Below are positions 1 to 64,000 of a DNA stretch of 64,000 bases, piece after piece. The stretch spans positions 56,528,881 to 56,592,880 of the forward strand of contig CM019063.1 in the NCBI GenBank assembly GCA_009667805.1, given 5' to 3'. The stretch comes from Leptobrachium leishanense. Its lineage: Eukaryota; Chordata; Amphibia; Anura; Megophryidae. The position numbers and the translations under genes are program-made. Within the stretch, counting starts at the first letter, position 1; each line of letters starts with the position of its first letter. The notes under the pieces are model-generated. The model worked only from the letters and a program-made list of their open reading frames with translations. It did not search any database and was not told where the DNA came from.

Positions 1-200
1 CGCGCATCCGTCATTTTTTAAGCACATCCGTCATTTTTTATGCGCATCCGTCATGTTTCATGTGCATCTGTCATTTTTCACATGCATCCGTCATTTGTTA
101 TGCGCATCCGTCACTTGTCATGCGCATCCGTCATTTGTTATGCGCATCCGTCACTTGTCATGCGCATCCGTCATTTTTTTATGCGCATCTGTAATTTTTT
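1..200. repeat. 20-bp minisatellite, about 10 units
   Basis: Ten consecutive 20-bp units of the form TGCGCATCCGTCATTTGTTA fill this stretch. Later units alternate between CATTTGTTA and CACTTGTCA, giving a 40-bp sub-period. The array starts at or before the window edge and decays after position 200. Open frames through it are a by-product of the repeat and not genes. Confidence 0.9.
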
Positions 201-1243
201 GTCATTTTTTGATACGAGTCCATCATTTTTGTGCGGACTACGCACAACAGATGTACGTTTTAGCGGAAGACAAGGTCATTTATGACGGATCTAGTAAAAA
301 AAGCGTGCGCATCGACGTTCTCCGTTGTGAATCCGCAGTTTGGTACGGTCAGGTTGTTACAATTTGCCGTTACTACACCACCAGCTTTACAAAAGACATT
401 AAAATTCTATGCGCAAGCGTTGGCCCCTATTACATTCTTTGCTCAATTTCGTTCACGCAGCGCAAATTTTTTTGCGCATCGTCCAGCGTTATCGCGTGAA
501 AATTAACGTGGTATTCCGATCCGCACGCATTTTCTCATCCGTCAAAAAAATAACGTTCGTAAAAACGACACGCAAAACGAAGTGTAATACGCGTGCAGTA
601 ATGTTGCGCACGTAAATCAGTGTGCAAACTGTTTTTTTCGCGGGATTCAGCCAATCAGAATTAAGAACCTTAATTGACATCAATTTACCTTAATTGACTC
701 ACTTAAGTGCCTGTCAAAATAAATCTGAGTATACATGCTGCAGCAATAAAAAAAACACGCACAAATTCACAATTTTTTTGTTTGGGTATGTGTAGAATGT
801 GTAACTATACTGTGCTGTATTTTTTTTTTCGTCCTGGTGTTTTTCTTTCGGCCAAAATGTTCAGATATGCAGTTACCACCAGCTTTTCAAAGACATTAAA
901 AGAATGTGCACAAACGCATTTGCTCTCACAATGTTAAGTATAGGATGCGCACAGTTCATTATACTCGTGCTGGCCCATCCGCGTTAAACGTTAACGTACA
1001 TTTTTTGTGCGGACGTTGTAATACGACGTTCACGTCAAATGTATTTGCCCCTTCGCGTTAACGTGTCTTTGCGCCCTCGCAAAATTGTGCGCGAGGAATG
1101 TAATAGGGCCCTATGTACTGTATGTGCATTTCATTCCATTTTCACTTTGTCCGAATTGATTTACGGACAAAATATGGATATTTCGACAATTTGGGAGTAT
1201 CCATAATTCGGAATTGCTGAAATGGCGATATGAACATAGTCGA
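201..1243. other. unassigned sequence, no gene seen
   Basis: AT-rich sequence with scattered GCGCA/TGCGC words that look like decayed relatives of the flanking minisatellite and of the Harbinger-like MITEs further on. Short open frames on both strands show no recognisable domain. From about 1113 a TGTGCATTTCATTCC stretch resembles the hAT-B end at 1244 and may be another decayed copy. No gene, RNA gene or clear element boundary is seen. Confidence 0.5.
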
Positions 1244-1410
1244 TAGAGATGTGCAATTCATTTCATTCCGAATCGAAATTCGGACGAAATTCACCATTTT
1301 CGTATTTCGGGAGCATATCTGAAAACGAAATATCGACCATCTGAAAATTTCGGATCGATTCAAAATGTCGACGCTATTCGGTTTGGTGATCCGGATCAAT
1401 TTGGCGATTA
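1244..1410 (+). mobile_element. hAT-B terminal fragment (TAGRGATGTGC end)
   Basis: The sequence starts TAGAGATGTGCAATTC, a one-base variant of the TAGGGATGTGC terminus defined by the complete hAT-B insertion at 9757-15655. It continues with the same low-complexity TTCGGAAT/CGATTC-rich sequence. The fragment is interrupted at a TTA by a MITE at 1412. The sequence at 2310 onward (GATCGATTCAGTGATTCGG) may be its continuation. No opposite terminus is visible here. Confidence 0.5.
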
Positions 1411-1411
1411 A

Positions 1412-1832
1412 GGCTAGGGACAGATGAGCGCATATTCTGCGGCCACCGTCAAAATGTACGTCGATGCGTGCGCACGCATTTTTTCACGGAATACGCTTAA
1501 GTGGTCAGACGACCACAGTCGCAGGTACTCACCAACGCAATTCTAGGGAAATCCGGCTGTTTGAACGTTATGTAGGCCGCACACTAGCAGCGTCTGACGT
1601 CTCTTAATCACGCACACACGCTGCCATGCGGCCGCAGCGCACTCTGTACGTCTGTAGCAGCGGTTTCACGTTCTGAGAAAAATGCGTTCATTTGCCGGTT
1701 GCGTGGTGTCGGCGCACTTTTGTACGCACGTACTGCGTATATTGGCCGTCATTGGCCGTTATGTGCTGCTACTGCCGCCGTGATTTAGTGCGTCTGCACG
1801 CGCGTTCCGACTGCCCCACTCTGACCCTAGCC
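1412..1832 (+). mobile_element. Harbinger-like MITE, family A, copy 1
   Basis: About 420 bp bounded by GGCTAGGGACAG on the left and CTGACCCTAGCC on the right, with TTA on both sides (1408-1410 and 1833-1835; one extra A at 1411). A terminus starting GG with a 3-bp TWA duplication is the pattern of PIF/Harbinger elements. The interior is CpG-rich, has no coding capacity and is closely similar, in inverse orientation, to copy 3 at 9892-10320. Confidence 0.8.
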
Positions 1833-1835
1833 TTA

Positions 1836-2306
1836 GGCTGGGGTCAGACGACCACATTCTGAGCGCACTGTGCATCCATGCACAACGGACGGACGTACTG
1901 ACAGAAGATACTGTAGACACCACACGTCATTTTTTATTGACAGATGTGGAAAAAAAAGGGGAAAAACTATGGGAAATAAAATTAATATGAAAAATGATAA
2001 AAATTGGTACATGCTATGAAAAGCCATTTTGTGCTTCAAGGTGTGGGACGTCGCAAATGCGGTCCGTCTGACATCTCCTTATCACACACACACAATGCTA
2101 CGCGTACGTGGCGCACTCTGAGCGTCCGTTCTAGCGGTTTTACATTCTTGCCTAATTGTGTCTGTTTGCCACGTGCGTTGTGCGTGAGCAGTTCGGTGCG
2201 GACGCACTTCGTGTGTGGGTCTCTATTGCTCATGATTCTATGCTACGACGGATGTTAAGCTGTGTGGCAACACGGACGTGATCACTGTGTTCGTCTGACA
2301 CGGGCC
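1836..2306 (+). mobile_element. Harbinger-like MITE, family A, divergent copy 2
   Basis: Begins GGCTGGGGTCAGAC immediately after the TTA that ends copy 1 and finishes GTCTGACACGGGCC followed by TTA (2307-2309). The shared middle TTA means one element inserted at the edge of the other. The interior has the family words (CGCACTCTG, GACATCTCC) but is divergent and holds a purine/AT-rich segment at 1930-2000. No coding capacity. Confidence 0.7.
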
Positions 2307-2309
2307 TTA

Positions 2310-2534
2310 GATCGATTCAGTGATTCGGATCTATTCGGATCCGTTGGTTTTTCATTTTTTAGGAGTTATTTAGTTTTTTGTTGCTTATTTAAGAATGGGA
2401 AGTAGATTACTACCAATAGAATGAAAGGGTCTTTACTTATTTATTTTTTTTAGGATTCTTCGGCATTCTTTGGTAAAATTTTAGGTTTCCTACTTTTTTT
2501 TTAAAGAAACAAGGCTTTTTATTCCTTAGGTTTC
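2310..2534. other. unassigned AT-rich sequence
   Basis: Starts with GATCGATTCAGTGATTCGGATC, which resembles hAT-B interior sequence, then becomes T-rich. No gene or element boundary is resolved before the satellite begins. Confidence 0.4.
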
Positions 2535-2760
2535 AATGCAGCATATGAATACACACACTGCCGGGAAGCGCCTCTCTGCGGTATAATTAATGCAGCATGT
2601 GAATCCACACACTGCTGGGAAGCGCCTCTCTGCGGTATAATTAATGCAGCATATGAATCCACACACTGCGGGGAAGCGCCTCTCTGCGGTATAATTAATG
2701 CAGCGTATGAATCCACACACTGTCGGGCAGCACCTCTCTGCAGTATAATTAATGCAGCAT
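2535..2760 (+). repeat. 54-bp satellite, block 1
   Basis: About four units of a 54-bp repeat containing the words CATATGAATCCACACACTG and CTCTCTGCGGTATAATTAAT. The unit is a multiple of three with no stop in several frames, so long open frames with an 18-residue period run through the array. They are not regarded as genes. Confidence 0.95.
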
Positions 2761-2828
2761 ATTTATTTATTTATTTATTTATAAAGGATTTTACCAGGAA
2801 GGATACATTGAGATTTCTCTCGTTTTCA
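2761..2828 (-). mobile_element. 68-bp LINE 3' tail inserted in satellite
   Basis: A TTTATTTATTTATAAAGG motif followed by a conserved segment ending CTCTCGTTTTCA. This is nearly identical to the 3' end of the Rex1/L2-like LINE at 62361-62420, so it is a very short, heavily 5'-truncated copy of that family, minus strand. The satellite phase resumes at once on the right. The short CAT on both sides is compatible with a small target duplication. Confidence 0.8.
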
Positions 2829-3856
2829 TGTGAATCCACACACTGCGGGGCAGCACCTCTGCAGTATAATTAATGCAGCATATGAATCCACACACTGCTG
2901 GGAAGCGCCTCTCTGCGGTGTAATTAATGCAGCATATGAATCCACACACTGCTGGGAAGCGCCTCTCTGCAGTATAATTAATGCAGCATATGAATCCACA
3001 CACTGCTGGGAAGCGCCTCTCTGCAGTATAATTAATGCAGCATATGAATACACACACTGCTGGGAAGCGCCTCTCTGTGGTATAATTAATGCAGCATATG
3101 AATCCACACACTGCTGGGAAGCGCCTCTCTGCAGTATAATTAATGCAGCATATGAATACACACACTGCTGGGAAGCTCCTCTCTGTGGTATAATTAATGC
3201 AGCATATGAATCCACACACTGCTGGGAAGCGCCTCTCTGTGGTATAATTAATGCAGCATATGAATCCACACACTGCCGGGCAGCGCCTCTCTGCAGTATA
3301 ATTAATGCAGCATATGAATACACACACTGCCGGGCAACACCTCTCTCTGCGGTATAATTAATGCAGCATATGAATCCACACACTGCCGGGAAGCACCTCT
3401 CTGCAGTATAATTAATGCAGCATATGAATCCACACACTGCCGGGAAGCGCCTCTCTGCAGTATAATTAATGCAGCATATGAATCCACACACTGCTGGGAA
3501 GCGCCTCTCTGCGGTATAATTAATGCAGCATATGAATCCACACACTGCTGGGAAGCGCCTCTCTGCAGTATAATTAATGCAGCATGTGAATCCACACACT
3601 GCTGGGAAGCACCTCTCTGCAGTATAATTAATGCAGCATGTGAATCCACACACTGCTGGGAAGCGCCTCTCTGCAGTATAATTAATGCAGCATGTGAATC
3701 CACACACTGCTGGGAAGCACCTCTCTGCGGTATAATTAATGCAGCATATGAATCCACACACTGCGGGGAAGCGCCTCTCTGCGGTATAATTAATGCAGCA
3801 TATGAAAAAACACACACTGCCGGGAAGCACCTCTCTGCGGTATAATTAATGCAGCA
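2829..3856 (+). repeat. 54-bp satellite, block 2
   Basis: Nineteen tandem 54-bp units. Variation is concentrated at a few sites: CTGCTGGG/CTGCCGGG/CTGCGGGG, GCGCC/GCACC, TGCGG/TGCAG/TGTGG, CATATG/CATGTG. Units with the same variant combination are interspersed, suggesting unequal exchange or conversion. Interrupted at 3857 by a LINE. Confidence 0.97.
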
Positions 3857-5580
3857 AATTACATAGTTACATATTACATAGTTACATAGGCTGAAAAAAG
3901 ATATGCGTCCATCGGGTTCAGCCTCTCCCACATAACCTACTGCTGTTGATCCAAAGAAGGCAAAAAACCCAGTCTGAAATGCTTGCCAATATGCAACATA
4001 CTGGGAAAAAATTCCTTCTTGACCCCAGAATGGCAGTCAGATTTCTCCTTGGATCAAGAAGCTTTTACCCACATATTAAATATTATAACCCTTAATATTC
4101 TGTGTCTGCAGGAAGTCATCCAGTCGTTTTTTAAAAGTCTGTACAGACTCTGACCCAACCACCTCAACAGGCAGAGAATTCCACAGCTTTATTGTTCTCA
4201 CCGTAAAATAACCCTTCCTATGCTTTAAGCTAAATTTTCTTTCTTCCAGTCTAAATGGATGACCCCTTGTCCTATGTATAGTCCTGTTAATGAATAGGTT
4301 ATCAGACAATGGTTGATAATGGCCCCGTATATATATTTATATAAGGTTATCAGATCCCCTCTAAGGCACCGTTTCTCTAAACTAAACAGGTTTAAGCTTG
4401 TTAGTCTTGCCTCATAACGTAACCCTTCCATTCCCCTTATTAATTTAGTTGCCCGTCTCTGCACTTTTTCTAGCGCTATAATATCTTTTTTTAAGACCGG
4501 TGCCCAAAATTGCACGGCATATTCAAGGTGCGGCCTGACCATTGATTTATACAGAGGCAAAATTATGTTTTCATCCCGTGAGTGAACTCCCCTTTTAATG
4601 CATGCCAATACTTTGCTTGCCTTGGCGGCTGCTGTTTGACATTGCACATTGTTACTTAGTTTGAAGTCTATGATTATTCCCAAATCCTTCTCCTGCTTGG
4701 ATTTCCCTAACTCCGTACCATTTAGTGTATAACTTACTTGTGTGTTCTTCACTCCAAAGTGCATAACTTTGCATTTATCTAGATTAAATTTCATATGCCA
4801 TTTAAGTGCCCAGTCCCCCAATCTATCTAAATCCCTCTGCAGTGCAGTAACATCCTGCTCACATTGTATTACTTTTCCTAGTTTTGTGTCATCTGCAAAC
4901 AATGATACATGACTTTCAATGCCTATCTCAAGGTCATTTATAAATAAATTGAATAGTATTGGTCCTATAACAGACCCCTGAGGGACACCGCTTACCACTG
5001 GTGTCCATCTTGAAAATGTACCATTTATGACCACTCTCTGTACCCTATCTTTTAGCCAGTTTTCTATCCAAGAACAAGTATTTTCATCTAGACCAATTTT
5101 TCTTAATTTAAATAGTAACCTTTTGTGTGGAACTGTGTCGAAAGCTTTGGCAAAATCTAAGTAAATCACATCCACTGCGACCCCCTGATCTATACTTCTA
5201 CTTACTTCCTCATAGAACGTAATTAGGTTAGTCTGACATTATCTGTGTTTCATGAAACCATGCAGATTTTTGCCAATAACATTATACCTCCCAATAAATT
5301 CCTGAATATTATCCCTTAGTAACCCCTCAAATACTTTCTCAGCCACAGATGTTAAGCTCACAGGTCTATAATTCCCAGGCACAAATTTTAAACCTTTCTT
5401 AAATATAGGGACCACGTCAGCTTTTCTCCACTCCTCTGGTACTATTCCTGAAAGAAAAGAATCTTGAAAGATTAAGAACAGAGGTTTACATATTTCAACA
5501 CATAGCTCTCTCAGTACTCGCGGGTGAATTCCATCTGGCCCTGGGGCTTTATTCACATTCACATTGTTTAATTTCTGCAA
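3857..5580 (-). mobile_element. CR1-like LINE, 5'-truncated
   Basis: Minus-strand non-LTR retrotransposon with its 3' end at the left, marked by a direct repeat of ACATAGTTACAT followed by GGCTGAAAAAAG. The coding part occupies 4076-5580. The element is cut off at the right inside the reverse transcriptase domain and abuts the satellite, which resumes in mid-unit. This is the normal outcome of 5' truncation during target-primed reverse transcription. Confidence 0.9.
4076..5580 (-). pseudogene. CR1-type reverse transcriptase, broken
   Basis: Reverse transcriptase of the jockey/CR1 group. The N-terminal RT part (5239-5580) has the motif NKAPGPDGIHPRVL and the WRKADVVPIFKKG block. The central part (4225-5175) starts with LDFAKAFDTVPHKRL and carries GVPQGSVIGPILF and the catalytic LFADDTKL, then the thumb region with LPLYKSMVRPHLEYAVQFW and the VQRRATKLI block. 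The C-terminal end (4076-4309) lies in another frame and ends with the typical LWNSLP motif. At least two frameshifts (near 5220 and 4300) separate the pieces and the endonuclease is missing, so it cannot be active. The catalytic FADD is intact. Confidence 0.9.
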
Positions 5581-5673
5581 AACACTGCCGGAAGCGCCTC
5601 TCTGCGGTATAATTAATTCAGCATATGAATCCGCACACTGCTGGGAAGCACCTCTCTGCGGTATAATTAAAAA
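5581..5673 (+). repeat. 54-bp satellite, block 3
   Basis: Just under two satellite units between the CR1 LINE and the provirus. The array resumes in mid-unit (AACACTGCCGGAAGCG) and ends GTATAATTAAAA at the provirus edge. Confidence 0.9.
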
Positions 5674-6346
5674 TGTTACCGGAAGCCACCTGGTTCACTC
5701 GGGATGAGGCCGGGCCGGCACGGACAAGGATTGACTGGGCACGAGTCTCTTCAGGAAAGGCAAACCTTATTGTTACGTCACAGATGCTCAAACAGAAGTG
5801 AATCGCAAAGAATGAGCCCAGATTGTACTCAAACAAGGGGTTTTATACCCCGAATACATAATTAGGTACATCCCAATTAGCCCACCCCATGGTGACACTA
5901 TCCCACCCCACGTGGGTCCCTACCTCCCTTAATTGAATACAAAGACATTGCACATATTGGTCATAAATTGGCAGGCTTCATGATATTTTGACAATAGAGG
6001 ATTTACCACTTTCTCTGGATCCTGCTTATGCCCACCTCCCTAGGACTTGTTTATTGTATATCCTAGATAAGGCCTCGTCTGGTTTCACACTTCCCTTTGT
6101 TTCAGACTCTGGCTTCTCTGACCATGAAGTAACTATTCTCCATCCTGTCACCTCGTGCCAGCAACGGCCCGGATCCTCGTTAGTTTAATTGCTTTACTGT
6201 TAGTTTAACACATTCCTAGGATTCTATGCAAGCTACATACTACTTTCAGCTATTATCTACTATTTAGATTCAAGTGAACCAATGTTCTGTACAAGATGGC
6301 CGCCCGGCTCAAGATGGCGGCCACCTCCTGGCCTGAGTCCCTTACA
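5674..6346 (-). repeat. ERV 3' LTR
   Basis: 673-bp LTR, read on the minus strand from 6346 to 5674, starting TGTAAGGGACTC and ending GGTAACA. It matches the other LTR closely (roughly 15 substitutions by eye) but has an extra copy of a 20-base segment around 6180-6205 (TTAGTTTAATTGCTTTACTG). The TATA box is at 5841-5847. The polyadenylation hexamer that reads AATAAA in the other LTR is AATAAG here. Confidence 0.95.
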
Positions 6347-6358
6347 TTCCCCCCTTGG
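6347..6358 (-). promoter_or_regulatory. ERV polypurine tract
   Basis: Minus-strand CCAAGGGGGGAA lies directly against the start of the 3' LTR, the position and composition of a retroviral plus-strand primer. Confidence 0.85.
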
Positions 6359-6512
6359 CTCAAGTTTCAGATTCTCCCTCTGAGACTTTTAGCCACTACA
6401 CTCCACTGTTGCTATCCTCGAACACCTCGTACTTCAGGGGACCCATCCTGGCTGGGAACATGTCTTGTGGGATCATCAGTGGTATCTTTTGTGTTTGTGT
6501 GGGTGTTAGAGC

Positions 6513-6980
6513 TCACTTGCATAGTGGCCATAGGCACAGCCCTATGTGGTACAGGAGTATCCCTACCACTAGGATTAGTACCAGCATTATTATCATGGAT
6601 CCAATCTGCGAAATAAATCCCAGTATTGATCCAAACCAGTCTCTGAAAGCTCCGAACCCACGAAGAGGATTCCAGCCTTCGGCAGCAATCTGTCTAGCTG
6701 TGTTCTGCAACTGGACTACCTTCTCCTGGTGATCCTGGATTACTTGGTAGTAGTCAGGAACCTCATGTGACGTGTTTCTGATGTATGTACAACACTCATA
6801 ATGCATCGTCATTTCACACAGTCCATTTAACGCTGCACTAATCTTCTCCAGTGCCATGTCATGTATCATCTGCAACTTTCGGATCTCTCGCATCTCAAGA
6901 TTCAGCAACTGGATATCTGCACTTGTTTTATTCAAAATCTCATCCATCAAATTAGCATAACTGTTCATTCTTACCATCAA
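6513..6980 (-). pseudogene. ERV env, transmembrane subunit part
   Basis: 155-residue open stretch. Order seen: a leucine-rich helical region (about residues 10-50), a Cys cluster in which a Cys and a Cys pair are seven residues apart (C-x7-CC; the usual gamma pattern is C-x6-CC), a tryptophan-rich membrane-proximal segment (residues 100-120), a strongly hydrophobic membrane span (about 125-150) and a very short tail. It lies in a different frame from the surface-subunit stretch upstream, so the env gene is frameshifted near 6980. By analogy it is a membrane fusion subunit. As it stands it is a relic. Confidence 0.88.
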
Positions 6981-8119
6981 TTCTCTTCCCCATCCAGTCC
7001 ATGCTGGAAACCATGCCCATATTCAATCTTTCTTTGTGAACAACTCTCTCTTCTGTTTCTCAAACACCAGTGGGTACCTAGGGTGTAGTGCAGTGTCTGT
7101 GTCATCACCCCACACCCTCTGAATTGGATCAGTCCTGCTAAATAACACATCCCTGTTACTGTAGGTGGTACCCATGTGTAACACACTCTTCCACAACACA
7201 CCTGATAACCCTCAGTCAGCATGAATGGTGATAGGTGGAGTGTTCCCTTTGTCATTTCAACCGTCATTCGCCCCAATCGTTTCACAAGATCCAATGCATT
7301 CCATCTATCCACAGTCACATCTAAAATGGTCTGTTGTTGATCTCGGGTAAGACGTATTGGCCTGAGCATGAATAACCTTGGCCCTGCTCCCATCCTAACC
7401 ACATGTGCATTCCAATTAAATCTACTTGACTGACACGGATTCTCGCCTTTCACTGAACCATTTACCCCTATCTGGAAACACCATTCTGGTGGATACACTG
7501 GCCCTGTTATGGGGTAATCGGGGGTAAATGCCTCCGGTTTAACCTGAGGATCGGCAATGGTGTGTATCGTAATATTTCCAGTTGCAAATGTACTCGAGTT
7601 CATAGGAATTGCAGCAAAAGGAATATAAATTGTCTCTGGGTGCAATCTGCTGCACACCCAACACGCAGTCTGTCCAGACTTCTTTGCGTATGCATATTTA
7701 AATTTTACAAGTAGGTGTCCTCTCTGTGCAGTTTCAGACTCCACATCTTGCTTTTGTCTCCACATGGTACGGTTTTCCATCACCGGATGTGTACCATTCC
7801 AGATATGGGAGATGTCCACTTTCTCTGTTGCCTTTGGACACCTAGGACATGCCCCATGCGATAGTCCATAGATCAAGTTAGTGAGGTACAGTATTAGCAC
7901 CAAAAATGCCCCAAATGTCAAAATCCCTTGGGCAATTCTTTTCACAGTCACATAAACCCAATCCCTCCCCACCGGTATTTCAAAAGTACAAGTCATCTCT
8001 GGTTGGACAAGGGTCAGGGCAGGTCCCCTAAAAACAGCCCTTGGGGCATCCCTCTGGGGATCCCTTTGCTCCCTCGTTGGTGGGTGGTCAGGCATTATTG
8101 TGTCCTTCAAAACACCCAC
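6977..8119 (-). pseudogene. ERV env, surface subunit part
   Basis: 380-codon open stretch ending in a stop where the transmembrane part begins in another frame. A hydrophobic segment near residues 65-85 could be a late signal peptide or anchor, followed by a Cys-rich domain with several N-x-S/T sites. A CWVC motif at about residue 155 matches the position of the CxxC motif of gamma-type surface subunits. The first codon of the stretch is GTG; an ATG lies at 8093-8095. Upstream the gene runs into hAT-A at about 8145, so the env splice acceptor region and the end of pol are missing. Confidence 0.85.
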
Positions 8120-8144
8120 TTGTTGAGTCTTCTAGGTGCTCAAG

Positions 8145-9756
8145 ACTGTGATGTGACATCATCCCAGTAGCTGAAGATTTACGCAGTCAGATTACGTTGC
8201 CACAGCTGCTGCAGCGAAAGAAAAAATATAGTCCCAACCATCCCCAAGCACAGCGTCTAAATGCCAGCTTAGCAAAATTACTCGCATTGCAGCTGCTGCC
8301 TTTCCAGCTGGTGGACTCTGCTCCCTTCCGTGAATTTGCTGAATGTGCTGTACCACAGTGGCAGGTTCCAAAACGCCATTACTTTTCACGCAAGGCCATT
8401 CCAGCACTATACCAGCACGTGGAAGACAATGTTATCCAGTCATTGGGAAAGGCAGTCGGCAGCAAGGTGCATGTGACTTTAGACATGTGGTCCAGCAAGC
8501 ATGGACAGGGTTGTTACATTTCCTTCATGGCACACTGGGTAACTCTGATTGCAGCTGGGAGGGATCCAAGACGGGGCTCTGAGCTGGAGCTTGTTCATCC
8601 ACCACGCCTCCAGAAAGCTGCTTGTATGAGGTCTGTCTGCTCCACCACCACCACCTCTTCCTCCTCCTCCTTCTCTGTCTCTTGCGAAGTGGCAGTTAAA
8701 CCGACACCTGACAGGGTCTACGCAATGGCTCAAGCAAAAAGATGCCATACTGTGCTTGAGCTGGTTTGTTTAGGGGACAGGAGCCACACCGGGTCAGAAA
8801 TTTTGTCAGCTCTGCAGGGGCAGGTGCAGAGATGGTTAACACCACACCAGCTTCAGCTGGGAATGATCGTCTGCGATAATGGCAGCAACCTCCTCTCCGC
8901 CCTATGCAAGGGTAAATTGACGCATGTACCATGCCTAGCACATGTCCTAGATCTGGTGGTACAGCTAACCAAGTACCCAGGGCTGCCAGAGCTTCTCATC
9001 CAGGCCAGAAAAGTCTGCAGCCACTTCAGACGGTCATTCTCAGCAAGCGTTCGCCTGGCAGAAATTCAAAGAGAATTCCACCTTCCCACAAACCGTCTGA
9101 TCTGTGAAATGCCCACCAGGTGGAACTCCACATTAGCAATGCTGCAGCGTCTGCACAAGCAGCAGAGGGCCATCAACGAGTACCTGTGTGAGTATGGCTC
9201 AAGGACAGGTTCAGGTCAACTTGTTTTTTTTTCCCCCCCGCAGTGGCTGATGATCAAGGATGCATGCACTGTACTGTCACCATTTGAGGAGGCAACGAAG
9301 ATGGTGAGCAGGGACAGTGCATGCATCAGTGACACAATTCCTTTAGTGTTCCTGCTGGAGCACACTCTGCAGGGAATTATTGATGTGGTTCTAGAGGCAG
9401 AGCAGCGGGAGGAAGAGGAGGCCTTCCCTAGCTCTCAAGGCCCCAGTCTTTCCGCAGACAACATTCCAGCGGGTCCTACTCAGATCAGACAGGAGGAGGA
9501 TGAGTAGGAGGAGGAATATTTAAATAGTGGGGGCATTGAAGGTGGGGATTCCTCAAGGGAGGGTTTTGTGTGCCCAGAAACCGAAGGGCTAGTGCGTGGC
9601 TGGGAGGAGGAAGTGCACGATACGGTCATCCTCATTGACCAGGAAGACTCGGAAGCTAATGCCACCTCCAACCTACGCTGCATGGGCTCCCTAATGATGC
9701 AAAGCCTGCTAAAGGACCCCAGGATTCATGCTATCAAGGAGAGGGATCATTACTGG
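8145..9756 (+). pseudogene. hAT-A transposase, N-terminal and catalytic part
   Basis: A single frame from about 8150 to 9756 with one in-frame TAG at 9505-9507. It covers the hAT RNase-H-like core. VTLDMWSSKHGQGCYISF holds the first catalytic Asp, MIVCDNGSNLLSAL and VPCLAHVLDLVV the second block, and PTRWNSTLAML the conserved TRWNST block. Acidic, low-complexity residues (QREEEEAF) follow. The BED zinc finger and N-terminus are missing because of the 5' deletion. The coding frame is interrupted at 9756 by hAT-B and resumes, after the ATTACTGG duplication, at 15656. Closest type by motif: ZBED-like hAT transposases. Confidence 0.92.
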
Positions 9757-9891
9757 TAGGGATGTGCACCGATTTTTTTTTCGATTCGATTCGATTCGAT
9801 TTTTCGAATTTTTAAACTTTTCGATTCGGCTCGTTTCGACTGCTTTCTGTTTCGATTCGGTTCGGCTCGATTCGGTTTTCGGGTACATTTA

Positions 9892-10320
9892 GGCTAGGGT
9901 CAGAGTGGGGCAGTCGGAACGCGCGTGCAGGCGCACTAAATCCTGGCAGCAGTAGCAGCACATAACGGCCAATGACGGCCAATATACGCAGTACGTGCGT
10001 ACAAAAGTGCGCCGACACCACGCAACCGGCAAATGAACGCATTTTTCTCAGAACGTGAAACCGCTGCTACAGACGTACAGAGTGCGCTGCGGCTGCATGG
10101 CAGAGTGTGTGCGTGATTAGGAGACGTCAGACGCTGCTAGTGTGCGGCCTACATAACGTTCAAACAGCCGGATTTCCCTAGAATTGCGTTGGTGAGTACC
10201 TGCGACTGTGCGACTGTGGTCGTCTGACCACTTAAGCGTATTCCGTGAAAAAATGCGTGCGCACGCATCGACGTACATTTTGACGGTGGCCGCAGAAAAT
10301 GCGCTCATCTGTCCCTAGCC
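9892..10320 (-). mobile_element. Harbinger-like MITE, family A, copy 3
   Basis: 429 bp from GGCTAGGGTCAGAG to CTGTCCCTAGCC with TTA on each side (9889-9891, 10321-10323). The interior is the inverse of copy 1 at 1412-1832 and highly similar to it. No coding capacity. It sits in the left end of hAT-B and so is younger than that element, or was carried in with it. Confidence 0.9.
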
Positions 10321-10662
10321 TTATTTTTCGGAATATCGACCATTTTTTGTATTTTCGGGTCACTTTACTAGGTTTCTGTATCGACTTTTCGTTATTTCGG
10401 AAATTTTCGTTTTTCGGAATTGTACATGGTTTTCGGCATATCGCCCATTCTTCGTTTTTCGGAACTTTTCGTTTTTTCGGAACGTCTGTTCTTGTTTCAA
10501 AGCTGTCTAACTCTATTCGTTTTGATGAAAACTACTATGGTTTACTTTTTTAATACTACTTTATATATTTTTTATAATAAATTTTTGGTTTGTTTTTCGG
10601 ATCCGATAATTCATTCTGTCAATACGATAATACTGGCGATTCTATCGTGTTTTTTTAATTAA

Positions 10663-12649
10663 CCCTTTCGCTGCTGAGGCTTTTCCCGCCTCTGTGCTGA
10701 GCTCATTTTTACCGGTTTTGCTCATCATGTTTAAACGTGTTTTGAAGCTTATTTTAGTATATGACCAGACATATTATATATCGTTCTTTCCGTCAGACTC
10801 GGCAGATTAATAATATGTCATTATTATATGTATACGTCATGACCTGTCTGTATATTATAACAAAAAATGCAATAAAATATGATTTTTCAATAATTTACAA
10901 CGTGTAAAGTGTTTTTTTTCACATTTTAACATGCGAGCAATTGCGGTTGTATTTTGTATGGGGTGCGCTTGTTAAAAAAATTAGAGATGGGGTCTCGTTA
11001 CATTTTTTTTTGGGGAAAATTACAAAAATTTTAACAAAACGCACCGCATACAAAAATCGTTAGTGCAGCATCATTGTTCACATTATAATTGAAATGGGAA
11101 CAATATTGCTGCATTAACAAACCAAAAAAAAGAAAAAAAATTGTTTATTTTTTTTTATAATTTTTTTAAATATTTTTTTATTTTTAATTTTTTTACAAAC
11201 GTTTTTCACATTCGTGTTTGGTATCGTTGGAACGGCCATGCTCTGGCCGAACCAACAATACCAAACTTTAACCCCTAGCTGCCACGGATCGGGAGATATC
11301 TCCACCATTGGTGGCAACTAGGGGTTAACTCCAGGACTGGCGTCATCGTGCTATGCACGATGACGCCAGTCCTCAGGGGGAGTTCCCGGAAGCTTGGCTG
11401 ACATCCGACATCCTCATGGATATGCCCCAGCTCCTCATGGATATTGCCCCAGCACCTCATGGATATGCCCCAGCTCCTCGTGGACATGCCCCAGCTCCTC
11501 GTGGACATGCCCCAGCTCCTCATGGATATTGCCCCAGCACCTTGTGGATAATGCCCCAGCTCCTCGTGGATATTGCCCCAGCACCTCATGGATATGCCCC
11601 AGCTCCTCGTGGACATGCCCCAGCACCTCGTGGATATGCCCCAGCTCCTCGTGGACATGCCCCAGCTCCTCGTGGATATGCCCCAGCTCCTCGTGGATAT
11701 GCCCCAGCTCCTCGTGGATATGCCCCAGCACCTCGTGGAAATGCCCCAGCTCCTCGTGGACATGCCCCAGCTCCTCGTGGACATGCCCCAGCTCCTCGTG
11801 GATATTGCCCCACCACCTCGTTAGTGCAGCATCATTGTTCACATTATAATTGAAATGGGAACAATATTGCTGCATTAACGAACCAAAAAAAAGAAAAAAA
11901 AATGTTTATTTATTTTTATAATTTTTTTTTAAATATATTTTTATTTTTAATTTTTATTTTTTTAAAAAAAACTTTTTTCACTGTAGTGTTTGGTATCGTT
12001 GGAACTGCCATGCTCTGGCCGATCCAACCATACCAAACTTTAACCCCTAGCTGCCACGGATCGGGAGATAGGGAGTTCATTGGAACTCCCTATCTCCACC
12101 GTTGGTGGCAGTTAGGGGTTAACTCTAGGACTGGCGTCATCGTGCTATGCACGATGACGCCAGTCCTCAGGGGGAGTTCCTGGAGGCTTGGCCGACATCC
12201 AAGATGTCGGCCAGCTCCGGGAAAGGATCACGAACCGGCGCTTTTCAGCGCCGATTCGCGATCCAGCTCCCCAGGGGTTAATGCCAGGCACCATTTGGAA
12301 GGGCAGGCTGTGCCCTTCCAAATGGTGCCTGGGTTAACCCCCGCAACGCCGCCGATCGGGAGGGAGAGAGGTCCGAAGGACCTCCCCCTCCCTTTCAGGC
12401 GCCTCCTCCGCACATGCGGGGGGGGCGCCTGAATTAGGTGTCATCGCGCTGTTGCGATGACACCTAATTTCACCGGCGGCGGTTTCGGATGCTGGGCTGA
12501 CATCGAGGATGTCAGCCCGCACCGGGGGGGCAGCGATCGGCCGGAACCCGGCCGAACGCTGACCCCAAAGGGAGGACGCGCTCAGCGCGTCCTCCGCATA
12601 CCAGCAGCCATGCGGAGGACGGCTGAGCGCGTCCTCCGCATCGAAGTGG
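10663..12649 (+). mobile_element. piggyBac-like hairpin-chain element, copy D1
   Basis: Starts CCCTTTCGCTGCTGAGG and ends with the imperfect inverse TCCGCATCGAAGTGG, flanked by TTAA (10659-10662, 12650-12653). A TTAA duplication with CCCTTT-type ends is the piggyBac pattern. No transposase is present. The left half is AT-rich with long inverted repeats; the right half is a GC-rich chain of short hairpins. D1 is longer than the other copies because a segment (about 11058-11405) is repeated at 11820-12190 with a 21-bp minisatellite between the two. Confidence 0.85.
11406..11820 (+). repeat. 21-bp minisatellite inside D1
   Basis: About 20 units of GATATGCCCCAGCTCCTCGTG with variants GGACATG, GCACC and a few 22-bp units (ATATTG). 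It lies between the two copies of the duplicated D1 segment. Open frames on both strands are repeat artefacts. Confidence 0.95.
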
Positions 12650-12889
12650 TTAACAGTGTGGAAACCAAGCAATACATAATTAACTTATTAACGTAAAGCA
12701 ACGCACACAAACAGGAAAATATAGAAAAAATAGAAAATTTATTTACAACATGGGGAAGGAAGGGAACATGCCAAGGATGGCAAACTGCCCAACAGGGGCA
12801 CAAACAACACAAACAAACATACAATGGCGGCCATCTTCCAAGCCAGGCGAACATCTTGTTCAGAGCATTGGTTCACTCACTGGAGAATT

Positions 12890-13127
12890 ACTGGCATTTG
12901 AGGAGATGTTGGAGCTGGTCCGCATCTTTGATTACAAAGATTATGACTGCAGTAAGGGCCCTTACGGCAGGAAGAATAATTTTAGAAAGGATCGTATCAT
13001 TGACAAGCTACGCGCACCACCATCCTGGAGGTGTTTGGGAAAGACGGGACGAAGGACCAGATCAGAAAACGCTGGTCCGACCTCAAAGCAGGCGAGCAGG
13101 AGCAGCTGAGGCACATCCGTATTGAGT
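12890..13127 (+). pseudogene. Myb/SANT-like exon 1 fragment, inverted copy
   Basis: Plus-strand sequence encoding FEEMLELVRIFDYKDYDCSK, then a frameshift near 13020 and further matches (KRWSDLK region in another frame). It is a diverged inverted copy of exon 1 of the minus-strand gene at 13138-15075. It ends exactly at the point matching the last codons of that exon, right beside that gene's stop codon. It could be the remains of a second gene copy or half of an inverted duplication. Confidence 0.75.
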
Positions 13128-13137
13128 ATTGTCTGTC

Positions 13138-15075
13138 TTACTGCCGCTCCAGGATGTCCGCGGTGTTGTTCAGGTGCTCCCGCAGTTCCTGCAGCAGTTC
13201 CTGGATGGCATCGAGTGTTCTGACTGCCAGGCGTAGCTCGCCAATCGCCTCCTGATTGCTAGGTCTGGCTTCTTCTATATATCCAATAAATGAAAGAAGG
13301 AAAATACAGTAAGTAAAGCAGGTTTCTATTTTTGACTGAAAGTCTTGAAAAAATATAACAGTAGTATATACCAGTGCTGGCGGCCTCCTGAGGCTCCGAC
13401 TCCTCCGACTCCTCCTCCCCCACCACCACCGTCTGCATATCCAGTGCTATATGTAAGAAATTAAAGAAATAAAAAATACAGTAAACAACAAAACTGATTT
13501 ATTTTTGAACAAAAGTCGATGCAAAATACAACAGTAAAAAAAAAAAAACTGGACTGGCGGCCTCCTGCTGCACCGGCTCCCTCTCTCCATCATCGCCATC
13601 CTCCTCTTCCTCCTCTTCCTCCTCCTGCTCCTCTTGTGCTATACATAAAAAAATGAAATTAAAATACAGTAAACAAAAAATGTTTCTGTTTTTGACCAAA
13701 AGTCGTTGCTAAATAAAACAGTATATACCAGCGCTGGTGGACGCCCGTGGCTCCTCCTCCTCCTCCACTAGGGCACTGGTGCCCGCCGGGGCAGATTCTG
13801 CGGCCTTCTTCTTCCTGTCTTCTGCCAAATCCAAAAAATATAACACGTAAATAATGCAGACTGGAAAAAATGGTATATCTATACAATATATTGCCGAAAG
13901 TATTGCGACACCCCTCCACTACCCCACTACCAGCTTGACCCACCACTACTCCCATCTCATAGTTCTAAAGTCACAAAATATTTATTTATTTCCTCTGCAC
14001 AGACATATATTACCGTTCAATTATATATTTTTTTCAGAAGTAAACATTACGTTTATTCAATAAAAACTATTATTTGTGTTGTGTGCGTACAAAGCGCATT
14101 GTGCGACTGCTTTTAGCTATTTTATAGATGCCTCAGCCTCAGTTTCACTTTCAGTTTCTGCTAATAATAAAACTGTGGATATTGCAGAAACAACAACAGA
14201 AATCCACCATTTTGTTTTGAAATTTGCATCTAAAGCATTCAATAAACACACTGCTGCAGCAAACTGAATTGCTGCGCTGCAACAATTCAGCAGCTGCTGA
14301 GGCTGTATTGAACGCAGCTCTGTTTGGATGCACTTACAGAAGAACTACATGTCCCATCCTATCACTTAGCAGAGACGCAGAGATTTTTATTGATGCGCAG
14401 ATGGGAGTCAATATTGGGCAAGCTGCGGGTCATCTCGTATGCATCACTCAATCACAACAACCCCCCCCCCAGCACACTACAGACTATACACACAGTGCCA
14501 AAAGAAATCCAGCATTGTAACTTCATCTACATACATCAAATGTCACAATTTTCACGAATACGTAAAATCACAAAAAAGAAGAGCTATGGCAAAAATGCAT
14601 GTATGACGAGTCGTGAAAACGCAAAGCTATACACAATCACATTGCATGAAAAAAGGACTAGATAAATCAACGTATTTCTGTGCACATTAGCACATGCAAG
14701 CACATTATTATTATTATACAGGATTTATATAGCGCCAACAGTTTGCGCAGAGCTTTACAATATAACATGACACTTACGTTTCGCTATGACGCGGCGGATG
14801 TGTCTCAGCTGCTCCTGCTCGCGTACTTTCAAATCAGACCAGCGTTTCCTGAGCTGGTCCTTCGTCCTGTCCTTCCCAAACAACTCCAAAATGGTGGTGC
14901 GTAGCTTCTCTAAGATACGATCCTTCCTGGCGTTAGACTTCCTGCGGTAAGGGCCCTTACTGCAATCATAATCCTTATGATCAAAGATCTGTACCAGCTC
15001 CAACATCTCTTCAAACGCCATATTGCTGGCCCGTTTCTTCCTGGGTGCCGGTTGTTCATCATGTACGGCACTCAT
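13138..15075 (-). CDS. Five-exon Myb/SANT-like gene inside hAT-B
   Basis: Exon 1 (15075-14778) starts at an ATG and encodes about 99 residues. It has a basic N-terminus (PRKKRA), then a trihelix/SANT-like domain with FEEMLELVQIFDHKDYDC, ELFGKDRTKDQLRKRWSDL and HIRRVIAK. It ends at GTAAGT. Exons 2 (13821-13729), 3 (from 13638, end near 13549) and 4 (13446-13372) are acidic. The splice sites I assign are all phase 1 and keep the frame. Exon 5 (13274-13138) encodes a helical, leucine-rich C-terminus (AIGELRLAVRTLDAIQELLQ) and a TAA stop. Total is about 230 residues. The exon 3 donor looks lost, replaced by a poly-T run. Myb/SANT-like proteins are the usual partners of Harbinger transposases, so this may be a Harbinger remnant nested in hAT-B. 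That is inference; no Harbinger transposase is visible. Intron 1 (13822-14777) carries other repeats. Confidence 0.72.
13372..13829 (-). repeat. Three tandem exon-plus-intron units in the Myb-like gene
   Basis: Exons 2, 3 and 4, each with its following intron, are copies of one unit of about 150-190 bp. Each has an acceptor ending AG, an acidic exon ending GCCGCCAG or GCGTCCACCAGC, a donor GTATATAC (lost in the middle copy), then an intron with ACTGTT(A/T)TATTT and CTTTTGGTCAAAAA-like words. Lengths that are multiples of three and a constant phase 1 let any number of units be spliced in frame. Confidence 0.75.
14704..14768 (+). repeat. Short dispersed repeat in intron 1
   Basis: A (TTA)n stretch followed by ACAGGATTTATATAGCGCC and GCAGAGCTTTACAATA. 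This is a common-looking dispersed 3'-tail motif, comparable to the GCGCTTTATAAATAA tails at 49720 and 50900. Family not assigned. Confidence 0.45.
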
Positions 15076-15160
15076 CTCTTGCAGCGGCCATTATGATGAT
15101 TAATAAAAACAATATTTTGTTCAAAAAGTTGTCAATAAAACTGGCTCAATAAAGTTAGGA

Positions 15161-15190
15161 CATCCGCGCGCGCGCGCATGCGCGACCCGC
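15161..15190. repeat. Alternating CG tract
   Basis: CCGCGCGCGCGCGCATGCGC within the right end of hAT-B, an alternating purine-pyrimidine run that is unusual in this AT-rich setting and could adopt Z-DNA. Confidence 0.7.
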
Positions 15191-15655
15191 GGACGAATCG
15201 GATCTGACCCAAATATGAAAATTCTTGTCGGATCATTGGAAACAATAAAAAAATTTACAGAATCAGCAATATAACCGATACTAGTTAAATATACGATGTC
15301 CAAACTTACCGAAATGGAACCGAAATCCTGAATGGAACTGAAATCATGAATAGAGGGAAAATAAATTTCGATTTGACACATTTCAAGTCCATTCGAAAAT
15401 TCCGAAAAATTTTCGATTTGGCAAATTTTTCGTTTTTTCGGAAAGTCTGTTCTCGTTTCAAAGCAATAGATTTCGATTTGACACATTTGAAGTCCATTCA
15501 AAAATTCCGAAAATTTTTCGATTCGGCTCGGAAAACAGTTCGGATTCGACTTTTTCGGATCTAAAAAATTTCAGAATTTCGGCCGCATCGAAAGACCCGA
15601 ATCGGGAAATTTCGTGAAAATTCCGAAATTCTGAAACCCGAAACGCACATCCCTA

Positions 15656-16200
15656 ATTACTGGTTGGCAACCCTTCTTGATCCACGATACAAGGGGAAAG
15701 TTGCAGAGCTCATCCTGCCCGCACAGAGGGAGCACAGGATGAAAAAACTTGAGGACGCTCTAAAGCGACACTTGTGTAACAACTTTCCAGGCACTGGTAG
15801 ATTACCAAGTGCTGACACATGTGCTTCTGAGGCTGCGGGTGATCAGAGGAATAGTGGTGAAGGCCAGGGCCGCTTGACTGATGCTTTTTTAATTTTTTTT
15901 AATCCTCGACGCCCAGGGACGTCAAATGTAGGCACCCATTGCCAGCGTCTTCACCATATGGTGCAGGACTACCTAGGGGCAAGGGCAGACATGGATACCT
16001 TTCCAGCAGATGATCCACTGGCTTACTGGGTGTTGAGATTGGATCACTGGCCAGAATTTAGCCAATATGCTATGCAGCTACTAGGTTGCCCTTCATCTAG
16101 CGTGCTTTCCGAAAGCTCTGTAGACCGGCTGACATTTATAAAAATGAATCAGTCCTGGATCAGCAGCTATCAATCCCCTGATGCTGAAGTAATGGAATAG
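15656..16200 (+). pseudogene. hAT-A transposase, C-terminal part
   Basis: Resumes after the ATTACTGG duplication with LLDPRYKGKVAELILP and runs to TAG at 16198-16200. It contains the hAT dimerisation region (PLAYWVLRLDHWPEFSQYAM followed by LLGCPSSSVLSE). Compared with copy 2 (34523-34708), about 63 bases are missing at 16111, removing the segment that reads KTFSAAGGFITDKRVRLSAD there. The deletion keeps the frame but removes a conserved part of the dimerisation domain, so even without hAT-B this protein would probably be defective. Confidence 0.9.
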
Positions 16201-16221
16201 ATCGGAGATGTCCTCTTCTGC

Positions 16222-16960
16222 ATTCACAAAACCTCCAGCACTGAACTCTTCCACAATACCACAAAAGGGTTACGGTGTGAAGGCACTTGCTGCCATGAAA
16301 GGCACAATATTTGGCTGCACTGACGCCTGTGCCAGATTTACATAATTTTCATTTTTTGAACCGCAGGGTCCAACCCTGCACTCTTCCACAATACCACAGA
16401 GGGGTTACTGTATGATGATACTTGCTGGCCTGGCATTAAAGGCACAATATCTGGGTGCACTGATGCCCATTAACAGATAAAAAACTTTTCAATACAGGAC
16501 CACATGGCCCACCCCTGCATTCTTCCACAATACTACAGAGGGGTTACTGTATGATGATACTTGCTGGCCTGGCAGTCTTGCACCAAAGGCAGAATATCTG
16601 GGTGCACTGACGCCTTGACCAGAATCATATCTTTTCAATATAGGACCACATGGTCCACCCCTGCATTCTTCCACAATACTGCAGAGGGGTTACTGTATGA
16701 TGATACTTGCTGGCCTGGCATTAAAGGCACAATATCTGGGTGCACTGACGCCCATTACCAGATCAAAAACTTTTCAATATAGGATCACATGGTCCACCCC
16801 TGCATTCTTCCACAATACCACAGAGGGGTTACTGTATGATAGTACTTGCAGGCCTGGCACCAAAAGCACAATATTTGGGTGCACTGCCACTGACGCCTGT
16901 ATCAGATTCATATCCTCAGAGGGGTTACGGTGTGACGGCACTGTTGGGGATGCTAAAGGA
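16222..16960 (+). repeat. Tandem repeat of about 140 bp in hAT-A 3' UTR (copy 1)
   Basis: About five units of 139-147 bp with the words CATTCTTCCACAATAC, AGAGGGGTTACTGTATGATG and AAAGGCACAATATCTGGGTG. Copy 2 has only about two to three such units (34740-35060), so unit number differs between copies. Confidence 0.9.
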
Positions 16961-17536
16961 CCAATTTTAAAGCACCTATTGTTACTTTCATCCAAAGCCT
17001 GCATATATTTCACAATAATTTAGCCAAAAAAATCTGTAAACTTTTTCTGCGTGTACGAAAATGTCTCCTCTTTTCATACAGACTGCCGCCCCAAGCAGTT
17101 GCTTATGGATAGATTAAAGGAAAAGCATTTACCGTCATATGAATTGTCATTTTTTAGTTTTTAAGTGTTTCTATACATCCTAGAAATCCGCCACTTCACG
17201 GGCAGGTTATGGGGACCTCCTAGGCACGATATTTGAAGGAATTTTTGGTTTTTATTTTTAACCCTTATTTCATGGAAAACTCACTGTCCCATTAAAAACC
17301 TTTTTTTTTACTTTTTGTCTTTGTTTCCTGTCCCCCAGGGCACTACCTGGACCCCCATACACCTTTTATGGCAAATATGTAGCATATATGCCCTCTTGGA
17401 GTGCACTCTAAAAACCGAATTTTCAGCCCCATTGACTTGCATTGGGTTCGAGTTCGGGTTCGGGTTCAGACCCGAACAAATGGGAAGTTCGTGTTCGGTC
17501 TCGAACCGAACTCGGGGGGTGTTCGGCTCATCCCTA

Positions 17537-18512
17537 GTCCTGGCTGAGCGCTCAACCAAAAATTGTGGGCGAGTTTTTGAAACCTTGGGGGGAGGCATTT
17601 CCAGGTCAACTGATGGCGCGCTCCCGTTGTAGATTCCTCCCACTGGAAAGCAAAAAGGGGCTGGCTTGCTGGAGCAAGGCGGATGCAAAAGAAAGCGTCT
17701 TTTAAATCAAGCACTGTGTAATATTTTGTATCACCAGGAATTAATGCCAATAAATTGTTTGGACTAGGAACCACAGGGTGTAGGGTTACTGTAGCTTCAT
17801 TAACGGCCCTTAGATCTTGGACAGGGCGGTATTCTTGTGTGCCCTCCTTCTGAACTGGCAGTAGTGGTGTGTTCCACGGTGACACGCAGAATTTCAGTAT
17901 CCCGTGATCTTTAAGTCTCTGTAAATGTGTCTGAATATTCTGTTTAGCTCTCTGTGGAATATGATACTGTCTTAGGGCCACCGGTGTTGCGCCAGACTTC
18001 AAATCAACATACACTGGAGGAATATTTACAGCTAAGCCGGGTGGGTTCTCTTCTGCCCAGACTCCAGGGACTTCCAGGAGTAGTGTGTATGGGTCCGGGG
18101 CGACCGGCAGGGTTGTTGCCGTCCACCATTCTTCTTCTCGTGGCATAATTACTGCAATTTTTACAGGTTGGGTGTCCTGGATGGCTGGGTTATATTGCCG
18201 TACAGAGCTGCCACTCTCCGGCAGGTCTAATCTAGCGTGACCCCTGGGGAGAAATGTAATTTGGGCTTGCAATTTGCAAAGGATATCCCGCCCCAGGAGT
18301 TGGATGGGACATTTAGGCATATACAGAAATTCATGTAATACATTGTGCCCACCCACATTACATTTACGTGAAGCAAGAAAGGGATACTTAGCAGATACCC
18401 CCATTGCTCCCATAATATCAACCTCATTTCCCATTGGGGGTGCAATTTGTTGTGTTACAATAGAATATTCTGCGCCAGCATCAACCATAAAAATTTCGTC
18501 TTTGTCTCCCAC
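17537..18512 (-). pseudogene. ERV protease and N-terminal reverse transcriptase
   Basis: An open stretch that begins in the retropepsin domain: FMVDAGAEYSIV around the active site, and LGRDIL near its end. The canonical active site is D-[ST]-G; here it reads DAG, which should inactivate it. RT follows, with LPVQKEGTQEYRPVQDLRAV and YYTVLDLKDAFFCIRLAP. The sequence breaks off at the hAT-A 3' end at 17536, before the RT YxDD motif. The stretch opens at a GTG codon, so the pol start is not defined; a read-through or frameshift arrangement relative to gag cannot be judged. Confidence 0.9.
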
Positions 18513-18731
18513 CCTTACTATGACCGTGGGCTCGTGATTACCGAGTGGGATGGGCCCAGGTCCGCGTCAATATATACCTTGCCCTTCAAATGACGTTCCC
18601 GCCAACCCAACAAACCCCGAACCGGCAGCATCATTTCTTTCATATCTGCCATTCGTTACCTGCCTATTTGAGGCGACATGGCCTCCCGAGGCACCAGCCT
18701 CTACCTGTACCCCATTATTACCTAATTTTTC

Positions 18732-20366
18732 AGGGCATTCGATTTTCCAGTGACCTTCACCCTGACAAAATGAGCACTAATTGGGCCCCAAGGGTTCCCT
18801 AGGGGCTCCCCTACCTCTCCCCCCTCGACCCCTTGCCCTCCCTCTATCAAAAGCGCCTCTCCCGTTTCCCATGTAGGCAACTACCCCAGTCTGCCCTCTG
18901 TCTTCGTATCTCCTCCCGCTTCTCCTCTAAATCCCAGTTATGATATACTTTATTAGCAATCTCTACTAACTCACTAATCCCTTTACCTAAAAACCCATCT
19001 AACCTCTGTATTTTATTTTGTATATCCCTTTGTGACTGGCTCACAAAGGAGGAGTTAACTAGCCACTGATTCTCTGCAGCCTCCGGTTCAATTAGACTAC
19101 ACATCCTATATGCATCTAGTAATCTTTCTAAAAATGCACTTGGATTTTCATTAATATCCTGCACAATATCCGCTATTTTACCCATATTTGTAGGCTTCTT
19201 CCCTCCCGCTTTAACCCCCATCATCACTGCTGTTTGGTATGTCTGAAGGTGAGCTATGCCTTCATTAGTATTGTATGGCCATTTGGGATCAGTTTTGGGA
19301 TAATGCTCCTCTGCCCACGCCTCTGGGTTGGGTTTGCTATCTTCAATTGCCTGAGCTAGAAGAATTTTCCGAGCACTGCTGTTTATGCGGGCTCTCTCTT
19401 CCGTTGTAAACATGGTCAGCAATAATTGCTGACAATCAGCCCAGGTCGGATTATGTGTGAACATAACTGACTCTATCATACTGGCCACTGCTGCAGGATT
19501 TGCGGAATACAGTGGTGTGTGTGTTTTCCAATTAAATAGATCCGTTGTCGTGAATGGGACATATGTGAATTGTACCGGCCCTGGCTCTCCGTTCGCCAAG
19601 GGGGGCCCTTATACCACCCTTAAGGGGAGCTGCAATTTACTCTTACCAGGGTTGTGTTGATACACATCTCGGGGGGTTTATGTATATTATTGGCGGCGCC
19701 TGTGGTAGCTCTAGGATCTACATCCCCATCCCCACTCCTTTTAGGGGTCACTCGCTGGTATACAGCCCCATCAGGCATCTCAATTTTATCTGCAGGGATC
19801 ACTTCATCCCCTCCACCCGCCGCCCCCTACTCCGCGATATCACGAGCCAGAGCCGAGGGAGCAGGCGGGATAATAGCAGCAGCCTGCTCCCCCTCTCCGC
19901 CCGCGTAACCGCGGCACCCAATGCCTCTCTCGATGCCCCGTAGCAAGACGGGTAAGGCGGCGAAAGGGAATCGATCTCCTCTGGGTGTCCTACCAACACC
20001 GGTTTTCCTTTTGTATCATTGGCAGGGGGTCCCTGTTTCTTATTCTGACCTGCCATCATAATAAAATGACTAATGTCCCTAACACAATACCTCCATATAT
20101 CTATATATGGGTACTGATCAGGGTGACCACATCTCCCAGTAATTTGAGAGTGCATTCTGTATTAACTCCGGGTCCATAGACCCCTGTTCCGGCCATTCGG
20201 GGACCAACATTGGCCAAACTATTGTACATAACAGTTTTAATTTTTCTTTACTTAATTCCACACCATAGTGATGTGTCTCATACAGCGCCTCAAAATTGTG
20301 CACCATATATTCCAGGGGTGTCTCCCCATCTCTTGCTTTCTTGGGTTTAGATGACCCGTTACCCAT
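18732..20366 (-). pseudogene. ERV gag (matrix, linker, capsid, nucleocapsid), broken
   Basis: The likely start is the ATG at 20366-20364, beginning MGNGSSK, a good N-myristoylation context. Matrix spans about 20366-20118. A proline-rich linker with SLSPPYP (about 19900-20010) and the region 19620-19802 lie in other frames. Capsid (19599-18847) begins near VQFTYVPFTTTDLFNWKTH and includes the major-homology-like NENPSAFLERLLDAYRM. A single zinc knuckle CSFCQGEGHWKIEC (C-x2-C-x4-H-x4-C) is at about 18776-18732, with a stop just upstream in its frame. Several frameshifts and stops. Capsid type and single knuckle indicate a gammaretrovirus-like gag. Confidence 0.9.
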
Positions 20367-21425
20367 GGTTATGCCTGAAAGCAGTACCTTTTTCACAATG
20401 CAGATATTACTTTCAGCAAGATCACTTTAAATCAAATCAACTGTCTGGTACTTCAAGCAACAGTTCTCTCTTGTCGTATTCGCTTCCTCCTTTGGTAGCT
20501 AACTGCAGTCGCCTGAGCTGGAAACGTACCTCCAGAGTCTACTCTCAGATTTGCTTCCTTGCTAAGCAAGTAGACGCACACTCACTCACAGCACTCTCAG
20601 CAATCACAGCACAAACTGTACCAGATACATTCAGCACAAAACAGTACATAAACACTTCTACTCTTTCCCTGTAGCCTAGGGCACGCCGACCCTATAAGGC
20701 TCCTTATACCCAGTTAATTGATCTCTACTCTTATCTGCTTTTCATCTATGTGTACCCCGTTCCGTGGCAACACTCCTGCTATTCCGATTTGCCAAGGGCA
20801 TTAAACCCACCAGGCACCACTCAGCTGCAGCTACCGCTGGCCCTGAGACTTAAAGCCTCTCTTACCGACCCCCTTTTCAACGAAAATACACAATAGCACT
20901 GACTCAGGGCTCTCAGCCCAGTCACAGAATCCCTTCTCCTTTCCTTGTCCATGTGCAGCAGTTCTATTTACAATACTAACTACAACAACACCGCTCCACG
21001 TGGCTACTCTCTCCCTCAAGTTCAGAACACCAAGTCAATATCCGATCCCCCGGGTCCAGACACGCGCTAGCCACTCTCTGGCTCCCGTGCTGTTGGCAGC
21101 AGGTTCGGTATACCGATGAGACCGCGGGTCTCCTAGCCCAACTTTGGTCGGATGCTGCCCTATACCAGTATCCAGTACATACAGACACAAAAGACACCTT
21201 ACCTATTGCCACACTGCTCGCTGTTTCCTCAGACTCGGTGGTGTCACAGCTTCCCGGGCCGGGGGTCCGTTTGGGACGAGACGAGGTCCACTGAGCAGGA
21301 AATCCTGCTAGGCGCCTGCAGATGTCAGCTCACCTTCAACGGACGACCAACTGGCGGGATCACTCGCACCTGTAGTCAACCGCTACGGTGTCCAGCAGCC
21401 GTTGCCGTACCGGTAAAGGCCTGGG
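20367..21425 (-). other. ERV 5' leader
   Basis: About 1.06 kb between primer site and gag start, where packaging signals and the splice donor would lie. No protein domain is recognised and I cannot single out the donor. Confidence 0.6.
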
Positions 21426-21443
21426 ATCCGGGACGAGCCCCCA
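21426..21443 (-). promoter_or_regulatory. ERV primer-binding site, tRNA-Pro type
   Basis: Minus-strand TGGGGGCTCGTCCCGGAT, four bases from the LTR end, differs by one base from the standard tRNA-Pro primer site used by many gammaretroviruses. Confidence 0.9.
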
Positions 21444-21447
21444 AAAA

Positions 21448-22100
21448 TGTTACCGGAATCCACCTGGTTCACTCGGGACAAGGCCGGGCCGGCACGAACA
21501 AGGATTGACTAGACACGAGTCTCTTCAGGAAAGGCAAACTTTATTGTGACGTCACAGATGCTCAAACAGGATTGAATCGCAAAGAATGAGCCCAGATTGT
21601 AGTCAAACAAGGGGTTTTATACCCCGAATACATAATTAGGTACATCCCAATTAGCCCACCCCATGGTGACACTATCCCACCCCACGTGGGTCCCCATCTC
21701 CCTTAATTGAATACAAAGACATTGCACATATTGGTCATAAATTGGCAGGCTTCATGATATTTTGACAATAGAGGATTTACCACTTTCTCTGGATCCTGCT
21801 TATGCCCACCTCCCTAGGACTTGTTTATTGTATATCCTAGATAAGGCCTCGTCTGGTTTCACACTTCCCTTTGTTTCAGACTCTGGCTTCTCTGACCTTG
21901 AAGTAACTATTCTCCATCCTGTCACCTCGTGCCAGCAACGGCCCGGATCCTCGTTAGTTTAACACTTTCCTAGGATTCTATGCAAGCTACATATTACTTT
22001 CAGCTATTATCTACTATTTAGATTCAAGTGAACCAATGTTCTGAACAAGATGGCCGCCCGGCTCAAGATGGCGGCCACCTCCTGGCCTGAATCCCTTACA
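21448..22100 (-). repeat. ERV 5' LTR
   Basis: 653-bp LTR read from 22100 (TGTAAGGGATTC) to 21448 (GGTAACA). TATAAAA is at 21621-21615 and AATAAA at 21545-21540, placing U3 before and R/U5 after. It is a near-copy of the 3' LTR at 5674-6346 without the 20-base duplication. Immediately outside lies satellite sequence (ATACAGCATATG). Confidence 0.95.
21615..21621 (-). promoter_or_regulatory. LTR TATA box
   Basis: TATAAAA on the minus strand about 75 bases upstream of AATAAA, the expected spacing for a short R region. Confidence 0.75.
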
Positions 22101-22317
22101 ATACAGCATATGAATCCACACACTGCTGGGAAGCGCCTCTCTGCGGTACAATTAATGCAGCATATGAATCTACACACTGCCGGGAAGCGCCTCTCTGCGG
22201 TATAATTAATGCAGCATATGAATCGGCACACTGTGGGGCAGCACCTCTCTGCAGTTTAATTAATGCAGCATGCGGATCCGCACACTGTGGGGCTGCACCT
22301 CTCTGCAGTATAATTAA
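22101..22317 (+). repeat. 54-bp satellite, block 4
   Basis: Four more satellite units on the far side of the provirus. The last two are diverged (CACACTGTGGGGCAGCACC), as expected at an array edge. Together with block 3 they show that the provirus split a once continuous array. Confidence 0.95.
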
Positions 22318-22341
22318 ATAGTGTCAGGATTTTGTTCCTAA

Positions 22342-22785
22342 TAGGGATGTGCATGGCTGAAAAATTTGTTTCATTTAGTTTAGTTTTTAAATAAAAAAAA
22401 ATTGGAATTTCGTAACTAATTTCGTTTCGTATTTCATTTCGGATCGATTCGAAATTTCGAATCGATTCGAATTTCATATATCAATTCGATAGTTGATATC
22501 AATTCGAATTTTGGATCACTAAATAAAACCCCAATTAAACAAATTTTGCTGTCAATAGACAATCTAGTGTTAAATATTAAGCTGTCGCACATTTAGTATT
22601 TGAGTCAAATTAAACAGTTAAACATAATTTGTTTCATAAAGTCCTTTGCTGACTATTACTTGTATTTTAAGATCAATTCGATAGTTGATATCAATTCGAA
22701 TTTCGGATCACTAAATAGAACCAATTAATCAAATTTTGCTGTTAAAAGACACGCTAGGGTTAAATTAAGCTGTCTCACAGACATA
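22342..22785 (+). mobile_element. hAT-B-like end fragment
   Basis: Starts TAGGGATGTGCATGGCTG and continues with TTCGTTTCGTATTTCATTTC and two copies of ATCAATTCGATAGTTGATATC (about 22478 and 22674). This matches the hAT-B terminus and its AT/TTCG-rich style. No right terminus is visible before the next MITE at 22786. Confidence 0.6.
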
Positions 22786-23627
22786 CAGGGTTATTCAAAG
22801 AGATTCGAAAAGTCACCGCACGTTCGGTGACTTTTCGTTCTCTTCAATTCGGTTCCTTTTGCCGATCCCATTTCGGTGACCCTGCGGTGTATTCAGCAAA
22901 CACCACAGGGTCCCCGAATTGCAGGGAAAAGCTGCCGCAAATCCGACGAAAACTCACAGCAAAACCCAGCGAATGCACACTGAAAACCCTCAAAAACATC
23001 TGGATTAACCTGCCGAAAACCACGGAAAAAGCCCGAGCAGGAGCCGATCACACACAGCCGAAGCAGCTGAGATCGCAGACGAGGCAGTGAATAAATTAGC
23101 AAAATAGTTTGTGTGAATGTGTGAAAATGAAACGCTGTTTGCAAAGAAACTACTGAGCGAAAATGTCTGAAATTTACACAGGAGGTCCAGGGAATGATAA
23201 TAAAAAGGGCTGTTACAGAACAAATAAGTAAACTTAAAAAAAAAAAAAATATTGGACTTTTAAAAAAAAAATTCAGAAAAATGCTTAAAATATCCTAAAA
23301 AATCTATAAATAAAGAGACTCTTTACTGCAGAATTTTATAATGAACGGTTTATTAGATATTGAATTAAAACGGGAATATTTTTAACATTGAAGCCTATGG
23401 GATTCTCCTGAATTAACTTGCCGAATTAAACCACCGAATGGCAGGGCATTTCGGGAACCTTTCACTGCTGGTTTGTGTTCTCTGAATAGCCGAAGCAGTG
23501 CATTTTCATGGGGATTTCACTGCCCTCGAACAGGCACCGTATGTGCAGGCAATTCGCCAGGATTTGGCGAATTGCCTGCTCTCTGGATAGCCGAATGGCC
23601 AGGAATGGTAACCGAACGCTGATTTTC
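22786..23627 (+). mobile_element. MITE family B, copy 1, right end missing
   Basis: Starts CAGGGTTATTCAAAGAGATT with a hairpin built on GTCACCGCACGTTCGGTGAC. It contains the family's conserved core AAAGAGACTCTTTACTGCAG at about 23310 and CGGTTTATTAGATATTGAAT. It follows copy B2 (48734-50137) until GAACGCTGATTTT, where the terminal hairpin is lost. Non-coding. Confidence 0.8.
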
Positions 23628-24757
23628 TGGTGATAAAAAATTAGCATAAAACGGTGAGAATGAGCTGAGGTGAAATGGCTCAGCAGTTATGGGGTTAAAA
23701 AAGCAAAAACATTTAAAAATTGTGTATTTCTATTCAAAATTTTGAAACTGTTTAGCAGGGGTCTTTTTTGGCTTTTGTAGATTTCAAAAAAGTGTTTGTT
23801 TTTTTCATTTTTTTAATCATATTTCATATATTTCTTTATAGTAAATTATACGATATGATGGAAATAATGGTATCTTTAGAAAGTCCATTTAATGGAGGGA
23901 AAAACGGTATATAATATGTGTGGGTTGCATAAACTGGTAAGAGGAAAATTTGACCTAAACACAAACAGCACAGAAACGTAAAAATAGCAGCGGGCACTGA
24001 AGGACGGATTTTCTAAAAGCCGCTCGGTCACTATGGGGTTAAACCATGCACAGACAGCTACATTTTTATATAAATATCAGAGAGCTGAAAATAGTAAAAG
24101 CTTGCGAATTCACATTGCTGCGTAGTTATGCAAGATATTTTTAGGTTTTGCAAGGACCGACTAATAACAACCCAAAGGAAATTCTGAGGACACTCGCGCA
24201 TGCAGTGCACAATAAATTTAATGGCTTCAGACTTGGGATCTAGACTAGAGCACTGATTTATTTCGAATTTAAAGAACGACCTGTGTCATCAGATTCCGAA
24301 TGACCACTGACATCACTGTTTGGTTCTGTGTTATGCAACACACGCTGTGAATGCAACATTCTATACAAATTTATGCCAATAAACCTAAAGCTTGAGTCCA
24401 CAGGTTTTATTCCTTAATACTGTTTTTTTTTTTCCTTAGGTCATCTTTTCCTTCACCATATATTATTTTTTATTTGTTTTTGACTGCTGAGGGCTAAGGA
24501 TGTGATTTATTGAGCTGCTCTCGTAATAGATATTCCCTTAAAGCTCCAAATGAAATAAACACATTAACGTATGGAATAAAAGTAGTTGAAAAGTTGCCAT
24601 CGGATGAATATCAGTGTGTAACGATTCCAGTTTCTGAACTAGGTCTCAATGGAACACAATTTTAAGAGGAAAAAAAAAAACTATTGTGGGAAATGTGAAA
24701 ATGTAATACAGGGACATGCATTGAGTTGAGGTCAATGGCAGTTGAGGCCGTGGCTAG
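23628..24757. other. unassigned sequence
   Basis: About 1.1 kb of AT-rich, apparently unique DNA. GGCTCAGCAGTTATGGGGTT at about 23680 and GCCGCTCGGTCACTATGGGG at 24020 recall ends of TTAA-type elements but no boundary is seen. No gene. Confidence 0.4.
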
Positions 24758-25359
24758 TGTTACGAGTAAAGCCCAAAGTTTGGATAAGCCTAGGATTACC
24801 CGGGTAAAACTGACATTACCCTGGCTGCTTTGGGTGAGAAATCAATTTTTGGTCTTTATACCAGTAATCCTTGGATTTCCATCAGGTAAACCCAGATCTA
24901 CCCACTCACTTCGTAATGTGTTTTCTGAGACTTTGGAGTGGCTTACAGTTGACTGTGACGGAAGCCTCTGCCACCTTTTGAGTGATTTGTGTTCCAGGTG
25001 TCTGGGACTGGCTGGCACGGGCACTCACAGCGTTGCCCGCACTACATATAGTTCATGGTTTATACAACATGCAGCTTGTCTGGTGTGTTATTCCTCTGCA
25101 CTATTCCACTACACTCACCATCAGAGGGCACCGAGTGTACATCTGAAAGACTACTCTAACATCGGGGCTACAGGTCAGGAGATCGAAAGCCTGCCTAACT
25201 TTGGCCCAGCACTGGCACAGATCATTTCCATCCAGCCCAGGTCTCCCAGCAGGCAGAAGCAAGCGGGTCAAGCTGCTGAGGCACTGAGGACCGCATTCCC
25301 AGTAGCCGGGCTGACCGCAACGAGGGGGTGTCTGGAGAACAGGACAGGCGGACGAGAGC

Positions 25360-26552
25360 CAGGGGCAGATCCAGACACAGTTTTCAGGGGGGGGGCATTC
25401 TACCAGTTTTGGCCAAGAGCTGATGTTGGGTTCACAGTGAAAGGTGGATATATTTGCCCCAGCTCACATGGATATATATATATTGCCCCAGCTCACATGG
25501 ATATATTGCCCCCCAGCTCACATGGATATATTGCCCCAGCTCACATGGATATATATTGCCCCAGCTCACATGGATATATTGCCGACCAGCTCACATGGGT
25601 ATATTTGCCCCAGCTCACATGGATATATTTCCCCCAGCTCACATGGATATTATTTATTGCCCCAGCTCACATGGATATATATATTGCCCCAGCTCACATG
25701 GATATATTGCCCCCTCTCACACATGGACATATTGCTCCAGCTCACACATGGATATATTGCCCCCAGCTCACACATGGGTATATTTACCACCAGATCACAT
25801 GGATATATTGCCCCCAGCTCACATGGGTATATTGCCCCATCTCACACATGGGTATATTGCCCCCCCAGCTCATGGATATATTGTCCTCAGCTCACATGGA
25901 TATATTTGCCACAGCTGACATGGATATATTGGCCCAAGCTCACATGGCTATATGTGCCCCAGCTCACACATGGATATATTGCCTCAGCTCACATGGGTAT
26001 ATTGCCCCCAGCTCACATGGATATATTTGCCCCAGCTCACACATGGATATATTGCCCCAGCTCACATGGATATATATTGCCCCCAGCTCACACATGGATA
26101 TATTGCCCCAGCTCACATGGATATATTTGCCCCAGCTCACACATGGATATATCGCCCCAGCTCACACATGGGTATATTGCCCTCAGCTCACATGGATATA
26201 TTGCCCCAGCTCACATGGGTATATTGCATCCAGCTCACATGGGTATATTGCCCCCAGCTCTCACCTGATCCTCTGCTGCCAGGCCCCAGGCTCCGCCGGC
26301 ATTCTTCTTCTCCGTACAAGGCGAGCGGCCGCTGGCATGATGCAGCTTGGCCGCTTGCCGGGTGGGAACCACCTGACCAGCGCAGCCGCATCTTGTGATA
26401 TCACGCTCTGGTCAGGTGGTTCACATCCCATGCGAGCGGCTAAGCTGCATGTCAGCTGCCGCTCGCCTCGCAGGGAGGAGAAGAACGCCAGCGGCGGTGA
26501 TTTTCTCAGGGGGGGGCAATTGCTCCATTGCCCCCCCCTGGATCCGACCCTG
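25360..26552 (+). mobile_element. Non-autonomous hAT (hAT-C) with minisatellite core
   Basis: 1193 bp with ends CAGGGGCAGATCCAG and CTGGATCCGACCCTG, and a perfect 8-bp duplication ACGAGAGC (25352-25359, 26553-26560). Inside are a G-run, a 23-bp minisatellite (25444-26262) and an inverted repeat (about 26290-26500; GAGCGGCCGCTGGCATGATG against its near-inverse). A 619-codon open frame across the region is an artefact of the repeat. No transposase. Confidence 0.92.
25444..26262 (+). repeat. 23-bp minisatellite
   Basis: About 34 units of GATATATTGCCCCAGCTCAC plus ATG, with 25-bp variants (CACACATG) and CCCCC variants. Length variation per unit is mostly 2 bp (CA or AT steps), which shifts frame from unit to unit. 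Confidence 0.95.
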
Positions 26553-26689
26553 ACGAGAGCATTTCCATCACATTGGTGGGATTGAAACTCTCCAACATGA
26601 AGGCACCCCGGAATGACCACCTACAACACAAATCACTCAAAAGGTGGTGGAAGATTCCATCACATTGACCCAAAACTGAGGGTCCCACA

Positions 26690-26850
26690 TTTCCAAGGCC
26701 AAACCTAACCCTAACTTTAACCAACCTGAACCCCAAACCTAACACTAAACCTAGCCAAAACCCCAACCATAACACAAACCCTGATACTAACCACAACCCT
26801 GAAAAAAACTCGTAAACCTGACCCTAACCTTAAAAATAACTTTTAACCAA
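26690..26850. repeat. Telomere-like CCTAAC-rich stretch
   Basis: Irregular CCTAACCCTAAC, AAACCTAACACTAAACC and ACCCTGATACTAACC words in the right arm of the foldback element, resembling degenerate CCCTAA telomeric repeats. Confidence 0.6.
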
Positions 26851-26991
26851 TAGAGGTTGGTTACTCTGCAGATTACCTGGGTAAGGCCTGGTGTTTGATT
26901 TAATTTCGGAATTTACCCAAAGCTGCCTGAGTAATGTAAGGTTTACTTGAGTAATTCTAGGTTTATCCAGATTTTAGACTTTACCGTAACA

Positions 26992-27490
26992 TATATCTAT
27001 GTGTGAGTGGAAGGCTGCATCGTGGAGTCATATCCCTTTAAACAAAACTAACAGTTCTAAATGCCTACACAAAAAATTTTTTGGACCTGTGCAGCTATAC
27101 AGACCATAGCTCCCATGTTCTCTACCCCTATAATCCCACTAGCCATGGATATAAAGTAAGGGATTAAACCAGGGCTGATGGTTATTTAACTATCTCTGAT
27201 TTAACCCCTCTACCACTGGCTATGACTCAAGGGCATAATGTGAACATGAGTCCCGCTATCCTTGCAAGCTATGGAGTTATGGAGCAGGTGGGTTTTTTGA
27301 CAGGCCACTTCCTCCTCCCCTTTAACTCCTCACCTGCTGCCCAATGCATGAGGGTTCAAATAAGTAAAGATTTCGATGTGCAGTAATGGGCCTATAAGAA
27401 CGTGCATACCGACAATAAATGGATTCTAACAAAGTTAAATATTTTGTCCCGAATTCCTAAAGAACTGAATAGACGGCTCAAAAAAAATTT
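26992..27490. other. unassigned sequence
   Basis: About 500 bp of apparently unique DNA without coding features. Confidence 0.4.
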
Positions 27491-28282
27491 AGGGGTTATT
27501 CAGACAGAGCCGATTGGCCCCGAAATGTCACCGAACAATGAATATCCACGTACGATGACATTTCGGGGCCATTCGGCTATTCAGAGAGCAGGCAGCTTGC
27601 CATATTTTGGCGAAGGCAGTGAAATTCACTACAGAGAATCAATGGTTAATCTATTCAGAGAACACCGAACAGCAGTGAAAAGTTGTCGAAGTGCCCTGAT
27701 GTTCGGTGGTTTCATTCGGCAGATTTATTCATGCAAACCCCTTAGGTTTTAATGGTAAAAATATTGCCGTTTTTATCCAATATCTAATAATCCGTTTATT
27801 ATTTTAATCTGCAGTAAAAAGTCTCTTTGATTTTTTTAGGATCTTTTAGGCATCTTTTCAGCAAAATTTTTTAATTTTTTATTTTAAAGTGTTGTTTTTC
27901 TATTTTCTGTAACAGACCTTTTCATTAGCATTCATAGGACCTTATATGTAAATTACAGGCATTTTCGTTCAGTCGTTTTTTTTTTTTGAAAACAGCATTT
28001 CAATTCTAACTTTTTCAATCATATTGTTTTTTTTTTTACCCTGTTCGTCAGCTTGTCTGCTTTTTCCGGCAGCAGGTCTGTGCTGTGATCGGTGGCTCGT
28101 CGGCTTTTTCCGTCATGTTCAGCGTGTTTTATGCGGGTTTCCGGTGGGTTTTCCCTGCACTCCGGGGACCCTGTGGTGAATGCTTAATTCTCCGCAGGGT
28201 GGGGAACTTTGATTCCCCAAAGTGCAGGGAACGAGAGAGCACCAAAATGTTGCCGACATTTCTGCGCTCTTTGAATAACCCC
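27491..28282 (-). mobile_element. MITE family B, copy 3 (inverse orientation)
   Basis: GGGGTTATTCAGACAGAG at the left and CTCTTTGAATAACCCC at the right. It contains the reverse complement of the family core (CTGCAGTAAAAAGTCTCTTT at about 27812). No target duplication is clear. Non-coding. Confidence 0.75.
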
Positions 28283-29257
28283 CTGTGTGTTTGGTTGTGA
28301 ATTTTGGGTATATCAATTTTTTTTGCCCTGTGCAAATGTCTGGTATAACCCCACAGCTATTGACTTTTACCATTACACTGATACAGTATGGCTGCAGAAA
28401 GATAAGACAGATCTAATGAAAAAGAGATACACAACACATATGAAACATAATAATTCATGTGTGTGTATGGAATGTGACATCTTCATTGATCTAAACCTTT
28501 TTCTGCACATTATTTTAATTTGTGCATAAAGTTAAACAAGATAATAAAATTGTTTTTTTGGCTGAATATGTTCTGAAAGTCTGGAAAAATCCTCACCACA
28601 CTGCCGACCGGCCGCCGTTCATCAAACTGTTACTGACAAGGAATGAAAATGTGCTGTGTGAAGAAAACAGATGAAGTCTGAATGCTGTGAAAGTGCTTAC
28701 CACCAGATCCGAAGGCAGAAAGAGAGATAAAACAATTGAGAAGACAATGTGTATAGACTAGGGATTTTTACATGTCACACAAGAAATATCAGCCTAGAGA
28801 AATTGTATTACACATTACAGATTCTATTAATAGAGGTCTATTATTTGCAGCACCAGTTGGCCATGATTTGGATTAGATGGCGGGCCCTTCAGGACCATGA
28901 TGGTGGTTTCCCACCTCTAACCTGTTCCTTCCTATTTGTGCTGATGAAGAGAATGTGGTGATGATATTTAAGAGGAGAAACAAACCTGATAGAATAAAGA
29001 TTGTGGGATACATTAAAAGGTGGATAATGGGGGCAGGGATCAAACTGCAGGTTTTGATGGAACATAGAACAAGTTAATATTGGGGATAAATGTTGGACCA
29101 TTACTTCCCTACAAATCTGTTTTGGTTTATCAATATGTCTGGGGTGTGTTGATTGCACAGCCTTCTTTGGGTCCTGTCACAGCATCCCATGTGGGTGAAT
29201 GCCAGGAATCGTCAGTTACTTTACTTGTGAGGGGATAGAGGAGGGCACACGGAGAAG
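28283..29257. other. unassigned sequence
   Basis: About 970 bp, AT-rich, no recognised gene or repeat boundary. Confidence 0.4.
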
Positions 29258-30699
29258 GTGGAATGATGTCATGCATACAGGAGGGGAGGAATGATGATTT
29301 GCATACAGGAGGGGAGGAATGATGACTTGCTTACAGGAGGGAAGGAATGATGACTTGAATACAGGAGGGGAGAAATGATGATTTGCATGCAGGAGAGGAG
29401 GAATGATGAGTTGCTTACAGGAGGGGAGGAATGATGACTTGTTTACAGGAGGGGAGGAATGATGACTTTAATACAGGAGGGGAGGAATGATGATTTGCAT
29501 ACAGGAGGGGAGGAATGATGACTTGCATACAGGAGGGGAGGAGTGATGACTTGAATACAGGAGGGGAGGAATGATGATTTGCATACGGGGAGGAATGATG
29601 ACATGCTTACAGGAGGGGAGGAATGACGACTTGCATAGAGGAGTGGAGGAATAATGACTTGCATACAGGAGGGGAGGAATGATGACTTGCTTACAGGAGG
29701 GGAGGAATGATGACATGCATACAGGATGGGAGGAATGATGACAAGCATACAGGAGGGGAGGAATGATGACTTGCTTACAGGAGGGGAGGAATGATGATAT
29801 GCATACAGGAGGGGAGGAATGATGACTTGCTTACAGGAGGGGAGGAATGATGACATGCATACAGGATGGGAGGAATGATGACAAGCATACAGGAGGGGAG
29901 GAATGATGACTTGCTTACAGGAGGGGAGAAATGATGACTTGAATACAGCAGGGGAGGAATGATGACATGCATACAGGATGGGAGGAATGATGACAAGCAT
30001 ACAGGAGGGGAGGAATGATGACTTGCTTACAGGAGGGGAGGAATGATGACTTGAATACAGCAGGGGAGGAATGATGATTTGCATACAGGAGGGGAGGAAT
30101 GATGGTTTGCTTACAGGAGGGGAGGAATGATGATTTGCATACAGGAGGGGAGGAATGATGACTTGCTTAGAGGAGGGGAGGAATGATGACTTGAATACAG
30201 GAGGGGAGGAATGATGACTTGAATACAGGAGGGGAGGAATGATGATTTGCATACAGGAGGGGAGGAGTGATGACATGCTTACAGGAGGGGAGGAATGATG
30301 ACTTGCTTACAGGAGGGGAGGAATGATGACAAGCATACAGGAGGGGAGGAATGATGACTTACTTACAGGAGGAGAGGAATGATGGCATGCTTACAGGAGG
30401 GGAGGAATGATGACTTGCTTACAGGAGGGGAGGAATGATGACTTGAATACAGGAGGGGAGGAATGATGGTTTGCTTACAGGAGGGGAGGAATGATGACTT
30501 GCATATAGGAGGGGAGGAATGATGACTTGCTTACAGGAGGGGAGGAATGATGACTTGCTTACAGGAGGGGAGGAATGATGACTTGCTTAGAGGAGGGGAG
30601 GAATGATGACTTGCATACAGGAGGGGAGGAATGATGACTTGCTTACAGGAGGGGAGGAATGATGATTTTCTTACAGGAGTGGAGGAATGATGACTTGCA
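29258..30699 (+). repeat. 28-bp minisatellite, about 51 units
   Basis: Units of GATGACTTGCTTACAGGAGG plus GGAGGAAT, with variation confined largely to the four to six bases after GATGA (CTTGCTT, TTTGCAT, CATGCAT, CAAGCAT, CTTGAAT). Runs of two or three variant types recur in the same order (for example near 29700-29760, 29840-29900 and 29955-30005), suggesting higher-order duplications. The purine-rich strand is plus. The long minus open frame is a repeat artefact (28 residues per three units). Confidence 0.96.
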
Positions 30700-31040
30700 G
30701 GTATTGTCCCATTATTAAGGTGATATTCTGGGGCAGGCGCTAGCTGAGCACCTCACCCTGTAACGCAGCTCTAACTGCTTCTGTTCGGAGTTTGCATCGA
30801 ACATCGGCCGTTCGGCTGTTCGCCGAACTCCGTACATTTCCGCGTGTTTGCCGCATGTTCGCCCAGAATGCACCACAATGGACCACAATGCACTTTTCCA
30901 CTGTCCTGAAGCTTGTAATTGGGTACAGCCTTGCACTTGACCACAGGTCAGGTGCAAGACTATGCCAATCACGGCTCAGAGTCCTGATTGGGCAAAGTTT
31001 GCTCAATCATGGGCTCACAGAGCTAAGTCCCACAGCACAC

Positions 31041-31048
31041 TATATAAG
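31041..31048 (+). promoter_or_regulatory. Probable hAT-A promoter TATA box
   Basis: TATATAAG lies about 545 bases upstream of the transposase ATG at 31592, with a GC-richer downstream stretch (CATCCCTCGCAGCCCCAGCA). It is the only good TATA element in the hAT-A 5' region. No experimental support. Confidence 0.45.
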
Positions 31049-31097
31049 GCATCCCTCGCAGCCCCAGCACGTGTTTTTGAGAGGAGATTGTTCTGTT

Positions 31098-31370
31098 AGT
31101 GTTTGTTCTCACTGCCAGCAGCTATTGTGGGGGGTCTCATTTCTACAAGATATCTGGGAATTGTTGTAATCTGTGTTTTCTCATTGCCAGCAGCTATTGT
31201 GGGGGTCTCACTTCTACAAAATATCTGGGAATTGTTGTAATCTGTGTGTTCTCACTGCCAGCAGCTATTGGGGGTCTCAGTTCTACAAATATCTGGGAAT
31301 TGTTGTAATCTGTGTGTTCTCACTGCCAGCAGCTATTGTGGGGGTCTCACTTCTACAATATATCAGGGGG
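31098..31370 (+). repeat. 70-bp tandem repeat in hAT-A 5' UTR
   Basis: Nearly four units of 68-74 bp with CACTGCCAGCAGCTATTGTG, GGGTCTCACTTCTACAA and GGGAATTGTTGTAATCTGTG. They sit between the TATA box and the transposase start, in the presumed 5' UTR. Confidence 0.9.
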
Positions 31371-31591
31371 TCCTATCAGGGGGTCTCAAAGACTTGTAGC
31401 AGATTTCTGCAAATTTTAATCTGTGTCTTGTCACTGGCTGACAGCTATCAGGGTGTCTCACTGAGTTATACCAGAGTTCTGGAAATCTTTAATCTACATA
31501 ACACAGTTGAATCAGAGTTCTGCATATCTCCAATTTTTATAACAGAGTTGAATCAGAGTTCTGTATATCTTTAATCTATATATCACTCACC

Positions 31592-34500
31592 ATGTCAGAA
31601 AGACCAAAAAGGACAGGCAGACACTCCCAGACACAGATAAGAGGGCAAGCAGTCTCTGTGTCGGGAGGCTGTGCCTCTGGTCATCGTGGACGTGGTGCAT
31701 CCTCTGCAGGGGCACGCTTGTCCTTTCTAACTGGTGCTGGCCGTTTTAAGCAGCAGCAACATACAGAGGATTTGGTGGATTGGCTAACCAGGCCATCCTC
31801 CGAGTCCTCTGCCAGCCAGGCTTGTAGTGGTTTACAGTCCACCTCAGCTGCCAAAGCATCTAATACAGCCTCCATGTCCACAGCTACTCCTGCCGTAGCC
31901 TCACCAACATACACGGAGGAGTCAGCTTAATTGTTTGACTACAATGACAGTGACATGCTGCTGGAGGATGTGCAGCAACTACAGTGCTCTGATTCAAACT
32001 CTGAGGTTGAGGAAGGGAGTATAATCAAGGGGGTGCCAGTGACAAACAAATAACTGGCGCTCAAGTTGCCCCAGCAGCTGCAGCATACTGCCAAGTTGGC
32101 TCCAGTGACGAGGAGATAGGGGTGATGACGATGATGAGGTCACTGACTCCACCTGGGTGTCTGATCAAACAGAGGAGTCAAGGGAGGAGGAGGAGGCACA
32201 ACAAAAACAAGGCAGAAAATGCTCTATGACCAACCGTAGCCAGTCCAAGGCATCTAAAGTCAGAGCTGCTCAGGTGCAGAGCACTGTTGTCTCAAAGCAC
32301 ATGTAAAGGAAGTCTGCTGTCTGGAAGTTCTTTAAGAAATGTGCAGCAGACCGCACCGTTGCTATTTGTAATCTATGTCAGACGAGGATCAAGCATGGGA
32401 AAGACGTCCCACGCTTGGGTACCACGTGCTTGAGGCGACATATGACCACCTGCCATGCATCCCGTTGGCACAACACTTTGCATAGGTCCTCCTCCTCTTC
32501 ATCTGTCTCTACCCCCACTATATGTCCTGCCATGTCATTGCCTACAACCTCCACTGACAGGGATGATGCTACAGTAATGGGTTTACCAGGTCCTTCCTCA
32601 AAATGTGACACCATCCCATCAGCTGAAGATTTACGCAGTCAGATTACGTTGCCCCAGCTGCTGCAGCGTAAGAAAAAATTATAGTCCCAAACATCTCCAA
32701 GCACAGCGTCTAAATGCCAGCCTAGCAAAATTACTCGCAATACAGCTGCTGTCTTTACAGCTGGTGGACTCGCTGAATGTGCTGTGCCACAGTCGCAGGT
32801 TCCAAAACGCCATTTCTTTTCACGAAAGGCCATTCTAGCACTATACCAGCACGTGGAACACAATGTTATGGAGTCATTGGGAAAGGCAGTCAGCAGCATG
32901 GTGCACATGACTGTAGACACGTGGTCCAGCAAGCATGGACAGGGTCGTTACATTTCTTTCACGGCACACTGGATAACTCTGATTTCAGCTGGTAGGGATC
33001 CAAGACGGGGCTATGTACTGGAGCTTGTTCATCCACCACGCCTCCAGAAAGCTGCTTGTATGAGGTCTGTCTGCTCCACCACCTATTCCTCCTCCTCCTC
33101 CTCCTTCTCTGTCTCTGGCGAAGTGGCAGTAAAACCGACACGTGACAGGGGCTACGCAATGGCTCAAGCGAAAAGATACCATACTGTGCTTGAACTGGTT
33201 TGTTTAGGGGACAGGAGCCACACCGGGCCAGAAATTCTGTCAGCTCTGCAGGGGCAGGTGCATAGATGGTTAACACCACACCAGCTTCAGCTGGGAATGG
33301 TCGTCTGTGATAATGGCAGCATTCTTCTCTCCACCCTACGCCAGGGTAAGTTGACGCATGTACCATGCCTAGCACACGTCCAAAATCTGGTGGTACAGCA
33401 TTTCCTAACCAGGTACTCAGGACTGGCAGAGCTTCTCAGCCAGGCCAGAAAAGTCTGCAGCCACTTCAGACGGTCATTCCCAGCAAGTGTTCGCCTGGCA
33501 GAAATTCAAAGAGAATTCCACCTTCCCACAAACTGTCTGATCTGTAACATGCCCACCAGGTAGAACTCAACATTATGATGCCAGCAGAGGGCCAGGTTCA
33601 GGTCAACTTGTTTCCCCCCTGCAGTGGCTGATGATCAAGGATGCATGCACTGTACTGTCACCATTTGAGGAGGCAACGAGGATGGTGAGCAGGGACAGTA
33701 CATGCATCAGTGACACAATTCCTTTAGTGTTCCTGCTGGAGCGCACTCTGCGGGGAATTATAGATGTGGCACTAGAGGCAGAGCAGCCTCGAGGAAGAGA
33801 AGGCCTTCCCTAGCTCTTAAGGCCCCAGTCTTTACGCAGACAGCATTCCTGCGGGTCCTCAGATCAGACAGGAGGAGGATGAGGAGGATGAGGAGGAGGA
33901 ATATTTAAGTAGTGGGGGCATTGAAGGTGGGGATTCCTCAAGGGAGGGTTTTTCGTGTGCCCAGAAACCCAAGGACTAGTACGTGGCTGGGAGGAGGCAG
34001 TGCACGATGGGGTCATCCTCATTGACCAGGAAGACTCGAAAGCTAATGCCACCTCCAACCTACGCTGCATGGGCTCCCTTATCCTGCAAAGCCTGCTAAA
34101 GGACCCCAGGATTCGTGCTATCAAGGAGAGGGATCATTACTGGTTGGCAAGCCTTCTTGATCCACGATACAAGGGTAAAGTTGCAGAGCTCATCCTGCCC
34201 ACACAGAGGGAGGACAGGATGAAACAACTTGAGGACGCTCTAAAGCGACACTTGTGTAACACCTTTCCAGGCACTGGTAGGTTACTAAGTGATGACACAC
34301 GTGCTTCCGAGGCTGCGGATGATCAGAGGAAGAGTGGTGAAGACCTTTTTTTAGTCCACGACGCCCAGGGACGTCAAATGTAGGCACCCATTGCCAGCGT
34401 CTTCACCGTATGGTGGAGGACTACCTAGGGGCACGGGCAGACCTGGATACCTTTACAGCAGTTGATCTACTGGCTTACTGGGTGTTGAGATTGATCACTG

Positions 34501-34708
34501 GCCAGAATTTAGCCAATATGCTATGCAGCTACTAGGTTGCCCTTCATCCAGCGTGCTTTCTGAAAAGACGTTCAGTGCCGCTGGAGGTTTTATCACAGAC
34601 AAAAGAGTGCGTCTGTCCGCCGACTCTGTAGACCGGCTGACATTTATAAAAATGAATCAGTCCTGGATCAGCAGCTATCAATCCCCTGATGCTGACGTAA
34701 CTGAATAG
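31592..34708 (+). pseudogene. hAT-A transposase copy 2 (BED finger present), broken
   Basis: ATG at 31592 in a good context (CACCATGTC) opens a 112-residue Ser/Thr/Ala-rich N-terminus. After stops, a BED zinc finger is readable at 32312-32475 (AVWKFFKKCAADRTVAICNL, then HMTTCH; Cys-x2-Cys and His-x4-His-type spacing). The catalytic core (32640-33563) keeps the TVDTWSSKHGQGRYISF and VCDNGSILLSTL blocks but ends at a nonsense codon at the TRWN motif. Later blocks at 33631-33813, 33955-34383 and 34523-34708 are in shifted frames; the last has the complete dimerisation motif missing in copy 1 (KTFSAAGGFITDKR). Not functional. Confidence 0.92.
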
Positions 34709-34739
34709 ATCGGGGATCTCTTCTGCATTCACAAAACCT

Positions 34740-35060
34740 CCACCACTGCACTCTTCCACAATACCACAAAGGTGTTACGGTGTGAAGGCACTTGCTGCCA
34801 CCAAAGGCACAATATTTGGTGCACTGACACCTGTACCAGATTCATATCATTTTAATATTGGACCACAGAGTCCAACCTGCACTCTTCCACAATACCACAG
34901 AGGGGTTACTTACGGTGTGAAGGCACTTGCTGCCACCAAAGGCACAATATTTGGGTGCACTGCCACTGACGCGTATACCAGATTCATATCATTTTAATAA
35001 TGGACCACATGGTCCAACCCTGCACTCTTCCACAATACCACAGAGGGGTTACGGTGTGAC
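34740..35060 (+). repeat. Tandem repeat in hAT-A 3' UTR (copy 2)
   Basis: About two to three diverged units of the 140-bp repeat seen at 16222-16960 (CACTCTTCCACAATACCACA, GGCACTTGCTGCCACCAAAG). Confidence 0.85.
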
Positions 35061-35660
35061 GGCACTGTTGCCAACACTAAAGGCCCAATTTTAAAGCACC
35101 TATTGTTACTTTCATCCAAAGCTTGCATAAGTTTCACCATAATTTAGCCAAAAAATCACTAAACTTGCTCTGCGTGTCCTAAAATGTCTCCTTTTTTCAT
35201 ACAGGCTGTCGCCCCAAGCAGTTGTTTATGAATAGATTAAAGGAAACCATTTACCGTCATTTGAAATGTCATTTTTTTCTTTTTAAATGTTTCTATACAT
35301 CCTACAAATCCGCCACTTCACGGGCAGGTTATGGGGACCTCCTAGGCACGATATTTGAAGGAATTTTTCATTTTTATTCTTAACCTTTATTTCATGGAAA
35401 ACTCACTTTTCCTTTAAAAACGTTATTTTTTTTTACTTTTTGTCCTTGTTTCCTGTCCCCCAGGGCACTACCTGGACCCCCATACACCTTTTATGGCAAA
35501 TATCTTGCATATATACCCTCTTGGAGGGCACTCTAAAATTCAAACTTTCGAGTCCCATTGACTTGCATTGAGTTCGGTTCGTGTTCGAGTTCGAACTCAA
35601 ACTTTTGAAATTGTTCGAGTTCGAATGCGAACCGAACACGGGGTGTTCGGCTCATCACTA

Positions 35661-36701
35661 GCTGTAATGCTTACATATATAGGAGCTAACGTTAATGTTA
35701 ACTAGGGAATAGAGCCCAGGATGTACTAGTGCAGGGCTGTCAAACTCCAACCACCCATATGTTTCTGAACTACAAATCACATGAATCTCTACCCATCTAT
35801 TGCAATGAATGAAATCTGCGAAGGCCGTGAGTTTGATAGCTCTGTATTAGTGCTTTATTATTATTATTATTATTATTATTGCAACTACACCTCTTGATTA
35901 CTATTATTTTATTGCTTAGTAATCAATCAAATAGCTATTTCTGATAAACATTTGGAGTATGATTATTTGCTAATAAAGGCATGTATTCTGCAGCTCTGCA
36001 CAATGTACAGGCAAATCGCTCCTGACAATATAATTTTAAAGAAAGAACTGGAACAAAAGGTGAAGAGAGCAGAATCAAAACCAACTGCAATGATGGGAAT
36101 ATACAAGAAAATAGACTTACAGACCTTTGAAAAAAATTAAAAGGGAAGTTTTGTTCACATGGATACAAAATAGTATGGAACATAAATATATAGCAATGAA
36201 GTGTGATTTATACATACATAGACTGACATCACCCTTAACTGTGATGAATGTCATAGCTGCCTCACTTTCTACCTCTGTGATCTCCATCTTATTAACAGAA
36301 GCAACATTATCCCAGTGGTAAGTGCTGCATTCCAGGCACTCTGCTAGTATCACTGTGGGTAGCGCTGCGTTTTGGGGCAAGGTGCTGAGGTAACGCCTGC
36401 CCCGGAACCTAACGCTAAAATGGGGACAATACGTGGAGAAAATACGTGGAAACCTGCAGGCACAGGTGTTCTGTGATGAACCACTCCCTTTTTTTCCTTC
36501 CCCTTCTCCCTTCTGCTCGTCTTCCCCGTATCTTCTGAATATCTTCTCTCTTAGTATACATGAGTCCTTATAACACTTGGCGGATGTCCGCTGTCCTATA
36601 TGACTTGAACGGCCCACTTCTTTCTGCAGTTATGCGCCAGCAGTTATGGGATATGTTATCTTGCTCCCTGATTAATTACTTATGCCACTTGCTGCTGATA
36701 C
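35661..36701. other. unassigned sequence
   Basis: About 1 kb with an (ATT)n microsatellite at 35857-35880 and no recognised gene. It ends at the L1 target duplication. Confidence 0.4.
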
Positions 36702-36815
36702 AATATTGTACATGCTCGGGGGGCGTGGTTTGGAGCCCACACGAGATGGCAGCCTAACCTTGGAGCTCCCGCTGACCCGCTGACATAAGCACCCAGAACT
36801 GCGATATTTTTGGAC

Positions 36816-37847
36816 ATGGTCCGCAACAAAACAAGGGGAACGTCTGCCACACCACTTAAGGTACCTGGAGGTATTCAGAAAGGCACCCTAGACACCTTTT
36901 TATCGGCCCCGGCGCCTACCTCCCCGCTCCCGCCGATCCCCAAAATGGCGGCCGCATCCACTCAGGCAGGAAATGTCTCGGATGAGACACCTGGCCTACA
37001 ACGAGTGGAGGCGCTGATTTCGTCGCTCCCTACCCGGGCAGACATTGACCGTCTGATCACGTCTGTTCAGGATACATTCAAGGCGGAATTGGCCGTTGTT
37101 CGCACCGAGCTTGCGGAGGTCGGCTCCCGGGTCACCCGGGTGGAGCGCCGCTTAGAAAAAGTCTCTGCCTCGGGGGACACGGGGCAACTTCCAGATTTTC
37201 GCCGCAGACTGGACGATCTGGAGAATAGGTGGCGCCGGCAGAATATCAGGATCAGAGGGGTGAGTGAGGAGGTGACTGACATCCCTTCGTATTTGCTGGG
37301 TTTATTTAATTCCATTCTGGAGACGGATAAGATCACGCGCCTTCATATCGACAGGGATCACCGCGTGTTTAGGCCGCGGCCCCAGACACCCTCCTCCCCC
37401 CCTCGGGATATTATTTGCCACATAACAGATTTTCTATTGAAAGAAGAAGTGCTGAATACGGCCAGAAATGCCTCCCCATGGCGCTACTTAGATATGGATG
37501 TGGAATTATATCAAGACCTCTCGGCCTTCACTCTCGCGGCTAGGCGAGCCCTGCGCCCAGTGACGTCGTCCCTCAGAGAAGCGGGGATCCCGTACCGATG
37601 GGGTCACCCATTTGCTTTGGTGGTTCGTAGAGGTCCGCTCCTACATGCTATCAACTATTACTCGGATATACCCGATTTCCTGACAGCTCTGGACATGCCT
37701 CCACTGGAGATCGAGGATTGGGAGAAGCCTGTGCTGGCGCGAGGAGCCGTACATCGTGCAAGCCTTCGCCAAAATCTACCTCGGCCTCAAAACACCCGGG
37801 TACGACAGGCACGTGACCCAGAGAGGGTTACCCCTGCTCCGCAATAA
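36816..37847 (+). CDS. L1-type ORF1 protein
   Basis: Intact 343-residue frame from ATG 36816 (MVRNKTRGTSATPLK) to TAA. ORF1 proteins of this group bind RNA and coat the LINE transcript. A basic, Ser/Pro-rich N-terminus is followed by a coiled-coil segment (about residues 85-135, FKAELAVVRTELAEVGSRV). Then comes an RRM-like region starting at WRRQNIRIRGVSEEV and a C-terminal domain (about 220-320) with PVTSSLREAGIPYRWGHPFA. The coiled coil plus RRM plus C-terminal layout is that of L1 ORF1p. Same element as ORF2 downstream; translation presumably from the full-length RNA. Confidence 0.9.
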   Translation: MVRNKTRGTSATPLKVPGGIQKGTLDTFLSAPAPTSPLPPIPKMAAASTQAGNVSDETPGLQRVEALISSLPTRADIDRLITSVQDTFKAELAVVRTELAEVGSRVTRVERRLEKVSASGDTGQLPDFRRRLDDLENRWRRQNIRIRGVSEEVTDIPSYLLGLFNSILETDKITRLHIDRDHRVFRPRPQTPSSPPRDIICHITDFLLKEEVLNTARNASPWRYLDMDVELYQDLSAFTLAARRALRPVTSSLREAGIPYRWGHPFALVVRRGPLLHAINYYSDIPDFLTALDMPPLEIEDWEKPVLARGAVHRASLRQNLPRPQNTRVRQARDPERVTPAPQ

Positions 37848-39359
37848 ATTTCGCTTCATGACGCTTATTTTGGGACTCTCAGGTTTTTTTCTTTTTTTTT
37901 TTGTCATTATTCACTACTCCCTGGGACCCTACTGAACTTCCTGCAATGTCATTCCTTCACATGGGGACTGATATCGTTGCAGATTATCCAGAGGGACTCC
38001 AGCTTATAGGTGACAACTCCCGGTTAGGGATATGGTAGCGCGGAACCCGAGATGCGAGGTCCGGAAGTTTTGGAGTGTCCCGGTTGAACTCTCAATCTTG
38101 CGCCCCCCTGTTGCTTAGTCTCCTTTATGTGATTAATGGGACCCCATACTAAAAATGGTTTGGTCACAATTAGACTAGGAACAATTTTGGAAGAGGGAGA
38201 GAATGTGGTTTCATACGCCATGTTAGGGTGGGGACAGGAGGGACATGTTTTTCTATGTCGCTACCTGATGGTTGACTAGGAGGGGTGGGAGGAGGGAGGG
38301 GGACGGGTGGTAGGAAAAAGAGAAGGGGAAGAACTGGGGGGGGGGAAGGAAAGGAAAAATGGGGGGGGGGAAGGAAAAGAAAGGAAAGGGAAGGAAAGGA
38401 AAAAAAAAAAAAGAAGAGAAATAAAAAGTAAAAAAGGGAAGAAAAGGGGAATAGACTGAAAAAAAAGAAAAAAAGAAGACAAAAAGGGGGGGAACACTAG
38501 CTTATATGACTGTTTAGCTGCATCTTGCTGTGGATTCTTGAAATATTATAATTACCTTTTATACCCACTCAATATGTTTGATTCATAGACATACCGTCCC
38601 TGATATACTTACCATCTTTGCTACCTATATATGACTGTAGCCCAGCCACTGGAGGCCCGTTGCCCTGTACCCTTCTGTCCCCAAGTCACCCTGGATATGA
38701 TACTGAAACTCCCTGATTCTGGACTATGTCTCTCAATATGTCTGACATTTGTTTTCCCTGTGAAACATAATCCCTGAGTAGCTCTCCCCCTCCTTGCTGG
38801 TTTTTGTTGGGGGGAGGGGGGGGTTTTGGTTCTCCTTTTTTTTTTTTTTTTTATTATTTGTTTTATTATTATTGTTTCGATTGCTCCCTATCAAAATTGT
38901 CATCTATTTTTGACTCCATTTCCCCTTGTTTTGAGTGCATATATATTGCCTTTTTTTTTTTTTTTTTTCATTCCATGTGATTGGATTTTATTGTCCATAG
39001 CTATGCGGTTAGTGGTGGTTTTACTTTATGTTTTGGTTCGCTTACTCTTGTCTTGTGTGAGGTACTCTTTCCTCTTCACTTCCCCACTGAGGACTGACAC
39101 AAATTCTCTCCGGAGGACTGTTAGGTCTGCGACTTGTTGCAGTCTACTGTTTTCTCCCCGGCCTAGTGTCTTACCTTTTTGTTCTGTCTTTTCTCCTCCT
39201 TTCCCCTTTTCCGTCTCTTGAAACCTTTGATCTAATCGCTCTCTTATTTCCACCTTCCTCTCCCCTTTAATAATTTTATTTTTTTTTCTCTCCCCTCTCC
39301 TTGTAATACCTCCCTCCTCATTTAATACCTACTGCTCAGCTCACAACTTCATACCTAAA
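37848..39359 (+). other. L1 inter-ORF region with polypurine and T-rich tracts
   Basis: 1.5 kb without coding capacity. A run of almost pure G/A sequence lies at 38280-38500 (GGAAGGAAAGGAAAAA-type). T-rich runs lie at 38836-38875 and 38948-38968, and CT-rich sequence follows to 39360. An inter-ORF gap this long is unusual for L1. Confidence 0.8.
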
Positions 39360-42300
39360 ATGTATTCACAAACACCCTTAAAATTACTTTCTTACAATGT
39401 GCATGGCTTGAATACACCCGAAAAACGTCGTAAATTGATGGAAGAATTGCATACTTTACGAGCATCTGTTGCGTTTCTCCAGGAGACCCATTTCAGGGAG
39501 GGCGGTGCCCCTTCTCTTGGGGGTGCTCGATTCCCCATTGGTTACTTCAGCAACTACTCCTCTGGGAAAGCTAGAGGTGTGGCTATTTTATTCTCTAAAC
39601 ATGTCCCTTTTGTACTTGAGACACTTCAAACTGACCCGGAAGGCCGTTACCTTTTTGTCAAGGGCACCATCGCGGATACGAAATATACATTCGCATCTAT
39701 TTATCTTCCTAATAAGGCTCAACATAGGGCTCTTGCTACGATTCTCCGTCATCTCTCGACCTTTGCCTCTGGCTGCCTGGTCCTGGCAGGGGACTTCAAT
39801 GTCCCTCTCGACCCTCACTTGGATACTTCTAAAGGATCTACTTCCATCCCATCAAGTGCGATATGACATGTTCATCGATCCCTCTCGAAAATGCAATTAG
39901 TTGATTCCTGGCGGGCCCATGGTGGTTCGGCACGGGAATACACACACTACTCACATGCATCCTCGTCGTATTCCAGATTGGATTACATTTTCCTTCAACA
40001 ACATTGCTTTGATATTTCCTCTAAAGCTTGGATAGGTACGCAGACCTGGTCGGACCATGCTCCGGTTACGCTGGAAATTACTTCTCCTTTGTTCCGCCCC
40101 AAAGAACGTCAGTGGAGACTGAATGTCTCTTTATTGACAGACCAGATGTTTTGTCAAGACACAGACACGGTGTTGCACAATTACTTTATGGAGAACAACT
40201 CTACGGAGGTACCAATGCCAACGATTTGGGAGGCCCATAAGGCCGTTATACGGGGTACTTTTATCAGTAAAGCGTTGGCAAATAAAAAATTGCGCTCTCG
40301 TGAACTCTCTGCATTGCTAACAGACATCAGATCATTGGAATTAGAACACTCTCACACTCCGACAGACCTTATATCGCAACAATTGGCTACGCTTCGACAC
40401 CTACTTGAGCTCCTCCTGAACGACAAAATTAGGATGCTTGCGACTAAAACTAAATGTTTTTTCGCACTCCGGGAAAACCAACCGGGGAAACTCTTGGCCC
40501 GCATTTTGCGAAAACGAAGGGAGACAAACTATGTACCTAAGATCTGCCCCTCACTATCTCCCCCTACCACTAATCCCCTCCACATACAAAAAGCTTTCCG
40601 GGATTACTTTAATTCGTTGTATAATTTACCCCCACCCCAAGATATGATAACGTATAACTCTAACTTGTCCTCTTATCTTACTGCAAATACCAAAATCCGC
40701 CTCACTTCCACGGAGGCATCGGCTCTCGGATCCCCAATAACACTTGTTGAACTAAATGCGGCGCTAAAGTCCACTAAACCAGGTCGTAGCCCTGGTCCGG
40801 ATGGACTCCCCATCGAATACTACCATCAATTCCAGTCTTCCCTCTTACCTCATCTCTTGTCTACATTATCTTCATTAAGCGAGGGGGCCTCCTTTCACCC
40901 TAACACGACTGCTGCCACCATCACTGTTATTCCTAAACCGAACAAGGATCATACTCAATGCTCTAACTACAGACCTATCTCCCTGTTAAATAGTGATATC
41001 AAACTCCTAGCTAGAGTGTTGGCAGACAGGTTATCCCTTCTGATGCCGCGACTCGTTCACGCGGATCAGGTAGGATTTATACCTGGCAGAGAGGCACGGG
41101 ACGCCACAACGCGGGTTCTCTCAGCTATCCGACTAGCACAGGTTCGTCAAACTCCTATGCTACTCCTATCCATGGATGCTGATAAAGCATTCGACAGAGT
41201 ATCCTGGCGCTTTCTCTTCTCCACATTGGAACATCTGGGAGTAGGGGACGGATTTTTGAAATGGGTTACGGCCTTATACGATACACCGACGGCTAGGGTC
41301 AGGGTTAACGGGGCTCTCTCCGATTCATTTAATATCCGTAACGGTACAAGGCAGGGTTGCCCATTATCGCCCCTTCTTTTTGGCCTGTTTCTGGAGCCCT
41401 TGTTGACGTCTGTTAGGACCAATGCGAATATCACAGGCATTGATGGACAACATCATACTCACAAACTGTCAGCTTACGCTGATGACCTCATGTTTATGGT
41501 CCCGGAACCCTCTGTAACCATCCCGGAAATCTCTACTGAACTAACCCGATTTGGGTCCCTATCTGGATTTCATGTTAACACCGACAAATCGGAAATCTTA
41601 AATATTACACTTACCAATCTACAATGCGCTCAGATTCGAGATCTCACACCATATCGCTGGTGTGATGGGAAACTGAAATATCTGGGAGTCTGGCTGGCGA
41701 ACACTCCCGACCGATTATATGCGGAAAATTTCGGAACTTTATTTGCTACTCTTTCGGATGATCTGCGGTTTTGGAAGACGAAAATGCTATCTTGGATAGG
41801 CCGCATTAATGTGCTCAAAATGAATGTCCTACCCCGCTTACTGTTTCTCTTCCAGGCTCTCCCTATCTTATTGCCTGCAGCCTTTTTCCGCTCTTTAAGA
41901 TCCTTGTTCACTCGCTTTATTTGGCCGACTAGGAGCTCTCGATTACAATATAGGACCCTAGCATTATCTAAACAATCTGGAGGCTTAGCACTACCTGATA
42001 TGAAGTGGTATTATTACGCGTCTCATTTAACGCGCATAGTGGATTGGATGTCTTATGACTCCGGCCAACGTTGGCAAGACTTGGAAACTGCCCTTTCAGG
42101 TATCCCCTTATGGGCGGTCCCTTGGATTCGGAAGCCCTTACTCCGACATAGAGTAGTATCAGCCACTTCGGTTTCGGCCACCCTAGCAATATGGCACTCA
42201 ATACGCAGTAAATTTGCCCTTTCTTCGGCTCCTTCACCACTTCTCCCACTAATCCATAACCCTGACTTTCCAGGAGAGATTAGCAAATCATTGCGGGAAA

Positions 42301-43212
42301 AATTTACCGACGGACCCCGCTTCCAAGTGCATCACGTACTAAGGGACGACCAATTTGTAGACATTACTCTAGACCCTTCGATGCCCTGTTCATTCTTAGA
42401 CGCATTTCATTATCATAGATTACGATTGTACCTTCGTCGCTTACCCGGAAACTCGGGTCTGCTGCGCCCCCTGACTCCATTTGAGAAATTTTGTGCGATG
42501 GGTCTGCAATTGGATCATAGCATCTCAGCGTTGTATAAAATCATACAAAAAGCAGACGATTATATCCCCACATATATGGGTAGATGGGAACGAGAGCTGG
42601 ACATGCCCATATCCACGGAACTATGGACTAAAACATTACAACTGACCCATAAAGGAACTCGAATTTCGGCATTGGTGGAAAATTCCTTTAAAATTATATC
42701 TTTTTGGTATCGATCCCCCCCCTCATGGCACGGATCTCAGACAATGGTGACCCGTCTTGTTGGCGGAATTGCTCACAAGTTGGTTCCTATTTACATGTAT
42801 GGTGGACCTGCCCACGGATCCGGATCTATTGGACGTTGATTTCTACCTTATTGACGAAGCTCACAGATCATACTCCTCAATTTAGCCCAGAGGTTTATCT
42901 CCTATTACAGGTTGAAGGATCGATAAGTGGCCTGAAACGTTCTATATTGTTGAGAGTGCTGTTGTGTGCCAGGGCATTGGTTCCGCGACATTGGCGCTCA
43001 CCTCGCTGCCTTCAATCTCGGAACTGGTTACGAAAGTCCGGGAGCTACAGCTTGCTGAGGAGACTCTAATTTCTTCTGACAAAACCAGACAAGCTTTTTA
43101 TGATACATGGTATTATTGGGATACTACCCTGGCAACTGCGGACTTCTGTGCCTTCACTGGGGAGTGGGGTACCGCTTTGACGCTGTTGGATGGGTCTCCT
43201 GGAGCGCCATAA
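39360..43212 (+). pseudogene. L1/Tx1-like ORF2 (endonuclease-RT), lightly damaged
   Basis: About 1280 codons. ATG at 39360 opens an AP-type endonuclease: LLSYNVHGLNTPEKR, VAFLQETHF, VLAGDFNVPL. After an in-frame TGA at 39864-39866 the same frame continues at 39891 with YSRLDYIFL and WSDHAPVTLEI (the endonuclease SDH motif). The RT follows: GRSPGPDGLPIEYY, SNYRPISLLN, DADKAFDRVSWRFL, GTRQGCPLSPLLF and the catalytic AYADDLMFMV. A long C-terminal region follows. Two frameshifts (about 42700-42839 and 42960-43069) break the last 170 residues, including the Cys-poor WWTCPRI region. RT and endonuclease active-site motifs are preserved. The clade call (L1/Tx1) rests on the LSAYADD, GTRQGCPLSP and ORF1 features. 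Confidence 0.93.
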
Positions 43213-43949
43213 GCACTGCTCCCTCGTGCTCTCTATTGACTTTATCTTCAAGATTCCTTGCCTGCACGGCCTAAGACAACCCCAACATTTTATGACTTAC
43301 CTTCATATCCCCCCGATGTGAGTAGACCGTATATGGCCCATAACATCTTCATCCCACCCTCCTCCCTCCCCCCCCTTTTTTTTTTTTTTATTATTATTCT
43401 TCTTCTCTCTCTCCTATACACTCTTAACATATCTATTCTCCCCCTTTCCCTTTTTACACTGTCTTCAGTTTTTCACCTTTCACTATCACTCGATTCTTTA
43501 CTATTCCTCTTTAAATTGTATTGCAACAGTATTATTACACATTTCCTGATTATAGACAACTCGCTGATATTGCTCACTGAATGAGACCTTTGAACGCACT
43601 CTTTCCATGATAACTCAGATGCTAATGTTTAGAAGTACCTAACTTTATGCACACATCTGGAACAAGTATTTTTTATGTAAAAATATCACCGGTCTCACTG
43701 ATATACTGTATTATGCTTGAACAATGCTGAGATCACTTTGTTATAAATGTTTTTTGGATGTTCATTCTTTGAATAAAAATCTTTTGTTTAAAAAAATAAA
43801 ATATTGTACATGCTCATGACGCTTTCTTTTACTCTTACCTGACGCTACACGCTATCCGTCATTGATCCATTGTAAGCATGACTTGAAAATTTTGAATATT
43901 AAAAAAAAGGAAAACGGGTCATGGATGGGTATTCCAGCATGACATGACG

Positions 43950-45070
43950 CAAAAAGCACTGCTAAGGCAACAAACAATGACCCAAAACACACGGCCAAGG
44001 CTACAAACAATGACCTAAAACACAGGGCCAAAGCAACAGACAATGACCTAAAACACACAGCCAAGGCAAGAAACAATGACCCAAAAAATAGGGCCAAGGT
44101 AACAAACAATGATCTAAAATACTCAGCCAAGGCAAAAAACAATGACCCAAAAAACAGATCCAAGGCAACAAACGATGACGTAAACCACACACGGTCAAGG
44201 CAACAAACAATGACCTAAAACACACAGCCAAGGCTACAAACAATGACCTAAAACACAGGGCCAAAGCAACAGACAATGACCTAAAACACACAGCCAAGGC
44301 AAGAAACAATGACCCAAAAAATAGGGCCAAGGCAACAAACAATGATCTAAAACACTCAGCCAAGGCAAAAAACAATGACCCAAAAAACAGATCCAAAGGA
44401 AAACAAACGATGACGTAAAACACACGGTCAAGGCAACAAACAATGACCTAAAACACAGGGCCAAGGCAACAGACAATGACCTAAAACACACAGCCAAGGC
44501 AAGAAACAATGACCCAAAAAATAGGGCCAAGGTAACAAACAATGATCTAAAATACTCAGCCAAGGCAAAAAACAATGACCCAAAAAACAGATCCAAGGCA
44601 ACAAACGATGACGTAAACCACACACGGTCAAGGCAACAAACAATGACCTAAAACACACAGCCAAGGCAACAAACAATGACCCAAAAAACAGAGCCAAGGA
44701 AACAAACAATGACCTAAAACACAGAGCCAAGGCAATGAAAAATGACCCAAAACACAGGGCCAAGGCAACAAACAATGACCTAAAGCACACTGCCAAGGCA
44801 ACAAACAATGACCCAAAAAACAGAGCCAAGTAAACAAACAAAGACCAAAGCAACAAACAATGACCTAAAACACACAGTCAAGACAACAAACAATGACCTA
44901 AAACACACGGCCAAGGCAATGAAAAATTACCCAAAATACAGGGCCAAGGCAACAAACAATGACCTAAAACACACAGCCAAGGCAACAAACAATGATGCAA
45001 AAAACAGAGCCAAGGCAACAAACAATGACCAAGGCAACAAACCATGACTTAAAACACACAGCCAAGACAA
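43950..45070 (+). repeat. 33-bp coding minisatellite inside Tc1 transposase
   Basis: About 34 units of AACAAACAATGACCTAAAAC plus ACACAGCCAAGGC. The single-copy sequence of Tc1 transposases has one such segment, reading NDPKHTAKATKEW just before the final catalytic block, and the last unit here leads directly into it. A higher-order repeat of about 434 bp is visible (CGATGACGTAAACCACACAC at about 44164 and 44598). The minus-strand open frames are artefacts. Confidence 0.93.
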
Positions 45071-45325
45071 CAAAGGAGTGGCTCAAGAAGAACCACATTA
45101 AGATCCTGGAGAGACCTAGCCAGTCTCCAGACCTTGATCGCATAGTAAATCTTCGAAGTTTCGAGTTGCCTCGAAACGTCGGTATCGAAACCTTAATGGC
45201 GTGGAGAGGATCTGCAAAGAGGAGTGGGGCAAAATCCCTCCTGAGATGTGTAGAAACCTGGTGGCCAACTACAACAAACAATTGACCGTGATTGCCAACA
45301 AGGGTTTTGCCACCAAGTACTAAGT
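45060..45325 (+). pseudogene. Tc1 transposase C-terminus, broken
   Basis: After the repeat the frame reads [20 protein letters not shown] and [12 protein letters not shown]. This corresponds to the Tc1 block that ends the DDE domain (normally with PDLNPIE; here the catalytic-Glu region is altered). Frameshifts follow, then a readable [23 protein letters not shown] end near 45260-45322 before TAA. No functional protein. Confidence 0.85.
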
Positions 45326-45641
45326 CATGTTTTGCGAAGGGGTCAAATACTTATTTCACTCATTAAAATGCAAAATAATTTATATCTTTTTTGAAATACG
45401 TTTTTCTGGATGTTTTTGTTTTTATTCTGTCTTTCACTGTTAGAATAAACCTACCATTAAAATTATAAACTGATCACTTTTTTGTCAGTGGGCAAACGTA
45501 CAAAATCAGCAGGGGATCTCCATTTTTTTCCCCTCACTGTAATTGTATTCTCCTCTTTACCTTTAGTCTTCTGGTTTGTAAAAGCAGGGGGTGAGTGTGT
45601 AATGCGTTGAGTACAAAAAAATGAGAATTGGAAATTATTAA

Positions 45642-46877
45642 CCACTTCGATGCGGAGGACGCGCTCAGCGCGTCCTCCGCATGGCTCCTGCTGTGCTGAG
45701 GACGCGCTGAGCGCGTCCTCCCTTTGGGGTCAGCGTTCGGCCGGGTTCGGCCGATCGCTGGCCCCCCGGTGCGGGCTGACATCCTCGATGTCAGCCCAGC
45801 ATCCGGAACCGCCGCCGGTGAAATTAGGTGTCATCGCGGCAGCGCGATGACACCTAATTCAGGCGCCCCCCGCATGTGCGGAGGAGGCGCCTGAAAGTGA
45901 GGGGGGAGGTCCTTCGGACCTCTCTCCCTCCCGATCGGCGGCATTGCGGGGGTTAACCCAGGCACCATTTGGAAGGGCACAGCCTGCCCTTCCAAATGGT
46001 ACCTGGCATTAACCCCTGGGGAGCTGGATCACGAATCGGCACCGCTGAAAAGCGCCGGTTCGTGAACCTTTCCCGGAGCTGGCCGACATCTTGGATGTCG
46101 GCCAAGCCTCCGGGAACTCCCCTGAGGACTGGCGTCATCGTGCATAGCACGATGACGCCAGTCCTAGAGTTAACCCCTAACTGCCACCCACGGTGGAGAT
46201 AGGGAGTTCCAATGAACTCGCTATCTCCCGATCCGTGGCAGCTAGGGGTTAACGTTTGGTATTGTTGGATCGGCCAGAGCATTGCCATTCCAATGATACC
46301 AAACTCGAAAGTGAAAAAAGTTTGTAAAAATAAATAAATAAATAAAATAAAAATAAAAAAATATTTTAAAAAAAATTATAAAGAAAAAAATAAACACTTT
46401 TTTTTTCTTTTTTTTGGTTTGTTAATGCAGCAATATTGTTCCCATTTCAATTATAATGTGAACAATGATGCTGCACTAACGATTTTTGTATGCGGTGCGT
46501 TTGTTAAAAATCGTGTAATTTTCCCAAAAAAAAATGTAACGAGACCCCATCTCTAATTTTTTTAACAAGCGCACCCCATACAAAATATAACCGCAATTGC
46601 TCGCATGTTAAAATGTGGAAAAAAAACACTTTACACGCTGTAAATTATTGAAAATTCATATTTTATTGCATTTTTTGTTATAATATACAGACAGGTCATG
46701 ACGTATACATATAATAATGACATATTATGAATCTACCGAGTCTGACGGAAAGAACGATATATAATATGTCTGGGTCATATACTAAAATAAGCCTTCAAAA
46801 CACGTTTAAACATGATGAGCAAAACCGGTAAAAATGACCTCAGCACAGAGGCGGGAAAAGCCTCAGCAGCGAAAGGG
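45642..46877 (-). mobile_element. piggyBac-like hairpin-chain element, copy D2
   Basis: 1236 bp flanked by TTAA (45638-45641, 46878-46881). Reverse orientation relative to D1: starts CCACTTCGATGCGGAGG and ends CCTCAGCAGCGAAAGGG. The GC-rich half (45642-46260) is a series of back-to-back hairpins with stems of 9-20 bp. The AT-rich half (46290-46860) has longer inverted repeats (for example TTTTTGTATGCGGTGCGTTT against ACAAGCGCACCCCATACAAA). No protein. Confidence 0.88.
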
Positions 46878-46881
46878 TTAA

Positions 46882-48104
46882 CCACTTTGATGCTGAGGAC
46901 GCGCTGAGGACGCGCATTCCCGCTGGTATGCGGAGGACGCGCTGAGCGCGTCTTCCCATTGGGGTCAGCGTTCGGCCGGGTTCCGGCCGATCGCTGGCCC
47001 CCCCGGTGCGGGCTGACATCCTCGATGTCAGCCCGGCATCCGGGACCACAGCCGCCGGAATTAGGTGTCATCGCGGCAGCGCGATGACACCTAATTCAGG
47101 CGCCCCCCTGCATGTGCAGAGGAGGCGCCTGAAAGGGAGGGGGGGGAGGTCCTTCGGACCTCTCTCCCTCCCGATCGGCGGCTCTGCGGGGGTTAACCCA
47201 GGCATCATTTGGAAGGGCACAGCCTGCCCTTCCAAATGATGCCTGGCATTAACCCCTGGGGAGCTGGATCGCGAATCGGCGCTGAAAAGCGCCAATTCGC
47301 GATCCTTTCCCGGAGCTGGTCGACATCCTGGATGTCGGCCAAGCCTCCGGGAACTCCCCCTGAGGACTGGCGTCATCGTGCGTAGCACGATGACTCCAGT
47401 CCTGGACTTAACCCTTAACTGCCACCAACGGTGGAGATAGGGAGTTCCAATGAACTCCCTATCTCCCGATCCGTGGCAGCTAGGGGTTAAATTTTGGTAT
47501 GGTTGGATCGGCCAGAGCATGGCCGTTCCAACGATACCAAACATGAAAGTGAAAAATGTTGTAAAAAAAATGAAAAAAAAAATAAAAAAAAAATAAAAAA
47601 AAATTATAAAAAAAAAATAAACACTTTTTTTAATTTTTTTTGGTTTGTTAATGCAGCAATATTGTTCCCATTTCAATTATAATGTGAACAATGATGCTGC
47701 ACTAACGATTTTTGTATGCGGTGCGTTTGTTAAAAATAGTGTAATTTTCCCCAAAAAAAAATGTAACGAGACCCCATCTCTAATTTTTTTAACAAGCGCA
47801 CCCCATACAAAATATAACCGCAATTCCTCGCATGTTAAAATGTGAAAAAAAAACACTTTACACGTTGTAAATTATTGAAAATACATATTTTATTGCATTT
47901 TTTGTTATAATATACAGACATGACATAACGTATACATATAATAATGACATATTATGAATCTACCGAGTCTGACGGAAAGAACGATATATAATATGTCTGG
48001 GTCATATACTAAAATAAGCCTTCAAAACACGTTTAAACATGATGAGCAAAACCGGTAAAAATGACCTCAGCACAGGGGCGGGAAAAGCCTCAGCAGCGAA
48101 AGGG
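46882..48104 (-). mobile_element. piggyBac-like hairpin-chain element, copy D3
   Basis: 1223 bp, same orientation as D2 and directly following it. The TTAA at 46878-46881 is shared and the other TTAA is at 48105-48108. Hairpin order is the same as in D2. It has arm changes that keep pairing (GGCATCATTTGG with CCAAATGATGCC). Confidence 0.88.
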
Positions 48105-48108
48105 TTAA

Positions 48109-48733
48109 TGTTCAAATCATCATTGAAGACCTGGATTATATCAGTAAACACATGAATCAACTAAAAAAAAAGAATAGCAAGACAATTATCCTATTCAAGA
48201 CTTTTTCGTTAGTAGAATTAACCTGGTGGTAGAATCCTCCATTAGGACGAGGGTACTTAAGGTCCTTATAGCTATTACATTGCAATATCTAGCTTTTGTC
48301 TGTGTGACTAAGCATCTTAATGCGGGCGTAATATACTTGTTCTTCACGCTTGCTGAAATGCCAGACGTTTTCATGCCAGTCAGCACAGGCTGCATTTAGC
48401 GCAATGGTATGGTATTTATTTACCATGTGTGCGGTGTTTGTTTACGGCCGACAGTCTGCTGAGCCGCTGGATTCTGCTGTCATTAGTCTGGGTTTATTAG
48501 GGTTTTCTTTCTCTCCCATCTAATTTATTTTAAACCAATGTAACTTCCAATACTATATACTTTAGACTAATATATATTTTATAATGGGTTAAAGATGTTC
48601 TTTTTTGTTTAACTCAGGAATCCCTGCTCTCAAAACTCATTTGTCTTGGTTTTCTCCTCTGAATGCAGATCCTTTTGTGCAAATGCTTCTTCCGAGGGCT
48701 TTCAAATAACGTGATACTTTAATGTATCTCTTA
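48109..48733. other. unassigned sequence
   Basis: About 620 bp, AT-rich, no gene or element recognised. It ends with TTA, the target of MITE B2. Confidence 0.4.
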
Positions 48734-50137
48734 CAGGGTTATTCAAAGAGAATCGAAAAGTCCCCGCACGTTCGGTGACTTTTCGTTCTCTTCAATTCGG
48801 TTCGATTTGGCGATCCCATTTCGGCGACCCTGAGGTGTATTCAGCAAGCACCACAGGGTCCCCGAATTGCAGGGAAAGGTCGCCGCAAACCCGCCAAAAA
48901 CTCACCGCAAAACGAGGGCGAACGCACACCGAAACCCGCTAAATCATCTGGATTAATCCACCGAAAATGCCGGAAAAATCCGAGCAGGAGTCGATCACAC
49001 ACAGCAAAGCCGCCGGAAAATGCCGACACTGCAGACGACTGCAGTGCATAAATTAGAAAAACAGTTTGCTTGAATGTTTGAAAAGTGAAACGCTGTTTGC
49101 AAACAAACTACTGAGCAAAAATGTCTGAAATTTACATATGATCCAATGACTGATAATAAAAAGGACTGTTACAGAAAATATAAGTAAACTTACAAAAAAA
49201 AATCAGAAATTAGTTTTTAAAGAAAATCCCCAAAAATGCTTAAAATAGCCTTATCCTTACCTACAAAACCCTCACTAACTCAGCTCCCCACTACCTGTCC
49301 TCACTAATCACCAAATACACCCCAGCCCACTCCCTAAGGTCAAACAGTGACCTGCGCCTAGCTTCTCCCCGCATCACCTCTTCCCATGATAGACTGCAGG
49401 ATTTCTCACGCGCAGCCCCCACTCTCTGGAACGCTCTCCCTCGTACTGTCAGACTTTCCCCTAACTTCTCTTCCTTCAAACGCTCCCTGAAAACATTCCT
49501 ATTTAGGGAAGCCTACCACCCAACTCACTGACGCAACCATCAATCACTCTCACCTTACAGTCCTCTCCTCCTGTTTCCAACCCCAATCCTCCCAGATTGT
49601 GAGTTCCTACGGGAATAGGGCCCTCATCTCCTCCTGTACTGTTTGTCACATGTTGTTCAATGTATTGTAACCCTGTCTATACTGTGCCTATTGTACAGCG
49701 CTGCGGAATATGCTGGCGCTTTATAAATAAAGAATAATAATAAAATAATAATAGCCTAAAAAATCTATAAATAAAGAGACTCTTTACTGCAGAATATTAT
49801 AATCAACGGTTTATTAGATATTGAATTAAAACGGGAATATTTTTACATCGAAGCCTATGGGATTTGCCTGAATAAACCTGCCGAATTAAACCACCGAATG
49901 GCAGGACATTTCAGGAACCTTTTACGGCTGGTTTTTGTTCTCTTAATAGCTGAAGCATTGCTTCTCTATGGGGATTTCACTACCCTCGAACAGGCACCGT
50001 ATGTGCAGGCAATTCGCCAAGATTTGGCGAATTGCCTGCTCTCTGGATAGTCAAATGGCCAAGAAAGGTAACCGAACGCTGATTTTCAGCGTTCGGTTCC
50101 CTTTCGGCAGCCATTCGGATCTCTTTGAATTACCCTA
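48734..50137 (+). mobile_element. MITE family B, copy 2 (complete, with LINE insert)
   Basis: CAGGGTTATTCAAAGAGAAT at the left and CTCTTTGAATTACCCTA at the right with TTA on both sides (48731-48733, 50138-50140). Subterminal hairpins (GTTCGGTGACTTTTCG near the left, GAACGCTGATTTTCAGCGTTC near the right). Net length without the LINE insert is about 900 bp. The 3-bp TTA duplication suggests a Harbinger-type mobiliser. Confidence 0.85.
49252..49749 (+). mobile_element. Rex1/L2-like LINE 3' fragment in MITE B2
   Basis: Flanked by AATAGCCT (49244-49251, 49750-49757). It encodes the end of an RT protein: YTPAHSLRSNSDLRLASPRI and APTLWNALPRTVR, stop near 49530. A 3' UTR ending GCGCTTTATAAATAAAG and an (AAT)n tail follow. 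Severely 5'-truncated; non-functional. Confidence 0.9.
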
Positions 50138-50214
50138 TTAGTTTCACGCAGCCCTATATATTTTTCTACCAGTTCTTCAGATAAGCACATTGGTATATCC
50201 TACCACTAGCAGCG

Positions 50215-50930
50215 CTCGTATCCAGCTTGCTCATCCAAGCTCTTATTATCTCCCGCCATGACTATTGTAACCTCCTTCTCTCTGGCCTTAAGAGATCCCA
50301 GATTCTCCCTCTGCAGTCTGTTATGAGCGTCTGTTGCCAGGCTCATCCACCTCACCTCCTGCACCTCTCACACCTCGCCCCTTTCTCAATATCTACACTG
50401 GCTCCCTGTTTCCTCTCCATAATCGCGCTCCTGCCCCTGCCTACATCTCCTCCCTTATTAGTAGGTACATCCCATCCCGACCACTTCACTCTGCCAATGA
50501 TCTGATGCTATCAGTTCCACGTACCCGCACCTCCAACTCTCGCCTTCAAGACTTCTCCCGAGCTGCCCCTTTTTATGGAACTTCATCCCCAGCAACATCA
50601 GACTCTCCCCGTCTCTCCAGTCCTTCAAGAAGTCTCTGAAAACACATTACTTTAGAGAAGTTTATCACTCCATGATCTCACTCTGTTAATATCTTGCTCC
50701 ACCCCCTCCTACAGCCCACATGCACCATGTTACTTCACAAGCCCCACTTCAAATACTCTGCTATTTATCCTCACCTAGTGTGCCATCCCTCTCCTCTTAG
50801 ATTGTAAGCGTCCTCTCTCCTGTTTTGTGTGTTTAACTTATATGTATATTTGTTACTCTGTCTCATTCATTGTACAGCACTACAGGACTTGTTAGCGCTT
50901 TATAAATACTTGTATCTGTAACAAAAGACA
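50215..50930 (+). mobile_element. Rex1/L2-like LINE 3' fragment, second
   Basis: A related RT C-terminus with frameshifts (ALIISRHDYCNLLLSGLKRS in one frame, later TRTSNSRLQDFSRAAPFYGT in another). The tail is TTAGCGCTTTATAAATAC. It is the same kind of element as 49252-49749 but includes more of the RT thumb region and is more decayed. Target duplication not resolved. Confidence 0.8.
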
Positions 50931-51317
50931 AGTGGCATCAATGAGCCAACAAGATATTTTCTAGAAACCATGCCTGCATCACTTTTTACAAAAGGGACAC
51001 TCTATGCACCTTGAAAACTTTATCTTACAGTGGCAAGAAAAAGTATGTGAACCCTTTGGGATTATGTGGAGTTTTGCATGAATTGGTCATAAAATGTGCT
51101 CTGATCTTCATCTAAGTCACAACAATTTGAAAAACACAGTCTACTTAAAATAATACAACACAAACATTATATGTTTTCATGTGTTTATTGAACATAACAT
51201 GTAAACATTCACAGTGCAGGGTGGAAAAAGTAAGTGAACCCCTAGCCTAATGACTTCTCCAAGAGCTAACTGGAGCCAGGAGTGAGACAAACTTGAGTCC
51301 AATCAGTGTGATTCTTA

Positions 51318-51597
<280 letters not shown>

Positions 51598-51911
51598 GTC
51601 CAAAGATTCACATACTTTTTCCACCCTGCACTGTGAATGTTTACATGTTCTGTTCAATAAAAACATGAAAACATATAATAGAAATATAGAAACATAGAAA
51701 GATGTCGGCAGATAAGAACCTTTCGGCCCATCTAGTCTGCCCAATTACATGGATACTTAACCTGGATTTATCTTTTGTTTAGGATAGCCTTATGCCTATC
51801 CCATGCTTGCTTAAATTCAATTACTGTTTAGGCCTCTACCACTTCTACTGGAAGACTGTTCCATGTATCCACCACCCTCTCAGTAAAATAATGCTTCCTG
51901 ATGTTACTTTT

Positions 51912-54089
51912 ATTTCCTTTTCAAGATTTTTATTTTGCAATAAACAAAATGTCACAGACTGTCCAGCAAGGTGGCCTCGCAGGGCCAAATAAAACACACA
52001 GAAAAGCACATAAATCATAAGGGAAGGGGTCACATAGGAAGCTGCAAAATGTCAAAAATGTGGGGGGTACTGTAACAAGGGGGGATGCAGAAGGGCTAAT
52101 CCAGAAATATCAAAAGAGTGATGGAGGTCGCCGAGAAGGTACCAGGACAACTGATAAAAAAAAAAAAAAAAAAAAAGGGAGCGGTGAGGGACTGCCAGAT
52201 ATGTAGTGGCATTCCTGGCTCGCCCCGGTAACCCAGAGGGAACTGGGGGCCATGGAAGGGGCCACAAGGCCGGGAGACCTGGGGCCAGAGGACGGCCAGA
52301 GCCTAGGTCGCCATCCTAGCGGCTCGCCCAGGTTACTTCCCAATGTCCCACACCACAAAACAAAACAAAAAAAAAAAAAAAAGGGGGGGAAAAAGGTGAG
52401 AAGTCCCGGTGCTTCATCGGACGAACAACGTTAAGCCCAAAAATTGGCAGGTAGAACCGACTGCCGTAGGAAAGTAAAAAAGGGTCCTCTGAAAAAACAA
52501 CCAAAATAATGCTTATATAGGGGAAAGGGAGAGAGGATGGAACGAAAACTCAAAGAATCCTCAGAAAATGTCGGAAGTGTCCCAGTAGAAAAGGGGGAGG
52601 ATAAGGGGGGGAACGCAACAATAAACAGGTATTCTCAGCATGGGGGTGGTGGGGGAATGAGGGATGGGCATCGTGATGCCCAGAAAGTCAGCAGGGAGTG
52701 CCATACAGTCACCAAAAAAAAAAAAAAGGAGGGAGGGGGGGCTGCATAATAAGCAGAATGTCCGCTGGAGTCGCAGCGAGGGGGGTATTAAATTGGGAGG
52801 TAGCAGGGGGTCATCTGGCGTCGCTTGGTTCGTAGTTAGGGTAAATCAGAGCACAAATATGGGCAAAGGGGGGAACCAAGGGAAGGCACATGGGGAAGTC
52901 AGTGGGGCACTCAGCCAGGGTCCCTCAGCGGCGCTGGAGGAGTCAAAGACACCGGCAAGATCCCCACCATGCGGAGCAGAGACGCCGCTTCTTCAGGGGA
53001 CATCGCCGACTGCAGTTTGCCCCCTATATTCATCAGGAGAGAGCCAGTGGCCCCCCACCTATAGCGGACACCCCGGGCCCTCAGCAGAGCAGTAATATCT
53101 CGAAAACGCCGTCGGGCAGTTAATGCAAAAAGGAAAGGTCACGAAAAAAGGTGAGACATCGGGAGGCGTACGTTACTCTGAATGACGGTCCCACAGCTGC
53201 AAGGACCCGGGTGTGGACCGCCACACTGCGGGTGACCACCAGGACATCTCGGGGAGCAGTCTCCGGGGCAGCAGCTGCCCTGCGAAGTCGCACCACCGAC
53301 AGGACTGGAGGGTCCGAAGGGGCATCATCGGTCGGGAGCAGGTGAGTAAAAAGTTCCAAAATATAGGTAAGGAGGCCCTCAGGTCCCACATCTTCAGGGA
53401 TTCCCCTCACTCTCAAATTTCTGCGGCGGTGGCGATCCTCCAACAATATGACCGCAGAGTTAAGACGAGCGATCTGGGTTTGGTGTTCGTCCAGAGTGGA
53501 AGCAGTAGCGGCCTGCATCGTCTCCGTCAGCTGGACCCGGTTCTGCACCTCGGCGAGCTGAGACTGCAACGGCTCGAGCACCGCACGTACCTCCTGTAAG
53601 TCCTGTCTCCAGAGAGTCCGGAACTCCTCCATGACACCTTGGAGATCCACCATGGATATCGGCCGGCCTGCAGGCAAGATCATTGGGGACCCAACCGGTG
53701 AGGGCAGAGTGGCCCTGGTCGGAGACTCAGCCAGTGAACCACGGCTGTGGCACTGAACCTCCTCCACACGTCCCGCTTCCAGCGAAGTGCGAATGTCCGG
53801 AATGCGCCGTCCCACAGCCTCCCCGGACCTCACGGTCTTCTTCCCCATGGGGGCAGGGGTTGAGAGGCCTCCTCAGCGAAGGGAACAAGCAGTCGGATCT
53901 CGAGCGTAGGCCGCAAAATGGCCGCCCCTCAGCAAAGGTCCGGCCAAAGAGGGTTGTTAATCTCACTGTGCCCTCACACCTCCCCCGCCGCCAGACTTGT
54001 CAACTTGTGCCTAGAGCAGTTGAATATCAGCTGGAGGAGAGCTCGCCAAAATTAAATCAATAAAAACAGTCGCTTTCACCCGATTATCC
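51912..54089 (-). mobile_element. ORF1-only (HAL1-like) L1-type element
   Basis: 2.18 kb flanked by TGATGTTACTTTT (51899-51911, 54090-54102). Read on the minus strand it has a CpG-rich 5' region, an ORF1-like gene (53848-53120) and about 1.2 kb of non-coding sequence ending AATAAAAATCTTGAAAAGG. That 3' end resembles the full-length L1 end at 43772 (AATAAAAATCTTTTG). No endonuclease or RT is present. Mammalian half-LINEs (HAL1) have this organisation. Alternatively it is a single copy with an internal deletion. Confidence 0.82.
53120..53848 (-). pseudogene. L1-type ORF1 protein of the half-LINE
   Basis: 242 codons from ATG 53848. The N-terminus is Ser/Pro-rich, residues about 70-140 form a coiled coil (FRTLWRQDLQEVRAVLEPLQ), and an RRM-like segment begins RRRNLRVRGIPEDVGPEGL. 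It then runs into LSVVRLRRAAAAPETAPRDV. The frame ends after about 242 residues, and a continuation of the C-terminal domain (RRRFRDITALLRARGVRYRW) is readable in another frame near 53110-53040, so a frameshift truncates it. The RNIRIRG-type motif aligns with ORF1 of the LINE at 36816. Confidence 0.83.
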
Positions 54090-54102
54090 TGATGTTACTT
54101 TT

Positions 54103-54902
54103 AAACCTTTGCCCCTCTAATCTAAGACTATGTCCTCTTGTTTTGCTACTTTGTTTCCTTTTAAATATACTCCCTTCCTCTACCTTGTGGATTCCCTTTA
54201 CGTATTTAAATGTTTCTATCATATCTCCTCTGTCTCGTCTTTTTTCCAAGCTGTACATGTTAAGATCATTAAGCCTTTCCTGGTAACTTTTCTCCTTCAA
54301 GCCGTACACCATTTTAGTAGCCCTTCTCTGAACTCTCTCTAAGATGTCTATATCCTTCTGGAGATACGGTCTCCAGTACTGCACACAGTACTCCAAGTGA
54401 GGTCTCACCAGTGCTCTGTACAGTGGCATGAGCACTTCCCTTTTCCTACTGCTAATACCTCTCCCTACACAACCAAGCATTCTGCAGCATTTTCCTGCTG
54501 CTCTATTACATTGACTACTTACCCTTAGATCCTCTGAAATAATAACCCTAAATCCCTTTCCTCAGATGTTGAGGTTAGGACTGTATCAAATATTCTATAT
54601 TCAGCCCTTGGGTTTTTACGTCCCAGGTGCATTATCTTGCACTTATCCACATTAAAACTCAATTGCCACAGCTCCGACCATTTTTTTAGTTTACCTAAAT
54701 CATTTGTCATTTGGCTGATCCCTCCAGGAACGTCAACCCTGTTGCAAATCTTTGTGTCATCAGCAAAAAGACATACTTTTCCATTAATACCTTCTGCAAT
54801 ATCACTAATAAAAATATTAAAGAGAATGGGTCCAAGTACTGACCCCTGAGGTACCCCACTGGTAACAAGACCTTGCGCCGAATAAACTCCATTTACCAGA
54901 TT
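54103..54902 (-). pseudogene. CR1-type reverse transcriptase fragment
   Basis: Minus-strand pieces: the catalytic region (VCLFADDTKIC, about 54760), then KKWSELWQLSFNVDKCKIMH (54525-54710), then MPLYRALVRPHLEYCVQYW with VQRRATKMVYGLKEKSYQER (54076-54480; its last codons run into the insertion). Frameshifts near 54710 and 54500. The upstream RT motifs and endonuclease are lost by 5' truncation. Confidence 0.88.
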
Positions 54903-55044
54903 TATTATTTTAAGCAGACTGTGTTCTTCAAATTATTGTGACTTAGATGAAGATCAGAGCACTTTTTATAACCAATTCATGCAAAACTCCACGTAATCCC
55001 AAAGTGTTCACATACTTTTTCACATACTTTTTCTTGCCACTGTA

Positions 55045-55634
55045 TATCCCCTTCTGTCCAGCCCCTTTATGCAGGAAGCGCTGTGTGAAGTGAAGGAGTT
55101 TCCTCTGTCCACATAGCTTTCACTGAACAGATGGGATTTTGAATATCCAGCCCCGGGCCAGATTAAGATCTCTATGGGGCTGGAGCTGAAGATTTTCGTG
55201 GCTTTTTTTGGAATTTATTTGAAAATATATTTTGGGTTATTTAATAGTACAGATACGGGTATATCTAACCAGGCAGATACTGTGTGATTCATTTTTCATT
55301 CAGCTTTCAATCATCCAAACCTTTGTGGTTATAAATTCTATAGGGAATTCTTGTTAAAAAAATTGAAATGGAAGCCTTTTACTGCAGAAAATATACAATT
55401 TTAACAAAAAAATTAAATATTTCCCTTGTGTTTTGGAGGATGGTGTATTATGAATAATATGATTATGTATAAAACACTGACCTTGATCCCAGGGTGGAAA
55501 ATGAGAAGGAGTTTTAGCACCATATTCCAGGGCAGATGCGGATTCACCAGTCTGCCCCATAACGACTCGAGCGCTAACTGGATATGAGCATCCCCTCCTC
55601 CATGGAGGCTTCTGCTGCCGGGCCACATGACCGG
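55045..55634. other. unassigned sequence
   Basis: About 590 bp of apparently unique DNA. The last part, around 55570-55634, is GC-richer and contains the hAT-A3 target. No gene supported. Confidence 0.4.
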
Positions 55635-55739
55635 TAGGGATGAGCTGTTCGGGTTCGGACGGTTCGGAGTTCGACCTGAACTTTGGCAGTTCGAAAGTAC
55701 GCGAATTTCGAACTTTTTGGGCGTGTTCGGTTCGGGTTC

Positions 55740-55868
55740 GAAAAAAAAAAGAAATTTTGAAAAAAGTATAGAAAATGCTTAAAAAAATACTAAAAAATCT
55801 AGAAATAAAGAGACTCTTTACTGCAGAATATTATAAGCAACGGTTTATTAGATATTGAATTAAAAACT
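55740..55868 (+). mobile_element. MITE family B core fragment
   Basis: AATGCTTAAAAAAATACTAA, AAAGAGACTCTTTACTGCAG and CGGTTTATTAGATATTGAAT match the core of MITE B1 and B2. Neither terminus is present. Confidence 0.8.
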
Positions 55869-56056
55869 AATGTGTACGTGGAAAGATTATCAACTCTAAA
55901 TGACCTCTGTTCACAAACGGGCATAACACCAGGTGTTTTTAGTCTGGTAATCAATTTGATACATTGTACAATATAGTGAGGGGGTGGGGTGGTGTCTGCT
56001 TCTGATTGAGATTTGAGAATTAATTTCTCTAAAACATCCTAATATGCTGCATTTAA

Positions 56057-57183
56057 CCTTTTTGCTGCTGAGGCTTTTCACACCTCTGTGCTGAGGTCAT
56101 TTTTACCGCTTTCACTCATCATGTTTAACCGCGTTTTGTAGCCATATTTTGATATATGACCCAGACATATTATATATCGTTCTTTCCGGCAGACTTGGCA
56201 GATTCATAATATGTCATTATTATATGTATACGTTATGTCATGTCTGTATATTATAACAAAAAAATGCAATAAAATTAGAATTTTCAATAATTTATTATGT
56301 GTAAAGTGTTTTTTTTCACATTTTAACCTGCGATCGTTTGCGGCTATATCTTGTATAGGGTGCGCTTGTTAAAAAAATTAGAAATGGGGTCTCGTTACAT
56401 TTTTTTTTGGGGAAAAATTAGCTTTTTTTAACAAACGCACCGCATACAAAAATCGTTAGTGCAGCATTACTGTTCACATTATAATTGAAATGGGAACAAT
56501 ATTGCTGCATTAACAAAACAAAAACAAACAAAAAAACTTGTTTATAAATATATATATATATTTTTTTTTTTTAAATTTCATGCTCATGTTTAGTATCTTT
56601 GGAAAGGCCATGCTCTGGCCGATCCAACAATATCAAACATTAACCCCTAGCTGCCACGGATCGGGAGATAGGGGGTTCATTGGAACCCCCTATCTCCACC
56701 GTTGGTGGCAGCTAGGGGTTAACTCCAGGACTGGCGTCATCGTGCTATGCATGATGACGTCAGTCCTCAGGGGGAGTTCGTGGACGCTTGGCCGACATCC
56801 AAGATGTCGGCCAGCTCCAGGAGAGGATCACGATCCGGCGCTTTTCAGCGCCGATTCGTGATCCGGCTCCCCAGGGGTTAATCACAGCCACCGTTTGGAA
56901 GGGCAGGCTGTGCCCTTCCAAACGGTGCATGGATTAACCCTCTGCCCCCCGGCGATCGGGAGGGAGAGAGGTCCGAAGGACCTCCCCCCTCCCTTTCAGG
57001 CGCTTCCTTCGCACATGCGGGGGGGGGCGCCTGAATTAGATGCCGCCGCGATGACATCTAATTGCTTCGCCGGGGTCCCGGAGTGCTGGGCTGACATCCA
57101 AGATGTTAGCCCGCACTGGGGGGCGCAGCAATCCGCCGGAATCCACAGCACAGGAGAACCACTTGGCTGGACGCGCCAAGTGG
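56057..57183 (+). mobile_element. piggyBac-like hairpin-chain element, copy D4
   Basis: 1127 bp flanked by TTAA (56053-56056, 57184-57187), same orientation as D1: CCTTTTTGCTGCTGAGG at the left, CTGGACGCGCCAAGTGG at the right. It has the same hairpin order but is the most diverged copy. Several arm changes are paired: GGGGGTTC/GAACCCCC, ACCGTTT/AAACGGT, ATTAGATG/CATCTAAT. Confidence 0.87.
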
Positions 57184-57244
57184 TTAACTGGTGTTTGAAA
57201 AAATGTAAAGCAATGTTATTTTTCACCTAGGGATTAAACATTCA

Positions 57245-58195
57245 CAGGGTTATTCAGAGAGCGGTGAAAAGCAGGAGAATAACTGGAGAAGTGAAAATTC
57301 TAGGTCAAAATAGCCAAACCAGAAAAATTCTCCCATTTAACTCACTTTCCAAATTGGCTATTTGGTCTAGATTGTTCTCTTCTCCTGCCAGTTCTCCTGG
57401 CTTTCACCGCTCTCTCAGGGTTGTTCAGAGAAAGGTGAAAACCAGGAGAATGGCAGCAAAAGAGAACAATCTGGACCAAATAGCCGATTTGGAAAGTGAG
57501 ATAAGGCTAGGGTCAGACTAACGCATTTTTCGCAGCGAAAGTCAAAAAGTGAAAGTGCGTCCGAACGCATTGCCGTATTTTTTCATGGATTGCGCGAAAA
57601 CGGTCATACGATGCGCATTTTTGTGCGTAATTTTTTACGGATCCAAACCAGGAAACTTTGGGTGTCTGGACGTTATGTTGGCCGGACATGAGCAGGGTCT
57701 GACGTCTCCAAATCACGCACACACGCCGCTAGTGGACGCAGCGCACTCTGTACGTCCGTACTAGCGGTTCTGCGTTCTCGAAAAAATGCGTTCATTTTCC
57801 ACTTGCTTTGCGCAGCCGGACTTTCGTGCGACCGTACTTCGTATATTGGCCGTCATTGCCCGTCATTTTCTGCTAGTGCGGCCGTGATTAAGTGCGCCTA
57901 AACGCACGTTAAAAATTCGCTAGTCTGACCCTAGCCTAAATGGGAGAATTTTTCTGGTTTGGCTATTTTGACCTAGAATTTTCCATTCTCCAGTCATTCT
58001 CCTGCTCTTCACCGCTCTCTGAATAACCCTGACAGGGTTATTCAGAGAAGGTGAAACTCAGGAGAATGACTGGAGAATGGAAAATTCTAGGTCAAAATAG
58101 CCAAACCAGAAAAATTCTCCCATTTATCTCACTTTCCAAATCGGCTATTTGGTCTAGAATTTTCCATTCTCCAGTCATTCTCCTGCTTTTCACCG
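57245..58195. mobile_element. MITE family C, three tandem palindromic units
   Basis: Three head-to-tail units, each starting CAGGGTT(A/G)TTCAGAGA and being nearly its own reverse complement: 57245-57416, 57417-58031 (carrying a Harbinger-like MITE) and 58033-58195. Each unit alone is about 165-185 bp with GGTCAAAATAGCCAAACCAG and CTGGTTTGGCTATTTTGACC in opposite arms. Confidence 0.85.
57505..57936 (+). mobile_element. Harbinger-like MITE, family A, copy 4
   Basis: 432 bp, GGCTAGGGTCAGACTAACGC to GTCTGACCCTAGCC, with TAA on both sides (57502-57504, 57937-57939). The empty site is known: the unit it interrupts reads GTGAGATAAATGGGAG, so the TAA duplication is direct evidence of the mechanism. 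Confidence 0.95.
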
Positions 58196-58713
58196 CCAAA
58201 AAATCAGTAAACTTTTTCTGCGTGTCCGAAAATGTCTCCTCTTCTCATACAGACTGCCGCCCCAAGCAGTTGTTTATAGATAGATTAAAGGAAAAGCATT
58301 TACCATCATTTGAAATGTCATATTTTGGTTTTTACATATTTCTATACATCCTAGAAATCCGCCACTTCACGGGCAGGTTATGGGGACCTTCTAGGCACGA
58401 TATTTGAAGGAATTTTTGGTTTTTATTTTTAACCCTTATTTCATGGAAAACTCACTGTCCCTTTAAAAACGTTTTTTTTTTTACTTTTTGTCCTTGTTTC
58501 CTGTCCCCCAGGGCACTACCCGGACCCCCACACACCTTTTATGGCAAATATGTAGCATATATGCTCTCTTGGAGGGCACTCTAAAAAAACGAATTTTCAG
58601 GCCCATTGACTTGCATGGGGGTTCGGGTTCGGGTTCGGTCCCGAACAAATGGGAAGTTCGGGTTCGGGCTCGAACCGAACTCGGGGAGTGTTCGGCTCAT
58701 CCCTAATGACCGG

Positions 58714-58829
58714 CATGACCTCGCTGACGCAAAACCCTGCAGGTCCGCGAACTGATCTCGGAGGGAGACTGGAGACTTTTGTCCCAAGTCTCATTCTGCT
58801 TCAGGCGGCCAGAAGCAGCAGTTCTCGTC
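58714..58829. other. short unassigned spacer
   Basis: GC-richer single-copy stretch between the hAT-A3 duplication and the telomere-like array. No feature seen. Confidence 0.4.
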
Positions 58830-59395
58830 ACGGGATGAGGATTAGGGTTGAGATTATTTTCAGCATTGTTTTAGGGTTTGGAGTAACTTTAGTGTTGTTT
58901 TTAGGGTTAGGATTACTTTTATTGTTTTTAAGGTTAGGGTTAGGATTATTTTTAGTGTTGTTTTTAGGGTTAGGGTTTAGATTATTTTTACAGGGTTATT
59001 CAGAGAGCATGAAAAGCAGGAGAATGACTGGAGGATGAAAAATTCTAGGTCAAAATAGCCAATTTGGAAAGTGAGATGAAAGGGAGAATTTAGCTGGTTT
59101 GGCTATTTTGACCTAGAATTTTTCATTCTCCAGTCATTCTCCTGCTTTTCGCGCTCTCTGAATAACCCTGTTAGTGTTTTTTTAAGGTTAGGGTTGGGAT
59201 TATTTTTAGTGTTGTTTTAGGGTTAGTATTTTTTTTAGTGTTTTTAGGGTTAGGATTACTTTTAGTTTAGTTTTTAGGGTCAGGATTATTTTTAGTGTTG
59301 TTTTAGGGTTAGGATTAGAACTATGTTTTGTGTTGTTTTAGGATTAGGGTTATGATTATTTTTAGTTGTGTTTTAAGGTTAAGGTTACTAACATG
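58830..59395 (+). repeat. Telomere-like TTAGGGTTAGGATT minisatellite
   Basis: Irregular units of about 30-35 bp built from TTTAGGGTTAGGATTATTTT and TAGTGTTGTTT. TTAGGG occurs many times but not in a pure array. Interrupted by a MITE at 58991-59170. Confidence 0.85.
58991..59170. mobile_element. MITE family C, single complete copy
   Basis: 180-bp near-perfect hairpin, CAGGGTTATTCAGAGAGC to CTCTCTGAATAACCCTG, with TTA on both sides (58988-58990, 59171-59173). It fixes the unit size and target of family C. Confidence 0.93.
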
Positions 59396-60330
59396 GGTTA
59401 ATTAGAGACAATTACGGACAGGACACCCGTTTTTGGGGGCTTATTAACATCCTGCTTTTTTCTTTGTGTGTAAATGGGAAAATATTTTAGAATTAGTCTG
59501 TGTCCGAATCCGTTTTTATCTAATTAGCCGATATTTCGAGAAAAAAAAAAGTTTATTGAAGCTCTATTAAATCGAGCGGTAAGTTTGGAAAATGAGTGCC
59601 GGAAATTACAGTTACCCTAGGTCGCCGTGTATAACAATGCCCAATTAGCAGTAACACCAGCCAAACTTAAAGTGGAATCACAAATTATTGCGATGTAACA
59701 TACCGCAATTGCTGTATCTAGTTCTTGCACGGCAATATAACTGTTTGCAATGATGGCAAGTGAAATCAGTAGTCACCGGGGGATAGGGTTAAGTCACACA
59801 TAATGGAAGTCCACTTGTTTGTAATCATGTTACTATGTCCAACGAGACAGAACTCGATTGCATTTTGTAAACGATATTAATAATGTTTCTGTACTTTTCT
59901 TTCAGACAGCTAACCTTGGCACAGAGCAGGCCATCTTGGAATCATTAAGATATGCTTACTAATCTCCATGACCAAGGAATTCAATCTTCCTCTCAGCAAC
60001 CTCTTGGGTTGTAAATCATGCATTGTAATCCGATCGTGTTTCACAAGGATCATTCACAGTAAAACGCAGAATCGCTGACGCAACAGGTCTTTGCTGTTCA
60101 TGCTCCGGACTGATCTTTAACCGGACTTTAGTCAGGCCGAGCCGGTATCCAGTGACAATCACATGTGACTTGCAACACAAGACAACGGCTGCGGCAGAAC
60201 CGGTCGGTCAGCACTGGAGGGGTTTTCCCCAGAGAAACAGACCGGTCATCCAGGGCTTGTTATGAAAAAGGAACTTTATTATGAAGCCGCAACATTACGC
60301 TTCTTCAGTTGTGCTGAGGGTTCCGGTGTT
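59396..60330. other. unassigned sequence
   Basis: About 930 bp with no recognised repeat. A CTTTTCTTTCAG acceptor-like site at about 59893-59905 precedes ACAGCTAACCTTGGCACAG, but there is no open frame of note. Confidence 0.4.
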
Positions 60331-60855
60331 CCGTCGAATAATGCCAGAGCATTGGATAATGCAAGCGACGCTCTGTGCATGTGCCGGTGCCGCTACCAGC
60401 TAGAATCCTATATGCAATATGCAAAAAATCGACCACGAGCCTCAGATTGTGCAAAGCGACGCTCTGTGAATGCGCCACTGGAAGAGAATCCCCAGACACG
60501 AGCATACAAAGCCAGAGGCATTATCTGACCTGTCACACATTCAAATTATAATAACTTTATTAATTATTTTAAATAAGCTTGAGAAAACACTAAGAACAAA
60601 CTTTTTTCTCTTCTGCGGCCTCGGCACGGCATGCGCAGAATACGCGAGGCACTATCTGATGGATTAGATAATGCCTCTGGCTTTGTGTGCTTGTGCCTGG
60701 GGATTCCCTTCCAGTGGTGCATGCACAGAGCGTCGCTTGCACAATCCAACGTTCTTGACTGATTTTCGCATACATCACAGATTCTAGCTGGTAGTGGCAC
60801 CAGTGCATGCGCAGGGCGTCGTCTGCATTATCCAATGCTCTGTCAAAATTCAATG
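60331..60855. mobile_element. Foldback element with arms of about 195 bp
   Basis: Left arm 60331-60527 and right arm 60663-60855 are inverse copies. CAGAGCATTGGATAATGC, GCTACCAGCTAGAATC, GCGACGCTCTGTG and AAAGCCAGAGGCATTATC occur in both in mirrored order. The spacer is 135 bp. Within each arm two related sub-repeats carry GCGACGCTCTGTG. No protein; no target duplication fixed. Confidence 0.8.
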
Positions 60856-60979
60856 AAACATCAACAGTCCCACCCACAGCCAATTGCAGCAATGGGAAGG
60901 AGGTGGGCTGGGGGATTTGCCAGAGAACCGCAGGATGTGCTATGCCGTCCCTCGGCATTCTGTCACACCCTTTAAAGGG

Positions 60980-61404
60980 TGCTAGGGTCAGACTAACGCA
61001 TTTTCACGTTGTCTGTGAAAAAGTGCGTTCGAACGAATGGACGCATTTTTTCACGGAGTACGTGATAGCGGTCATACTATGCGCATTTGCGTTCGTGATT
61101 TTGTACGGATCATCAATAAAACACTTTGTGCATCTGGACGTTATGTTGGCCGGACATTAGCAGTGTCTGACGTCTCCAATTCACGCACACACGCCTCTAG
61201 CGGACGCAGCGCACTCTGTACGTCAGTACTAGCGGTTTTACGTTCTCGACAAAATGCGTTCGTTTGCCACTTGCGTTGCGCAGCCGGACTTTTGTGCGAC
61301 CGTACTTCGTATATTGGCCGTCATTGCCCGGCATTTGCTGCTACTACGGCCGTGATTAAGTGCGCCTGCACGCCCGTTCGCACTGCCTCAGTCTGACCCT
61401 AGCC
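60980..61404 (+). mobile_element. Harbinger-like MITE, family A, copy 5
   Basis: GCTAGGGTCAGACTAACGC to GTCTGACCCTAGCC followed by TAA (61405-61407). The left duplication is decayed (AAAGGGT). Same orientation as copy 4; non-coding. Confidence 0.85.
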
Positions 61405-61583
61405 TAATGTAGGTAGATTGGCAAAATTTATTTATAATTTTTTCTTATGCAAAGCTCTGGTTTTCATTTATTCCTCTTTATATTTGATTTATGTATAAAA
61501 TACAGAACATCATTAAAACATATGCAAGGGTTAAATATTTCATTATCCAGCTTTTTTTTTTTTTTTCAAAGTCACCAGAATAA

Positions 61584-62009
61584 GGCTAAGGTCAGACTAA
61601 CGCAGTATTAACGTGCGTTTAGCTGCACTAAATCACGGCCGTGTTAGCAGCAAATGACGTCCAATGCCGGGCAGCATACGAAGAACGGCCGCACAAAAGT
61701 GCGGTCGCGCAACGCAAGTGGCAAACCAACGCATTTTTTAGAGAACGTCAAACCGCTAGTACTGACGTACAGAGTGCTCTGCGTCCGCTAGCGGCATGTG
61801 TGTGTGATTAGGAGACATCAGACGCTGCTAATGTCCGGCCAACATAACGTCCAGACGCAAAAAGGGTTTTATTGATGATCCGTACAAAATCACGGATGAA
61901 AATGCGCATCGTATGACCGCTATCGCGTATTCCGTGAAAAAATGCGTCCATTCGTTCGAACGCACTTTTTCACGGACAACGTGAAAAATTCGTTAGTCTG
62001 ACCCTAGCC
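61584..62009 (-). mobile_element. Harbinger-like MITE, family A, copy 6
   Basis: 426 bp, GGCTAAGGTCAGACTAACGC to GTCTGACCCTAGCC with TAA on both sides (61581-61583, 62010-62012). It is the inverse of copy 5, from which it is separated by 180 bp. Confidence 0.93.
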
Positions 62010-62012
62010 TAA

Positions 62013-62360
62013 AATGCTAAGGTGACCTTGCTGGGAATAGAGCTGTGGCCATGAGATTCTGAAAAGTGCTACAGATGCAGCAGAAACCAGTGTATTTAAC
62101 AGTGAATTATCGCATTTGATATATAACGCATTAGAGAGATCCTTTGGATTAAAATGTGCTGTGACATGTGTGATTATGTAACAATTGTCTTCGCTCTTCT
62201 ACATAACATTAAAATACATTTTCTCACTCATAAAAGAGGGTCTTGTGCACCTATCAGTGTTTTCCAGATGTACCGACTTGCCACTTTGTGCTTAGCCCTA
62301 CTTCTTGCAATATGAGCAGGATTTTAATGCAAAATGCTACATTTTGGCAATATCCTAGGA
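62013..62360. other. unassigned sequence
   Basis: About 350 bp without recognised features, ending at the LINE tail. Confidence 0.4.
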
Positions 62361-64000
62361 TTTATTTATTTATAAAGGATTTTACCAGGAAGGATACATT
62401 GAGATTTCTCTCGTTTTCAAGTATGTCCTGGGTTCAAGAACATTGATGTGTTACAGTTACAGAAATACAAAGTAATACAATGCAAGATATTAAAAAAAAC
62501 CAGAAATATACAGATTAACAGAAAATAAATATGTAGGAAATAGTCATTATGTTACATGTTTACAGGTGCATTCTGTATTGAGGTATGTTAGTAAGGAGCT
62601 CTTGAGTGACTTAAGACTGGGGGAAGATTTGATGGTGTCTGGGAGGTTATTCCATAATTGTGGTGCTCTGTAGGAAACTGAGGATCGAGCCACTGTCTTT
62701 TTGTATTGCGGTATTGCAAGTAAGGTGCTGGTCCTGGATCGGAGGTTACAGGATGAGGGAGCTGCTGGGGGAAGCAGTCTATTCAGATAGGGTGGCAGCT
62801 TCCCAGAAAAGCTCTTAAACACCAGGCTGGAAAGGTGAAGGGTGCGTTTAGACTCCAGCGATGGCCAGTTTAGCTCTTTTAACATGTCACAATGGTGGGT
62901 CACGTAGTTACATTGTAATGCAAAGCGGCAGAATGAGTTATACAATGTAGTAAGTTTCTGAAGATGTGTTTGCGGGGCGGCTGCGTACACTACATCTCCG
63001 TATTCAATAGCCGGCATAAGCATTTGCTGTACAATCTGCTTTCTTACCGTGGGGCTCAGGCAGGATTTGTTTCTGTACAGGGCACCTAGTTTGGGGTAAA
63101 GTTTAGATGAGAGTTTTTCGATGTGGGGGCCAAAGGATAGATTAGGGTCTAACCACATACCTAGATATTTGAGAGAAGTGACTGTGGTCAGCGTGCCATT
63201 TGATTGTGTCCCAACACATAAGTGGGGATTTTGCAATTTGTGTAGTTTAGGTTTTGTTCCAAAGAGCATCGTTACAGTTTTGTCATTATTTTAAAAAAGT
63301 TTGCTGTGTTTGATCCACTTTTCTACCTCTGTGAATTGTTCTTGCAGCACGGCTTCCAGCTGCCGGAGATTTGGTTTGCTGGTATAGATCACAGTGTTGT
63401 CTGCGTGCATATGTACAGTTGAGGCTTTGCAGATTTTGGGCAGATCATTTATGAATATTGTGAATAGTAGGGGGCCTAGTATTGAGCCTTGGGGTACACC
63501 GCAAGTGACAGGGAGGGGGAGGGAGGAGCTGCCAGAAATTGACACATATTGTGATCGGTCGGATACATATGATTGAAACCAGGTTAGCGTGCGATCACCA
63601 ATGCCAGAGTTTTTAAGTTTTTCTAACAAGATGCCATGGTCTACTGTGTCAAAGGCCTTGGCAAAATCAAGGAAGATGGCTCCAGTTAGGTTTCCTTGTT
63701 CCATCCCAGCTTGGATATCATTGCAGACTTTTAAAGGGCGGTTGTAGTTGAGTGATTTGGACGAAAGCCGGGTTGATCTGGGGTTAAGTAGTTCCAATAT
63801 TGATAATAATCACGTAATTGTGTGTAGACGCATTTTCCAAAATTTTTGACATTACAGGGAGCAACGATATCGGACGGTAGTTGGATACCAAAGTACTGTC
63901 ACCACTTTTATGGATAGGTACCACTCTCGCAGTCTTCCAGAGTTTGGGTATGTATCCAGTCGCCAGTGATTCATTGATTAGGGTTGCGACAGGATTTGCA
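62361..64000 (-). mobile_element. Rex1/L2-like LINE, runs off the window
   Basis: The 3' end at the left is a TTTATTTATTTATAAAGG tail. The coding part begins at about 62547 and continues beyond 64000. The 68-bp fragment at 2761 belongs to the same family. 3' UTR about 185 bp. Confidence 0.9.
62547..63797 (-). pseudogene. Rex1/L2-like reverse transcriptase, catalytic motif mutated
   Basis: The upstream part (63291-63797) has AIFLDFAKAFDTVDHGILLE, VTCGVPQGSILGPLLFTIF and INDLPKICKASTVHMHADNT, where the expected YADD is HADN. The downstream part (62547-63269) reads LKYLGMWLDPNLSFGPHIEK, MLMPAIEYGDVVYAAAP and a C-terminal SYRAPQLWNNLPDTIKSSPS. A stop (TTTAAAATAATGA region, about 63270-63290) separates the two. 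RT for target-primed reverse transcription; loss of the second catalytic Asp and the break make it inactive. More of the gene may lie past the window edge. Confidence 0.9.

Follow-up and report, generated by a model that had tools for sequence, protein, structure and literature searches.

The 64-kb window, the whole stretch of DNA analysed here, carries a family of TTAA-bordered elements in which one half of the sequence is a chain of more than a dozen adjacent hairpins. The chain holds an old, collinear, head-to-tail duplication of a multi-hairpin module, hairpins have been gained and lost among the copies, and some stems have changed on both arms with Watson-Crick pairing kept. On balance we favour the reading that this is a non-autonomous TTAA element of piggyBac-like type, in which hairpins arise, multiply and re-match at the level of DNA, probably via template switching.

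BLAST within the window identified five copies or pieces at three loci, listed here with the minisatellite that interrupts one locus:

45642–46877, plus strand: copy A, complete element of 1,236 bp, TTAA at 45638–45641 and 46878–46881
46882–48104, plus strand: copy B, complete, 92.7% identical to A (BLAST), right TTAA at 48105–48108
11818–12649, minus strand: copy piece C1, left end to H14 hairpin, 94.0% identical to A (BLAST), TTAA at 12650–12653
10663–11410, minus strand: copy piece C2, starting within H10 and extending as far as the right end, 90.8% identical to A (BLAST), TTAA at 10659–10662
11411–11821, no strand assigned: 21-bp minisatellite between C1 and C2 (repeat scan)
56057–57183, minus strand: copy E, more diverged, 1,127 bp, with a replaced 5′ end, TTAA at 56053–56056 and 57184–57187

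Copy E is 84.5% identical to A over E's BLAST match. The sequence-only reading had counted four copies; the family stands, but its first copy (“D1”, 11820–12649) and the next piece (10663–11410) belong to one locus, and the copy at 56057–57183 had been missed. Copies A and B meet head to tail at a single TTAA (46878–46881) common to both, yet differ by 7.3%, so the pair is not a recent tandem duplication. At the C locus, C1 and C2 have the same orientation and are joined across the 21-bp minisatellite, the facing ends of a full pair being absent. In columns 465–680, C1 and C2 show 12 differences across 194 sites, a level similar to that between other copies there (A and C1 12 of 215, B and C2 13 of 194), and the C locus was therefore probably also a head-to-tail pair originally, to judge from these alignments. 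Two of the three loci (45638–48108 and 10659–12653) hold two copies in the same orientation.

The same earlier reading had named one recent segmental duplication among the cases that would undo it. This origin is ruled out by the flanks, which are unrelated: the six 300-nt flanks have no 14-mer in common in any of 15 comparisons, so the copies are not products of one segmental duplication, and the GC-rich part differs between copies by 3.7–13.5% (columns 105–680). When the joined flanks were compared locus against locus, the sole match was a 60-nt stretch of the A/B left flank that is 75% identical to part of copy E; used as queries within the window, the joined flanks found no empty TTAA site.

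The complete copies (A, B and E) are 1.1–1.2 kb long, non-coding and bounded by imperfect TIRs, and several similar copies occur within 64 kb, all as in a MITE, although 1.2 kb is long for one. Each of A, B, E and the C locus is flanked on either side by TTAA. The element ends adjoining it resemble CCACTTCGATG and CCCTTTCGCTG. When the two 17-bp ends are compared, 13 of 17 sites agree in A, B and C, and 8 of 17 in E. Excerpts from two accounts of the piggyBac superfamily describe TIRs of 12–19 bp beginning with CCYT (PMC2872659; PMC5601938). The right tips, CCCT (CCTT in E), are consistent with this rule; the left tip is CCAC, not CCYT. PiggyBac-type mobilisation, proposed from the ends and target alone, is made plausible by the TTAA borders, the right tips and the end match in A, B and C; the left tip and the ends of E speak against it, and Pfam, run on 10 of the window's 88 listed open stretches, detected no piggyBac- or Kolobok-type transposase. 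A Kolobok/T2-MITE assignment is ruled out by the tips: T2 elements share the TTAA target but have AGGRR after TTAA, according to the part of PMC6004289 on which we draw, and the element here has CCAC and CCCT/CCTT. It plausibly works like a piggyBac-type MITE, and we treat this assignment as provisional.

An inverted-repeat scan and a DNA fold confirmed the claim that the GC-rich half of the TTAA-flanked element is a chain of hairpins. Twelve inverted-repeat pairs of 13–32 nt were found in 45600–46900; these include pairs that lie in the AT half, as well as one short, overlapping palindrome. Folded as single-stranded DNA, the GC half (45638–46330) reached −287.5 kcal/mol against a shuffle mean of −127.0 (sd 4.4), a z of −36.4, and none of 20 dinucleotide shuffles was as stable. 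The long inverted repeats reported for the AT half are also present, as inverted-repeat pairs and as a structure looser than that of the GC half (fold z −7.9, 100 shuffles). A stem scan of the whole window listed 55 stems of 35% GC or higher; 35 of these fall in the copies, which make up about 9% of the window. We divided the GC half of copy A (45650–46304) into 13 hairpin units, H1–H13, given here with the remainder of the element:

45650–45682, plus strand: H1 (inverted-repeat scan)
45694–45721, plus strand: H2 (inverted-repeat scan)
45726–45765, plus strand: H3 (stem scan)
45768–45805, plus strand: H4, in module 1
45822–45859, plus strand: H5, in module 1
45858–45895, plus strand: H6, in module 1
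45903–45934, plus strand: H7, in module 1
45948–46016, plus strand: H8, in module 1, the module alignment stopping within it
46026–46068, plus strand: H9 (stem scan)
46074–46116, plus strand: H10, in module 2
46125–46165, plus strand: H11, in module 2
46169–46253, plus strand: H12, in module 2
46254–46304, plus strand: H13, in module 2, the module alignment stopping within it
46305–46877, plus strand: AT-rich half and right end, with two longer hairpins at about 46420–46484 and 46484–46585

The chain contains an old collinear duplication, made evident by local alignment of two of its segments:

45765–45995, plus strand: module 1, H4–H8
46072–46293, plus strand: module 2, H10–H13

H4, H5, H7 and H8 match H10, H11, H12 and H13, respectively, in the same order. 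Comparison of the six hairpins H3–H8 with the five hairpins H9–H13, against shuffles that keep each hairpin palindromic, gave only these four of 30 comparisons above a z of 2: H4–H10 at 14.9, H5–H11 at 6.1, H8–H13 at 4.5 and H7–H12 at 3.1, the last (21 of 2,000 controls as good) being weak alone for 30 comparisons. Among the 120 orders of the second-half hairpins, the sum was attained by the real order only. Aligned locally, the two modules scored 87, compared with a mean of 21.9 and a maximum of 44 in 1,000 controls, and the part of the alignment beyond H5/H11 scored 40, compared with a control maximum of 33 (1,000 controls). In module 1, 76 base pairs have both sides aligned to module 2, where 34 of them recur unchanged, four have changed on both sides and are paired, none has changed on one side and is paired, and 38 are unpaired. 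H3, H6 and H9 gave no partner signal in the opposite module. H1 and H2 are near-identical hairpins, and in an all-against-all comparison on copy A (78 pairs, both strands) each resembled part of H6 (H1–H6 z 4.7, H2–H6 z 3.2), a resemblance that falls outside the module order.

The conserved hairpin order that had been noted across the copies holds for A, B and C1, and for E from H4 on, but hairpins also come and go, and the internal duplication had gone unmentioned. Each unit folds in each of A, B and C1, with the exception of H1 in B, which does not form. C2 begins inside H10, and its H12 folds despite a 22-nt deletion in the middle. Copy E keeps H4–H13 with H5 shortened; its 5′ end is different, the left arm of H3 is absent as aligned, and a hairpin found in no other copy occupies its tip:

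57157–57185, minus strand: tip hairpin of copy E only, an 11-bp perfect stem from E's own left end

The tip reads AACCACTTGGC, followed after seven bases by the exact reverse complement of AACCACTTGGC, a partner absent from the first 120 bases of A, B and C. The 5′ end of E thus offers an example of how a hairpin can be born. Separately, H4 of E (about 57085–57115, minus strand) carries the loop region of H10 (CATCTTGGATG), unlike H4 of the other copies, which reflects either the ancestral state or exchange between paralogous hairpins.

Comparison of each copy with the majority sequence revealed changes at 10 stem sites in A, 24 in B, seven in C1, three in C2 and 36 in E. Double changes at paired sites of the GC half number three in B, where random placement predicts 0.53 (p 0.013), and six in E, where it predicts 1.39 (p 0.0006); there are none in A, C1 or C2. 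All nine keep Watson-Crick pairing. As a control, the partner position was slid by one to three positions either way; these six registers gave two to five doubles each, 21 in total, of which eight were paired. When the fold of copy A alone was used, B had five doubles (four paired) and E six (six paired), with none in C1 or C2; for B, one slid register likewise gave five doubles, one of them paired. The AT half has four double changes, two of them paired. The 20 stem changes of A, C1 and C2 together include no paired double, and such one-sided changes are as expected of neutral decay after insertion; we infer that the paired changes arose in source lineages and not in the resident copies.

Compensated changes are usually taken as a sign of RNA selection. 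If the chain were transcribed and acted as a structured RNA or a small-RNA precursor, RNA selection in the source copies would keep the stems paired, as the paired changes do, and in the GC half stems do have a lower rate of change than unpaired sites (80 of 2,202 versus 40 of 455, Fisher p 9e-6), a difference partly biased by deriving the structure from the majority sequence. The one-sided stem changes argue the other way. They comprise 13 G-U, 19 A-C and 27 others, and since a G-U on one strand is an A-C on the other, the lack of any G-U excess on either strand (13 versus 19, p 0.38) means that neither strand is preferred. RNA selection expressed as a G-U bias is hence unsupported, and the absent strand preference speaks against selection on RNA, small as the numbers are. 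The DNA fold energies of the two strands are similar, and their folds contain 34 and 46 G-U pairs in total. Rfam gave no match to a known structured RNA family at gathering score in the 64-kb window. We regard the RNA explanation as improbable. An exact search with the H11 palindrome in viral contigs returned no match.

The hairpins might instead matter as double-stranded palindromes, an array of binding sites at which a dimeric transposase or host protein keeps the half-sites alike. Such a role is conceivable because piggyBac and piggyBat transposases bind subterminal palindromes via two cysteine-rich domains, as stated in the part of PMC11707139 available to us; however, the palindrome sequences here are many and different, stems of 11–30 bp would exceed the length that a site requires, and the chain is confined to one half of the element, beyond the left tip, so that this account seems unlikely. 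We give similarly little credence to a chain that grew as small hairpin elements with TTAA borders inserted one inside another. The GC half of A has four internal TTAA, every one of them in the stem of H8 or H12, and H12 itself is TTAACCCC...GGGGTTAA, but a TTAA border is lacking in 11 of the 13 units, and the order of several hairpins is explained by the collinear module duplication.

In the reading that we favour, hairpin turnover at the DNA level, the non-coding element would move by cut-and-paste with a piggyBac-type enzyme, a multi-hairpin module has been duplicated head to tail, single hairpins would have been duplicated as well (H1/H2), and new hairpins would be made by fold-back copying, as at the tip of E. 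The arms of a hairpin would be kept alike in transposing source copies, most likely by template switching in replication, with one arm templating the other. Excerpts from PMC8794818 and PMC8604942 report that a single template-switching event can create a long stem and that the process homogenises arms; PMC8794818, in the portion considered here, grades its own evidence for stem maintenance as circumstantial. No loop inversion was recognised by eye. A bolder form of this reading takes the DNA hairpin as the unit of evolution, born by template switching, copied as multi-hairpin modules and staying paired through sequence drift because the folded single strand aids replication or spread; we consider this possible but rather doubtful.

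TTAA MITEs, their head-to-tail arrays and template-switch hairpins are each already known. The piggyBac-like CMITEs of corals resemble the element in their TTAA target, CC[C/T]T tips (here at the right end only), non-coding sequence, conserved interior and head-to-tail arrays; those arrays have near-identical members and are ascribed to replication slippage, whereas A and B differ by the amount given above, and the excerpted text mentions no hairpin chain (PMC2872659). The Xenopus T2-MITE Xmix amplifies an internal segment as a repeat array, somewhat like the minisatellite in the C locus (PMC6004289, in part). Template-switch hairpins share long paired stems, compensated changes and hairpin creation with the element, but are known from rRNA genes and yeast coding DNA in the parts of PMC8794818 and PMC8604942 drawn on here, whereas the present mobile element has a module duplication and more than 12 hairpins side by side. 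Clusters of palindromic MITE-like repeats in Anopheles likewise consist of non-coding, TIR-bearing repeats, of which some are palindromic; the extract of PMC3212995 used describes palindromic repeats and no multi-hairpin chain. Among the matches listed, which comprised titles and the starts of abstracts, none was recognised as describing a TTAA element with multiple hairpins, repeat libraries and most subscription journals lying outside this scope. What appears new, on that basis, is the combination of these features in a chain of a dozen-plus hairpins with an internal module duplication.

The element in which these compensated changes were observed is mobile and non-coding, and neither strand shows any sign of being favoured. 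Palindromes are common within the TTAA repeats of ranid and bufonid frogs, so kin of the element may already be in Repbase. If the family is numerous, it would allow one to test, in a natural setting, whether DNA replication by itself can create, copy and re-match hairpins, and the internal duplication would supply relative dates. Palindromes are held to be fragile, and a numerous family would also raise the question of why a largely palindromic element spreads at all.

The window contains further repeats and the remains of retroelements. The minisatellite of the C locus (11411–11821, 21-bp unit) is related to another at 25445–26260 (24-bp unit), which lies away from any element copy found; none of 2,000 shuffles was as similar. 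Derivation of the minisatellite from H10 was rejected: the similarity, which 135 of 2,000 shuffles equalled or bettered, is not significant. Among the 10 open stretches scanned with Pfam, three have reverse-transcriptase domains, one of these also having a retroviral protease, and single stretches matched a hAT dimerisation domain, a BED finger and Gag_p30, with no match in the other four. The likely source is an animal, probably a vertebrate, and the style of the repeats would, as a guess, suit an amphibian. Retrovirus-like remains lie on the minus strand at 6513–8131, 17466–18566 and 18847–19608, with Gag_p30 at 18850–19608 and the protease and reverse transcriptase at 17469–18566 (Pfam); the stretch at 6513–8131 looks envelope-like by eye, its scanned part (6980–8131) having no Pfam match. 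Another family of repeats, also with a number of strong stems, occurs at 22784–23627 and 48732–50087, which are 83% and 92% alike, and also at 27540–28005. Finally, about 1 kb at 60981–62008 matches itself in inverted orientation with 81% identity and is possibly a foldback element; pieces related to it lie near 1560, 9890 and 57506.
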